A stretch of DNA of 64,000 nt from Cinnamomum chago. Its lineage: Eukaryota; Streptophyta; Magnoliopsida; Laurales; Lauraceae. Under the pieces are notes generated by a model, which saw nothing but the letters and a program-made list of their open reading frames with translations, was not told the origin of the DNA and searched no databases. The DNA lies in contig CP142452.1 in assembly GCA_038049695.1 (NCBI GenBank), positions 74,284,501-74,348,500 on the forward strand, in the 5' to 3' direction. Position numbers and translations under genes: made by a program. Below are positions 1-64,000 of the stretch, one piece after another. How positions within the stretch are numbered: the stretch's first letter is position 1; every line of letters starts with the position of its first letter.

Positions 1-265
1 TCAAATGCTCCTAACTTCTAAGTCCTAACTATATAATTCACTCTTGCAAAACGTGAACCATTGGCTTTGATTACCCCTTGGCAAGCCACCAATTGGAATG
101 ATAGATCATCCAATGAGGGGATGGTCAATCCATACAGGGCTCACCAGATAAACAGGTCTGCTAACTTTAGGATGGGCCCCAAATGAGCCAATGCAGGTCA
201 AAAAGAAAGAAGCTGATTCTCTTAATCAAGCATCATATATTTCCTCTAAGCAATTAGTGAGATAC
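1..265 (-). other. Pumilio intron 3 (partial)
   Basis: Begins on the minus strand with the donor at 265-264 after QK of repeat 2. No continuation of the PUM-HD is readable down to base 1, so the next exon lies outside the window. No other feature is visible. Confidence 0.7.
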
Positions 266-3200
266 CTTCTGAATCACATAATTTCCAAACACATCAGTCA
301 TCAAAGAAAGAGCTTGAGGAAAAATTTCTTCAAAAACCATATTTTTCTCATCTGTAGTGGCTGTTTCAAGCTTTTGCTGTATGAACCGGCTCCCATATTG
401 GTCAGCGCTGTTTGCAGAAATAATTAAAAAATAATATATTATTCCTCCAGTGGAACAGTTAAATTCAAGCACGAGAAGATTTGTTTTTTTTTTTGGGGAA
501 AAATTCTCTTACCTGAATTCAACAACATGGCTGGCAATCTCTGAAAGTTCAAAACATCTAGTCTTGTTGCTTTTAAATTCTTCCAGCAGCGACGATGCAA
601 AACTTTCATCCATGCCACCAACACCATCCAAGTGCCAACTCATGGCACCTCCACCAATGTTTCTCATGCCAGAAGGATAACGCATATTTCGCTCATTGTG
701 CCTGATAGGGCTACCAGGTCCAACAGGGGAGCCAGGAAGAACAGCACTTGTCAAAGGGCTTCCTGGGTATGACATACCAAGACCAAAAGTAGGATTCCCA
801 TAATAGCCATGATTTGGACCACCGGATTTACCAAGAAAAGGTAGACCATACTGTGACTTCTGTGGTGAAAGCAATGCTCCAAGGTATGCCTTCTGTAGCC
901 CAACTAGATCCATATAAGAATTGCCCATGTAATTCCTATCCAAGGAAGGATCATTAAAGCCAGCAGCAACTTGTGCTGTATATTCAGCAGTCCTTAAGTA
1001 CTGGGCATATAATGGATCCATGAGGGGCATCTGAAGACTGCTAGCAGCTGCATGATTCCCCAACTTCAGATTCTGCATGTCTGCTACTCCTGTTAAATTA
1101 GGTCCTAAAGGAAAACCTCCCAATGCTCTAGTGTCAATACCAGGAGCTGCAATTGCAGATGCTGGAACATTAGCAGCATTTTCAAACAACGGAGGCAAAT
1201 TACCAGAACCAAGATGACCGTGCATCATGGATGGAGATGCTGGATTGATGGAATATCCGCCTAGACCATAGTTCATCAATGTTGAATTAGTATTATCTAT
1301 GTTCCGGTAATGAGGAGACCCTCCTGAATTAATGATAGGAGAAGCGGGCGCTTTGAAATATGAGTTAGGGGAAGAAACAGTGGACCTGTGCAATTCAGCC
1401 TGTTCATCAACCATTACAGAAGAATTTGTTTGGTCTCTGAAAGATCCACCGTTTTTGCTCAAATCAGGATGTGATGGTTTAGTTGACTGGGAAGCAGAAG
1501 GCAGATGAAATTGAGCTGGTTTGGAATTTTTTAAGTATAAGTGCTGCTTTAAATGGTTCTGATCACTTTGCAGATCTAAAAGGAAATTCGAGTGATCAAC
1601 GTCTTGTTGGACTGACTTCAAATGATTAACTTCATTCCCCACACCATTAGCTGACAGGCTCATGCCCGATAGAGCGGTTACAAGATCTACAGATTCGGCA
1701 AGGCTGGTGGTGCTATTAAATGAGCTTGGACCATTGATGACTTTCTTATCTGTGGCACCATACCTCCCTCCCACAGGGGGAAGGCGAGGACTAGGAGCCC
1801 TTGCAACAAGCTGTGGATCAGGAGTGGTGCTTCTTGACAAAGATCCACCTAGAGCAGAAGCATAAGTATGAGAAGCTGATTGCCCGACGCTTTGGACTCC
1901 AATCATACTTTGAACGTTTGCATTCTTTGTTTCAGCACCATTGTCAAAGGCATTGCGGCTAGCAGGACGAGAAGGATGCCCTGAGATCGGAGTTGCACGA
2001 CCGAGATCATCCTGCATCCAAATTTAGACACACCTCACCAAAAGAACTATGAAATCTACATTTGGTAGACAGTATAATCTCAGAAAAATGTGAGAAGAAT
2101 CATTACTTCATTAGTGAACTCACAAAAATGAGTCTCCCCCCTCCCCCCTCCGCTCACACACCTCCTTCACAAACGAATTTTGTCCTGCCACTTTTTTCAC
2201 ATGGAAGTGTGTAATGGTTTATCACCTCTTCAAGCATGTAAATTTGGAGCTGACGGTGCTGAACCCATTTGCACGTCATTTTCACTCATTTATTCATGTG
2301 ATGCGTAAATGACAGCAAACATACATAATTGTTACACTTGCAGAATTTTAATGGGTACACGAGCGCAAACTAACAACCCCTGAGAGAACCTATCAATAAG
2401 TCCATGAAAGTCACTTTGGGAAGATGTCTGATCCACATATCACCCTTTTCATTGGTGGGCCTTGGACTAGTGGACTTATCCACGTCCCGTGTCACATGTT
2501 AAAAGTCTTTCATTTACACAAACATGTTGACATAGGGCAAGGTCGAGATATCATTTGTTGGGCTTGTAGCTGTTCCACGTTGCAGCTACTAAATATAATT
2601 GGTTAGCAGCAATGTAGTTGTAACAGATGGGAATTAACCATTTGGGAATAATATTACCGCAGTAAAAAATTAAAAAGAAAACAGAAGCTATAAATGAGGT
2701 GATGGTAGGAGATGCAGGACCGGTCCGAATATGTGCCAGGATATGATCAGTCCTAGAAAACAGTCAGCTGATTAAGTTCACTATGCCACAAACAGATAGG
2801 ACTTGCTTGTTACCAGTGGTGGAGCCAGGATTTTCCTGTATTTGGGGGCAAGCGATGGTTGACCGATAACATTTTATATTTATTATTTTACTATTAATCA
2901 TTTAAAAATATTTTTTCAATAATATCCAAAGAAAAATCCTAATTTGGAAATACCCAAACAATTCTAAGATACAATTTCTCAAAACTTTGTGAGCACATAT
3001 AGAAATGGTAGGGCTCGCCATAATAATCCGCTCAAAATAATCCTTTTCTCCTTATTTTAGCATTAGGAAATTGCTCACTTTCCAATAAAAGTAGGACTCA
3101 TGTTGGATTGATCATGTGTAAAATGATCTACTCACAATTCTTCAATAAAAATCCGTGGATTGGTTAGTTGTGATCTTCTGATGGGCCGCAATGCTGCAGT

Positions 3201-6200
3201 AAACGTGGATAATGGATGGTTGAGATGATAGCATAGAAATTCATTCACCATGTCATGATAAGGTGATCGCTGAATGTGTAGAGGACATGATAAAGCAAAG
3301 CTAGGAGTAGGATCCCAGTGTTGCAATGAAACCAGCTTTTGAAATATATTTAAGACTTTAATGCACTCAATCTTACAATGAAACCAACTTTTATTGGACT
3401 AAAATTTGGAGACATCCAACTCTGGGAGAGGGCCTTCATTTTCAACGGTTTGGATTTTCAAAAGGCAAGCCTCACTGTAGAGTTCCACTCTGCTCATTGC
3501 GGCATGAGTGAGACAAAGCAAACCAAAAATCACATGTCAAACACTCTAGTGCAAAAGGCAGCTTGTGAGGTATTTATGCCGAGTAAGGGAACGGAAGCCT
3601 CTTCTTCCACTCCTTGAAATCCTCCCCATCTAGAACCTCCTCTCCTCCATGCCTTCCTCTTCTTCCCACACGTGTCCTTCCCCTCTCCTCAACTATTAAC
3701 TGGAGAAGAAGTTGGGACTGGAGGACGAAAAAGGACAGGTTAATGGTAGATGCCATCGCAGGAGGTGTATCTAACCCAAATAATTCAACAATTTGATGGG
3801 AGGCAGATCATGGCAGAATCCAAAAAAATAGATGGTCAAAGCAGCTGTTGTCGCATATATTCAGATATGACACAATAATATTTAAAGCAACAGCTAACAA
3901 TACTATGGATAAAATCCAAAAATACCGTTAGTTGATATTGTTGGCTAGATCAGCAGTACCATGGGATATTGAACTTCATGTGAAATATAACTGGAATGCA
4001 CCAAAACCCAAATGCCCAACAGCCAGTGGACCAGTTGAGCAATAGAATGTGAGAGGTAGAGAGAATGAGAAAGAAACAGGTACAACTAAAATCAGAGGTA
4101 AAGCAAACGACATGGGATAGAGAGAATTGACCATAGAAAGATATATATATATATAAAGAGAGAGAGAGAGAGAGATGGAGGGGAAGCGTGACAAAAAGAA
4201 TGCCCATAGAGAATTAGAGAAGAGGTCATTAGCATCTAAAATGATTGATGCATTCAATTTTTGCAAGGCTGATGCTTGGAAAAAGTGTGGGACACATGTC
4301 CTCGAGGCAAGGCTCTCCCAAACTACCCCAATCCATACACCTTAAAAGAGGTAATTTTAAGGGTTCTTTAAGGAGAAGAGGGTAAGAAGAGCAAGGATAG
4401 TGACCTCATTCTTGCCCCTTGCTAGGCACACCCCCATCCCCTCACTGATTTCTACATTTCAGCAACTGATAAACAGTATGTAGTAATTTTTCAGTTGGTG
4501 TTTATTTAAATCACAAATGTAGTTTCTTTAGCTAATTATATAATCATGTTCAATTATGTCACATTCTTATGCTATTAAACGCTTGATTTTATACAGGAAA
4601 AATATGGGGCTCTCGTAGTTGCTAATGAACCATTCAAAGGATGCTTTCTGCATTTGTGCTGGAATAAAAGTAAACTTTGTTAAAATCATGTTCCACAAAG
4701 ACTTACATAATACACTGTTATAATACCATTAAATGATGGGGATAAATTGACAATTCGAGGATGGACGAACTCCTTGTGCAAGCACATAATTTTTTGGGAA
4801 AATAATATCGATATTCTTTTCATTAATTGATCACTACTAAATAGATGTTGCTAATTACATTGATAGAAACGAATGGGATTGGAACCCTACAATCAAGGAT
4901 CATCCACCACTCCTACCGAAGAAGAAAGAAAGTTGATGACAACACCTACTATCCGCACCACCTAATAGACAAGAATGAATGAGGCTAATCTCATCCAAAT
5001 CTTCCAAAGCTTAGAAAGTACCCTACTTGGAAAGCACCCTACTCTTGGATTGGCTTGCTCCCTAGCAAACTCATTGGCCCAACTCGTGATCCAAGCTCAG
5101 CCCTTGTCGTGCAACTGAGCTAGGTTGGTCGGGTTCCTATCATATACACATCTTATTGTTAACCTTTGAAAGTGCACTCAGCAGGTTAGGCATGCCCTGC
5201 CCCCTAGGTCCCAACTAGCCCTGGCGCCTTGGTTGCACCTTGCACTTTGACAACTTTGCTCTACACGGTTGAAGCATATGGAGACTTATGTCTCAACCCT
5301 TTGGTCAAGAGGGTTCTGCCTCTTATATTTCTTCGTAGAGAGAATCTCAAAAATGAAAATTTTATTATAAATATTCTTTCACCTTTTTGTCTCTCGATAT
5401 TTTCAAAATTTATTCAGCCCTGATACCGGATCTTTCACTTGCCATTTTTTCATGCAACAGATGCATGAAACATATGATTTTATATTCTATCATTAATTGT
5501 ACTTATTTTTTTGGCACTTTTGTGGTCAAGTTATTATCACAAACACTAAGTAGATAACATGGCAACCAAATATCAGATTTTAACTAGATGATGCATTCTA
5601 TGGATACGATCACATTCCAAAATCAAGTTGTTTCAAGGGTACAAACCTACAACGCCCAGATACGGAATGGACACGATATGAACAAGCCATGGATACAGAA
5701 AGGACAGAGATTTTACCCATAATAAGTAAAGTACCGAGATTCAATACGACACCATACGTTGCCTATTTTGTGTACCCAATTATCATAGATCCAAACTACT
5801 AATAAATAAAGTACCGGGATTCAATACGACACCATACGTTGCCTATTTTGAGTATCCAATTATCATATATTCAAATTACTAATAAATAAAGTATCAGGAT
5901 TCAATACAACACCATACGTTGCCTATTTTGAGTATCCAATTATCATAGATCCAAACTACTAAATTTGAGCATTCGTCTGGATGGATAGTCGGTCGCTCTT
6001 TTGCAACCACTCGTATCGCAAATCCAGCATTAATTAACAAATCCAGCTTGTTTGAAAATTTTGGAACTTAAAAGTGCAGCAATAAGTATCAAATCATCAG
6101 CATTTTGCAGTAATAAGTATCAAATCATCAGCATTTTGGCAATAACAATAAGACAGAACAACATAATAACTTGCCAAGAAAATCATGACTGATCAATAAC

Positions 6201-6931
6201 AATCAGATTCAAAACCATATATGCATTAACATTGTAAATAGTAGAATGCTTCCTCTAACAGAAACTAATTTAAGGAAAAGAACAGAAAATTTAGATAAAC
6301 AGTAATAGGCGGCAACGAGCGTCACCTGAAAGATATGGGCGAGGCTCTTCTGTCTGCCTCCTAGCCCTAACCCTGACAACCCAATCAAACCATCATCCCC
6401 TCTCTCCAACCACTCTGATGATGCCTCAGACTGCTCGACCGCACTTCCCTCCTTGGCCGATGCCAACCCCGGCTGCATTGAAAACAGCGATCGGCTTCCT
6501 TCATCATCCACACGATTTGCCCTCCTTCTATCTCCTATCCCTCCCAACCCTGACCCGCCCGCCTGCAACCGCTGTGTGAACCGGCTATCTTCCTTTGAAA
6601 GCGCCGGTGGCGGCAGACGAGGATTCAGATTAACATGTGCATAGTAGTAAGACGAATACGCAGGATCAGACCGGAGGTCCTCCTCGGACAGGTCGCCTCC
6701 ATGGCCGAATAAACCCCCGACGGCTGATAAAGACCCTTCAACGGTGGGCGGTGCCGACCCGCTCCGGTAAATATTGAGCTCCCTCTCTCTCTCCCTCTCA
6801 CTCGCCTCTTGTCGGCGCTGGAGCAGTAACCCTAACTCCTCCAAATCCTCACCGTAGGATCCCTCACTGCTTCCTAGCATCGTTCGCATTCCCATGTCGG
6901 ACAACATCGTCAAAGGACTCTCACTGACCAT
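266..6931 (-). CDS. PUM: Pumilio-family RNA-binding protein, 5' three exons (gene continues past the left edge)
   Basis: Exons on the minus strand are 6931-6326, 2011-513 and 407-266. Borders are CAG|gtgac, gcag|GATGAT, TTCAG|gtaag, acag|CGCTGA and AGAAG|gtatc, and the phases join cleanly into 749 codons. Residues 1-202 and most of exon 2 match the low-complexity N-terminal NABP region of plant Pumilio proteins, including [17 protein letters not shown] and the acidic [18 protein letters not shown] block. The end of exon 2 plus exon 3 begins the PUM-HD: repeat 1 has the SRFIQ recognition helix (after SADQYG) and repeat 2 has NYVIQ. Plant group I Pumilios bind UGUA-type motifs in 3' UTRs and promote mRNA decay or translational repression in the cytoplasm. 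About 1,000 residues are usual, so repeats 3-8 should lie left of base 1. The start at 6931 precedes a second in-frame ATG eight codons later. Family call is very secure; the member within the APUM1-6-like group is not resolved. Confidence 0.95.
4140..4173. repeat. (TA)n-(GA)n microsatellite
   Basis: Alternating TA followed by AGAGAG repeats, inside the Pumilio intron. Confidence 0.9.
5721..5960. repeat. Three tandem 80-bp units in the Pumilio intron
   Basis: Anchor sequences gtaccgagat (5731), gtaccgggat (5811) and gtatcaggat (5891) are exactly 80 bp apart. Each unit continues with ATTCAATAC.ACACCATACG and ends near CCAA.CTACTAA. Few differences separate the units, so the expansion is fairly recent. 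Confidence 0.95.
6076..6137. repeat. 31-bp tandem duplication
   Basis: Two copies starting GCAG(C/T)AATAAGTATCAAAT at 6076 and 6107, differing at one base. It lies about 190 bp inside the Pumilio intron from the exon 1 donor. Confidence 0.9.
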
Positions 6932-7490
6932 TCCAAAACCCTAAGAAAGAGAAACCAACGGCAGCTTCAGCAGCTGCAAAGCGATTTCTCGTTTCTCTAG
7001 TGAAACCCGTTCACAACCTGAGAAAAGCACCAATCTTTCACCGTTTTAAGAACGAACTAGATCGTTTCTATCTCTAAAAGCATAAACCCTAGAAATAAAA
7101 CTCGGCAGCTTCAACCGCTGCAACAGCCTATTTCTTCGTTCCAGCTACTGAAACGCGTCTCCTAAGCTGAAAAAACGCGATCTTTCACCATTTCAGATGC
7201 GATTCAGATCGTTCCAAAGCAAAGAACCAAAAACACAGGAAAAAAAGAAAAAGAAAACCTAGACTGGAAAGGAAAACCGGAAGCTCGAGCTTCCAAAACT
7301 CAAGTTCTTCGATTTCTCACTGAAATAACTTTCCTAAGCTGAAAAGAATCCGCCTTTGACGATTATCTCTGCGATTCATATCGTTTTTCGATCAAAACCA
7401 GAAATCTCAAAACTGAGAACCGATTCTTCACCGATTGAGGTGAAACAAGGTTCGGACAAGAGAGTTTCTTCTGCTGAGTTCGAATTCTCT
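6932..7490 (-). promoter_or_regulatory. Probable long 5' leader and promoter-proximal region of the Pumilio gene
   Basis: Immediately upstream of the Pumilio ATG. It contains three degenerate tandem copies of a ~145-175 bp unit, recognisable by GGCAGCTTCA(A/G)C-like starts near 6960 and 7104 and a weaker third near 7279. Each is followed by a TTTCTC..T.ACTGAAA stretch, a CCTAAGCTGAAAA-like stretch, CTTTCACC and GATTCA.ATCGTT. No long ORF is present. Transcription limits are not visible from sequence, and no TATA box is asserted. Confidence 0.5.
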
Positions 7491-7764
7491 TAGAAAGTCA
7501 AAGATCGAAGAGCACATGAACAAGTGTTTTGGGCTGTGAATCGAAAAGGTTGCGAATCTCCGACTCTTTCCGCCATTTTAACAGTGAAAGCCGCTGTTTG
7601 GATGTGAAGAGAGTGTGCTGGAGGGGGGGAAAAAGAGAACTGAAAGGGGGGAACAGCAGGCATAACCGCAGAGATCGGAACCGTTCAATGGCGAAACAGA
7701 CGGTCAGGATTGATTCTGATGAGATTTTGTCATTGCAGGATCTTATTAGGGTTTTGTTTATGGA

Positions 7765-10345
7765 TTTAATGCCATATTTGGAGAAGATGTCCATATTGGA
7801 TATTTTTCTTTTTTATAGCATTCTGGTGTCTCTTCTATGTCTCGAGGGACATCCATTCACCTAATCTCGGACTTAGTCATCTGGGAAGGATCTTTCAACC
7901 AAAAAAATAGATTTTTTTGGTCTTCAAAAATAGAATCTTAGGGTTTCTAATGGCTTATCAAATAGAGAAGACTATGGGACCTAGATGGGATAGGCCACCT
8001 CATATGTGATCATATGGCCTCAACATCATCATCCATGACCTAACTATGGGAATTTTGGTAAGAGCTTGAGATTTTTGAAGATTTTATACAACTGTTTAAA
8101 GAGTCACCTCATCAACAAAATCAATAAATGGTGGTAGTTGGATGTAGTTTCATGTAAATCAATCGCACTTGAAGTTAATTATGTATGCATGCTTTCGTAA
8201 AAGTAAAATAGGTGTTTCCATTTCAATATAAAATCGTGTGTTTTGTGCATTCTATTTCTCCGAAGAAAAGATGTAAAATATTCTTGTTTTTTTTTTCTCG
8301 TTAAAAGAGATTTGGAAGTCCGACCTTCCTCCATAAGAAATGTGTTTCCATGAAAGAAGAACTTAGCTTCCTAATCCACGGCTTCATACAAGTTTTCCTT
8401 CAGAGTTTTATACTCCAGATACTAAAACTTATTTTCAATTGATCCTAAACTGATTAGGTATATAGTGTAACGTTCGCAAGTATGAGAGCCGGAGTTTGTT
8501 GTAAATAAAAAAAAAGAAATTATAATTTATGAATCGAGAAATATCGAGGAGAGTCAGCCTTTCGATAGTTTTCTATCCAACATTAAAATCATATGTTATA
8601 TTGAAAATTTTACCAATTGTGTGTTTTGAAGCCATGAGATTCAATGTCATTTTAAGAGAAGATGTCAATTGGATGTTTTTCCTTTTTTCTAAATTTTTGG
8701 TGTTTCAATGTGTCGTCGAGGGACACCAATTCACCGAAACTCGGCATATGCTATTTAGAAAGGATCTTTTCAATGAATTTTTTTTTTCTTCAAAAACAAA
8801 ACCTTTGAATTTTTAATGGTTTGTCAAAATAGAGAAGACTCTTAGATCCAACCAGTATACGCCCCCTCATATGTGACCATGTAGCCTCAACATCATCCAT
8901 GGCTTAACTATGAGCATTTTGGTGAGATGTTGAGATTTTTGAAGATTTTGTGCAACGATTTGGAAAGTTATTTCACCAACTTAATCTATAAATCCTGATA
9001 ATTGATACAACTTTAAGCAAGTCGACCTTATTTGGTGGGTTGATTATGCATACACATTTTTGTAGAAGTAAAACAAGTGCTTCCACTTCGATACAAAATC
9101 ACGTGTTTTGTGCGTGCTACTTTTTCATTGAAAAGATGTGAAATATTCTTCTTCTTCTTCTTCTTTTGTCATTGAAGGAGGTTTGGAAGTCCAACCTTCA
9201 TCCATAAGAAATGCGTTTCTATGGAAGAAGAACTTAGTTTTCCTAATTTGTGGCTTTATACAAATCTGCACCTAAAGTTTCACACACCAAATACTAAAAC
9301 TTATTTTCCGTTTATGCTAAACTGGTTAGGGATATAGTGTAACGTACACATGTATGTGAGTTGGAGTCTGTTATAAAAAAAAATTATAATTTGTGAATAG
9401 TGGAATATCGGGGAGTGTCAACCTTGCAATAGTTTTCTTTTCGACATTACAATCATATGTTATTTTGAATGTTTCCAATTGTGTTTATGAAGCCATGAAA
9501 TTCAATGCCATTTTAGGAGAAGACGTAAATTGGGTATTTTTCTTTTTTCTAGAATTTTGGTATTTCTGTGTGTCCTTGAGGGACACCAATTCACCGAAAC
9601 TCGACCTATGCTATCTGAAAAAGATCCTTTCAACGAAAGAATTTTTTTCTTCAAAAATACAACTTCTAGGTTTTTAATGGCTTATCAAATAGAGAAGACA
9701 CTGAGATCCAACAAAGACAAGCCCCATCATATGTGACCATAGGGCCGCAACAACATCCGTGGCTTAACTATGGCCATTTTGGTGAGAGCTTAAGATTTTT
9801 GAAGATTTTGTGCAACGATTTGGAGAGTTATTTCACCAGCTTAAACTGTAAATCCTAATAATTGGTACAACTTTATGCAAATCGATATTACTTGAGGGGT
9901 TGATTATGAATACACATTTTTCGTAGAAGTAAAACAAGTGCTTCTGCATCAATATAAAATCTCGTATTTTTGTGCATGCTACTTCTCCATAGAAAATATG
10001 TAAAATGTTCTTATTTGTTTTCTCATCAAAGAGGACTTGGAAGTCCGACCTTCTTCCATAAGAAATGTGTTTCTATAGAAGAAGAACTCAGCTTTCCTAA
10101 TCTGCTGCTTTATACAAATCTGCCCTTAAAGTTTCATACACCAGATACTAAAACTTGTTTTCAGTTGATGCTAAACTTATTAGGGATACAATGTAACGTG
10201 GGAGGGTGGGTGAGCTGGAGTTTGTTGGAAAAAAAGAAGAAATTATAATTTGTGAATAGAGATATATCGACGAGTGTGTCATCGTTGCGATAGTCTTCTG
10301 TATTGAATGTTTCCAGTTGTGTTTCTAAAATCGTAAGATTCACAA
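7765..10345. repeat. Three diverged tandem copies of a ~0.86 kb unit
   Basis: The anchor GAGAAGA(T/C)GT occurs at 7781, 8656 and 9517 (spacings 875 and 861). Each unit then contains GAGGGACA(C/T)CCATTCACC or a close variant, ATGGCTTATCAAATAGAGAA (second copy ATGGTTTGTC), a CATATGTGA(C/T)CAT motif, TTTTGAAGATTTT, a GTCC.ACCTTC..CCATAAGAAA block and a TATAATTTGTGAATAG-like end. The third unit ends near 10345 at an AAGATTCACAAT remnant of the next unit start. Short AT-rich ORFs inside are not conserved between copies, so I do not call it coding. Unit identity is unknown. Confidence 0.85.
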
Positions 10346-12289
10346 TAAATATATAAATGAAAATATTTTCATTTTCAAAGACTAGTTCATAACTTAAAAA
10401 AGATGATTATGAATGTCTATTAAATTTGAGCTTTTGTTGATAGGTAATCCAAAAGGCCTTGTATATCTAGTAGAGCTAGTGAAGTTAGTCACATGGAAGT
10501 TACAAAGTTGCAATGGGTGGAGGATCTGAATCCATTAAAAAATGCATGAGGTGTGACTAAATTTTATTGAAAAATGAAGGAAAAAAATGTCATATATGGA
10601 GCAGTTTGCCTATGGGATCCATCTGCCCTCATATGATCAAATCTATCCCTTTACACTTTATCTCATGAGCTGTGGTGGTTATTATTTTAACACAATTGAT
10701 TTTTACACACCCTAGAATGATCATGTAAAAGAACACAAGAAATGCAGTCAAAAGGTTAAAAACTGTGTAACTTGAATGCATTAATATCAAGGATTAATTA
10801 GGATGATATTAATAACTTCATAATTTGTATACACCATCAGACTATATGTGAACTGTTATATCCCCACTACTCAACCATGATTGATATCCATGCAAATGGC
10901 CCAAACCCTAGCATTATTAGCAAGACAACAACGTAGTCACTCTAGAACTGAACTCAATAGTGTGGACATGTGCATCTTGAGATCAAAGCCATCAATATAC
11001 TGCAACCATCCACTTGTCAACATATCTAGACGGATTATATTGGTCAAAACATCCCAACCATCAAATAATTGGACATTTGTGTGAAGAGAGTGTACATTAA
11101 TTACTCATGATAAAGAGACTACTGAAGAGAATTTCCCAAAGTATCAGCGCCCCACACATAAATAAATAAAATTATGTAAAACATATAGTATTTTCTAATC
11201 TCTTATCTTGAAAATTGGTGTGTGTTCAAAAGCTGTACCATGAGCTCACTGTTCACATATCGATTGATCACATTGTAAAATATGACTTATCTATTAAATT
11301 TAATCAAATATTTTATAAACCATCATTGTAAGAACGATGATTCTATAAAATAATAAGAATAATAATTATTATTATACATCCCTATTCATGACTATGCAAT
11401 ATGGACTGGCTTTGATCTATTCTCAATATACATACACACTATTTATCCCCCTTCGCGTGGTGCACATGCAACTCTCTATGCACGCCTTGCTGTGGGGCCA
11501 CCCACGGATAGAGTTGAGGGATCAAAAGATCTAGTTGGGGGCTTGCTCTTGTACAAAATATGGATTCCAATTGATTATACTAATGTTTGATCAACTAACG
11601 GCCCTTAAAATCTAACTCTTTAAAAAGTATATATAGTTAATCCAACGGTTAAGTCCATTTGGATGGGTGTGCAGTAAGAGTATACGATATAATTCAAGTC
11701 CTCTATATATGGTCTATCTATCTAAATTGGTGATCAAGTAGGCATGCATGGTCCACACTATGAGGTGCATATCAAATGCTATGAGCGTATCACATGCACA
11801 AGATAACCATTAAAAATACTATGAATGGTTATGTATTTGCTTTTTTTGGTGGTGCAGAATTTTGTGGTGGTCCGTCAGAAATGAGAAGTTTCTAAGTGAA
11901 GTGAAGACATTTGTCCAATGGGTGAAGGTGATAGCAGTGATAATACAGTTATGTCTTGCCCGAGTCGCTGTTTCGCGTGTTGACACGTCGACAGATGAGA
12001 TTCGTCCGCGGTTCCGCACGTTTCTACATGCTCTGACCTTTCTTTCCACGCAATGACCAAATTGCCCTCGCTCGCAACAACTTCGTTTCTCGTTCTCGTT
12101 CTCGTTCGGATCAAGTTTCTCATCTCGAAAAGTTTGGAGTATGTACAGTAAATATTGAAAAAACTGTAATAACATTAAAATCTCTTTAAAAATAAAAAGA
12201 TATAAAGTAAAGGCAATGAGTGAAGGAAATATTAAGAGATATTGACAGGTTACATGTTCGCTAAACTAAGTAAAAGGGATGGCACTCGT
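10346..12289. other. Intergenic, nothing recognised
   Basis: AT-rich sequence without domain-bearing ORFs. A CGTTCT hexamer run lies at about 12087-12112 just downstream of a GC-richer patch (11950-12060). No RNA gene or structured element was recognised. Confidence 0.6.
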
Positions 12290-12605
12290 GAGTATGGTTC
12301 TTTTTGTTAGTGTAGATCCATCAAAATTAAATATATGTATCAATTTATGGTCAAATGAGTTTCACTAGATTTATTTTTCGAAATGAGGAGAGATGAAGGA
12401 TATCAAATAAGGGTAGTAAAGTATAAGGTGGAGATGGGGACCTTAAATTTCTTTTAAGACTTAAATTATTGGAGTAATGATTCGGTATTTATTTCTCCTC
12501 TTCCTTTATTAAATTCTCATTAAATGAGAATTTATTCGATAGTTGATTTCGGAGATTTATCTTTGGTTCTTCATTTTTAAGCACTTCTAAAAACACAAAT
12601 CCTTA
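12290..12605. repeat. MITE-like dispersed repeat, copy 1 (degenerate)
   Basis: Shares the ordered blocks AAATGAG.T.CACT, a GAGGAGA..GAAGGATAT block, ATAAGGTGGAGATG, GACCTTAA and TTTATCTTTG.TCTTCATTTTTAA with copies at 14935, 32159 and 53885. Ends are eroded. Confidence 0.55.
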
Positions 12606-13079
12606 GAGTACCTAATGGGTCATTTATCAATTTCACATGTGATGTAAATGACTCATGTATGCAAATGAGCCACATGTGAAACACAATTCATTGTTTGTTA
12701 TTTTCACATATCTTCAAATATAATTTTCATTACATCCAATGCTTCACATGTCTATCACAATTTTCTTACATATTTTGAAAAATCTATGTCGAATCAAGTG
12801 ATGAGATACAATCCAATAGGCATATATTTTTGGCCTTTTAAGCCAGAGAAAGATTCATGTTTCATTGTTCTCCAGCACGTCCTTGTACGTCCATGTTTAG
12901 ATCTAAAGGTGGATTGTCGACGAGAGGATGTAGTCGCCACCAAGGACTTGCGCTTCCTCCAACTCTGGTGCGTCCTAATCCAGATCTGGAAGTGAATTGC
13001 CAACACAATGAGGATTTTGCTATATTATAGGATCACACCCCCAAGATATCGGAGTCCTACGCATCCTCCACCGTGTTAT

Positions 13080-13460
13080 AAATGAGATTTGATGCCAGAC
13101 CACCACCACCGAGAGCAGCATACTCGCCCAGCGTGCTTTTGATGAGATTTGTAGTTGGTCCACACATAGCCACCCCCCCCCCCCACCCCCGGACCTCAGT
13201 GTTGTCATCGTTGAAATTTCCAACTAATCCTACCGAGAACAGCTATCACTGCCTCCTGCCTGCCCACGTCCTCGTTGTCATTGAGATTAGTAGTGGGTCT
13301 GTCGAGACCACCATTCTTGGCAATAACAAGCACCCCACCTGCCTCCAAAGCTCCCCTCCTCATCGTTGTTAAGATTTGCAACTAGTTTGGTGAGAGTACC
13401 ATTCTCGTTGATAACAGGATCTCCTCCCTCACTTGCACTGACCATCGGCGAAGGCATATG
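13080..13460 (-). repeat. Degenerate tandem repeat of formerly coding appearance
   Basis: Units of roughly 60-90 bp recur at about 13080, 13141, 13211, 13274 and 13365, each with GTTG..GATTTG..ACTA and ACC(G/A)AGA..A on the plus strand. Read on the minus strand in shifting frames they give related peptides such as GTLTKLVANLNNDEEG and GLDRPTTNLNDNEDVG. A poly-C run at about 13172-13185 interrupts one unit. No known domain is recognised. Frameshifts and stops make this a relic. Confidence 0.45.
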
Positions 13461-14934
13461 GATATTTCCTAAGTTGGGGTGCGTTGTGAAGTGTAGCTTG
13501 CCTCCGGTATTGATGCCGCAATGCATCCCACGACCTCCATTAACATGGTGGACAAACAAAGACCCCTGTGACTTGTGCACCGCAACTATCCGCTTTTGGC
13601 AGTACGAAGAGGGTCTATGGTTCAAATCTTGCATTAGAGGCCCGGATGATCCAAAACTTAAAAAAGATTGGACAGATTTTTCAACTCGTGGAGTGCACTG
13701 TAGCAATAGTGCGTGCATCCAACGGTTGATACATTTTTCAAAAATATATCAATATCCATGTTGAATCAAAACCTGAAATTTGTCCACTTACTTGAAAATA
13801 GTCTTTTAAAGATGATCAGCGGTTTGAATTGTGAAAATGGGGCTTACAAAAGTTTAGAAATGAAAATCCATGGATCGACCTTTTTCATAAATATCTGATA
13901 GTTTGTGATGATCCAATTGCTCAAATTTGTCGTCATATGCATTTTTGGCCTTCCTAACGTGATTAACGGTTCAAATCATAATTTAGGGGCCCATAAAAAT
14001 TATAAAAAGATGAAAAAGGCGTGGAGAAATGTCAGTATTGTGCGGCAAAAGCAGTGGGTGTGATTCCATTTCACACCTCTCAAGGTGTAAAAATGAAATG
14101 GCCCTTCTGCACATGATTTGTTATATATGATATTTGGTTTTGACTTTTGAAAATGTATTTTATATTCTAACAAAAAAAATATGTATTTTAAGTGACAATT
14201 AACCGTAACCGAACCATCTAATGCGGTTAACTGCAGTTCGATTTTTAATGGTTTTTTAGGATACAGTTACAGTTATGGCTTTTAAAAATTGAAGATCATA
14301 AAATACGGTTCAGTTAACGAATTTTTCAAAACACACGATTAACCATTGTTTCTACCAAAAAAAAAAGAAGAAGAAGAAGAAGAAGAAGCAACTATTGTGC
14401 TTCTGGGAACTTATATATGTGAAAAAGGGTTAAAGATTACACTGGGAAAATAGATCTTACACTCTCCAAACGCTATGCTAAATTCACTCTATTGCATTGA
14501 TCTTGAAAATCCCATACTTCATAATTTGCATATTATTATTTTTTGGTTCTTGAAGACATTGGTAAAGTAAATAGCCTCCACCAACTTGACCATAGGACCA
14601 CTCTTAATTGAGTATGCATTGACACTACATGATATGCTAGTTCAAAACTAACCTACATTTTCCCCTTTTGCTCTTTTCTTTTACTTTTTGAAAAGATACT
14701 CAATATGCACTTTTGTTCTCTACAGTAATGGTTGGTGTCCCTTCCCTAACCAGCTAAGCTAGTGTGCTGAAAAAAATATAGCCAACATTTGCTACTAAAT
14801 ATGTATGAGTCGCATTAGCTTATCACAATATTAAAATAAACATCAATGTTGTTGTTGTTACTTAGCTGGTTAAGGATACGAGATGGGTGTATTAGTTCGA
14901 GTTCTTAATGTAGAAAAAAGTATAGAAAAAGTTT
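13461..14934. other. Intergenic, nothing recognised
   Basis: No credible ORF or RNA. A GAA trinucleotide run sits at about 14366-14389. Confidence 0.6.
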
Positions 14935-15290
14935 AACGGCCTATTTGGTTGCATTAGATTACATAAGAATTGAATATATATATGAACTCATGGTGAAATG
15001 AGCTCCACTGAAGGATTATTAAAGAGGTGGGGTGTTCATAATACGAGGAGACGATTGAAGGATATAAGGTGGCGATGAAGGCATGACCTTAACCTTTTTA
15101 TATACTGAATTGCTGGGGCGATGACTGGATATTCATTTTCCATCTTCCATCGAATTAATTTCCACGATGGGAGTTTATCTTATGGTCATTTATGAATATT
15201 TATCTTTGCTCTTCATTTTTAACCACTTATGGCATGAATTCATGTACTTTCAATTTATATGTATTCTATGAAAGAAAAGGGCCCTAAGAT
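14935..15290. repeat. MITE-like dispersed repeat, copy 2
   Basis: Starts GGCCTATTTGGTTGCAT and ends near AAAGAAAAGGGCCCT, which are imperfect inverted termini. Internal blocks (AAATGAGCTCCACT, ATAAGGTGGCGATG, TTTATCTTTGCTCTTCATTT, AACCACTTATGGCATGAATT) match the other copies. Confidence 0.65.
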
Positions 15291-15419
15291 ATAGATTTTA
15301 CCATGAAAGAAATCCTCTTCATTCAACTTTGAAGTACAACATTATGATATAAACCTCTTATGCAACACTATACTTTTATATACCAATCAATGTGGCTTGG
15401 CACACATTAGGTTGAATAA

Positions 15420-15710
15420 ATAAAGGCTGTGGTTTTAGGCCATTAGTTTGGCTGAACCAAGGCCTAATTTTCTGGCCCAACAGTTTAACAAGCAAGGCTT
15501 GGGTCTACGCATGCTCAATTGCCTGGCCTGGTTAGACATATTTAGTGCACAATTATATGTAGATTTCTTAAATGGCTTGGGCGGCCCGAGATTGACTCTC
15601 AGGCCCATGAGGATGGATCCAAGCTTGAATAGTCTGGCAAACCAAGCTTGGACATGTTTTGGCCTGGCCTGACCTAGTCATGAATACCCCTAGTATTGTT
15701 AATGAATCGA
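15420..15710. repeat. hAT-like short element relic rich in GCTTGG/GGCC words
   Basis: Sequence built from repeated TTGGGC, GGCCTGGCC and AAGCTTGG words, ending ATACCCCTA as hAT-like plant elements often do. The left terminus and TSD are not clear. Confidence 0.35.
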
Positions 15711-16148
15711 GACAACTTGACTTGACTCGTTTGGGCTCAGGCTCAAGCTCTACGTCCTATTCAGCTTTTCTCATCTCAAGCTTAACTTAATTAAGTGCTT
15801 GACTAATGACTTGAGCTTGAGTGCCTAAGTCTTCTATGACGACGTGGGTCTCTTTCCACCACCTTCTTGGGCATAGGCCTTAAGGATCAAATGTCATTAG
15901 GGGCTTGTTTGCTATGTGTAATTGAATTCCTATGAATTCTAAGACAACATGTAACTCATTGAAGATAAAGAATCAAAGGTGAATATCCAAAAATAATCAC
16001 TTCTTTTATTGAAAAATTGAATGAAGGGAAGATAAGAAATGATACCACATATCACCCTAGTAATTCAAACTTAGGAGGATCCTATACACATTGCTCCCTT
16101 ACATTTTTCACTCCTCGCCTCTTTTACAATCCTTATCAGTGAAACTTA

Positions 16149-18042
16149 TAAAAGTTCGGGGATCCGAACCCTAGAGGGGGGGTGAATAGGGTGAGCTACA
16201 ATTATGACCAATGTTAACCAATCTTAACCAATTTTAACTTCTTTAAATTAAACTAGTCACAAGTGATGATTATCAAACAAAATGCGGAAGCTTAATAAAA
16301 ACAATCACCACATAGCATACACCATCACACAAGGATTTATAGTGGTTCGGCCTCAATGCCTACATCCACTACCGGCTTGTAATCCAACACCCCACCGGAT
16401 TTTCACTATTTATGCTTTTCAATAGGCTAAGCAATAACCTTTACAATGATGTTTTTCAAGGCTTAACATCAACCTATACAATATGCTTTTCTTAGGCTAA
16501 GCAATAACCTCTTTAACCATAAGGTTGGTTATCTCTCTAAGTAGTGTCTAAAATACACTTGATGGAGATACAATTTAGCTCATTACATTTGCCTCTAAAA
16601 TAGGCGGATATGAAAGTGAAAAACTAACTCACACAAACACTAAATGAATGCAAAGATGTATGCTCATGATGTGTGTGCGTGATGTCCTCAATCATTTTGA
16701 AAATGAAAGCTCATAGATGTATACCTAAGGCTTTTGAAAGTTTTATCTCATAAAGACATTTATGATTGAGGAAAGAATGCAAGTCACATGTTAAAAATAA
16801 CAACTTGTTAATGATATGAAAATCAAAAGCTCACAAGTTGTATGAAATTAATTAGCTATAAACATGTGATGCATAGGGATGTCAATCAAATCAACAATGT
16901 AGCTCATAAACCATAAAAATAGATTTGATTGAAATTAGGGGACAAATTATATGTAATTATAAATTCAACTTGAAAATGATATACCTATCAAAGCAAAGCA
17001 AGCTGTGAAACTTTAAAACAAAGTTACATATGATTTGTAAAGATGTTGAATCCAAAACATAAGATATATTTGAAAGTGATTTTCTTATGATGAAAAATAA
17101 CAACTATAAATTCAACCAAGTATAGGAATCATGTTACATATAATTTCAAACATTCTTTCATTAACATGATCTACTTAGATTTACCAATTAAAGTACTACG
17201 TAGATTAAATCAAGGTGATGCATCCAAAACAATAGATCAATTCAAAACATAAACATGTTAAGGACACAACAAAACATAGTTTATCATGTTAGAAAACATT
17301 TACCAATAATAAAGCAAAGCATGACAACATATGGTTAAGGAAAGTAAAGCTTACTTAGATATTTAACTTCATTAATCCAAGCTTTAACTCTCCTAATGAT
17401 CCCCTTCATCCCTTAGTTCATTCCCCTTTGATTTGCCTCAAAACCTCTCAAGGAAGGTCTAAAAATCCTCAACCTTTGGCAAATGAATGAACTAATATTT
17501 ATAGCCAAAACAGCCCAACGGCTAGTCCCCGGTCGACCTGGCCTTCACAACGGTCATAAAATTGACCGTTTGAAAAAGGGCTAACGGCTGTTTACCCGGT
17601 CGACCTGCATGGGCTTGGTCGACCGGGTCCCCTGTTGGGCCGGTCGACCGAGCCCACTGCGGGTCGACCGAGCCTGGGGGACCAAAATCCCTAACAAGCA
17701 TATTTTCAAAGAATTTCTATATGGGGACTTTTGGGCCACTAAACCAAGCATGAAATCATGTTTTAAATCACACTAAGAGGGTTAAAAATATGAAACACAA
17801 AAAAGCCTAAAACGATTTGAAAGATTTGGCTAGCTTGATTCATAAAACTTCTTTTCAAATCAAAATTGCATCCAAGTTTAAAACCAAAACATGCATAACT
17901 CAAAGATTCTCCAAGTCTAAAAACCAATGCATGTATAAAAACAATATTTCAAGATTTTCTAAATCAATGCATATGTGTGTAAATCAAATGATGCTAGAAT
18001 GATAATGCATCCATCAAATTGCAATCTACAAAATTCCTAACA
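16149..18042 (-). mobile_element. Solo LTR of a long-terminal-repeat retrotransposon (~1.9 kb)
   Basis: Flanked by the 5-bp direct repeat ACTTA (16144-16148 and 18043-18047). On the minus strand it starts TGTTAGGAATTTTG and ends CCCCGAACTTTTA. Near its end it carries the CACCCTATTCACC-CCCCCTCTAGGG stretch (16171-16192) and the GTGGTTCGGCC motif (16343-16353), both common in large plant LTRs. It has no gag/pol coding and no second LTR, so it is probably a recombination-derived solo LTR. A second TGTTAGGGATTTTGG at about 17683-17697 (minus) could be an alternative LTR start. Boundaries therefore rest mainly on the TSD. Confidence 0.6.
17531..17669. repeat. Cluster of five GGTCGACC palindromes
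   Basis: GGTCGACC starts at 17531, 17598, 17617, 17642 and 17662, in a GC-rich island inside the solo LTR. Confidence 0.9.
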
Positions 18043-18615
18043 ACTTATATGATCATGAATTTGTATGTATTCTATACAAATAGGCATGCCGTATAAAAAC
18101 AACTCCCCATCCTTTATTTGACTTGGTCAATATCTCATCTACGAGAAAAACAGTTTCTCATAAAGTAATATTTCTCCCAATTTAAGCTACTTTTATGAAA
18201 GCCCTTTGGACTTATAAATCCAACCGAAGATATCATTGGTAGTTCTAGAAAGATCTTTAATTTTGTTGATTGCCCTACTAGCATGTAGAGAAGGCTCTTC
18301 TTCGCTAGCCATCAAAATGATGCTTTTAAGCTAGATTAGCCCCTCTTGTGGGCCACATGAAAGAATAACAACCACGAAGGTTGGAGTGTTTAAAAAGGTC
18401 TTTTTACTATTATTTGCGTGCAAAGAATGGAAATCATCTGATCATAAGATGTTATACCTTTTTTAGGGTCTTAAAGTTGTCCACACTAATCATTAATTAA
18501 AGGAGTTTGAATTGGAAGTTGTACACAACTTAGATGAGCGTCAAATTAGTTGGTGTAATTCACGAATATTAAAAAGTGTGAAGCCCTTATATTGGTCTCA
18601 CAAGTTGGACTTTTT

Positions 18616-18815
18616 CTTGGGCCAGTTTGGTAACTCTACTAACATAGTCAAGTCAAGTAAAGTTGATTTTTAAGAAAGAATAAAATATAAGTGAGTTATG
18701 ATAGTATTTATATGGGGGACATTGATACGGTAATAAAAATGAAGAAGGGAAGGATATTTTGGAGTTTTTAGTGGCTTATGATCCATGGTAACTAACACTT
18801 TTTTTGGAAAAGTAA

Positions 18816-18852
<37 letters not shown>

Positions 18853-19003
18853 ATTTTAATGGATAAAGGTGGTTGCTTTTTGACTTTTGTATGTAAAAGA
18901 TAGGGGAGTTTTGAATAAAATGTATTTGACGTGACATCTTGTCTAGAGAATGAAGGCTTTATTTAACTTTGATTTTATTAGTAAAGTGCCAAACGAGCCC
19001 TAA
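18616..19003. mobile_element. Non-autonomous TIR element (MITE), family with GGGCC-GTTTGG ends, copy A
   Basis: The left end GGGCCAGTTTGGTAACTCTA and the reverse complement of the right end GGGCTCGTTTGGCACTTTAC remain similar for about 45 bp (ACTAA..TAGTCAAGTCAA.TAAAG versus ACTAATAAAATCAAAGTTAA). There is no coding capacity. A related copy lies in the opposite orientation at 45009-45318. TSD not resolved, so superfamily is uncertain. Confidence 0.7.
18815..18850. repeat. Poly-T tract (about 36 nt)
   Basis: Uninterrupted T run inside the MITE at 18616-19003. The opposite copy at 45 kb has a short A run at the corresponding place. Confidence 0.95.
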
Positions 19004-19074
19004 GCTATAACCTATCTAGTGATTTTCTAGTACTTACTTTCCCACCATAACCTATAAGAATAGAGCACACCTAA

Positions 19075-19231
19075 AATACAATGTCTGGCTAATTATGCAA
19101 TTCACGCTTCCTAATTAAGACAAACTCTTTTACCTCACAATCTTATAGAGCTTTCTATTAGTCACAGAAAGATTTTATATTACAATGTTTGGCCAATTAA
19201 TTATACAATTCACGCTTCCTAATTAAACAAA
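19075..19231. repeat. Local ~52-bp duplication
   Basis: Copies at about 19075-19126 and 19178-19231 share ATACAATGT.TGGC.AATTA and CAATTCACGCTTCCTAATTA, separated by about 50 bp. Confidence 0.75.
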
Positions 19232-20153
19232 CATGTTGTTAATTTGCTTAAGTATAGATATCGTTCATCTAACTAGTGACACATGAATATATTAACTAGT
19301 GATCGTAGTTTGTTCATTTCAATATCTACCAATCTCAAGTATCAAAAAAGAAGGGTCAGCATCATACAAGCATCGCTTACAAATCTTCTACCAAACCAAA
19401 TTTGAGTCAGACTAGCCGCGTTGTTGGGAAAAAGTTTTGTCCAATTTGATGATACGCCCTGTTAGTTATCATTGAAATTTGTTTAATTTGTTAGCCCTCA
19501 AAAATCAAATATATGAAGATATCTGATTGTTATACTGACCAAGAATGTGAATTTCATAAAATGGATCTTCCTGATCTTTGACATCCAACGTGCATCCTAC
19601 TGTGCCCAACACGGCCAAGAAAAGAAAAAACCATATATTCGAATATAAAAATAATATTTGTGCATATCAAAGAAAATATAAATAGGAAATATTAAAATAT
19701 AAATAAAAAAGATTTATATAGAAAGCAAGATGAGGGAAAGAGTAAGGGAAAGATAAAAGATTTGGATTGATTAGGTGGGCTCATAATGATATAGTACTCT
19801 AACCCAAACAATAATAATAATAATAATAGGAAGTGGGGGCTCACATGATCAGCAATATAGATTGGGGATTACAATTTTCATTCTTTGCAATTTTTGGTTT
19901 TTTTTTCCTGGATAGAATCTTGATGGGCATGGAAGATATTGAGATTGATTTTCAGTTTTGGAAACGTACTTTCTTTTGAGGTGTGAGACATGATTTTTAG
20001 ACTTACATACCCTAAAATCAGTAGTCCAAAAAAGAATTACACACTCTATGGCTATCTATAAAGATTGAGTGGGCCACATGTCACTTGAAAGTCCAATTGT
20101 ATAAGTCCCAAAGAGAGCACCATGTGTCGTTTTCTTGTAAACAAGGCTGTTGC

Positions 20154-20185
<32 letters not shown>

Positions 20186-20739
20186 TTCTAATGATATGTG
20201 TCATCATTCCATCCAACGAAGGGTCCTGATAATCAGCTTTATATGGATGTTAAAGAGGCTGGGATCCCATGAGGATCACATTTGTGTAACTTTCATTTTC
20301 GCAATTGCGTAGAAAATCGGTATCAATGCTTTTAGTATTGGGAAATAATTAAGGAAAATAGTTCAATCTTTTTCCTCTTTCTGGATAAAAAAAGCACCAC
20401 AACAGATCATAGAAAAAAATTTAGCATGGGAAAGCAATTGATTCCTGAAGAATCGGTGTTACACAAAAAGAATGTTCGAGAAAATGGGGTGTGGATAGTT
20501 TTATCTGCTAGTTCTCTCCACATTAGAAGGGACCCTTAAAAAGTTTAATTTGGCCTCTCGGTTTTCTCTCCACAGGAGGCCCTTGAGTTTATTTTGGCCT
20601 TAGACAACTTAATCAGCTTTTGCTATTTGCTTCAGCTTGCCACCTGCTACACCTTTACTCTACCTTAATTAGCCTTCAATGAGGAGGGATTGATCTCATG
20701 AATCATGATCTGCATTTTCAATGTACACAGTACTGTACA

Positions 20740-20786
<47 letters not shown>

Positions 20787-21532
20787 ATAAAACTAAAATC
20801 TAACACTATTTAATCTTTGCTGATATTGCCTGTGTGGTTATAATGATGCCACAACCACAACTTCACAAGCAGTTCATGTTGTGAACTTCTAGGGCAGATT
20901 TCTATTGTCTGGGACTTTGACAGATCAGCTCATTACATTAAAGCAATGTGTTATTTTTGGTGCAACAGGGATGGAGAAATTGATCATGCAGGCAAAGCTA
21001 TAGTTGCTACTTGCAAAAGTATAGAACCCAAATTATTCAAGTTAATGGCATTAAAAGTATCAATTGAAAATTTCCCCTTGAGTACATACATTGAATTCAA
21101 ATGATACTGATGTTTCTTGGTCCTGCTTTAAGGCATTGATTTTATGTTACCATTCATAAATACCTTACTCGTCTAACCATAAAATAATTGATATGCAATA
21201 GGCATGCAATGAAGTGATTCTTTTAATATAGATTAAATGCACCTTATCTTGACATACAAATCTCAAAATTAAAGAAATGTCAGGTATTATTCCTTAAAAA
21301 AAATGCAGACCATTTTTATTTTGGACGGTGAAGGCCACGAATAAATATGTGGAAAACCTACATGGGATTAAATGAATACTTTTTTTTTTATATTTACATT
21401 GGTCCCCTCCCAAGAAAAGGAAATTTCCTAATTCGGCCACCAATTAGGTTAAACCCTTCATGGGAGATTTAAAAGTATAATTGTATAGCAATGAAGCTAT
21501 GGGATTGATAGGGACCTTCTCTAAACCTTTCT
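19232..21532. other. Intergenic, microsatellites only
   Basis: No credible gene. A (TA)n tract lies at about 20158-20186 and a (CT)n tract at about 20741-20782. Confidence 0.6.
20741..20782. repeat. (CT)n microsatellite
   Basis: About 20 uninterrupted CT units. Confidence 0.95.
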
Positions 21533-21766
21533 ATTTTTTTTTTTTTTTGCTATTGGAGGGTTCCCAACCCTTTGGGCTGTATTAATCTCTTCGGGCTAAG
21601 AGGGAAGACAGGCGAACACCGCTGTGGCTCCAAGGTGGTAGCACTAGTGGACTTAATCTTCAATTCATGAAGAATGAGGAATCATGAGTCGATACCAAGA
21701 CCCCTAATTTCGGAAGAGGGGGGAACCGTGATCCTGACCACTCGGCTAACCCCTCGAGATTAAATT
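21533..21766 (-). mobile_element. tRNA-derived SINE
   Basis: On the minus strand the 5' head reads GGTTAGCCGAGTGGTC, a tRNA A-box of Leu/Ser type. The body carries CGCCTGTCTTCCCTCTTAG and GGTTGGGAACCCTCCAAT, and the 3' end is an A run (poly-T on plus at 21534-21548). The 9-bp direct repeat AACCTTTCT flanks it (21524-21532 and 21767-21775). The 3' body matches the SINE at 53288-53475. Confidence 0.75.
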
Positions 21767-21775
21767 AACCTTTCT

Positions 21776-24512
21776 CAATTCACAAACCGAAAATACAAGT
21801 TTAAAGGTAACTTACTTTATCGTTCCAAACATTGCAATTGGTGCCATTATCCACGCAGCAGGTGCTTTGCACTATCTTACTATATCAACCCTTGCGAGGC
21901 CACGGTTGGTCATACTCCTTCACACATCGCATCACCGTCCATGTGCATGCATGAAAGATTGGAAAAAGAAAAAACAGATTGATTGGCCAAACTCGATCAA
22001 CCGTCAGGATTCGATATATAGTTATGAAGTTAAACCTGATTTTGAGTTTGGATCCCATGAGGCCAGCCCCATAAACCCATTAGTGGGACCCAACTTTGAA
22101 ATCCAAATTGCTCAGTCAAAGATGGATTACCAGAATTAATTAAACTCATCGATCCATCGCTCTACAATTTTGAGTACTGAAGTTGGCTGAGAGCCAAGAG
22201 TCTACAGGGCAACACTAAGTGTAAAGTGTGAATTTTTAATGATCTGATATGGGCCTCTCTATGAAGGTGTCTGGAAACACTCTTTTAAGCTTGACCTAGA
22301 TTTTTCTACAGAATAAAGAAGGCTTGAGCAAATTTTTTCTTAATTCTTCAAAAAAACTGTTTTCTAATTGAGGCATTGGAACTGATTTTACATGCCTACA
22401 TTGAAATAATTTTTCCATGGCGCAAGAGCAGAATTCAGTGTCACACAATCCTTCTATCACTCTTATATGGACAGAGATGTGTAAAACATTTGGTGGATAT
22501 AGGGCACATAAAGTTTCCATATCCATTTAGATTTCTTCTATGAAACACAGTGCCTTGTGCAAGGGTGATGTTGGATTTTCAATTCCCGACTGAGAAAGAA
22601 CCTCCTTTATTAAAAATAAGGACCAAAACTCTCGTATGGTGGCAGTATGGGACTTTGCATGAGGAAATCCTTCATTTATAAAGCTATTAAAATGCCCGTG
22701 CAACCAATTTTTTGATCCTCCATCTACTTCGGTTTACCCCTTTTGTTAGCTGTCCACCCATTGATTATGTTTTTAATTTTTATGATAGAAATAGAATTTT
22801 GAAATATTGACATATTTACTTGGGCCGTGAAAGGGCCGTCCTTAGGGCTTGAAGATAAGAAAATCAGATTTTCTATTTTTTATATACCGCCACAGAACCG
22901 AGTGTAAACCTAATGTTAACCTTCCTTCTTTATATGAGCTTGGGACCATGAATTCAAAGCAGCAAGCAAAATGGCTATATATGAAAATCTTATTTTATAA
23001 TAATTTGGTTTATTAGGGTGATAGAGAAGCAATCATTTGATTTTCATGAGAAGGCTATTTGATGATATCGGTAAATCTGACCTTTTAACTCATCAATTTT
23101 AGGCTTTGCATAGAGTTCATTGCAACAAATTTCCGCGAATTTAATGCCAAACACACAAATGGATCCTATATAAAAGGAGAAAAATAGAAAAAAGATTTGC
23201 CTCTAAATATTTTCTCTATAGCATCGCCATTGAGATTTTGTAGTACTTTCTTTTCAAGATGCGGCCCATCCAAAAGGTCAACCATTGGAGTTGAACTTGA
23301 ATATAAGACTAAACAGTAGAACCAATAACTAAATAAAAGTAATCCCAAGAACTACAAAAGAATCACACTCAAATAAACCTACATACATATATGTTCAAAT
23401 ACTTCCACATATATAATAACTCCATGTAGATAAGCCACAATATAAAAAATCACATAAGAATCATGCATGGCTTATTGAGATACAAATCACAAAAGAAATT
23501 AATATAAGAGCCCACGTAAGAATTATGCTCAAATAAACCCACATAATTCTGCATATTTACGAATAATAAAAATTAAAGGGCCGGACATGCTTGGTATTGT
23601 CTACGCTCCATCATCAAATTGACGAGCCTGCACCCATCAATTTGCATTGTACATTGTAGCCCACCTGATGAACGGCGCATCTTGATTTTCGGGCTATACA
23701 ACGAATCCCCATACTTAAAACACATATTTTAAGGCCTAGTTGAGTTTTCAAGTTGACTCACCCATTTTTCTGAGTCGAAACTGACTCGGTTCGACACCAG
23801 TCAGATTTATAGGTTTTTAATACTATGGTTTTGGTGCCATTTATGAAGATGAATGATTCAGTGTATCACCAGCTTTCTCTGACTAATTTATATATTGTAA
23901 CACCAATCATCTGCATCTCAGGACGAATGGGACATTCAAAAGATCAGGAGGAAAAAAAGGACCAGTTAGAGGTGTGCAAATATCAGAATTTCATGTTTCA
24001 TTGCTTACTTTGAGGTTTGAATCAAATGATTCTATTTCATGGGTTTTGATTTGTCAAAGTCAATCCCATTTCCCTAAGTAACCAAAAACATAAAAAAGCA
24101 CCCAATGAACAGAGACATGCACAACACACTTTCATAAAAACAATGAGGAAAAGTAGTTAGTTTTCAGTGTCTAGTCACTAGTGTCTTGTGTTTTGAATTA
24201 TCTGTCAGAGCTATTTGTTTTGGCAGAGAAGAAGTAGCCTGCCTTGCTCTCCAAAGTTGGTGACATATAGGCCTTTCTCTATCATCAATTGGTGAGAAAA
24301 GATTCTTTCCAAACTTCAAGGGATAATGTGGATGCACTGAATTTGAGCTAATTAGGGCCGGCTATAGCCTATAGGACAGCTTGATTCTTGGTCTTTTGGA
24401 ACTACCTCAACAAGGGCCCAAGCTGAGATTTGGCTCTGATTGAGAACATTGTTGTACTTGTTGTTTTCGTTGTGGTCATCAACAACAAAACCTAATTAAT
24501 TTGGAGTTAATT
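21776..24512. other. Intergenic, nothing recognised
   Basis: AT-rich, with no ORF bearing a recognisable domain on either strand. Confidence 0.6.
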
Positions 24513-24825
24513 ATGAGGGCCCATTTATTAGCATGAAATTGTGTTCTTAAAAAATCTTTTAATGAATTATTCCTAGAAGTGCCCAAAATTGAAGAAAGAA
24601 AAGGAGAGGATTTATAAATGACCAAAACAAATTAATAAGAGGACATGGAAAAAATATACTAAGCCATCACCTTAGTACATTGAATCCTAGAAAATCCAAG
24701 ATCTTATTTACATGTCATCTCCAGTTAATATCCTACGCCCCTTGCCTTTTTAATAATCTTTCGTTTTGATTCATTTTAGTATAAGTTTCTAGCAATTCAA
24801 TTTCATGCAAACAAGCATGAGTTAA
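24513..24825. repeat. MITE-like dispersed repeat, copy 4
   Basis: Inverted termini GGGCCCATTTATTAGCATGA and the right end CATGCAAACAAGCATGAG. The internal AATTCAATTTCATG and CACCTTAGTACATTGAATC blocks are shared in kind with other copies. Confidence 0.45.
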
Positions 24826-27317
24826 GAGTTTTTCACTCACATTTTTTCTAGGGTGTTTCCTTTTTTTTTTGGGGGGGTGGGTGGGTGGTGGGGGTGCTGG
24901 TGCTATAGGGGTTCTAATAATAAGAAAACTTATCTACCAAACTATAAACTTATCTACCAAATAAACATCACCTTCAATCTTCATATGTTTACATCTTCCA
25001 CAAAATGTAGTTTTGATGTTCCAAAATTAGTGCAGAAGAGCCCCAAAAGCCTCCCACATCTACTCACAACATGAAATTGAGAAAAAGGAAACGATTCTTT
25101 TGGCAATTTTCCCATAGGACTCTACTGCAGAGCTACTCTATTTGTGACTCCTAGTTGGTGTTGAGACTCAGATTAAAAGATCAGTTTTTGTGAGAGTTTT
25201 AAGCTGCATTTCCCATGTTTGGTATGATACAATGGTGCCCCACAGATGAAGAACATATAATTAGCCAAAATGCCAAGAAAGGTATCGATGTAGAACTTAT
25301 ATGTGAAAGATGGTTTTAACTGTCGAGTCCTTCTTTTTAACGTCCCATCTCCCATTAAGCATGGTAGGTATTGTTGCTTATTTTGAAAATTCGTCTGGGC
25401 AAACCCTACGATTAGATGGTCATGATCACTAAACAAAGTGCTTTGATCATGATCATCTTGGGCTAGTGTGGCCGGATTTTTTCTAACCTGATCCGACCCG
25501 AATTCTAGAAGAATCAAATCGGCTGACTTGACCGTGATCCATATTCCAAAAGGGCCAAAACAAACTGGCAAAGACCGGCTCGACCCGTTACAGCTATTGT
25601 TTATCGAAGCTTTTAGAAAAACCTGAACCCAAACCTGACCCAGACATGACATAATTACTTCCAAAGCTGACCGGCCGTTTTAAAATTAGAAAATGGGTTT
25701 AATGGTTTTATGTTCAGGTCAGAGCCCAACCTGAACATGAAAAATGCTAAACCCAGATTTGGGTTGGGTCAGTCGGATTAGGGTTAAGCCCATCACAATT
25801 TTCTCTCCATTTATATTTGCAGTATAAAAGTTTTTCAGACAATGTTACAAGTAACTAATTAACTAGCTACCTTTTATGGGTCCCTAGAACATAGATGATC
25901 AGGTTTATGCTAATAATCGAAGCGATTATGCAGAGATAAAAAGTTGTTAGTATTTGGCATTTGGCCTGGGCAAAAAGGCTCACCAGACCTAGCAAAATGC
26001 ATTAAATTTGGATGTGTGTCTGATAAATTCGAATATTTCAATCGATTGTGTGAGGTTGGGATACCTCTAAATTTCTTCAATTGAGATATTATACTAACTT
26101 ATTAATGGGCTGCCTAGCAAGGGAAAACTATAGAATTCTTACATCTTTCACTGTTTAATGTTTTTATTATTATTTTTTTATTATTTTATTTTTATAGTAT
26201 GGGCTTTTTAAAAGTGGCCCATCCTGGCCCAAATTATAAACAATGGACAACTCCAACTATATGTTACCTGAGAGGTTAAGGACCAATTGATTTAGTTTTT
26301 CAATTTCTTATACATGGTTTTCCCCCAAAATATTGTAGTGATTTTTCATTGAATGATAACACATGAAGCTCAAACTTGGTAAAGTGAGGACAAGACCTGA
26401 TTTTTTTCAAAAGTTTTTTTTTTTTTGGAAAGGTAGGACAAGACCTAATTGTTTGCATGTAAACACATTTCTAGAAATTCTAAGAAATATATCGCTAAAA
26501 TTGAAAAAACAAGTGTGGAGATCCATAAACGGCGTTCAATTAATCACTCCATTGATGGAAAATGAATGGAGGGGACTGGGGAGGGGAAGTTTTCTCCTAC
26601 CGGATTTTCACATGGCTGCCATCTAAAAGTTTTGATAGGTGCCTTTAATTCTTGGGGTCCTATTATTGGACGGAAGGATTGAAAGCCTCCCACCATCTTT
26701 ATGCAAGACTCTCCTAGGTGAAACTTTCACTAGGAGATGGAAAATGGATACATGGTCATCACCTTAGTAAAGGGGAGTGAGGGTCCTCAGCTTCTGCTCT
26801 TAGTATTCTTTACACTCATCTCTTTAATAATTCTTTGTTGAAACTAATTTTACTATGAGTTCCTAAAAATGCACGTATGTATGTGTATATGCTTTTTTTG
26901 CGAATATGTGAGAAAAAAAGAGAATACGAGGTTATGGAATGCTTTTCTACCAAAAAAAATAAAATTGTTTGGATTGAATTTGTGAGCTTTACATATTATT
27001 GGGTCTTGATTGAGCTTGTTTTCCCCTTAAGCTTGTAACACATTCATCTCTATATCATCAATCTAATTACAGCTAATTCATAGTTACTATCTATTTCTTA
27101 AGTTAATTACAAAATAGCTATATATTTCGTGAGAGAGTTACCTACACAAATCAATCTTTTTTTTTTCATCAAATCAAAGTCAATCATAATGATAATAAGC
27201 CCTGACATTTATAATTGGTTATAATTGACCCCAATCCATGTACAAAACACTTCTCAATTGATGAAAGTTTAAAACATGCGATTAGATTTCATATGCATGA
27301 GAGAGAGGATTTGGGAT
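24826..27317. other. Intergenic, low-complexity and repeat relics
   Basis: Contains a G-rich run at about 24871-24896, a GACCCG/GGTTGGG word-rich relic at about 25470-25790 similar in composition to hAT-like elements, and a poor MITE-like match at about 26640-26880. No gene seen. Confidence 0.5.
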
Positions 27318-27873
27318 TAGGGGTGTTAAATGGGAATTTAGGGGTGGCAAAATGGGTTGAGTCAAGTCAAAACAGGGCAGTTGGCAAGGAGTATACAATT
27401 TGAAGTCCGACTTGTATCCACCCAACCCATTTAAATAAGCAACTAACTTCAAGAGGCATCTCATGCAAGGCTACCCGACCCAACCCATTCAATGTGGGCC
27501 AACCAACTAGTTGAATCTTGGCCCAAACCCAAACCCAAACCCAAACCCAATTAATTTCAAATATTAAATCTATTATTATGTTAACCTGCAAGCCAAAAAA
27601 GCCCAACACAAGCTTGATTCATTATATATAAAATAAGCTATTCTGTATACCAAAATATTAAACCACCAAATTGTTTAAATGGGTTTAGGTATGAAGGTTA
27701 ATCATAAGTCAACCCATTTAAACAGGTTATGTAGGTTGAACAGGTTGACCCCTACCCAACCTATTTAAATAGAGGCCGGGTTTTCCCGACCTGTGACTAA
27801 CCTGTCTATCGTGAGTTGGTATGCGAATCAAATGCGGGTCAAATTCGAGTCGGGTTAGGTTCTGCTACTCCTA
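27318..27873. mobile_element. hAT-like non-autonomous element
   Basis: Begins TAGGGGTGTTAAAT and ends GCTACTCCTA (reverse complement TAGGAGTAGC). It is flanked by 8-bp TTTGGGAT (27310-27317) and TTTGTGAT (27874-27881), 7 of 8 identical. The interior is made of AACCCAACCC/GGGTTGGG words. An uninterrupted relative of the flanking sequence lies at about 28530-28745, giving an empty-site comparison. Confidence 0.7.
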
Positions 27874-28529
27874 TTTGTGATAAAATAATATTATTTTTGT
27901 AAATAATGATACACTCGCACTCATTTTCAGTTATAAAAACTCGGTACAATTCTATCTATCGGTTACCCATCCTTATTAGACATATCGATTATTGGAATGT
28001 AAAAGGTATTAAATATTAAAAAGGCAAGGATATTTGACTAAGGACTGTAATCACAATGACCATACTTTAAAATCAATTAGACCTTGTCAAATTAAGTTCT
28101 TAAGTGTTTTAAAACTATAAGTGATCCATATGATTCCTGTTGGTGAGCTAACTCCCGGTGGTGAACCAGTGAAAGTTTTTCCCTAAAGAGTTTTTTTGCA
28201 TATGCCCTCCTAAGATTTCTAAGATCTGTTAATAGGCACCTATGATTTTATTATTTGTAAATAGACCACTGTCTTTTCATTCTAATAACTTTTGTGTCCC
28301 CAAAATCACAAGCCTTCCAACCACCAAAAGTTTTTAGAGTGACATGAAACTTTTACCCATCTATTTATCCCTATATGCATAAATTCAAAAGCTTGAATTT
28401 ATTTTTCTCTAAAGCTTCTAACATTAATAATTATATTTAGTGGGAGTGAATAATCGTATGTAAGTCTATTGTTATCAATACATGGTCCATTTCATTAAAT
28501 CTAAATTGATCGGAATGACAATCAACACC

Positions 28530-28745
28530 TCTACTTATAATTCATTATAATTTATCCAATCCATGCATCACCAACCGTTAGATTGATGAAAGCTTCAAAA
28601 TACATGATTGTGCTTCATGTGTATTAAAGAGTGATTGAGAGAGACCATTGAAACTTGAGATAAAATAATGATATTTTTTTAAATAATAATATACGTACCC
28701 ATTTTTGTTTAATGGATGTACGTTGCAAACCTGAAATTTTTATAA
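28530..28745. repeat. Uninterrupted paralogue of the hAT insertion site
   Basis: TTATAATT.ATTATAATT and CCAATCCATG, then GATGAAAG.TT.AAA and GAGAGA, correspond to 27200-27309. The following GATAAAATAAT.ATATTTTT corresponds to 27880 onward. The two loci are therefore duplicates, one with and one without the element. Confidence 0.65.
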
Positions 28746-29430
28746 AAGTTCAGCATGAATCTCACTGTGGTTATCCATTTTCCTTAAGATTATTGATTTT
28801 GAGAAAACGAAAGGCATTGAAATGATCGAAGAGGTAGGGCCGATTTACAGATACTAAAATCCCAAGAGCCTATTTACAAATCATATATACCTTAGGGGGT
28901 GTATACAAAAATACTCCTCCCTAGATGGGCCCGAGTGAGGAACCACAAATTTCATGTAGTCTGACCCTTGGAGGGTCCAAGGGTCTTGACATTACAAGTA
29001 ATGTCTTCACTTTCTATATTAACCCCGCTGTCCAAGGTTACGTTAGCAGCTGAAGCATCCTAAATAGTCTGCGGTAGGAGCATTTTTAGGTGAAGGAGTG
29101 CAAGAATAACAAGACCGGGATTAGAGGAAGTTGGTGAAGTTAAGCAAACAAACACAGGAGTTTTTGACCCCTTAGCGTGTCGTAATATCTTTCCATTTCT
29201 TTCACCCTTTCAGTTTCCTTAGCCATTCCATCTTTCAAGTTTCAACCCACAAAAAAACAAAGATTAAAAAAAACACTAAAGAAACATCATCTGAGGTTGG
29301 TGTGAACTGTTAACCTGCCTCATTCTCATCTGAGTTTCATTCAATCTCATTACCTTATAATGCTTGGAACCTCCTCTCTAACAAATACAAGAACTTGAAT
29401 TGATAGGACCAGTCCCAGAAAGAAAGAAAA
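28746..29430 (+). promoter_or_regulatory. Upstream region of the GPAT gene
   Basis: Likely holds promoter and 5' UTR. A CTATATTAA sequence near 29016 and TTATAA near 29354 are candidate TATA elements, but neither can be chosen from sequence alone. Confidence 0.3.
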
Positions 29431-31665
29431 ATGGAGCATATGGAAGGGGAAAATTCCGATGAGCAGCCGCAACCGGAATCCGTTGTATCGGAGCTTGAAG
29501 GCACCCTTCTCAGGGACTCTGACCCCTTCTCTTACTTCATGCTCGTCGCATTCGAAGCGTCGGGGTTGGTTCGATTCGCCGTTTTGTTGATTGCATGGCC
29601 CATTATTTGTATGTTGGATGCTGTTGGCATGGGGGACGCCGGGCTCCGGTTGATGATCTTCTTGGCTGTTGCTGGAGTCCGGTTGACGGAGATTGAGTCG
29701 GTGGCGCGTGCGGTCCTGCCCAAGTTTTATATGGATGATGTTGATATGGAGGTGTGGAGGGTGTTTAGCTCTTGTGATAGGAGGGTGGTGGTGACCAAGT
29801 TTCCTAGGGTTATGGTGGAGAGGTTTGTGAAGGATCACTTGTGTGCTGAAGAGGTGGTTGGAGTTGAGCTTGATGTTAACCGGTTTGGATTCGCCACTGG
29901 GTTCATTAAGAACATGAATGGTGGCATCTCTGAACGGGTGCAGGCCATGTTCAAGTATGACCAGGCTGATTTAGGGTTAGGGAGGCCCACAACAATTCCT
30001 TCATTATTTCTTTCCCATTGCAAGGTAAGCAAATAAACAAAAATACATGCACATGAAAACATTAATGTTGCACAATTCAAATTGTGACTGAATCCTTAAT
30101 TAAAGTCAATAAAATAAAATCTAAATGCATCATACATAGAAATGAAACAAATAATAACGTACGTACAATCTTTTAGGTTGGTTACTATCATAATTATGCC
30201 CTCCCCCAAAAATATAATTGTAGAATTTTTATTATGTTTATATTTTTATTTGTACCACCTAATTAATCTTCCATAACCCTTTTGTAAGTTTTGGATCCTT
30301 TGCTGTGATTACAGCAGGAGCTTTCCTGCCCCATCTGAAAATGGGACATGCATCATGTTTTTAGGACCCATCTGAGCCCATCAAATAATGGGGTATATAT
30401 ATTAAGATTAAGAATCTACCAATATTCACCTCCATAACCAAGTTTTTAGGCCATGCATGGAATAAACAACTAGATAGTTGAATAGGGGATTGTATTGATA
30501 CCAATGTTTATTTGATTTAAGTGTGACTGAATTGAGACTATGCCCATTGCCAATTTAAGTAGGATATATGTAAGCGTTATTTTGAGCAGTTTGGATTTAT
30601 AACCATGGGCTGATAGATGATCCACATATCCTATTATTCATTATAAAGGATCTCATCTATTAACTTGCAAATTAATCTCCAGTTTAGTTCACGTAAAGCT
30701 TTACTAGCTTGCATGGTTAAAACCATTAATCACCACAAAGTTTTTTTTTCTGTTTGCAGACAGTCCATCATCGACCGTTCATCGTTGATCACAACGACGA
30801 TCACCAACTGATCCGACCACATCCGGTCATCTTCCACGATGGCCGTCTAGTCCGTCGGCCTACACCATCAATGGCTCTCGTCATCCTTCTATGGATCCCC
30901 ATAGGCATATTAGTAGCCATAATACGTATAATAGTTGGCATGATACTGCCCATGTGGGTCATCCCCTACACAACCCGGCTCTTCGGCGGGGAGGTCATCG
31001 TCAAGGGCCGGCCGCCACCCCGGGTATCTGGTGCCACCTCCGGTGTACTATTTGTGTGCACCCATCGCACCCTAATGGACCCTGTGGTCCTAGCCATAGT
31101 CCTCCGCCGCAAGGTCCCCGCCGTCACCTACTCAATTTCCCGCTTATCGGAGATCCTATCGCCGATCCCCACAATCCGATTAACAAGAGACCGGCAGGTG
31201 GACGCAGAGCGCATCAAGGAGGAGCTAGAGAGGGGTGACCTAGTGGTGTGCCCTGAGGGTACCACATGCCGGGAACCCTTCCTACTGAGGTTCAGCGCTC
31301 TCTTCGCCGAGCTCACCGACCGGATAGTGCCGGTGGCGATGAACTACCGCGTCGGGCTCTTCCATGCAACAACGGCGAGGGGTTGGAAGGGGATGGATCC
31401 CATCTTCTTCTTCATGAACCCTAGACCAGTTTATGAGGTAACGTTCCTAAACCAGCTGCCGGCAGAGGCGACTTGCTCGGCCGGGAAGAACCCATATGAT
31501 GTGGCCAATTATGTGCAGAGGATCCTAGCAGCCACATTAGGGTTTGAGTGCACCAACTTCACCAGGAAGGACAAGTACAGGGTGCTGGCAGGGAATGATG
31601 GAATTGTGGCCTCTACACCATATGTAGAGAGTATAAAAAAGGTGGTGGGAGCTTTCATACACTAG
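29431..31665 (+). CDS. GPAT5: sn-2 glycerol-3-phosphate acyltransferase, GPAT5/GPAT7 type
   Basis: Exons 29431-30024 and 30760-31665, joined across CAAG|gtaagc and tttgcag|ACAGTC in phase 0, encode 499 residues (land-plant GPAT5 is about 500). The N-terminal HAD-like half has ELEGT at 21-25 where bifunctional GPAT4/6/8 have a DxDGT phosphatase motif. Both Asp are Glu, as in GPAT5/7, so it should make lysophosphatidic acid rather than monoacylglycerol. The PlsC half has HX4D at 300-305 (HRTLMD), the IRLTRDR block at 337-343, [10 protein letters not shown] at 363-372 and IVPVAMNY at 387-394. Hydrophobic segments at about 45-62 and 235-265 suggest an ER membrane protein. GPAT5-type enzymes transfer acyl groups from acyl-CoA, including omega-oxidised ones, to the sn-2 position for suberin. 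The first ATG is used; another lies three codons on. Confidence 0.95.
30025..30759 (+). other. Single intron of the GPAT gene
   Basis: 735 bp, gtaagc...tttgcag, with a T-rich tract before the acceptor. No embedded feature recognised. Confidence 0.9.
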
Positions 31666-32158
31666 GCCAGATTGATCAGCTTGTGTTCTTTGGATATGAT
31701 CAAGACAATTACACAGCCTTTTGTAGATATAGGAGTTTGTGATTTTTCAGATCAATTCTTTTGGGTTGATATATTATAAGGATGATTTGTTTGCTAATGT
31801 TATGATCAATATATTTCCATTATTGCATTTGTTTTTATTGTACAATTATTCTCCCACAAGCTGTTGTAAGGTACATTTTTTCTGGGTTTGATTGTCTCCT
31901 TAATTAACTTCGTGGTAAAGAAAATGTGATTAATTTATTTGCATTTCGGACAAAATAGAAGTCATTTATTAATATAATGTTTGAAATAATAATTACAAAC
32001 TCTCTTTTTACTGAGAAGTAATCAAATAAGTTATTGAGTGAGAGATTTATGAAGTTTAACTCTAGATTTTTTAATAGAATTTTAATTTTGAGTTCCTATG
32101 AGATAATGTATCTTTGAATTCTCCGAATTCCTTTCCATGAGGAGAGTTCTCAAAATAT

Positions 32159-32480
32159 TAAGGGCATGTTTGCTTGCATTAAAATACATGGTAATTCCTA
32201 GTGAAATAAAATCTACCAAAGGTTAAACTGGCGAGGGTGAATAATATGAGAGGTGGAGTGAAGTTATAAGGTGGAGATATAGATAAGACATTCACTTTCC
32301 TATGTATTGAATTAGAGTGATGGCGGGATATTCTTTTTTATTTGATGACATGGGTATCTTTGAGGTCTTTGACCCAATAAGACTAATCCCTCGGGTGGTG
32401 CCTGCTAAACCACACAAACAAACATTGGGTACATACATGGCGGTTTCAATACAAGATTTGGAGAGCAAACCCATGCATTT
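32159..32480. repeat. MITE-like dispersed repeat, copy 5
   Basis: Starts GGGCATGTTTGCTTGCATT. Internal AGTGAAATAAA, ATAAGGTGGAGATA and GTATTGAATTAGAGTGATG blocks match copies 1 and 2. The right half is replaced by unrelated sequence at about 32335-32520 before family sequence resumes at 32560. Confidence 0.6.
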
Positions 32481-32571
32481 TGCCACTCCACCAACACCGA
32501 GATGGTTGATGGCTGGGTAGCCATTTCCCATATTCCCTTAACCTATTTCCATAAATTGAAAGGCCATTGAT

Positions 32572-32857
32572 CCTCATTTTTGGAAATTCATCTTTAGTCT
32601 TGATCATTTCTAACCACTAATGGCATGAGATCTATGTATTCAATTCTATTCTAATAAAACAAAGAGGCCCCAAGACTTACCATAGTAAAATCATTGAAAT
32701 AGTCCTTTTGAAAGGTTATAGATGCTCATTTTTGGAAACTCAACTTTAGTCTTCACTTTTAACCACTTATGGCATGGAATTTATGTATTCAATTTTATTT
32801 TAATGCAAAGAAACAAGCCCTAAGGCTTACAATAGTAAAATGGCTGAAATAGTCCTT
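32572..32857. repeat. Tandem duplication (offset 151 bp) of the MITE-like family 3' part
   Basis: CTCATTTTTGGAAA(T/C)TCA occurs at 32573 and 32724. Both copies continue through TTTAGTCTT, AACCACT.ATGGCATG, a GTATTCAATT block and AGTAAAAT..(C/T)TGAAATAGTC. Confidence 0.85.
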
Positions 32858-33059
32858 AAATGCTCTACTATTTACCATTTCAAGTGCTTTTTTGAGAATA
32901 GCATTAAAAGAATTTCAATATCAAAGTCTCTAAGGTGTTGGAAACTCTCCAAAGAAGAGTACAAAAAGGACTAATAAAACTCTTGGCATCATATAGACCC
33001 ATAGAGATTTTGTGGACTTCTGCATAAATAAAAATTATGGAATGAGTGGAAAGAAAGAG

Positions 33060-33245
33060 ACAAATACAGATTCCAGTCCCTTGGTTGAACTGGTTCCGGA
33101 ACCGGATCCGGATTTTTCTATCGGAACTGGGTCTGGAACTAACAAAACAGGTTTCGATGAAATTAAAACTGGATTCAGAACCCGAACCGTTATTTAGAAA
33201 CAGGTCCACTATGGTTCCGACCGGGAACTGTCTCATTTGCAACCC
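33060..33245. repeat. GGAACC/GGATCC-word element relic
   Basis: Dense in GGTTCCGG, CCGGATCC and GAACCCGAACC words and ending GCAACCCTAG, as in short hAT-like plant repeats. Similar wording recurs at 44950-45000 and 45330-45540. No TSD identified. Confidence 0.35.
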
Positions 33246-33419
33246 TAGACAAGACGAATTTACATGCATTTTTGAGGAAATAAGTGTAATCCACTTCCTG
33301 AATGGACAATTATCGAATTGTAGATAAAGTCTCTTTGGACATGATTTTGTTTTTTAACCCAATCAACGGGGATGGGACCCAATAATTGAGAGCCTGCACA
33401 CAAATGGAAAAATAACCCA

Positions 33420-33535
33420 CTCTAGTGGGAAAGGAGCCTGCACAAGCGGAAAAATGGTGGCATACCCAAGTTCAAACCCTGAACAACAAGGTGAGAACTG
33501 CCACTCCTTACCACTCTGGTAAAGAGCCGTTATCT
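33420..33535 (-). mobile_element. Possible tRNA-derived SINE fragment
   Basis: The minus strand reads CCAGAGTGGTAAGGAGTGGC followed by a B-box-like GGGTTTGAACTTGGG. A shorter match (GGTAAGGAGCGGCAGTTCTC) lies at about 49186-49205. No TSD or A-tail is visible. Confidence 0.4.
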
Positions 33536-35540
33536 TAGACATGAAGTAGTTGAAATTATAATAACATGGAAGGAAGGTATCAGGAAAGAGTTGAAAAGGG
33601 CACTACAAGGACATTTCCCAGAAATTGGCGAACTTGTTTGGAGCCAAGGAAATGAAATTTAGATACCTGAAAGCCCCATGAGTGGAGGCCACCTTCCCAA
33701 ATTTGAACCACTTCACTCACATTTAAGCCCAACTGAAGCCGACTATCCGTAGGTGGATCCCACTCTAAATGGAGCCAAATTCGTGCCAACCAGATACATG
33801 GGATGATTGTCTAATTTTTCGAGAGGCATTAATCTAGGAAACTTGGCATGATTCTTATTATTCTTTGAGTCGATTAAAAATATGCAGATGGGCCATTAGA
33901 AAATGCAAACATCTCAAATTACTATGCCAACTCTGTTACCTCTCGATCAAATTTCACTCCACTTGGAATTTACTCATTTTACTCTCGTGTTTTAGATGTC
34001 TTGAATTTAATAGTAGGTGTAATTTTGATTGGAGTGAAACTTTTTTTGAAAGCAACCACTAAATTCGATAGTGAATGAGCAATCTCAATTTCAAATTTGG
34101 GACCCACTGATAACGTTAATTGGGTTGGACTCTTGGAGCTAAAAACACATAAGCTAGCTAAAAAATATAAGATGGTGACTTTCGTGGCCTGTCCTCAGTA
34201 ATGGCCATTATTTAAAGGACTAATTTTCTCTTAGGTAAGCAGGCATACTTATTCAAGAAACCATTTTCATTAATTATCTTAGTCCTCGTTACTCATTAGG
34301 CCATCGTCCAAAGACCCCTGGGAGAATGGGACAGATAGAGATGTTTAGAATTATCTACATGACTACTTTTCTAAGCAACAGTGGCATGAACTATAAAGAT
34401 AATGATTTCGTAAGGCATTTAGTTTGCTCAACTTGAAAAGAAATGGTGGGGGTTCAATTTTAATCTTTTAATCCCAAGGTTGTGTACCAACAAGAGGTCT
34501 AGATCCAAGAAGTAGGATCGATTGCTCGTCCCCTAATTGGTTGCAATGGAGGTCAACCTAATTAGAGAAAAATGTGACATGCATGTTGTCCCCACCATTT
34601 ATAGCAAGTGTAAGATACATAAATAGTTCTTTGTGTTATTAAAATGGTGACCCGCCTCAAATTCCCAGTGTTGGATATTTTCTAAAATCCAATTATTTAA
34701 AAATAAATAAATTTCAAGAGATATTAATTTACATGTTTTTTATTTATATTAACTGTTTATTTGATTTTGTGATTGCACATTCTTCGTAAGAAATTAATTT
34801 CCCTAACACCAGGCCTTATTTTGGCCAGACTCCGGGGTTCATCTTTTGGAGTCTAGGCCCAGGTTCATGTAATCTGGACTATAGATTCCCATAGTAATCT
34901 ATGTTCTGATCGACCTGAGTGCCCATTTCATCACCAGCAGAATGTATCAGTTAAATGATATGAAACACCTAAAATGCAAACAGATTTCACTTCAAGGTAC
35001 AGACATCTTTTGCAGAGGTTTCCTGCCTTCCACGCCGACCATTACACATAAAGCCAACTTTTGTTGACGCTCCAAAGGAAGAAAGTGAAATGAAAAGACA
35101 AGAGAAGAGAATATAAGGATTAAGAAAACAAGTTGTTCTTTGGAGAGTTTTCAGCCGTTGAGAGAGACCAAGGGAAAGCATCAACTAGCTCTGCAGGAAG
35201 GCAACAAAAAGGCACAAAAGAGAGAATTTTATTGGAAATGACAAATGGGGTGAAGCTTTTATCACTCCTCTCCTTCTATCTTGATTTGCATGGTAGAACC
35301 TTTTTTTTCCTTGTTTTGGTAGAAAGACCATAAATATGCTTTGGGGGGCCACTATGAAAAACACTTTTTCTTGGTAGAAAGACCATGGCCATCCCTAGCG
35401 TCAGCCACAGGTAGACCATTGAAGGCTCCCAAACCTACATGATTGTTTACCAGTACTTGAGTTGAGAGATGGACCTAATATTCCCATCTGTTGTTAGCCC
35501 GTAAGAAGTCGTCTGCATGTACTCAGGGTAAAAGCAAACT
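33536..35540. other. Intergenic, nothing recognised
   Basis: No domain-bearing ORF and no structured repeat seen. Confidence 0.6.
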
Positions 35541-35646
35541 TTCACCAAGTTTATCCAAAAAAAAAAAAAAAAAAAAAAGGTTAAAAGCAAACTTTCACCA
35601 AGTTTATCCAAAAAAAAAAGAAGAAAAAGAAAAGAAAAGAAAAACT
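35537..35646. repeat. A-tract-separated 27-bp duplication
   Basis: AAAGCAAACTTTCACCAAGT is followed by a run of about 22 A (35557-35578). The same sequence then repeats and is followed by another A-rich tract (35610-35642). Confidence 0.85.
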
Positions 35647-35652
35647 CAACGG

Positions 35653-36012
35653 TATCGAATTTCTTTAGCAAACCATTGCTACCAGAACCTCAAGGTGTTA
35701 GTAGAGGGGGATGGAGCTCACTCGTCAGTGACATGCAATTATGCGCCGAGTCGTTTCTCTTAGGATTCGAACGCAGGACCGGTTGATTCTGATACCTCTT
35801 TCAACGGCACACTTGCTGTGAACTTGCAAAACGCGTGTCCCATGACTCGAACACCCGACCTATTAGGCTTTGATACCATCTCGAATTTCTTTAGCTAACC
35901 ATTGCTACAAAAATCTCAATGCGTTAGTAGAGGCGGCATAAATACTTTTCAATATTCCCCCTTGGATGGAGCCCACTCTTCAGTAAATTGGACATGAGAT
36001 TGTTAATAAAAG
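35653..36012 (-). mobile_element. Probable TRIM (terminal-repeat retrotransposon in miniature)
   Basis: Two similar flanks begin TCGAATTTCTTTAGC at 35655 and 35881 and share ACCATTGCTAC, TCTCAA/CCTCAAG, TTAGTAGAGG and a GGATGGAGC(T/C)CACTC block. The second flank is preceded by GGCTTTGATACCA (35866-35878), the complement of the initiator-Met tRNA primer-binding site, which sets minus orientation. The internal region is about 130 bp and non-coding. One LTR copy lacks a ~27-bp segment that the other has. Outer ends and TSD were not fixed. Confidence 0.5.
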
Positions 36013-37269
36013 GAACCATCTTTCAGTAAATAACATATTTCTGTGGGGAGTTTCTTAGGCTGTGGCCTGTGGTTGCAACTTGATCACCTGTCCAAGATTA
36101 GTAGTCCTTTTGTGAAGTAAATGGACCACACATTTTCTGCTAAGTAGATTCAGTTGGCTGTAACTTGGGTGGGCCGAACCAAAGCCCTTATAAACTTGGC
36201 TGCCTGAAAATCGAATCTGGCTTTATAGGCTTGGATCAAACTCTGGCTTGGGGTGGATTTCTAAAGCCCATGTGGAATTGAGGCTGGCTTGGGCTTAGAC
36301 ATTGGTACTCTACTGAGTACTGATTACTGAGGGTGGGTTAAACTATCAACGCTTTAAACTAATTCCCCACAACCATCTTGTGAGAATTGAGATGGCAATG
36401 GTAAAATACCATGGAAAGAAGCGCAGCTCGAAAGCTCTCAAACGAAATGAGATTCTAGCCAACTACTGCAGATCAAGTAAAAGCAGAAACTCAAAACCAC
36501 CAAGTTGGACATAGAGAATATATTCTCCTGTGTGTGAAAGCAAGGGAAACAGAGAGCATTGCATTGCATGCTATGATCTGGTGCTACTTTTGAATTCCTT
36601 TTACTCCGAGGAAAGCAATGCCCTTACGGTGCTTTAGCGATTTATATCTAGGGAGGAGGTGGATACCTTGCCTTGGCCTTCATAATTTCCGTAAGAAAGC
36701 AAGAGAAATATAATAAGAGGCACATGCACGCTTACAGTGTGGCCCACCATTAGATGATTTTAATACTTAACTTAGAGATCAGATTTCTTTGAGTTCATTG
36801 CTATAAATTCATTTGTACTATAGAAATCCAAACCACTTTAAGTTGGGGATATTGGGAGTACAGCTAGCTGCCCGCTGTTGGTGTGATACCCCTATTGTTG
36901 TGTTATCATACGAATGGCTCTATGGAAAATACTTAGACTGTTTTGGCACGAATATTATGCCTGATGCATGGTCAAAATCCCTTAAAATTGTCATCTATCC
37001 TATTTCCTTATTAAGAAACGAATAATCACTCTAGTTACAATTATGTGCCAAATGAACAAAATTGATCCTATCTAAAGCGCATAACCGTTAAAGTGAGAAA
37101 AGTAAGTGCATTTTACCAATCATTAGTCCGAGTGAGTGCAAAATATAAAGCAAGTTGGGACCCTAGTTTTTAGTTGTTTAAAATTTTAAACGTGGGTCCA
37201 ACTAATTACAAAATCATCGCGGTAGATTAGAAAGAGTTCGGATCCTTGATCATGACAATTTTGTGAGAC
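36013..37269. other. Intergenic, nothing recognised
   Basis: Includes a GGCTTGG-word stretch at about 36170-36300 resembling degraded hAT-like repeats. No gene seen. Confidence 0.55.
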
Positions 37270-37274
37270 TCCTT

Positions 37275-37568
37275 TGTAGAAGATATGAGCCAAACTGAAC
37301 CTAACCAAATGGAAACTAAGAACCTGACAGAATCCAGTCCAGCAGCAACTAAAAGCCAAACAGAATCAAAGTTATCTCACAGTCTCGTCATTGACTTGGT
37401 ATTCTCCAAGTGGGTTCAAAGCTTTTCAAAGCTCCTCAATAGACTCTATTCTATCTTATCTTCTGTAACAAATTACTGTTTCAGCAGTCTATATATTTAT
37501 GTAAATGAACGCACAAATTAAATAAAACAAAAGCTCATTGAATTTCTGCTAACACAAAGCATTCTTTA
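37275..37568 (+). repeat. 5' LTR of the copia element
   Basis: TGTAGAAGATATG ... GCATTCTTTA. Contains a TATA-like TCTATATATTTATG and an AATAAAAC polyadenylation-like sequence. It ends in TA rather than the usual CA; the end is fixed by the TSD and the adjoining primer site. Confidence 0.95.
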
Positions 37569-37674
37569 TGGTACTAGAGCTTCTGCTCAACTGCAACGAT
37601 CCTGCAATATTCTTCCTTTAGCCAAAGTCTCCTTGCACATACTCTTTTATTATCATTCCTCTGTTTCTTTATCA

Positions 37675-40600
37675 ATGGCTTCCTCTTCTTCATCAGCTCC
37701 AACATTTCCTTATCCCTCCACACTCAATGTGGGCAACTTTGTCTCCATCAAGTTAACTCAAACCAACTTTCTTCTATGGAAAAATCAGATCATGGGACTC
37801 ATTGAAAGTCAGGACATGACTGGTTTCATTAATGGGGAATACCCTATTCCTCCCCATCCTCAACTTACTGATGCTACTCATGGACAAGACTCTGCAGAAC
37901 ATAAGAAGTTTACTGCATTGAGGCGATCAGACCGCCTACTTCGTGGGTGGATTACTGGCACTTTGTCTGAAGAAGTGCTTGGATTGGTGGTTGGCATCAA
38001 CTCCTCAGCAGAAGTTTGGCAGGCTCTTGAAAGTTCCTTTGCAAAAGAATCTCAAGAAAGAGAATTCTACTTAGTTCAACAGCTACAAATGCATCGCAAA
38101 GGTAACTCTTCTCTTGATGATTATATTAGAACTTTTAAAGGCTATTGTGATGACTTATCTGCTATTGGTAAGCCCATTAGTGATCGCTAGAAAGTTTTTT
38201 CTCTCCTACGAGGCTTAGGACCTGCTTATGAGCCTTTTGTTACCTCGATGCTCAAACCCCCCACACCATCTTACAAGGAGCTTATTCCTCTTCTCCAAGG
38301 ACATGAGACTACGAGGCCCATGTATAATTCAGATGGGTTTGTACACCCAGATCCAAATGTGGCCTTTTTTTAGCCAGAAACAAAATATAGGAAAACACTT
38401 TTATCAAAAGAGTAAATCAAATGGGGCTTTTACATCCACTGGACGTGGCTTCACACTAGCTGGCCAACCACCAACCCGGGACCAAGGTATTTTGGGTGAG
38501 AAACCTTAAGTTCAAGCTGCTAATCACCAACCTCAAAATGATAGACCGGATAAAGGCACTGTTTGTCATATTTGTAACAAGCCGAATCACTCCGCAATGC
38601 GATGTTGGCATCGGTTTAACCAGACCTATCAACCTGGTACTGCGGCTCAAGCCCTTGCAGCGATTAATCTTGTCGACTATCACGATGCCTCGTGGTTCCC
38701 TGATACTGGCGCTACAACACACATGACTTCTGATGTGGGTAAGTTAGAATTTCTTTCCCCTTATCACGGCTCAGATAAAATTCTTGTTGGAAATGGCACT
38801 GCTCTGGATATCACCCATACTGGTTCTGCTTGTGTTAAATATGGAGGACATGAATTACAGCTAAATAATGTGTTGGTAGTACCAGAAATCAAGAAAAACC
38901 TCCTCTCTGTTAGTCAAATAACTTCCGAATACCCTTATCTTTTTGAGTTCTCATGTGATGGGTTTGTTGTAAAGCACAAGACCACAGGGCAATTGATTGC
39001 AGCTGGACCTAGAACTGGAGGATTGTGCTCCCCGCATCCAATAAACAGAGAAGCCATGTTCGCCACACGGTTTCGGGTCACTAGTGATGAAATTTGGCAT
39101 CAACGGCTTGAGCATCCACATATGCTTGTTGTTGATTTGCTAAAGAAAAATAAACTTATTGTCAGTATGAATAAGTCTCCTTCTGTACGCATTTGCAATA
39201 GTTGTCAGTTGTCGAAAGCTTGCCGCTTACCTTTCTTAAACTCTGTTCATTGTTCCAATAACCCATTCTTAGTAATTCACTGTGACTTATGGGGATCGGC
39301 CCCTATGCTTTCTTGTCAACAGCTTCGCTACTATATTATTTTTGTGGATGAATGCACTCGTTATACATCGTATTTTCCACTCAAGAAGAAATCAGACTTT
39401 CTGCAATGCTTTCTTGATTTTTACAAGTATGTGAAAACCCAATTTGCAAGAAAAATTCAAGTTTTTCAATCAGATGGAGGGGGTGAGTTCAGTAACAAAC
39501 AATTAAATTCCTTTTTGTCCCACAAAGGGATAATTCATCAAAAATCATGCCCACATACCCCTGAGCAGAACGGGTTAGCCGAAAGAAAACATCGCAATGT
39601 TACCGAATTGGGACTGACATTATTATTTCATGGGCACATTCCTCTCAAGTTTTGGGTCGAAGCATTTTCCATGGCAGTTTGGCTAATTAACAGACAGCCT
39701 TCACGTGTTCTCAATTGGCGTAGTCCTTATGAGAACCTTATGGGAAAGTCTCCTGACTATGGATCCTTAAGTGTATTTGGCTGTAAGTGCTTTCCCTATC
39801 TCAATGACTATGCGACCAACAAGTTTGATCCACGTTCACTACCATGCGTGTTTCTTGGCTACAATAACACTTACAAAGGCTATCGTTGCTACTATCCTCC
39901 TAGTGGTCGAGTTTGTACTTCTTGATATGTTGTCTTTGATGAACAAGTTTTTCCTTTCAAAAACCCCAGCTCTTTGTTCTCTATTACTGGTAATAATGGA
40001 GAAATAACAACATTTTCTGAGTGGGTTTCAGGTGCCTCGGAATCAATTTCCTCTTCTTCTCCACCATTTATATCATCTTTGCCAGGAGCTAATGATGCAA
40101 ACACTAACCCATCTTTGGTTGATCCAAATGTCCACTCCAATGCTACTAATTGTGTGCCACAGCTGCATCATGATGTCACCTGCATTGACTCTGCTCATGC
40201 CAACCTTATTAATGATATTCATCAAATGCTTCATTTAGTGACTTGCCACATGCTACACACTCAATACATGCTCCATCTGATGACTTGTTACATGCTGCCT
40301 AGCCATCCCATGATGCACCGTCTGCTGTCCACATGTCCCACGAGGGCCCAGTTGTTGCTTAGATTGCCCCACCGGCATATCACCTCACTCTTGGTGATTT
40401 TCCAGACAATGCACTCTCACCATCAGATTTGCCATCTGCTTCTCAGTCGACACAGAGTCCTCCCTCCTTCACCGATGTTTTTGCCAGCAGCCACCATATG
40501 ATCACTCGAGCCAGGTCCGGGATTGTCAAACCTAACCCACGATATTCATCTCCAGATTATGTCCTTAATGCAGAACTTATTCCCAAGGAACCACAATCAA

Positions 40601-42113
40601 TTAAATTTGCGCTTAAGCACCCTGGGTGGGTCTCTGCTATAAAAGAAGAAATTGATGCATTGAATTAGAATGGTACCTGGAGTGTAGTTCCTAGGGAGTC
40701 ACATATGAATGTTGTCGGGTGTAAATGGGTCTATCGAACAAAGCTTCGTGCAGATGGTTCTTTGGAACGTTTGAAAGCACGACTTGTTGCTAAGGGATTT
40801 AATCAGGTTGAGGGCGTTGATTTTTCAAAAACCTTTTCACCAGTTGTTAAGCAGGCCTCTATCCGGGTAATCTTAACAATTGCCCTTACTCATAATTGGG
40901 ACATAAGGCAGTTAGATGTTAAAAATGCATTCCTCAATGGGCATCTTAATGAGCAAGTATTTATGGAGCAGCCACCTGGGTTTGAAAACTCTGTCTATCC
41001 TAATCATGTTTCTCAATTGCAGAAGGCATTGACTTCGCCAGGCTCCACGGGCATGGTTTGACCTGTTCAGTGTGTTCTTATTATCTGTTGGATTTTTCTG
41101 TAGTTCTGCAGACTCCTCTCTCTTCATTTGTCATGGTCAGCAAGGCACTATCTTTCTGTTGCTGTACGTCGATGATATTATCTTAACTGGAAATAACCCT
41201 TCTTTTCTTACCTGGGTGCTCTGACGATTAAACCAAGAGTTTGCTATGAAAGATCTCGGGTACATTCATTATTTTCTTGGTATTCAAGCTCATCAATTTC
41301 CCGGTGGACTTTTCTTAAATCAGGCTAAATATGCTCATGAGCTTCTGGAAAGAGCTCTCATGCAAGATTGCAAACCAAGTCCTACACCCATGACACAGAA
41401 GCTTCAGTCCAGCTTTTCTAATGATGAGTTGTTTAAAGACCCACATCTTTATCGGAGTCTTGTAGGGGGTCTTCAGTACCTTACATTCACCCGCCCTGAC
41501 ATCTCATTCAGTGTCAATTACGTGTGTCAGTTCATGCACCACCCCACAAATTTTCACTTCCAATTAGTGAAACGCATCTTGCGATATGTCCGTGACCCTA
41601 TTACTTATGGTATTCGCCTACTCTCTAGCACTTCACTTGAGTTATGTGCATTCTCTAATGCGGATTGGGCAGGTTGCCCGCTTACAAGACGTTCTACCAC
41701 TGGTTATTGTACTTTTCTCGGTGCTAATTGTATCTTGTGGAGTTCTAAGAAGCAACCCACTGTGGCTCGTTTGAGTACTGAAGCAGAGTATCGTGCTCTT
41801 GCCTCCACTGCTGCTGAAATCATGTGGTTAACTTTTCTTTTACGTGATATTGGACTTTCTCTTTATCAGCCGCCTACTCTGTTTTGTGACAATCTCTCAA
41901 CTCTTCATATGATTGTCAATCCCGTGTTTCATGCCTGCACTAAACACATTGAGTTGGACTATCACTTTGTCTGAGAAAAGGTGGCACTTGGTTCTTTGGT
42001 AACTCGGTTCGTTTTCTCCACTGCACAGACTACTGATATTTTTACAAAGCCCCTCTCTCGTTGTCAATTTGAATACTACGTGACAAACTGGGTGTTCAGC
42101 CTACACCCACACC
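37675..42113 (+). pseudogene. Broken gag-pol of the copia element
   Basis: Gag starts at 37675 (MASSSSSAPTF) and is interrupted by TAG at 38188 and 38371. Protease WFPDTGATTHM lies near 38693. Integrase has the HX..H/CNSCQ zinc region (about 39091-39220) and the catalytic Asp-Asp-Glu set, with residues in HCDLWG, QSDGGGEF and PEQNGLAERKH, up to a TGA at 39923. Reverse transcriptase runs from about 40560 with a TAG at 40666, has a small deletion and frameshift near 41030, and retains LLLYVDDI near 41160. RNase H has STEAEYRAL and ends at a TGA at 41972 with residual frame beyond. Several stops sit where related elements have Gln or Arg codons. Confidence 0.9.
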
Positions 42114-42128
42114 CAGTTTGAGGGGGTG

Positions 42129-42423
42129 TGTAGAAGATATGGGCCAAACTGAACCTAACCAAATGGAAACTAAGAACCTGACAGAATCCAGTCCAGCAGC
42201 AACTAAAAGCCAAACAGAACCAAAGTTATCTCATAGTTCTCGGCATTGACTTGGTATTCTCCAAGTGGGTTTAAAGCTTTTCAAAGCTCCTCAACAGACT
42301 CTATTCCATCTTATCTTCTGTAACAAATTACTGTTTCAGCAGTCTATATATTCATGCAAATGAAGGCACAAATTAAATAAAACAAAAGCTCATTGAATTT
42401 CTGCTAACACAAAGCATTCTTTA
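42129..42423 (+). repeat. 3' LTR of the copia element
   Basis: Matches the 5' LTR over its whole length with roughly 96% identity by eye count. Confidence 0.95.
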
Positions 42424-42428
42424 TCCTT

Positions 42429-45008
42429 GACCAGGCTCACCAAAAAAAAAAAAAAAAAATTCTCATCTGCTCAAAAGAAATGTCTTCTCAATCACACCTA
42501 CCAAATATTTATTGAGAAAAGGAGTCCCAAGTTCCATATTAATTAGTGGGGTCATCTGAAGGTAATTTCTTTTTAAGGTAAGTCCACATGCACCCACTAA
42601 CAGTCCTACACAAATTCCTCACCATCAGCACTACACCTTCCATTGACCTTTGCTTGTTTTAGTGGGGAAGGGAGATGATTCACCAACTGAGATGTACTCA
42701 AAGGTTCTTGTCAGTTTCTCTCATTTGTGGGGGCCTAGAATGCTGTAAAGTGTTATACTAAATACTAAATGTACACCCCTAACTGTAGCTTAAGAAAAGG
42801 TGGGTTGACAAGAGGACCTTGCGAAAGTGTGCATGCAGGAGGTGTGCCATGATAGTGCCAGGCTATCCGACCCACAGATTCCGGGGATTCCTGCCAGCAG
42901 TGGGGGTTTGGTGGACCTCATGATCATGGCCCATTCAGCCCCACAATGTGTTTATTTCTCCTTAGATCAAGATCTGACGGTTCAAAACCTTTGGCTAATG
43001 TCCATGTTCTAATACCATGCCTTTGTATTTTTTTTGTTTATTTAATTAATTATTAATTATTTGGCTTTACAAGACGCATACCTTACTACATCGAGGCATG
43101 CTGCTTATATTTCCAACCAGCTGAGCAAGAGCCTAGGAATGTAGAATTAATATATGTGTTATTTGTTTTAGGCTACTGATTTTGAACTTAAATACATCCA
43201 AGTTGGACTTTAGACATGTATCTCGTAGAGTTAGACAACAAGGGATAATCTTATTTTGATTCTAGATGATATGCAAATCCCAAGAAGGCTAGAATTCTAA
43301 AAGTTATTTGGGACTTTTCATATGCTAATAATTTGGGATTCTAATAAAGAAATATGCTAGAGGATAAGGGATCATATCATGTTGATGAGTTCCCAATAAC
43401 ACCCGGCAGGAATTATATTAATAAAAAAGGCCATTTTTATGGTATGTTTGTGTGGAGGGGTCTTGTAAAAATTAAAAATTAAAATTTCTAATAGATAATG
43501 ATTTTTTTTCGAGTGTTAAGATTTTAACGGGTTTCATGTTTTTAGGGAGAAAGCGTTTTCCTTAATTTTTGCAAAACTCAAGAGGTAGGAAACCACTTTC
43601 TAAAACCTTACACAACACGTGAAAGCATAAGTGTAAAAATCAGAAAAGAAAACTCAAATAAGGTCTTAAGTTTTTGCCTTATTCCAAAAAAGGAAAAACT
43701 CCAAATTGAACAAACTTTAGGACAGCCCAGAAACTTGACAACAAAGCCATCTTCTTAAGTCCAAACTCATCAAAATAAATCTTTTTTTCTTTTCTAAACT
43801 GAACCGAACTTGGCTTCAATCAAATACTAGATCACTAGATCTTGAAATTCCTTTCAAAATTAGTTTTCATGTCATAGGACTTCTGATCATGTGAAAATCC
43901 AAAGTCATTTGTTTAGAAATAAGAGGGTGTGAAACCCTTCCTGATTAAATTTTTTGCAGGTTGATAGTGAGCCCATTTGATGTAAGAAATAATAAGACCC
44001 ATCCAAGCTCCCTTGCTTGAATTGCTTTCTTGGGCTGTATATTAATTGTAGTTCATCTGTGAAAAAATATAGGCCTTTTGCCTTTGCATGAGTAATTATT
44101 GTTCTAGGAATCCTATCAGATGGGAGTCTTTCTAGGTTGGAGGTGGAATTGTGTTAATTAGTGAAGTTAAGGTCCCTTGAAATCAGGCTTTTATGGCGTG
44201 CATGAGTGATTTGAAAAAGAAAGAAAAAGGTATTGTATTGAACACAAAATGTCCCATCATACAGAATGAAATAAGCCCATCAAAATTATACGTTTGTGCA
44301 TCCTTAGTTCAGGAATCAACACGGATCCGGTAATGTATAATCATATTGTCTATTAGAGGTGTTCATGGGTTGATTTGGCATGGCCTAACCTAAGAGATAC
44401 GTATAGGCTCAGATAGACTTTAGAAATATAGGCTTGTATTCGACCCAAGGTGTGCGTTGTAAGTGCCTCACTTGAGCCCAGCCGACCTCAAACATGTGTG
44501 GCTTGTCTTATATATGTGAGGCCTAAGCTCCCCTCATTTAGCCATGCCTTGCTTCGGGCTTTCTATCACTTTATCCATTTCCGACATAAAATATTAAACA
44601 GGGCTCAAATGCCTGATCCAAGCCTGGCCATAATATAAAAGCCCGACGGCCAAAATGAGCTTGGCCCTTGAGAAACCCCACTTTAGCCCAATTTGGTGAA
44701 TCTGGGCCCAACCTGACAAGCTCAAATCCCTATTTTGACAAAGTCAATTCTAACCCCATCATCAATGGCCCACAAATTTGTACCATTAAAAATGGGTGCA
44801 TGGGGAATCCAAAGGTTGAGTTCATGAGCTTTTTTTTGTTTTTTTGTTTTTTTTCGTTTGTGTGTGTGTGTTCCATTTAGATGGACCATCAAATAGCCCC
44901 ACTATGAGGTGCCCAAGGAGTGAAAAAAAGAGGTGTGCATGCTTGTAGGGTTTTAAAAGGGCCAGTCCGGGTCCGGGTCCATGGTGGACTCGGAACCGAA
45001 ACCGTTTG
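42429..45008. other. Intergenic with degraded repeats
   Basis: A poly-A run sits at 42441-42459. A GGCCTAA/GCTTGG-word relic at about 44355-44735 starts TAGAGGTGTTCATGGG like hAT-type elements but lacks a clear end. Nothing coding recognised. Confidence 0.5.
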
Positions 45009-45318
45009 GGGCCCGTTTGACACTTTACTAATACAATCAAAGTCAAATAAAGCCTCAATTTTTTAGGCAAAATGTCACATCAAATGCACTTTATTCAAAA
45101 TTTTCTCCATCATTTTTATACAAAAAGTCAAAAAGCAACTACTTTTATCTATTAAAATAAAAAAAAAACTTCACTTTTCCATAAAAAAAGTCAAAAAGAT
45201 TTCATAACAAACAATTAAAAATAAAATACCATCATAACCCACTTATATTTTATTATTTCTTCAAAATCAACTTTATTTGACTTCACTATATTAGTAGAGC
45301 TACCAAACTGGCCCAAGG
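45009..45318. mobile_element. Non-autonomous TIR element (MITE), GGGCC-GTTTGG family, copy B
   Basis: Starts GGGGCCCGTTTGACACTTTA, and the right end reverse-complements to TTGGGCCAGTTTGGTAGCTC. Interior blocks (CACATCAAATGCACTTTATT, CAAAAAGTCAAAAAG, CATCATAACCCACTTATATT) are the reverse complements of copy A at 18616-19003. Confidence 0.7.
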
Positions 45319-45649
45319 AAAATATGGAATCGGATTTGGACCCGGAGCTGTTTTAGAACCGATTTCTTGGCTCCGGAACTAGAATTATATATGAGACGAG
45401 TCTGGATCCGGGTCCAGATTTAAGTAGACAATGATATTAAAAAAAAAACATGATTTTTATGAAATTTTTTTTAAAATTGAAGTAATATGTCAGATTTAGG
45501 GTCACGAGCCTGAATCAAGGTGGAACCAGAACCGGATCCATTTATTCATCAGCACCTAAATAAGAAGTTAAATTCGATTTGTAACGAATTAGAACTCCAA
45601 GATAATCAGGTATCCATTTACTTCCTTACGTGGATAACTCACTTCTGCC

Positions 45650-46560
45650 CAGGATCGAATTAAGAAGAAACGGCGAATCAAAAACTTTTGACTTGGCCCG
45701 TCCTCTTCTCCATGTGAATCCATTGCCTCCATCTAACGCCGTTATTTCTAAACCAACCATATTCAAACACGTCTCACGCCGTTTAGTCGTTAACTCTCTC
45801 CTCTTTCCTTCAAAGCGCCCTCACCATGCACACCAGCAGATGCGTTTCGCCAAATCGAAGCTGCCATTTAAAATCCTTCCTCTCCTTTTCCCAAATCTCC
45901 CAAACTGCAGAAAATCTCCGATCCTATTCCCAGCTTTCTCCCTCTGTCGGGATTCGGCTCTCATTTCCAGGTTTTCTTCATCTTCTCTCCGATACTTTTT
46001 TTTTTATCCGATTTCAAGGAAAGCGGTTTCGTTTGCTTTCCTTTTTTAAAGTGAACGATCATTCTGAGATTTGAAGGGGAAAGAAGGGATTTTGTGTTCC
46101 GAAATCGCTTCTAGGGTTGATTTCGTTACGATCGGGAAGATTGTTGTTGAAGAAAATACTGGTGTTTTTGGTTTCTGTTTGATCTTTTCTTCCTAAGGAG
46201 TGGAATTCTAGGGCTTTTGTTGTTTGATTGGATGGGATTTGAAGGAAATGAAGGGCTTTAGGGGTCATTCTCTTTGAAAAGATGAATTTTTAGGGCTTTT
46301 TTTGGGGGGGAAAGGAGAAGAATTCCTCTTCAATTGGAAAGGAAGTTGAGGAGAAAGGAAGGATTTTTGGAATTCTTCTCCAATCGGAAGGAATTCGAAG
46401 GAATCTAGGGTTTCTTTGAACTGTTTGTTTGGGATTTGAAGGAAAGGAAGGACTTTTAGGGCTTTTCTTCCAGAAAGGAGAAGAATTTCTCTCCAGTCTG
46501 AAAGCATTTTCAGAGGAAAGGAAGGATTTTTAGGGTTCTGGTTCGAAAATTCCATCTTCG
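45650..46560 (+). promoter_or_regulatory. Promoter-proximal region and probable long purine-rich 5' leader of the RDUF gene
   Basis: CT-rich sequence at about 45860-46020 gives way to GA-rich sequence with repeated modules. GGATTTGAAGGAAA(T/G)GAAGG occurs at about 46227 and 46432; AAAGGAGAAGAATT at about 46311 and 46475; GGAAAGGAAG at several sites. The transcription start is not visible. No coding sequence conserved here. Confidence 0.45.
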
Positions 46561-47718
46561 ATGGCGACGTCGGCTTCTTCCTATTGGTGCTACCGCTGTA
46601 GCCGCTTTGTTAGAGTTTTGAACCGCCACGCCGCTGTCTGCCCTGACTGCGATAGTGGGTTCATAGAGGAGGTCGAGACCCCACCTCACCGGGCATCTCG
46701 CCGCCGTTTTCCTCCGGCCGCAATGTACATGCTCGGCAACCGCCGGAGTTACAATCAGAATGCCAATTTCCATTTTCGTCAAGGCCGCCGGAATGGTGGC
46801 AATGGACTGCCGCCGTTGGATCCTGTGATTGTCCTCCGCAGCCCTACTGATAGTGGTGGAACAGATGGCCATGGTGATGGTGGTGGAAGCTATGAGCTCT
46901 ACTATGATGATGGCGCAGGGGCAGGCCTCCGGCCACTGCCGACGAGAATGTCCGAATTTCTGATGGGTTCGGGATTCAATCGTCTTCTTGAGCAGCTATC
47001 TCAGATTGAGATCAATGGCAGTGGGCACTGCGAGCCCCCGCCTGCATCAAAAGCGGCTGTGGAGTCAATGCCCACAATTGAGATAGCTTCTAATCATGTT
47101 ATCACAGATTCGCACTGTGCTGTTTGCAAGGAGCCTTTCAAACTCGGCTCCCAAGCGCGAGAAATGCCCTGCAAACACATTTACCATTCAGATTGCATTC
47201 TGCCTTGGCTTTGTCTCCGCAATTCTTGCCCTGTATGCCGACATGAATTGCCCACAGATGCCCCTGGTAGGAATTCACCAGAATCGGATACATCATCACC
47301 AGACGAGCAATCTTCGGCCAATGCTGAAGAAGACACGGTGGGGTTAACTATATGGAGGCTTCCAACAGGTGGGTTTGCAGTTGGAAGGTTTTCAGGCAAT
47401 AGACAATCTGGGGAAAGGGAGCTTCCTGTTGCATATACAGAGATGGATGGGGGTTTCAATACTGGTGGTGCACCTAGGAGGATATCCTGGTCTTCGCGGG
47501 GCAATCGGTCGAGGGGAAGCAGCGGGATTGGTCGGGTGTTCAGTAACTTCTTCTCCTTCTTTGGGCGGCTTCGGTTTTCGTCTGGGTCTTCTCAAAGGAA
47601 CCAACCAACAGGTTCTAGTTTGAGTAGAATTTCAACGAGTTCGGGTTTCAGTAGAAGTTTTCAGGGGCAAGCAGGTACTTCAATGTTGGAAGATGAAAAT
47701 GGATTTTCAAGATTGTGA
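46561..47718 (+). CDS. RDUF: RING-H2 E3 ubiquitin ligase with DUF1117 (RDUF1/2-like)
   Basis: Intron-less, 385 residues. The N-terminal zinc ribbon has YWCYRC...CPDC (Cys 10, 13, 27, 30). A linker follows with the conserved FNRLLEQLSQIE (139-150). The RING-H2 domain spans 186-226 with C186, C189, C204, H206, H209, C212, C223 and C226 all present, plus the Trp (217) that usually contacts the E2. The DUF1117 block runs about 259-340 (VGLTIWRLPTGGFAVGRFSG, then IGRVFSNFFSFFGRLR). This order is that of Arabidopsis RDUF1 and RDUF2, E3 ligases linked to ABA and drought responses. Substrates cannot be inferred here. The ATG at 46561 is chosen because the zinc ribbon begins at residue 8. High confidence in family, moderate in one-to-one orthology. 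Confidence 0.95.
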   Translation: MATSASSYWCYRCSRFVRVLNRHAAVCPDCDSGFIEEVETPPHRASRRRFPPAAMYMLGNRRSYNQNANFHFRQGRRNGGNGLPPLDPVIVLRSPTDSGGTDGHGDGGGSYELYYDDGAGAGLRPLPTRMSEFLMGSGFNRLLEQLSQIEINGSGHCEPPPASKAAVESMPTIEIASNHVITDSHCAVCKEPFKLGSQAREMPCKHIYHSDCILPWLCLRNSCPVCRHELPTDAPGRNSPESDTSSPDEQSSANAEEDTVGLTIWRLPTGGFAVGRFSGNRQSGERELPVAYTEMDGGFNTGGAPRRISWSSRGNRSRGSSGIGRVFSNFFSFFGRLRFSSGSSQRNQPTGSSLSRISTSSGFSRSFQGQAGTSMLEDENGFSRL

Positions 47719-48180
47719 TTGGGGAGGAGATTGGAATGGCTTCTGATTTTAGTTTCCTACTTGATCCTTGACCATGGGGTATTTCATAATTTGTTTGCTC
47801 TTTATAACCATTCTGAAAGGAAAATCTGTAAAGGGCATGGTATTGAGTTCCCACTGTACAGAGGAATTGAGGAATTTCACGATCTAAAATCTCAGTTTGA
47901 GAATATCTCTGTGGATGATTGGGAAAATATCATGTTCTTTTCTTCAATGTGTTGGGTTCAAAATAAAATGAGAAGATTTTGTGAAGAAGGAAAGAAAAAA
48001 AAAAAAAAAAAAAAAAGAAGGAAGAAGCTTTGCTTGAAATTAGTACTCTGGCTGCTTGTGGAAACTGAGAAGTTGCATATCATGGGACTGTGTGGCATGC
48101 AAACTAGGAAGTAAGATTTCATGAGACTTGGGCTGAATGAAAAATGCATGTTTTTAACTGAACACCATTTATTTGTTATA
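47719..48180 (+). other. Probable 3' UTR of the RDUF gene
   Basis: Contains an open frame of about 130 codons right after the stop, ending beyond an A-run (47996-48016) that encodes only lysines. The peptide has no recognisable domain, so I treat it as untranslated. Confidence 0.4.
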
Positions 48181-50396
48181 CATTTACATCTTCCTCTTGT
48201 CTGTAATCACTTGTTATGCAATGGCTTCAGTTGGAAACATCAGTTTTTTTTTTTCTCTGAAATTCTTGAATTTTATTTCATCTTTGTGCCATGATCTTAT
48301 CTACCACATGGGGTGAATGTTGTCTTTCTCCTAATTATTTAGAATCTTTGTTATAATATGTTTTGCCTCTAAAATGCCACATGCTAAAATATGTTTGATA
48401 TCTACACAATAGGTAATGTTTGATGTTATCATTTGCATAGAAAAAATCTGCATTTTTTTTGGTGAAAGGTTCAATTGACAACATATCTTTTTTTGTGGTG
48501 GGAAAATAACTGTTAACCTTTCTTTTGACACTTCAATTATATACATAATTGCTTTCCTCTCTGGTTTATGTAATGGCATTTTCCTAATATCAGTATAAAT
48601 TCCTTGAATAAAATCTATTTTGATATCTTTTTTTTTTTTTTTTTCTTACATTACATCGACCCAGAGAGTATTCCTTTCATTGGTTTTTATTCACACTGGT
48701 GCTATTGGTCTAATTGTTATCAAGTAATTGAGTGAGGAAAAAAAATAAAAAATTAGCTGCATAAAATTGGAAACAACTAACCATTAAAAGAAGTTTGAAA
48801 CAACTGTCCACAACAGGTTTTGGTTTGCCTTCACTGATTTGGAGAATCCAATTATTATTGTTCGAATCTACTTTGGGCTTATATGCACATCAATCCCATT
48901 ATCACTACTTAAATAGATACAAATAGTCAGGTTATGTTGGTCGGCGTGGGCCAGGGTTGGGTGGTATGCCATGCCAACCTTGATGCGCATGGAACAGGTG
49001 TAGCTAGAGAGAGACTAATAATTCATGACAGGTTCAATGTTCCATCATTTCCATTATATTCAATCGATGTTGGGTTGTGCATGGTCACCCCAGCTGAGGG
49101 GGGATGGGAACCCATCGAGCCATCGGATGAGGGAATGAGATCTTGGGTGAGATAAGGGAGCCTTAGGATGAGGGAACGTGGCTGAGAACTGCCGCTCCTT
49201 ACCATTGGTGTCTGGAGCATTTCTCAACTGTCCACACATTTTTGGATGCCTTCTCAAGAACTTAGTATTAGAGCTCATACAACTTGGTATCAGGTGCACC
49301 ATGTGTTCAGCATGTACTTGGGTTTGATTGAAGCAATGGGTTCTGTGGCTGCTGAAACTGTTTGGTTAAACAAGCAATGTTTATGTGAAGCTTCAAAACG
49401 GTCTACATTCTAAAATGCCTGCTGAAATGCTTCTTTTGATCATTTCTGATGAATTCCTAGGGGGTGTTTTCAGCTGGATGATTTCCCTAGGGGTGAAAAT
49501 TAACTTGGCTCATGGATGCATTTAATCAATGAATGTGGTCCCTGGTAAATGTAGGACCAAATAATGGCTTGACATTTCACGATTAAGCAATTAATGATGC
49601 TCTGAATCTTGGATGGAAGTTGAATTGAAAACAAATTATTGTCCTACCTGGCATGCCTGTCTTTCTCGTGAATAAGATGGTTTAAGAACTTCCCAATTTT
49701 GATGGAGTCAAGAAAAAGATGGTTTAAGAACTGCCCAATTTTGATGGAGTCGAGATAAAAGATTATCAACAGGATGATTATCTAGAGGAAAGGGTTGATC
49801 AAATATCTAGTAAACAATGATTAACACCATTTGCCACTTTTTCACTGCATGATTTTCTTCCAAATAGTAATTAGTACTTCTAATCAAATCCATGCTATAT
49901 TAATAGAGCCAAAAATAATTTCTCATGTAGAGTATGTCAGTCTCTAAAAGCTACAAGCCAATGAACTACTTACAATCAGTTTCAATCCAAATTTAAAGAC
50001 ATTTGATGGTTCTGAATGAGCTTAGCTCTTCCCCTCTGCTAGAAAATGGGCATCCATTTTACAGCAAGAAAGAAACGTCACACCAACTCTCAGACTGGAT
50101 CCCTCACATCCCTTTGGATCCCTCACATCCTCACTGATCTAAACAAATGTCATGATCCCAAGAGACTGGATGACATTTCTTTCTAGTGTTAGAAGTCTAA
50201 AACATTCTAAGTGTAACATGTTTGCAGAGATGATGATGACCCATTCCTCTTCTGATATTTTGAGGGGACATAGGCCACCAAGTAGCTTCAAGCAATTAGA
50301 GGGGCATGGGGTTGAATATTTGTTTCAAGATATGTTGGGAGAATGATTGATCTTCTATTAGGATTATGATTATTCTCAAGAGAGTACTTATGTTTG
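48181..50396. other. Intergenic; one 42-bp tandem duplication
   Basis: No gene. AAGATGGTTTAAGAACT(T/G)C is duplicated at 49674-49715 and 49716-49757. A SINE-like tRNA fragment is possible at about 49186-49205 (minus). Confidence 0.55.
49674..49757. repeat. 42-bp tandem duplication
   Basis: Two adjacent copies differing at three or four positions. Confidence 0.9.
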
Positions 50397-51270
50397 TGTA
50401 TGACCCGGCCCACCTGGTATAATATTGTCTGCTTTGGGCCTCGGCCCGCACGGTTTTGTTTCTTGGATCGGGTCCGCAGGCATCCACATCCAAAACGCAT
50501 TATACCAAGTTAAGAGGGGCTCGCACATATAAGCCCAATATTCAGGCGCTTCTTAAGTGATGTGGGATTGGGTTCCCTGCCTTGCTCTCGGCTGACCCGG
50601 GTCCTTACAATCCCCACCACTCAGAGGAGAACCACCCTCGGCTCTGATACCATTTCTGTAACGACCTGGCCCACCTGGTATAGTATTGTCCGCTTTGGGC
50701 CTCGGCCCGCACGGTTTTGTTTCTTGGATCGGGCTCGCAGGCATCCACATCCAAAACGCGTTATACCAAGAGCAAGGCAGGGAACCCAATCCCACATCGC
50801 TTAAGAAGCGCCCAAATACTGGGCTTATATGTGCGAGCCCCTCTTAACTTGGTATAACGCATTTTGGATGTGGATGCCTGCGGGCCCGATCCAAGAAACA
50901 AAACCGTGCGGGCCAAGGCCCAAAGCGGAAAATATTATACCAGGTGGGCTAGGTCATTACAGAAATGGTATTAGAGTCGAGGGCGGCTCTCCTTTAAGTG
51001 GTGGGGATTGTAAGGACTCGGGTCAGCCGAGAGCAAGGCAGGGAATCCAATCCCACATTGCTTAAGAAGCGCCCGAATACTGGGCTTATATTTGCGCGCC
51101 CCTCTTAACTTGGTATAACGCATTTTGGATGTGGATGCCCGCGGGCCCGATCCAAGAAACAAAACCGTGCGGGTTGAGGCCCAAAGCGGACAATATTATA
51201 CCAGGTGGGCCGGGTCGTTACATAAATGGTATCAAAGCCGATGACGACTCTCCTCTGAGTGATGGGGGGG
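50397..51270. mobile_element. Inverted pair of ultra-short TRIM-like retroelements
   Basis: Minus-oriented LTR A (50397-50609), 47-bp internal region (50610-50656) and LTR B fragment (50657-50770) abut plus-oriented LTR C fragment (50771-50961), 47-bp internal region (50962-51008), LTR D (51009-51222) and the start of another internal region (51223-51270). LTRs are 213-214 bp, run TGTAAGGAC...GTTACA in element sense, and contain a GGGCTTATATGTG TATA-like site. The internal region holds only a primer site (TGGTAT(C/T)A.AG near its start) and a purine tract (GTGGTGGGGAT at its end). 50397-50770 and 50848-51222 form inverted arms around a 77-nt loop. Confidence 0.75.
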
Positions 51271-51355
51271 GGGGGTGTTTGGGGGTGGGCACTGTGCAAA
51301 AATTTTCCCCCAAAAACAGGGGGGGAAAATGGGGGAAAGAAGGGGAAAAAGTTTA
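51252..51355. repeat. G-rich low-complexity stretch
   Basis: A run of about 14 G at 51264-51277 and further GGGG clusters to 51350 directly follow the truncated TRIM-like internal region. From 51480 to 51600 the plus strand is pyrimidine-rich instead. Confidence 0.85.
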
Positions 51356-51884
51356 GATTTACTAAACTGCCATTTATTTATAAAATATAATTTTAAAGTT
51401 TTTGTAAAAATAAGGACAAACTGGTAATTTTCTCTCTATTTCACAAGTAAACAAAACCCTACTTTTTCACTTTTCTTCCCCCTGCTTTTTGACTTCCGAA
51501 ACAAAAGGAGGTAAAATTAATTTTCCCTCCCCTCCCCTTCATTTTCCTTCCCCCTCAAATTTTCCCTCCCCTCCCCTCTCCCCTTCCCAAACACAGGTTA
51601 CTAAGTGCAATTTGTTTTGCTTTCCCTTTCCTCCCAATTCTTTTTATTATTTCTTTATTTTTTCCTTCCTTGATTCATGGAAGGATTTTGTTTTCGAAAA
51701 GATGGTTTGGTCTTTTAATCGCCTAAAACAGTCTACAAAAAGAAATGCTTGAAAAATTGGAGAAAATGATAGCTCTCAAAATAGTAAAAATCTTGTCGAG
51801 GGTGTTTTCCAAAAATAGTTAAAAAGTTCAAAAAAATTTCTAAACATTTGGGTGCTTTCTCACAATTTTTTCTTTTTTTATAAC

Positions 51885-52061
51885 GCAAGGTTTCAGCTCT
51901 TTGGGTCAGAATAATCCTTACGTCTCCAGGAATGAAAGTCGGGTAAAATTCCTTTGTGGCCCCAGTGTGGTAGTGTAGGTTTGAACTCACAACCTGCGGG
52001 TACAAATTGCGGTCCTAAGCCAATTGAGCTACCATTGACATATATGTCGGCAAGGTTTTAG
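51885..52061 (-). mobile_element. tRNA-derived SINE (5' part well preserved)
   Basis: The minus strand has GGTAGCTCAATTGGCTTAGG (A box) and GAGTTCAAACC (B box), then GTAGTGT/CACTACCACACTGGG. Near-identical 12-mers GCAAGGTTT(C/T)AG lie at 51885-51896 and 52050-52061 and are a candidate TSD. The family is the same as the element at 53288-53475, but the 3' part is shortened. Confidence 0.65.
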
Positions 52062-52077
52062 AAAAATCACTATGGAT

Positions 52078-52404
52078 GGGCCTGTATGTTTCATATAATT
52101 GAATTTCTAGTAATTCGTCTAAAGCTTGTATTTCTAAAGGTGGTTAAACATGAAAAAAGCAAAATTGAACATCCAAAGATGACTGTTAATTAAATCAGCT
52201 TCCCATTGATTCAAAATGAAGGATAGATAGGAAATAAATGCCCGAACATCGCCCTACCAATTTAAATTTTTAGAAAGTAAAGGTCCAAACCACATCTCTA
52301 CTTACATATTGTTTCACCTTTCACATCTTTAATAATATTTTATTGAAGCTCATTACCAAAAATTCCGATTTATTCAAACTCCATGGAAACAAACATGCCC
52401 CGTA
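52078..52404. mobile_element. MITE-like dispersed repeat, copy 6 (inverted, both ends kept)
   Basis: Left end TGGGCCTGTATGTTTC. The right end GAAACAAACATGCCCC reverse-complements to GGGGCATGTTTGTTTC. The interior is the reverse complement of copies 1, 2 and 5 (e.g. CATCTCTACTTACATATTG, TAATATTTTATTGAAGCTC). Confidence 0.65.
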
Positions 52405-52980
52405 AAACATGTAATTTGGGTGTCTAATTTTCATATAGGTACGAGGGTGAGTCCAATCCAAATTCACTCAAGCTTCAAAATCCAAGCCTGAGAACAAAAC
52501 ACAGAACATTGCATTTTCATGCGGGCTGAGACATACGGTCTCATGTGTGGCCCACCCCACAATGCAAGTTGTAACTATATGACTTGGGCTCAATATAGCT
52601 GACTGTAAAAAAAAAAAAAAAATCTGAAGTTATTGTGTTCCAGTAGTCAATTCAAATGCATCTGATCATTCCTGTAACGGATTTTTTCCCCCAGCTCTAT
52701 CACAATTTCACAACAATGGCACCAAGATGTGATGAATGAAAACAAGAAGTGAAAACAAGAAGCAGGAGTTGAATATTCTATATCCTTTCTAGTTCATACT
52801 TTGTAACCTCTTCCACAAGAAGATGTCATGTGATATATGCAGTACAACCCTTGAAAAGTCAACAGTGTACTGCAAAACAAGACTTTTCCATTCTTCGTGG
52901 GAGCCTGCCGGTAGTGTACAATGCAAGAGCACGAGAAGTTGTGGTTCTGAGGCAACCTAATTTCCTGATTCTGCCTATTT

Positions 52981-53132
52981 GAAGGAAGAAAGTTGTAGAA
53001 AAACTGACCCAATTCAAGATGTGTTTGCTACTTTAAAAATATCCCACTTTCACATTGAAGGAAGAAAGTTGCAGAAAAACTGACCCAATTCAAGATGTGT
53101 TTGCTACTTTAAAAATATCCCACTTTCACATA
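52981..53132. repeat. 76-bp tandem duplication
   Basis: GAAGGAAGAAAGTTG begins each copy at 52981 and 53057. Only about one base differs, so this is a very recent event. Confidence 0.95.
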
Positions 53133-53287
53133 AAAGAAAAGAAAATCAGCATCTTTTCTTCTCATCTTATCTGAACAACCTGGAAAAAAATCAATTCGGC
53201 CTTGAAAGAAATTCAAGTACCATCCATCCACTTGTACCTACATCCCATAGGTGAATACTTTCCTTGGATATGAAATGAATTATATCT

Positions 53288-53475
53288 TTTACCTTTTTTT
53301 TTTCTTTGTCATTGGAGGATTCCCAACCCTAACCCTTTGGCTGAACTAATCTTTCCGGGTTTAGAGGGAAGCCGGGTAAACTCACCTGTAGTCCCAGTGT
53401 GGTAGTGTAGTTTTAAACCCACAACATCCAGGTGCAAACCATGGTCCTAAGCCAATTGAGCTACCATTCGGAGTT
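53288..53475 (-). mobile_element. tRNA-derived SINE with target-site duplication
   Basis: Minus-strand A box TGGTAGCTCAATTGGCTTAG, degenerate B box (GTGGGTTTAAAACTA), body with CCGGCTTCCCTCTAAACCC and GGGTTGGGAATCCTCC, and a short A-rich 3' end. Flanked by AAATGAATTATATCT (53273-53287) and AAGTGAATTATGTCC (53476-53490), 12 of 15 identical. Confidence 0.8.
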
Positions 53476-53884
53476 AAGTGAATTATGTCCATATTAACAA
53501 AAGATGCATTAATAGAGCCTGTTTCTTAATTAGGATAGGATACGAATTTGAGATGTTGGAGTCTTTTAGATGTGATGTGATGACTAGTCCTCTCATGTTT
53601 GAAATGCCATGTTTCTTTCACGAAAAATTTAAATTTTAGTCTCAAATAACGATATTTTGGAATTAGGATTTTCATTCTCTTTACTTTTTGTTGGAATTTC
53701 TAATGCTATATAAAGAAGAGGGATTTGGAATTCCACTTCAAGGGAACAACTCTTGGAGACATGAGTTCTTAGGATTCTGGAAAGAAATAGGCCATAAGAC
53801 TTTACAATGATATCTTGTGATCATTCGAGTTTTGAGTAAAAAAAACCTTGGAGTTCCTAGGTATTCAAGGTTAAATAAGCTGCA

Positions 53885-54150
53885 ATAAAAGATTATTTAG
53901 AGGTGATGGACGAAAGATGTAATGTGATCAGGTGCAAATGAGACCTAACTTTCTTCCGGATTTGATTAAAAAGGGTGATTGCTAAATAATCATTTTCCAT
54001 CTCCCTTAATTCATTTTTCCGTCTAAAGGAGACTATCTTATTGTCATTTATGTATCTTCGCCTTTGTTTCTTCAATGTCACTCAATCTTACTAATATGTT
54101 TCTTACAATTCCCCATAATTCAATTGTATGTAAACAAATGGGCCCTTAGA
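53885..54150. repeat. MITE-like dispersed repeat, copy 7 (partial)
   Basis: GAGGTGATGGACGAAAGATG, GCAAATGAGACC, AATCATTTTCCATCTCCC, TTATTGTCATTTATGTATC and a GTAAACAAATGGGCCCTTA end follow the same order as copy 2. Confidence 0.5.
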
Positions 54151-54513
54151 TCGCAATGTGGCTTTAAGAGCTCCACTTGAATGCTTAAAATATCCCACTA
54201 GTACCCATTAATCATAGTGTGACTAAGTGTAACTAACTCCTAGCTATGAAATTTTCTGTTGATGACAGACACCAATCCAACACATACAATCTGTGTCAGA
54301 GCAAGAATGAAATCCATCCATAAAAGGTGGATCTAAAATTGGATACACCATGGTTCCACTTCCACCCCATTCGCTTGCATCCCCAGTTCTAAGTTGCGTG
54401 GCTTTGGTACTCCCGCGGTGCACCTTCCCTTCTAACTGTACTAGTCTTTAATGCATTTATACCATAGTAACCAAATCAACCCATAGGAGAAAGAGAGTCA
54501 AGCAAAGCCCTTC

Positions 54514-56230
54514 ATGGCCTCCTCTTCCATGAAAGCTCTCAAGTCATCATCTCTAATCCTACTAATCATCTTACTATCTCTACAAAGCTTCCAAGCAAGA
54601 GGCCACGGAGGCCACGACGACGGCGACTCCTCCCCCACCGCCGATGGGGAAAATTCGGTCAATTTGCACTCCAAAGGCCTTGTTCTAGTGAAAATATGGT
54701 GCCTGATCATACTCCTTGGGAGCACCTTTGCCGGAGGGGTATCACCATACTTCTTCAGATGGAACGAGGCCTTCCTTCTCTTGGGCACCCAGTTCGCAGG
54801 TGGGATCTTCTTGGGGACCTCTTTGATGCATTTCTTAAGCGATTCCAATGAGACTTTCGAGGATCTTACATCCAAGTCATACCCCTTCTCTTTCATGCTT
54901 GCGTCGGCGGGTTATGTGCTGACCATGCTTGGCGATTGTGTGGTGATGTTGGTCGTGAAAGGCAGTAGTAGTGGAGAAGCCAAGGTGGAGGTTGAGGATG
55001 GAAGGAGAAGAGCAGCAGATGAAAATGACATGTCATTAGAGTTACACCCAGCTTTTGTGAAGACCTCATCTTTAGGGGATACTGTGCTCCTCATCCTGGC
55101 TCTTTGTTTCCATTCTGTGTTTGAAGGAATCGCAATTGGAGTTTCTGGTAAGAGGTTCTTTTCAATTCTGATGCTTTCTGTCTAATCTGATGGATTGGTG
55201 GGCCATTTGGCCCAGCCCGCCTATAATCTGTCTATGGGTCAAGAGTACGGACTCGAATTATTGGCCTGTTTAGTAAACAAGTCATGCTTGAGGTTATGCA
55301 CGATGAAGGTGAACCTGACCCATATTGTAATCAATGGTTCTTGGTCTTGGGCTCAAAGTTTTAGCAGATGCTTATTGATAATTTCCCTTGTTTAGATTCT
55401 ATAAATACAACATCTCCAGATGAACTTGGTTAATTACTTGGAGTCAATCCAATGTATAACCAATTTCTGCATATATTACAAACATGTTACAAACACCAGC
55501 CACTCGCATCTAGGACTTGTTTGTGCAATCAGAGGGTTAAATGCTTTGTGCATTTCTATTTCTACTAGCAGAGGGGTCATGTATTTCTCCTCTCCTATAG
55601 GAAATTAAAATCCTCTCCATTGAGAAAAATGTCTGTTTTTTTTACTTGTCCACAAGAAAGTCATGTTACATTGAACAAAGGAACAGTGAGTTGCACCGAA
55701 ACTTAAAACAATTTTCCTCTCTTTTACAAAATCCTTGTGTTACAAACTCTTAGTATATAGCAAGTTCATCATCATGCATTGGTTAGCTTGGATAGGCCAT
55801 TTCTCTTCTATGTTCCTGAAGGACTAAGACACTTCCAGATTCAAAGGCGGATGCATGGAGAAACCTGTGGACAATATCATTGCACAAAATATTTGCAGCC
55901 GTTGCCATGGGAATTGCACTGCTTAGGATGATCCCACAGAGGCCCTTTTTAACAACAGTAGGTTACTCTTTCGCATTCGCTGTCTCAAGCCCCATTGGAG
56001 TGGGGATTGGGATAGCCATTGATGCAACAACTCAAGGTACTGTTGCCGACTGGATCTACGCCATCTCCATGGGTCTTGCTTCTGGGATCTTCATTTATGT
56101 GGCCATCAATCACCTCATCACAAAAGGGTTCAAACCACAGAATCCATGTTACTTTGACAAACCCTTCATCAAGCTCTTGGCAGTGATTCTTGGTGTGGGA
56201 GTGATGGCAGTAGTCATGATCTGGGATTAG
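54514..56230 (+). CDS. ZIP2: ZIP-family zinc transporter, ZIP2/ZIP11 type
   Basis: Exons 54514-55147 and 55839-56230 (TTTCTG|gtaaga, cttccag|ATTCAA; the split codon becomes Asp 212) encode 341 residues, the usual ZIP length. A signal-peptide-like hydrophobic stretch at 10-29 is followed by a short His/Asp-rich GHGGHDDGD. Transmembrane segments fall near 56-75, 86-106, 126-148, 188-210, 228-248, 254-274, 282-302 and 322-340. TM4 has the family signature [11 protein letters not shown] (H200, E204) and TM5 has [11 protein letters not shown] (H227), the metal-binding positions. The loop between TM3 and TM4 lacks the HxH repeats of many ZIPs. The C-terminal CYFDKP...VVMIWD is typical of ZIP2. ZIP proteins bring zinc, and in this clade possibly manganese, into the cytoplasm. 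Upstream shows no clear zinc-deficiency response element. Confidence 0.95.
55148..55838 (+). other. Single intron of the ZIP gene
   Basis: 691 bp, gtaaga...ttccag. No embedded element recognised. Confidence 0.9.
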
Positions 56231-58523
56231 GGAAGCTGTCATGAGTTCATAGTTATCTGGTTGAATGTAATAAGTTTGGTGCCTCCATTCAAAAAAGTTT
56301 GCATATGTGAGTGTAGTCTTCCATATGAGTTACTCCCAAATTATTGGTTTCTTTTCATCTAATTCAATGGTTGGGTTGTGTCTTAGATGTTGCACATTTT
56401 TTCCGCATTATAGACAATTGCAATGTGAGTGTGTTCGACAGGGGATGGCAGTTCCTGGTCCAATCCCACCAGCTAATTCGCAGTTTGAATTGACATTTCT
56501 GACTTGATTAATAAATAAGTTGGATTTAGTGAAGTACATTATAATTTATCAACCTGGCAGCCCAACAATTGTACAATGGCCTACCAAACCAACTCGAACT
56601 TGCCCTGTTAATTAAGAATCTAGGTTTTGTTTTTCACTGTACTTGACAAATGGGTCGAGTTAAAGTTAACCTATACATGAACACCCATTTCAATCCGGCT
56701 CATTGCCACCCCTAGATTAGATGTAGTACAAATGCTTTTTGTCCAATGCCTCCAAAGTAAGTGAGGCTGATGGGATGTGATATATTTCATCATTCCATGT
56801 TATAGGAGAGCCAATTTGTTGGCAGATCAATGAATATATTTGACACACTTGGAATTAATCCAAAGGTTTGGATAGCTCCAAGCAAGGAGCTAGGGCAATG
56901 GAATTTGTGTCAAATGTTGATCATAGGAAGGTGATGGGGATTACGGGCCACCTAAATGACCCTGATCCATAAGTATATGAGTTTCAATTGAGAGGTTTGG
57001 ATCGATTCTACTATTTTCCAAATATTTTAGTCAACATGTATGGTGGTATTGTAGAGGCACTTGTGGGACCAAATACTTGAACTTCTCACATGGGCCCTTG
57101 AATCGGAGACATTGATGAATGGGCAGGGGTGAGGATTGGTGGAAGGATTGTAATGCAATTTTGGAAAAAACATAGAGGGCATACTTTTAAAGTTAGGTTG
57201 TGTTATGTAGCTAGATGTGGTGTGATGTGATTTGGGTATTCTTGATAAGAAGAGCATTTTAGGTTGTGTTATGTAGCTAGATGTGGTGTGATGTGATTTG
57301 GGTATTCTTGATAAGAAGAGCATCCCATCCTTCATGGCAAGGGTGGTCTACATCATGGGGCCACACTGGAGAGGAATGGGATTGGGCCCATTGAAACTGG
57401 CAAATTAATCAAGCCTTATCCAACTATGGTAATCAATACTAAGTTGTTGGTATTTTCAACCATTTAATAGCTAGATGTTTAATTTCAAATAATTATGCTT
57501 GAGGTTTGGAGTTACTAATTTAAAAAATAATAATTTAAAATTTATATTCCATCATTTAAATTTGATATTTGGACTCATAGATTATGTACTAAGCAAGAAC
57601 CTTTTTTCCTTAAATTTTATTCATTATAGTATTTTTTTTTGTATATGTAAGTTTATTAATTTGAATTGATGATCATAAATGCATGTACTAGCTAGATGTA
57701 TATTTGTATATTATAAATATTTGATCCATTTTATATATTTACTAAATTATGCTTTAAAACGCGCATGACTCTCTTTAGTCACCACTTTGATCCTCTCCGG
57801 TCAGTTTTTTGTTGCATTTGATGGATTGAGTCCAGATCATGAGTTTCCAACCTTGATTAATATAGGTATAAATACCTCTTCACTAACGTTTGGATTCCAT
57901 GGTGCTTTAGAAATACTGTTCCAACTCCCTTCCATAATGAATGGTTTCTTATGGTCTTTATGAAAAATAGTTTATTTTCTCCTATTCTCAAGTTCTTGTC
58001 AGTTCTCTGATGTGATCTGTATTCAGTATGTAACGAAGGTATTATTCAATAAAAAAAAAAAGGTGTTGCACCTGACAACAAAAAGATGGCAAGCGTGTAT
58101 ATTAGAGGTTTTTTTGTGAAGAATCCTTGATGTAGCACAAATGTGCCCTACCATTTGTTTCTTAGATTTTCAAAAAAGATTTATTGGGCAATCTACAAAT
58201 TTTCCAAATAACATCCCCAGTAGGTCTCCAAAATGCTGAAGTACAACCTAGAATTTCGGAGAAACCCAAAAGCCAAAAGTATAGGGAATTAAATGTCCAT
58301 AAACAACAGCTAATATTGTTCTAAAAAACTTAAATATATGGAATTTCCATCAAAACTTTCTCAGAAGCCCTTAGATTTCTCTCAAATACCAATAATCTCT
58401 TGAATCTCAAAATTTCTCTTTGATTATAGACAATGACATTATTATATGCTTTAGAAATCAATAAACCCATTGATTAGTACAAATTTAAATACAAATCAAA
58501 ACTAATCAATATCAATATCAATG

Positions 58524-58525
<2 letters not shown>
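56231..58525. other. ZIP 3' flank and intergenic sequence
   Basis: The 3' UTR presumably ends within a few hundred bases. A 66-bp tandem duplication lies at 57195-57326. No gene seen. Confidence 0.55.
57195..57326. repeat. 66-bp tandem duplication
   Basis: AGGTTGTGTTATGTAGCTAG starts at 57195 and 57261. The copies look identical over the unit apart from the junction. Confidence 0.95.
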
Positions 58526-58569
<44 letters not shown>

Positions 58570-58927
58570 CAAGGCTCTCCTAAGCTCAAGTTTAGGATAA
58601 GGTAAGCTCAAGTATACGGTGGGCCAACCTGGGGACCCACATGGTGATGGGAATGGAGCAAATTTTAAGGACTCCCTGGGACACTCTTCTTTACAAAAAT
58701 TCAGTCCAAATCGTAATTTCTATCATCTCCATCTGGGCCCCAAAAGTCTAATGGTCAACAATCCACTCGGATTTGATAAAAAGTTGGTAGACATGTACAC
58801 TTCAAGGGGTTTGTGTGTTTGGTCCATTTAGATGGACCAAGGGTGGGCCCCACAAGCGTTAGCTTACAGAATTTCATTCTAAGCTCAAGCTTGAAATATG
58901 GTAAGCTCAAGTATGCGGTAGGGTATA
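58526..58927. mobile_element. TA-tract-associated element W (MITE-like)
   Basis: A (TA)n tract at about 58526-58565 precedes GGGCAAGGCTCTCCTAAGC. The element is bounded by direct ~50-bp repeats, CTAAGCTCAAG.TT...GGTAAGCTCAAGTAT.CGGT, at about 58579-58628 and 58880-58927. No coding. Confidence 0.55.
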
Positions 58928-58929
58928 TA

Positions 58930-59064
58930 TTTGGAGATACTCTTATGAGAGCATATCTCACTTTATCTCTCATAGTAAGGCGAGAGATGCTCTTACTCTC
59001 ATAGGAGCATCTCCACACACACACACACACACACAAATATACATATATATATATATATATATAT
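58930..59064. repeat. Hairpin repeat X copy, then (CA)n and (TA)n microsatellites
   Basis: GAGATACTCTTATGAGAGCA near 58937 is the imperfect inverse of TACTCTCATAGGAGCATCTC near 59011, a foldback related to 62455-62601. (CA)n follows at 59014-59033 and (TA)n at 59042-59062. Confidence 0.65.
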
Positions 59065-59250
59065 GAGTAATGCTACAAAACTCCCCGCCAATGAAAGTGT
59101 AACACATGTCATTAATGGTACACTTATCCATTCTCTCTTCTAAATATTCTCATAAAACTGTGGATATTTTATAGATTCTATTAAATTATTGGCTAATAGA
59201 AAGGGGTAAAAACTCTCCTTTTGAGATAGGGGAGTTTTTGAGAATTTTCC
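59065..59250. mobile_element. MITE Y, copy 1, between (TA)n tracts
   Basis: Ends TGCTACAAAACTCCCCG and GGGGAGTTTTTGAGAATTTT are imperfect inverted repeats. The reverse complement matches 62619-62812 along its length (AGAATCTATAAAA, AGAATATTTAG, TCATTGGC). Flanked by TA repeats on both sides. Confidence 0.7.
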
Positions 59251-59761
59251 ATATATATATACTAGCGACAAACGCCCGGGCTGAAACAAAGATGTAGTTA
59301 ATTATTATAATAATTAAAACTATAAAAGAAGAATCCACTATTATTATTTTTAAGAATTTTTAGAAGAAAATAAAGTGGAAAAAGGTCTTGAGATTTTATG
59401 GTAAAAGGAAGAAATTATCGTGAAAAATAATAATGAGAATCTTGTGATATCGCACCTACAAAATCTTTGTAAATAGAAAACATACATGGGTTGAAAGTCC
59501 CTACTAAAAAAGAGAAAACTTTGGATGGAAGCAAAAAGAAAAAATGATATCATTCAAAGAAAGAAACAAAATGAGAAAAGAAAAAACAAATGCATTCATT
59601 TTCCTATCAATACTCGGCTGAGGCTCAGTCTGTTAGGTATATCGTGTGGCTAAGATGAGTCCGACACCAATGGCCCAAAACACTACCCACTCGTTTTGAG
59701 CATACTTACCATTAAAACACACGTATTTGAAAATGCAAATCAAATCCACATCCAACCAAAC

Positions 59762-59764
<3 letters not shown>

Positions 59765-59798
<34 letters not shown>
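59765..59798. repeat. (GA)n microsatellite
   Basis: About 16 GA units. Confidence 0.95.
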
Positions 59799-60038
59799 GT
59801 ATAGAATCCTTTTATTCTACATCAATGTCATATATTTATTTAATATATAAAATAAATGATCCAAGGAAAAAAGGTCCCTCACATGGGATCTATACCTGAT
59901 GCAAGATAACGATAGAGAGGGAAATTTAATTGCTTTCATCAATGTTGAGGCTCTAGATTTTACATGAATGTTGAAGCATCAAAACTAATCTCATTGCAAG
60001 CATGTGCAATAAGTTTTATCACTACTACAAAAATGAAG

Positions 60039-60358
60039 TTTACCGACGCAGTCAATGCGTCGGTAAAATTAAATATGCGTCGGTAAATAAATTTACCGAC
60101 GCTACATGCGGCGTAGGAGGAAAATCGTAGGGAAATATATTTGCCGACGCATTGACCGCGTCGGGAAGTTGTTGTTAAATTTACCAACGCTAACGGCGTC
60201 GGTAAGCTTCCGCAAAAACCGCTGCACGGTGAAATTAATGGTAAAAGTTACCGACGCCATTGGCGTCGGTAACTTTATTTTATTCTTAAATTACCGACGC
60301 CATTGGCGTCGGTAAATTTATTTTATTCTTAAATTACCGACGCCATTGGCGTCGGTAA
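60039..60358. repeat. Left subterminal palindrome array of the CACTA element
   Basis: Palindromic units near 60039-60066, 60075-60116 (partial), 60141-60167, 60181-60206, 60248-60272, 60291-60315 and 60334-60358. The last three are tandem 43-bp units with 12-nt arms TTACCGACGCCA and TGGCGTCGGTAA around a single T. Confidence 0.92.
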
Positions 60359-60451
60359 CTTTATTTTATTCTTAAAAAATTACTCAGGCCCATGTGTCCT
60401 TCCGCTTCCTCTTAACCGGGATCAGAGAAACGCAAACCAAGGAAGTAAAGA

Positions 60452-60916
60452 ATGGCGACGGCAAACACACACTTCCTTTCTCTTTCTCTCATTATTCTTC
60501 TCCTCCTCTCCCTCCACTCATTTCCCATTCAGTCAAAATGCCAACCTCAAACTCCACAGCAAAAAGAGCAGCGAATCCTCCTAAAACTCAAAAGAGAATG
60601 GAGAAACCCACCTTCCCTCTCAAATTGGAGGACGATGGAGTGGAATGGCGACCATTGCTCCTGGCCAGAAATCACATGCACGAATGGGACCATCACTGAA
60701 ATCGTTCTTCAAAACAAGGACCTCTCCAACCCAATCTCGTCCTCCATCTGCGACCTCACAAACCTCACCAAAATCGACCTCCACTGGAACAACATCCCCG
60801 GCCCTTTCCCCATCTATCTCTCCAACTGTTATTATAATATTAAAAGGGCTAGCGTTATTATAATATTATTCGGTTTCCTATTTTATAACAGATCAAGGAG
60901 CTATGACGGTGATTAG
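60452..60916 (+). pseudogene. Captured 5' fragment of an LRR receptor-like kinase (subfamily XI, HSL1/At5g25930-like)
   Basis: An ATG at 60452 opens a frame of 154 codons. Residues 1-29 form a good signal peptide. Residues 38-76 are an LRRNT cap (RILLKLKREWRNPPSLSNW, then CSWPEITC). Residues 85-126 are the first leucine-rich repeats (ICDLTNLTKIDLHWNNIPG). Homology stops at about residue 126 (60829), followed by AT-rich sequence with a 14-nt direct repeat (TTATTATAATATTA at about 60828 and 60855) and a stop at 60914. The remaining LRRs, membrane segment and kinase are absent. It lies wholly inside the CACTA element, so it is a transduplicated fragment that could at most give a short secreted LRR peptide. 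Confidence 0.85.
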
Positions 60917-60939
60917 ATTTCAAATCATTATACGATTGT

Positions 60940-61200
60940 TTTCTGTTTGGAATGTGATTAGGTTCCTACAGAGATGGCCAGAGACACTGTAAACATTGAA
61001 GAACAATGGCAGCAAAAGGGGCACCAAAAGCCAATAACAAAAAAAAAAAAAAACCCCCAAATAAAACATTCAGATAGTAACATATTACTAAACTAATTAT
61101 CAGATAAATAAATAAAAAAAACACATACCGTAAGAAGAGAGAACATACGCAGAGAGAAGCGTGTGAAGAAGCGATGCAGAATGGTGATGAAAGGGGAGAA
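60940..61200 (-). other. Second possible captured segment inside the CACTA element
   Basis: On the minus strand, TTCTTACG|GTATGTG near 61127 resembles a splice donor, and a T-rich stretch followed by TTCAATGTTTACAG near 60985 resembles an acceptor. They flank an AT-rich ~140 bp intron-like region. The exon-like flanks have no recognised domain, so this is inference. Confidence 0.25.
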
Positions 61201-61254
61201 GGGGAAAGGAGAAGGGGAAGGGGAAGGGGAAAAAGTTGGGTACATATAATAAAC

Positions 61255-61695
61255 TTGCCGACGCCATATGGCGTCGGTAAATTTCTCCCAATAAACTTAC
61301 CGACGCCGTACAGCGTCGGCAACTTTCTTCCCAATGAAGTTGCCGACGCCATATGGCGTCGGTAACTTTCCTCCCACAATTCCTGCAATACAGCTGGGAA
61401 TTCCCGACGCTTATGGCGTCGGGAAATTCTTGGATAAAACTTACCGACGCCCTTGGCGTCGGGAAGTTTTTTGGTCAACCCCGGGAACGAAAATTGAAGC
61501 GGGAAACGGGTTGGCGCGAGGAAGTTCCCGACGCCAGGGGCGTCGGGAAATTCAACATCATGACTTACCGACGCCATTGGCGTCGGGAAGTTGTCCACTC
61601 CGACGAATCATCCGTACAAGACATTTACCGACGCTATCTTTTTGTAATAGCGTCGGTAAAATTATAAATTACCGACGTTTTTATTGCGTCGGTAA
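61255..61695. repeat. Right subterminal palindrome array of the CACTA element
   Basis: Nine units near 61255-61280, 61298-61323, 61340-61365, 61401-61425, 61441-61465, 61524-61549, 61564-61589, 61624-61659 and 61669-61695. Loops differ (ATAT, GTAC, CCTT, AGGG, a longer one in the eighth) while the CCGACGC/GCGTCGG stems are kept. Confidence 0.92.
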
Positions 61696-62454
61696 GTTCT
61701 CCGTCGTCTATCTTCACTTTTCTTGTAGTGTATAATTAAGAATTCTATTAAATTAATGGCCTATTGTAGGAATTTCAATGGGCCAGTTTCCGGACTGGCC
61801 CATTTCTACTATTTATAGGGATTGAACGGCCTGAGTTCAGGTATATATTAGGTCCTAGATACTAAGTTCGAGCCTGCCTACTCAAAAAATATGGTGGGTT
61901 GAGATTGCCCCTTAAAGGTCGGGTTTCATACTACGGTTTGAGTCCGGGTGCACATAGGATCATCTCGCTCAAACCACACGATAAAAAAGTATTGAAAATA
62001 TATGACAACTCTTTGAATGCCTCAGTTAAACAAAGGCTCAAGTCCATTTAACATCTGAGTTAAGTTGATAAGTTCTATGAGGTGGTCCCACTGAGATGGT
62101 GCATGGGTTAAATTTATTAAATTCTCTAAAACTTTTGTGGGGTAATACATAAGTGAAAGAGATTGTTATTTTTGGATCATAAGATCTACATAATGGGCCC
62201 CCTTAAAAATGTCTTTTGTGTTATTTTTTAAAGATTAACTTTAATTTTAGGGGATATTGATTGAGAGACTTAATGGAATAGAGGATATGGATAAAGAGAT
62301 TTTTTTGGAGAAAAAATTGTGGCATGTGATGACATGACACCTTAAAGCACTCTATGTTTTTTCTCCATGTTTATTTGAAAGGAGAATAATTGGGTGCTGA
62401 GGTGGCACCCCCCACAGCCCACCTCTCCTATTGCTTTAATATATATAATATGGG

Positions 62455-62601
62455 AAATACTCCTATGAGAGAATCTCTCACCTTACTATCAGAGATAAGG
62501 TGGGGGCCCGCACATCCATATCCAATGCCAACAACTTAAATGTGAGAGCCCCCACCTTTATCTCTCATAATAAGGTGAGAGATGCTCTCATAGAAGCATA
62601 T
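62455..62601. repeat. Foldback MITE X, long hairpin, next to (TA)n
   Basis: Arms 62458-62507 and 62548-62601 (starting ATACTCCTATGAGAGAATCT and ending with its near complement) pair over about 50 bp with a 40-nt loop. TA repeats lie on both sides. Related to 58930-59012. Confidence 0.8.
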
Positions 62602-62618
62602 ATATATATATATATATA

Positions 62619-62812
62619 TGAAAAATTCTCAAAAACTCTCCTATCTTAAAATGAGAGTTTCTGCCCCTATCTAATATCTAATGATTTATTAGTATTTAAA
62701 GAGAATCTATAAAAGATATACTTTTGTAGGAGAATATTTAGGAATCATTTTCATTGGCTAAAATAGGGGCCTTTTTTTTGTGAAAAACACATGAGAAGTT
62801 TTGTAGCGTAAC
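62619..62812. mobile_element. MITE Y, copy 2 (inverted relative to copy 1)
   Basis: AAAATTCTCAAAAACTC at the left and GAAGTTTTGTAGCGTAAC at the right. The whole length aligns with the reverse complement of 59065-59250. (TA)n lies to the left and (CA)n to the right. Confidence 0.7.
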
Positions 62813-62830
62813 TATACACACACACACACA

Positions 62831-63046
62831 TATGGGCCAACTCTCCTAAGCTGAAACGGTGTTAATCCCACAAATCAAAGTCGATTATCGTTATTTTTTA
62901 CATGATGATCATCTCCAAAATCAAGATAAATCTAATCAGAACTGAATTTTCCAGTTCCATCATGCAAAAATAGATATAATCAACTTTGATTTGTAGGCCT
63001 AGCACTATTTCAGTTTAGAAGAGCATTGCTATATATATATATATAT
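62831..63046. mobile_element. MITE Z with ~27-bp terminal inverted repeats next to (TA)n
   Basis: Left TATGGGCCAACTCTCCTAAG + CTGAAA; the right end reverse-complements to TATAGCAATGCTCTTCTAAA + CTGAAA. A (CA)n tract precedes it and (TA)n (63030-63046) follows. The left end resembles the start of element W at 58566. Confidence 0.7.
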
Positions 63047-63114
63047 CAACGCTTGGCTATTTTTTCCTTTAAAAAATTCCATCTATTGTGGGCCTAACTT
63101 GATGTATGAAAACT

Positions 63115-63616
63115 AGGGCCGTCAAAATGTCACACGACCCGTTAACACGACACAAACCCACACGATAATAACGGGATCGGGTGGGCTCTTAATGGGTTCG
63201 AGTCGTTAACGAACATGTTAAGTTAATGGGCCGTATACGAATTAAACTAGTACTAACTCGTTAACAACTTGCTTAACCTGTTAAAATTCGTTTAGTCCCT
63301 AAGTGTAGCTAAAATTAATTTATATTCATAAAAAGGAAATTAAAATTTATTGTTTTATAGTGGGGTTTTAGGTTGGATCCACTCAAGATCTTCACTTACA
63401 GTTTCATGTGGCTTATATATTTTTCTCTTTATATATTTTTGTATAGATTTTCTTTTAATTTTTGAAATGACATAATTACTTAACAGGTTGGGTCTTGTTT
63501 GGGTTGAATTTTTTGACCCGTTAAGTTAACTGGTTGTGTACGAGTTGAGGTGATTTTAACACAAATTCGTTAACCCGTAACCCGAATTCGTTAACACGAC
63601 ACGATTGACAGTCCTA
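63115..63616. mobile_element. hAT-like non-autonomous element with perfect 8-bp TSD
   Basis: Starts TAGGGCCGTCAAAATGTC and ends ATTGACAGTCCTA (reverse complement TAGGACTGTCAAT). Flanked by ATGAAAAC at 63107-63114 and 63617-63624. The interior has repeated CGTTAAC/GTTAACGA and ACCCGTTAA words and no ORF. Confidence 0.85.
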
Positions 63617-63624
63617 ATGAAAAC

Positions 63625-64000
63625 TAAATAAAGCACAGGATAAAAACAGGTTGGACAAGGGATGGAGGAGTAAGAAGTATTAAGTGGATCAAAAGATCCT
63701 AGTCTTAGTTTTAGGCCCTCAAAGTTAGACCGTTACATATTTGAAAACTTATTACATAAGACGTAATGGAGAATAATGTTTTGAAACAAAGTTAAATCAA
63801 ATCCCTGCTAATTCAATGGGAGTTAGGATGTGGAGGATTATATTGATTAGAGGTGAACCATTTATGTAATCATCATTATGATTAAAGCCTTATTCCAATA
63901 ATGTTGGGGTCAACCACATGGATTCTATTTCTCCATTCCAATCTGTTTAGAGCCAAATCTCAGATATGTTGCACTTATTCAAATATATCATTCTACTTTA
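63625..64000. other. Intergenic, nothing recognised
   Basis: AT-rich, no ORF or structured element seen up to the window end. Confidence 0.6.

Follow-up and report, generated by a model that had tools for sequence, protein, structure and literature searches.

Palindromic CACTA arrays and Pack-CACTA elements are both already described, as far as the available portions of the reports cited here go. In soybean, the subterminal arrays of Tgmt* can form 14 stem-loops, two at the left end and 12 at the right, and Tgm1 has a similarly complex subterminal pattern (PMC2613891, available text). The same text records that subterminal motifs vary between species and among soybean subfamilies, and states that whether the repeated motifs of Tgmt* are recognition sites remains to be determined. 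It also reports that TnpA recognizes the subterminal repeats of maize En/Spm, with which the candidate binding arrays described below may be compared. For soybean TgmR*, a stabilized revertant line is more methylated, and the authors propose that binding to the subterminal repeats has been lost (PMC4219821, available text). In Arabidopsis and elsewhere among plants, non-autonomous Pack-CACTA elements carry host gene fragments, some of them from several loci (PMC8903248, available text).

Here we describe a non-autonomous, gene-capturing CACTA (Pack-CACTA) element that belongs to this already described type and differs in motif, array evenness and cargo. It is complete, 1,711 bp long, and occupies positions 60020–61730 of the window, by which we mean the whole 64-kb stretch of DNA analyzed (G000:C2:74284501-74348500). 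The TIRs are imperfect: the left one, CACTACTACAAAAATGAAG (60020–60038, plus strand), and the right one, which reads CACTACAAGAAAAGTGAAG as its reverse complement (61712–61730, minus strand), are identical at 16 of 19 bases. The left flank ends in TTTTAT and the right flank begins with TATAATTA, giving a 3-bp TAT target-site duplication on either side (60017–60019 and 61731–61733). Membership of the CACTA (En/Spm) group follows from TIRs that start with CACTA, both in this copy and genome-wide, from the 3-bp duplication, and from subterminal motif repeats in either orientation. Membership among the Pack-CACTA elements follows from a host gene fragment enclosed by these ends, an LRR receptor-kinase exon whose donor (L026) lies elsewhere in the genome. 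Captured fragments and right-end sequence explain most of the interior. The first-pass annotation had proposed a complete Pack-CACTA element at this position, and its ends, TAT duplication and host-gene cargo have all been verified.

The element shares with the soybean Tgm elements (Tgmt*, Tgm1 and TgmR*) its CACTA ends, 3-bp duplication and arrays in which direct and inverted motif copies can form stem-loops, as the available text describes them (PMC2613891). Its motif is unlike that of Tgmt*, which has TTGGCAG and AATCTTACAG where our element has TTNCCGACGC (PMC2613891, available text). Relative to the Tgm elements as described there, the arrays are also more even (seven and nine units), the cargo is an LRR-kinase exon, and the two longest frames, when scanned, yielded no transposase of the element's own, LRRNT_2 being the sole Pfam match above the cut-off. 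Like published Pack-CACTA elements, it carries fragments from more than one locus, although its cargo and host are unlike theirs in the available account (PMC8903248). As described, the Tpn1 family of Japanese morning glory is alike in that its members have common subterminal regions enclosing diverse captured gene fragments; host and cargo differ (PMC8195511, available text). In the literature searched, matches to GCGTCGGTAA were confined to papers with seemingly unrelated titles, and no paper was found that brought together TnpA, subterminal and tail-to-tail.

Several other features surround the element in the window. The nearest recognized gene among eight frames scanned outside it is a ZIP zinc transporter, whose exons (PF02535, 1.1e-19 and 7.7e-26) lie at 54487–56227 and end ∼3.8 kb to its left. 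Farther away, Pfam matches identify a NABP domain gene (512–2023), a RAM2-like glycerol-3-phosphate acyltransferase (29407–31662) and a RING-finger/DUF1117 protein (46534–47715). Copia-type retrotransposon reading frames extend over 38510–41971, with gag_pre-integrs, rve, Pol_BBD and SH3_retrovirus matches in Pfam at 38510–39922; the frames onward to 41971 look reverse transcriptase-like by eye. At 57193–57323 a 66-bp unit occurs twice with 100% matches, so this tandem duplication is very recent. A separate palindrome, ATGGGCCAGT-TTCCGG-ACTGGCCCAT, lies at 61778–61803, 48 bp past the right end of the element, with which it has no motif in common.

To place the element within a family, we searched the genome (1.06 Gb in 14 contigs, with genes of flowering-plant type) for its ends. 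With up to three mismatches, the left 30 bases matched 79 places and the right outer 30 bases matched 57, the window included in each count, and the reversed controls matched none; the other copies whose existence the first-pass annotation had made a test of its reading are therefore present. Joining opposed ends up to 40 kb apart gave 48 pairings of 463 bp to 25 kb, leaving 31 of the 79 left ends and 10 of the 57 right ends partnerless within that distance and mismatch limit. We read 41 distinct elements (the window copy, 39 others and one on contig C9), and six of the 48 pairings were left unread; L032, which is nested in L065, shares its right end and has no matching duplication, was dropped from the counts of 40 given below. 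A perfect 3-bp duplication flanks 38 of the 41 elements, that is, 37 of 40 plus the C9 element (GAT/GAT). Among the same 40, shuffled flanks gave a 3-bp duplication in 2.1 elements on average and never in more than nine, and duplications of other lengths were found in 7 (2 bp), 1 (4 bp) and 0 (5 bp). The TAT duplication is thus genuine and not a coincidence. The three elements without a matching duplication include L035, which carries the same cargo as the window copy.

Two loci in this search stand somewhat apart. L042 and L046 (G000:C8, ∼3.80–3.81 Mb) lie 9.5 kb from each other; their 8-bp flanks are nearly identical and both have the duplication AAT, which points to duplication of a local segment and not to two separate insertions. 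At G000:C1 15.437–15.472 Mb, four right ends spaced ∼5–16 kb apart sit amid palindrome arrays, none with a left-end partner within 40 kb at up to three mismatches; this is perhaps a locally amplified element. The exact pattern CCGACGC-N5-8-GCGTCGG occurs at 607 places genome-wide, counted irrespective of family, and its reversed control at none. In public collections the CCGACGC/GCGTCGG pair occurs once each in three viral and 11 bacterial contigs, which, judging from the match lists, we take to be isolated palindromes without relation to the family. Viral contigs contain no exact match to the right end of the element.

Longer members with the same ends encode a transposase. L067 contains a tnp2 match (PF02992, 3.2e-102), and L070 contains tnp2 (PF02992, 9.2e-83) together with DUF4218 and DUF4216 frames. 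The C9 element has an 857-aa stop-to-stop frame with Transpos_assoc, tnp2 (4.2e-102) and DUF4218, and DUF4216 lies in a separate frame. A tnp2 match is also present in three unread pairings, C6:27593109, C11:30343765 and C10:60487182, of which the latter two span 19 and 25 kb and may join ends of different elements. With 150 of 1,658 candidates scored, tnp2 is found in at least six of the 48 pairings, three of them read, and the autonomous partner that the first-pass annotation had proposed seeking is matched by a tnp2-coding class with the same ends. L068 contains Transpos_assoc and DUF4216, and the three of its frames that were scanned lack tnp2. The long soybean Tgm elements likewise combine tnp2 with a second function or gene, according to the available text (PMC2613891, PMC4219821). 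Here, a similar second reading frame is present in L067, L068, L070 and the C9 element. Its Pfam matches are coiled-coil-like and below threshold, with none above the cut-off, and its position beside tnp2 and its appearance by eye make it a candidate TnpA-like binding protein.

Examination of the subterminal regions of the window copy reveals two dense arrays. The 64-kb window contains 34 exact copies of CCGACGC, 30 of them within the element, whereas whole-window shuffles contain 0.42 on average and at most three. The 12-bp TnpA motif of maize En/Spm, CCGACACTCTTA, resembles CCGACGC at its start. Counting as a palindromic unit any pair of opposed half-sites with no more than one mismatch in either 7-bp core, the element holds 16 CCGACGC/GCGTCGG units, in agreement with the ∼16 expected from the first inspection. 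Seven units of TTNCCGACGC half-sites, together with a lone half-site at 60077, form the left array (60040–60358). The other nine form the right array (61255–61695), in which spacers measure 5–7 bp apart from one 15-bp slot at 61625–61659. Both cores are perfect in 13 of the 16 units, the third arm base is paired in nine, and the 10-bp arms are fully complementary in seven; the units may be called near-perfect, as they had been, but not perfect. Internal to the right array, a stretch at 61079–61247 (minus strand) is common to other family members, and in L067 and L068 its match has the right array on one side and the transposase-gene frames on the other.

The left array also contains three tandem 43-bp copies with 97% matches (60248–60376, plus strand), as first described. 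These copies differ from one another by 0–1 bases in the window and by 0–2 in L038, and this low divergence in the window copy indicates recent duplication or conversion. Measured against the window's unit, later 43-bp-like units in other members with at least two of them carry 2–12 differences. There are three such units in the window copy, three in L038, four in L062 and one in L035, which relative to the window has a 53-bp deletion within this stretch. Taken together, the differences in unit number and the L035 deletion indicate that arrays grow and shrink; tandem copying had been proposed as the route of growth, and losses are seen as well. Across 40 elements, slots close to the left end tend to be constant in spacing, with 53.5 bp found ∼33 times, 47.5 bp 24 times and 39 bp 23 times, and the inner spacings are variable. 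The right spacings of 40, 42, 84 and 65 bp resembled helix multiples, and we considered helical phasing of the units. The period scan had no peak at 10.5, where the resultant for all right spacings was 0.46 against 0.55–0.57 at periods 13–14; distinct right spacings gave 0.25 against 0.29 at 14, and left spacings 0.18 against 0.32 at 12. Phasing was therefore rejected.

The family provides a means to ask what the arrays are conserved for. If hairpins were the functional feature, a change in one arm should be accompanied by a matching change in the other. If protein half-sites were what mattered, the sequence of each arm should be preserved in its own right and the loop should drift. We collected 465 units, 215 of them distinct, from 40 elements (the C9 element is not included), pairing each core with the closest one in opposed orientation no more than 30 bases away and allowing up to one mismatch per core, a rule that misses decayed units and under which complementary double changes at one position are still detectable. 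At nine informative positions, the 215 distinct units show 178 one-sided changes and two two-sided changes, one of them complementary, whereas 5.5 two-sided changes would be expected if the arms were independent. The third arm base is usually A, G or C and lacks a complement in 110 of the 215 units; the 105 in which it pairs exceed the shuffled level (81, sd 5.5), an excess that probably reflects shared slot ancestry. Outside this base the arms do not covary, and we reject hairpin selection as the main constraint. The hairpins had first been presented as an unusual and possibly functional feature. That claim is not supported, given the lack of covariation, the frequently unpaired third base and the publication of similar arrays for Tgmt* (PMC2613891, available text).

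Conservation along the arrays was assessed in alignments of 40 ends (the 41 elements including C9, minus the 463-bp L031, which a length filter removed). At the right end, cores and the outer TT/AA have mean mismatches of 0.043 and 0.018, whereas inter-unit DNA and loops have 0.127 and 0.124 (permutation p 0.0001). The left end shows the same contrast less strongly, with 0.078 for cores, 0.043 for TT/AA, 0.117 for inter-unit DNA and 0.111 for loops (p 0.0055); both p values assume independent columns, which is not quite the case. The third arm base lies near background (0.098 right, 0.121 left). CpG columns taken alone are less variable in right cores than between units (0.053 against 0.162) and more variable in left cores than in the six left between-unit columns (0.095 against 0.068). 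Gaps are as frequent in cores (0.081 and 0.086) as between units (0.038 and 0.079) or more so, and in this respect the cores are not protected. The half-sites are thus conserved and the arm pairing is not, the half-site being the 10-bp TTNCCGACGC. The suggestion that these are binding-site-like arrays accordingly gains from the comparison, as cores and TT/AA change less than loops and inter-unit DNA. We infer that the arrays offer paired sites to a protein that most likely binds as a dimer, with TTNCCGACGC as the putative half-site of a dimeric TnpA-like protein.

Two other readings of the arrays deserve consideration. The palindromes might act as structures, either as DNA cruciforms or as read-through RNA hairpins that give rise to small RNAs silencing the family. 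Predicted RNA folding is indeed far beyond shuffles for the left array (60030–60380; z −13.0) and the right array (61245–61705; z −13.5), with 0 of 100 shuffles as good in either case, and the CpG-dense cores carry 93 CpG transitions among 182 arm changes, as frequent methylation of the sites would produce. However, inverted half-sites by themselves account for the folding potential, and CpG decay points to methylation, not to its cause. Selection on structure should have kept the pairs, against the 178 one-sided changes seen, and loops and third arm base vary like background; we consider a structural role quite improbable. Alternatively, single half-sites might be the functional unit, with pairs and palindromes a by-product of inverted or tandem array duplication. 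Changes do strike one side at a time, the lone half-site at 60077 has no partner, and one slot has a 15-bp spacer (38 of 465 units across the family), which is longer than a rigid dimer would favor and counts against the dimer reading. Against this, the opposed half-sites are 5–8 bp apart in 424 of the 465 units, though the pairing rule and slot inheritance both favor that regularity. We regard single half-sites as rather doubtful, and paired sites for a dimer remain our preferred reading.

The cargo lies between the arrays. Positions 60374–60828 (plus strand; element positions 355–809) contain the start of an LRR receptor-kinase first exon, comprising 5′ leader, signal-peptide-like start, LRRNT_2 (Pfam, 3.8e-06) and first LRR. 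This segment is identical at 438 of 455 positions (96%) to L026, the best match in a donor cluster of related matches at G000:C2 ∼108.3–109.0 Mb; over the stretch read, L026 is by eye a longer receptor kinase. Among solved structures, the top sequence match of the cargo is AT5G25930 (1.5e-24). A short run of A is shared at the left cargo joint. On the other side, an 18-bp filler (60829–60846) looks templated, in that its TTATTATAATATTA repeats a stretch 26 bp downstream. Beyond it, a second captured fragment (60847–61020, end approximate; plus strand) matches G000:C1:27742437-27742560 at 97% over its longest part, with two shorter matches beyond, and contains internal deletions relative to both the C1 locus and L062. 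L062 has a longer match to the C1 locus (377 bp, 97.3%) and is absent among the LRR-cargo matches. One of these deletions, 86 bases missing relative to L062 and C1:27.74 Mb, was considered as a precise intron loss and rejected: the two sides overlap by 3 bp (TAC) at the joint, where no GT-AG signature was seen, so deletion through microhomology explains the gap more simply.

The same LRR cargo and right joint recur in L035, L038 and L066. The window copy, L038 and L035 are separated by 12–15 substitutions, L038 differing from the window at 14 of 1711 positions. Plant sequences accumulate substitutions at ∼1e-8 per site per year, which would place the divergence of these copies a few hundred thousand years ago. 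A 154-aa ORF (60452–60916, plus strand) runs over the captured exon and continues into filler and second fragment, which raises the question of whether the exon is functional, encoding a secreted fragment (signal peptide, LRRNT and one LRR) with an effect on receptor signaling. The frame is open in all three near-identical copies, and the donor's start codon and 5′ leader are included. Yet copies only 12–15 substitutions apart are too young to reveal selection, and in L066 a ∼3-kb insertion interrupts the exon. We consider such a function very improbable indeed. L066 also retains, by eye, part of the second transposon gene.

The explanation that we favor for the element as a whole, and consider quite probable, is a Pack-CACTA element mobilized in trans, with arrays bound by a dimeric accessory protein and cargo captured stepwise. 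Longer same-ended members would supply what mobilizes it, a transposase of the tnp2 type together with an accessory protein that binds DNA; near-identical copies at different loci, such as the window copy with its TAT and L038 with its own duplication, GGA, argue for this. The transposase would act on the CACTA ends, leaving 3-bp duplications. A TnpA-like accessory protein, perhaps the product of the second gene beside tnp2, would bind as a dimer to the arrays, in which each palindrome offers two 10-bp TTNCCGACGC half-sites usually 5–8 bp apart, and duplication or deletion of ∼43-bp units would change array size. Cargo would have been acquired in steps, as the contig C1 fragment and the LRR receptor-kinase start from C2. 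In the published model, Pack-CACTA elements acquire cargo when neighboring insertions are re-mobilized (PMC8903248, available text), whereas the junctions here, with their brief stretches of shared sequence and filler that looks templated, would fit interrupted gap repair. The order of events may have run from a coding element through internal deletion, capture of the C1 fragment, capture of the LRR exon and further trimming to spread.

A further possibility is that the array is a methylation-gated switch, in which accessory protein and silencing machinery compete for the same bases; the idea draws on the two CpGs in each half-site and on the retention of each half-site as half of a dimer site. 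We consider it distinctly doubtful. If true, array length, through the gain and loss of 43-bp units, would tune the ease of mobilization or silencing. The half-site data and the stepwise capture leave the general picture of CACTA elements unchanged. Within that picture, one genome preserves an apparently stepwise capture of gene fragments in which donors and intermediates can be identified, and the 465 units from 40 elements form a compact natural data set on whether subterminal motifs are recognition sites. Conservation of the motif halves without conservation of their pairing bears on the recognition-site question left open for Tgmt* in the available text of that report (PMC2613891).
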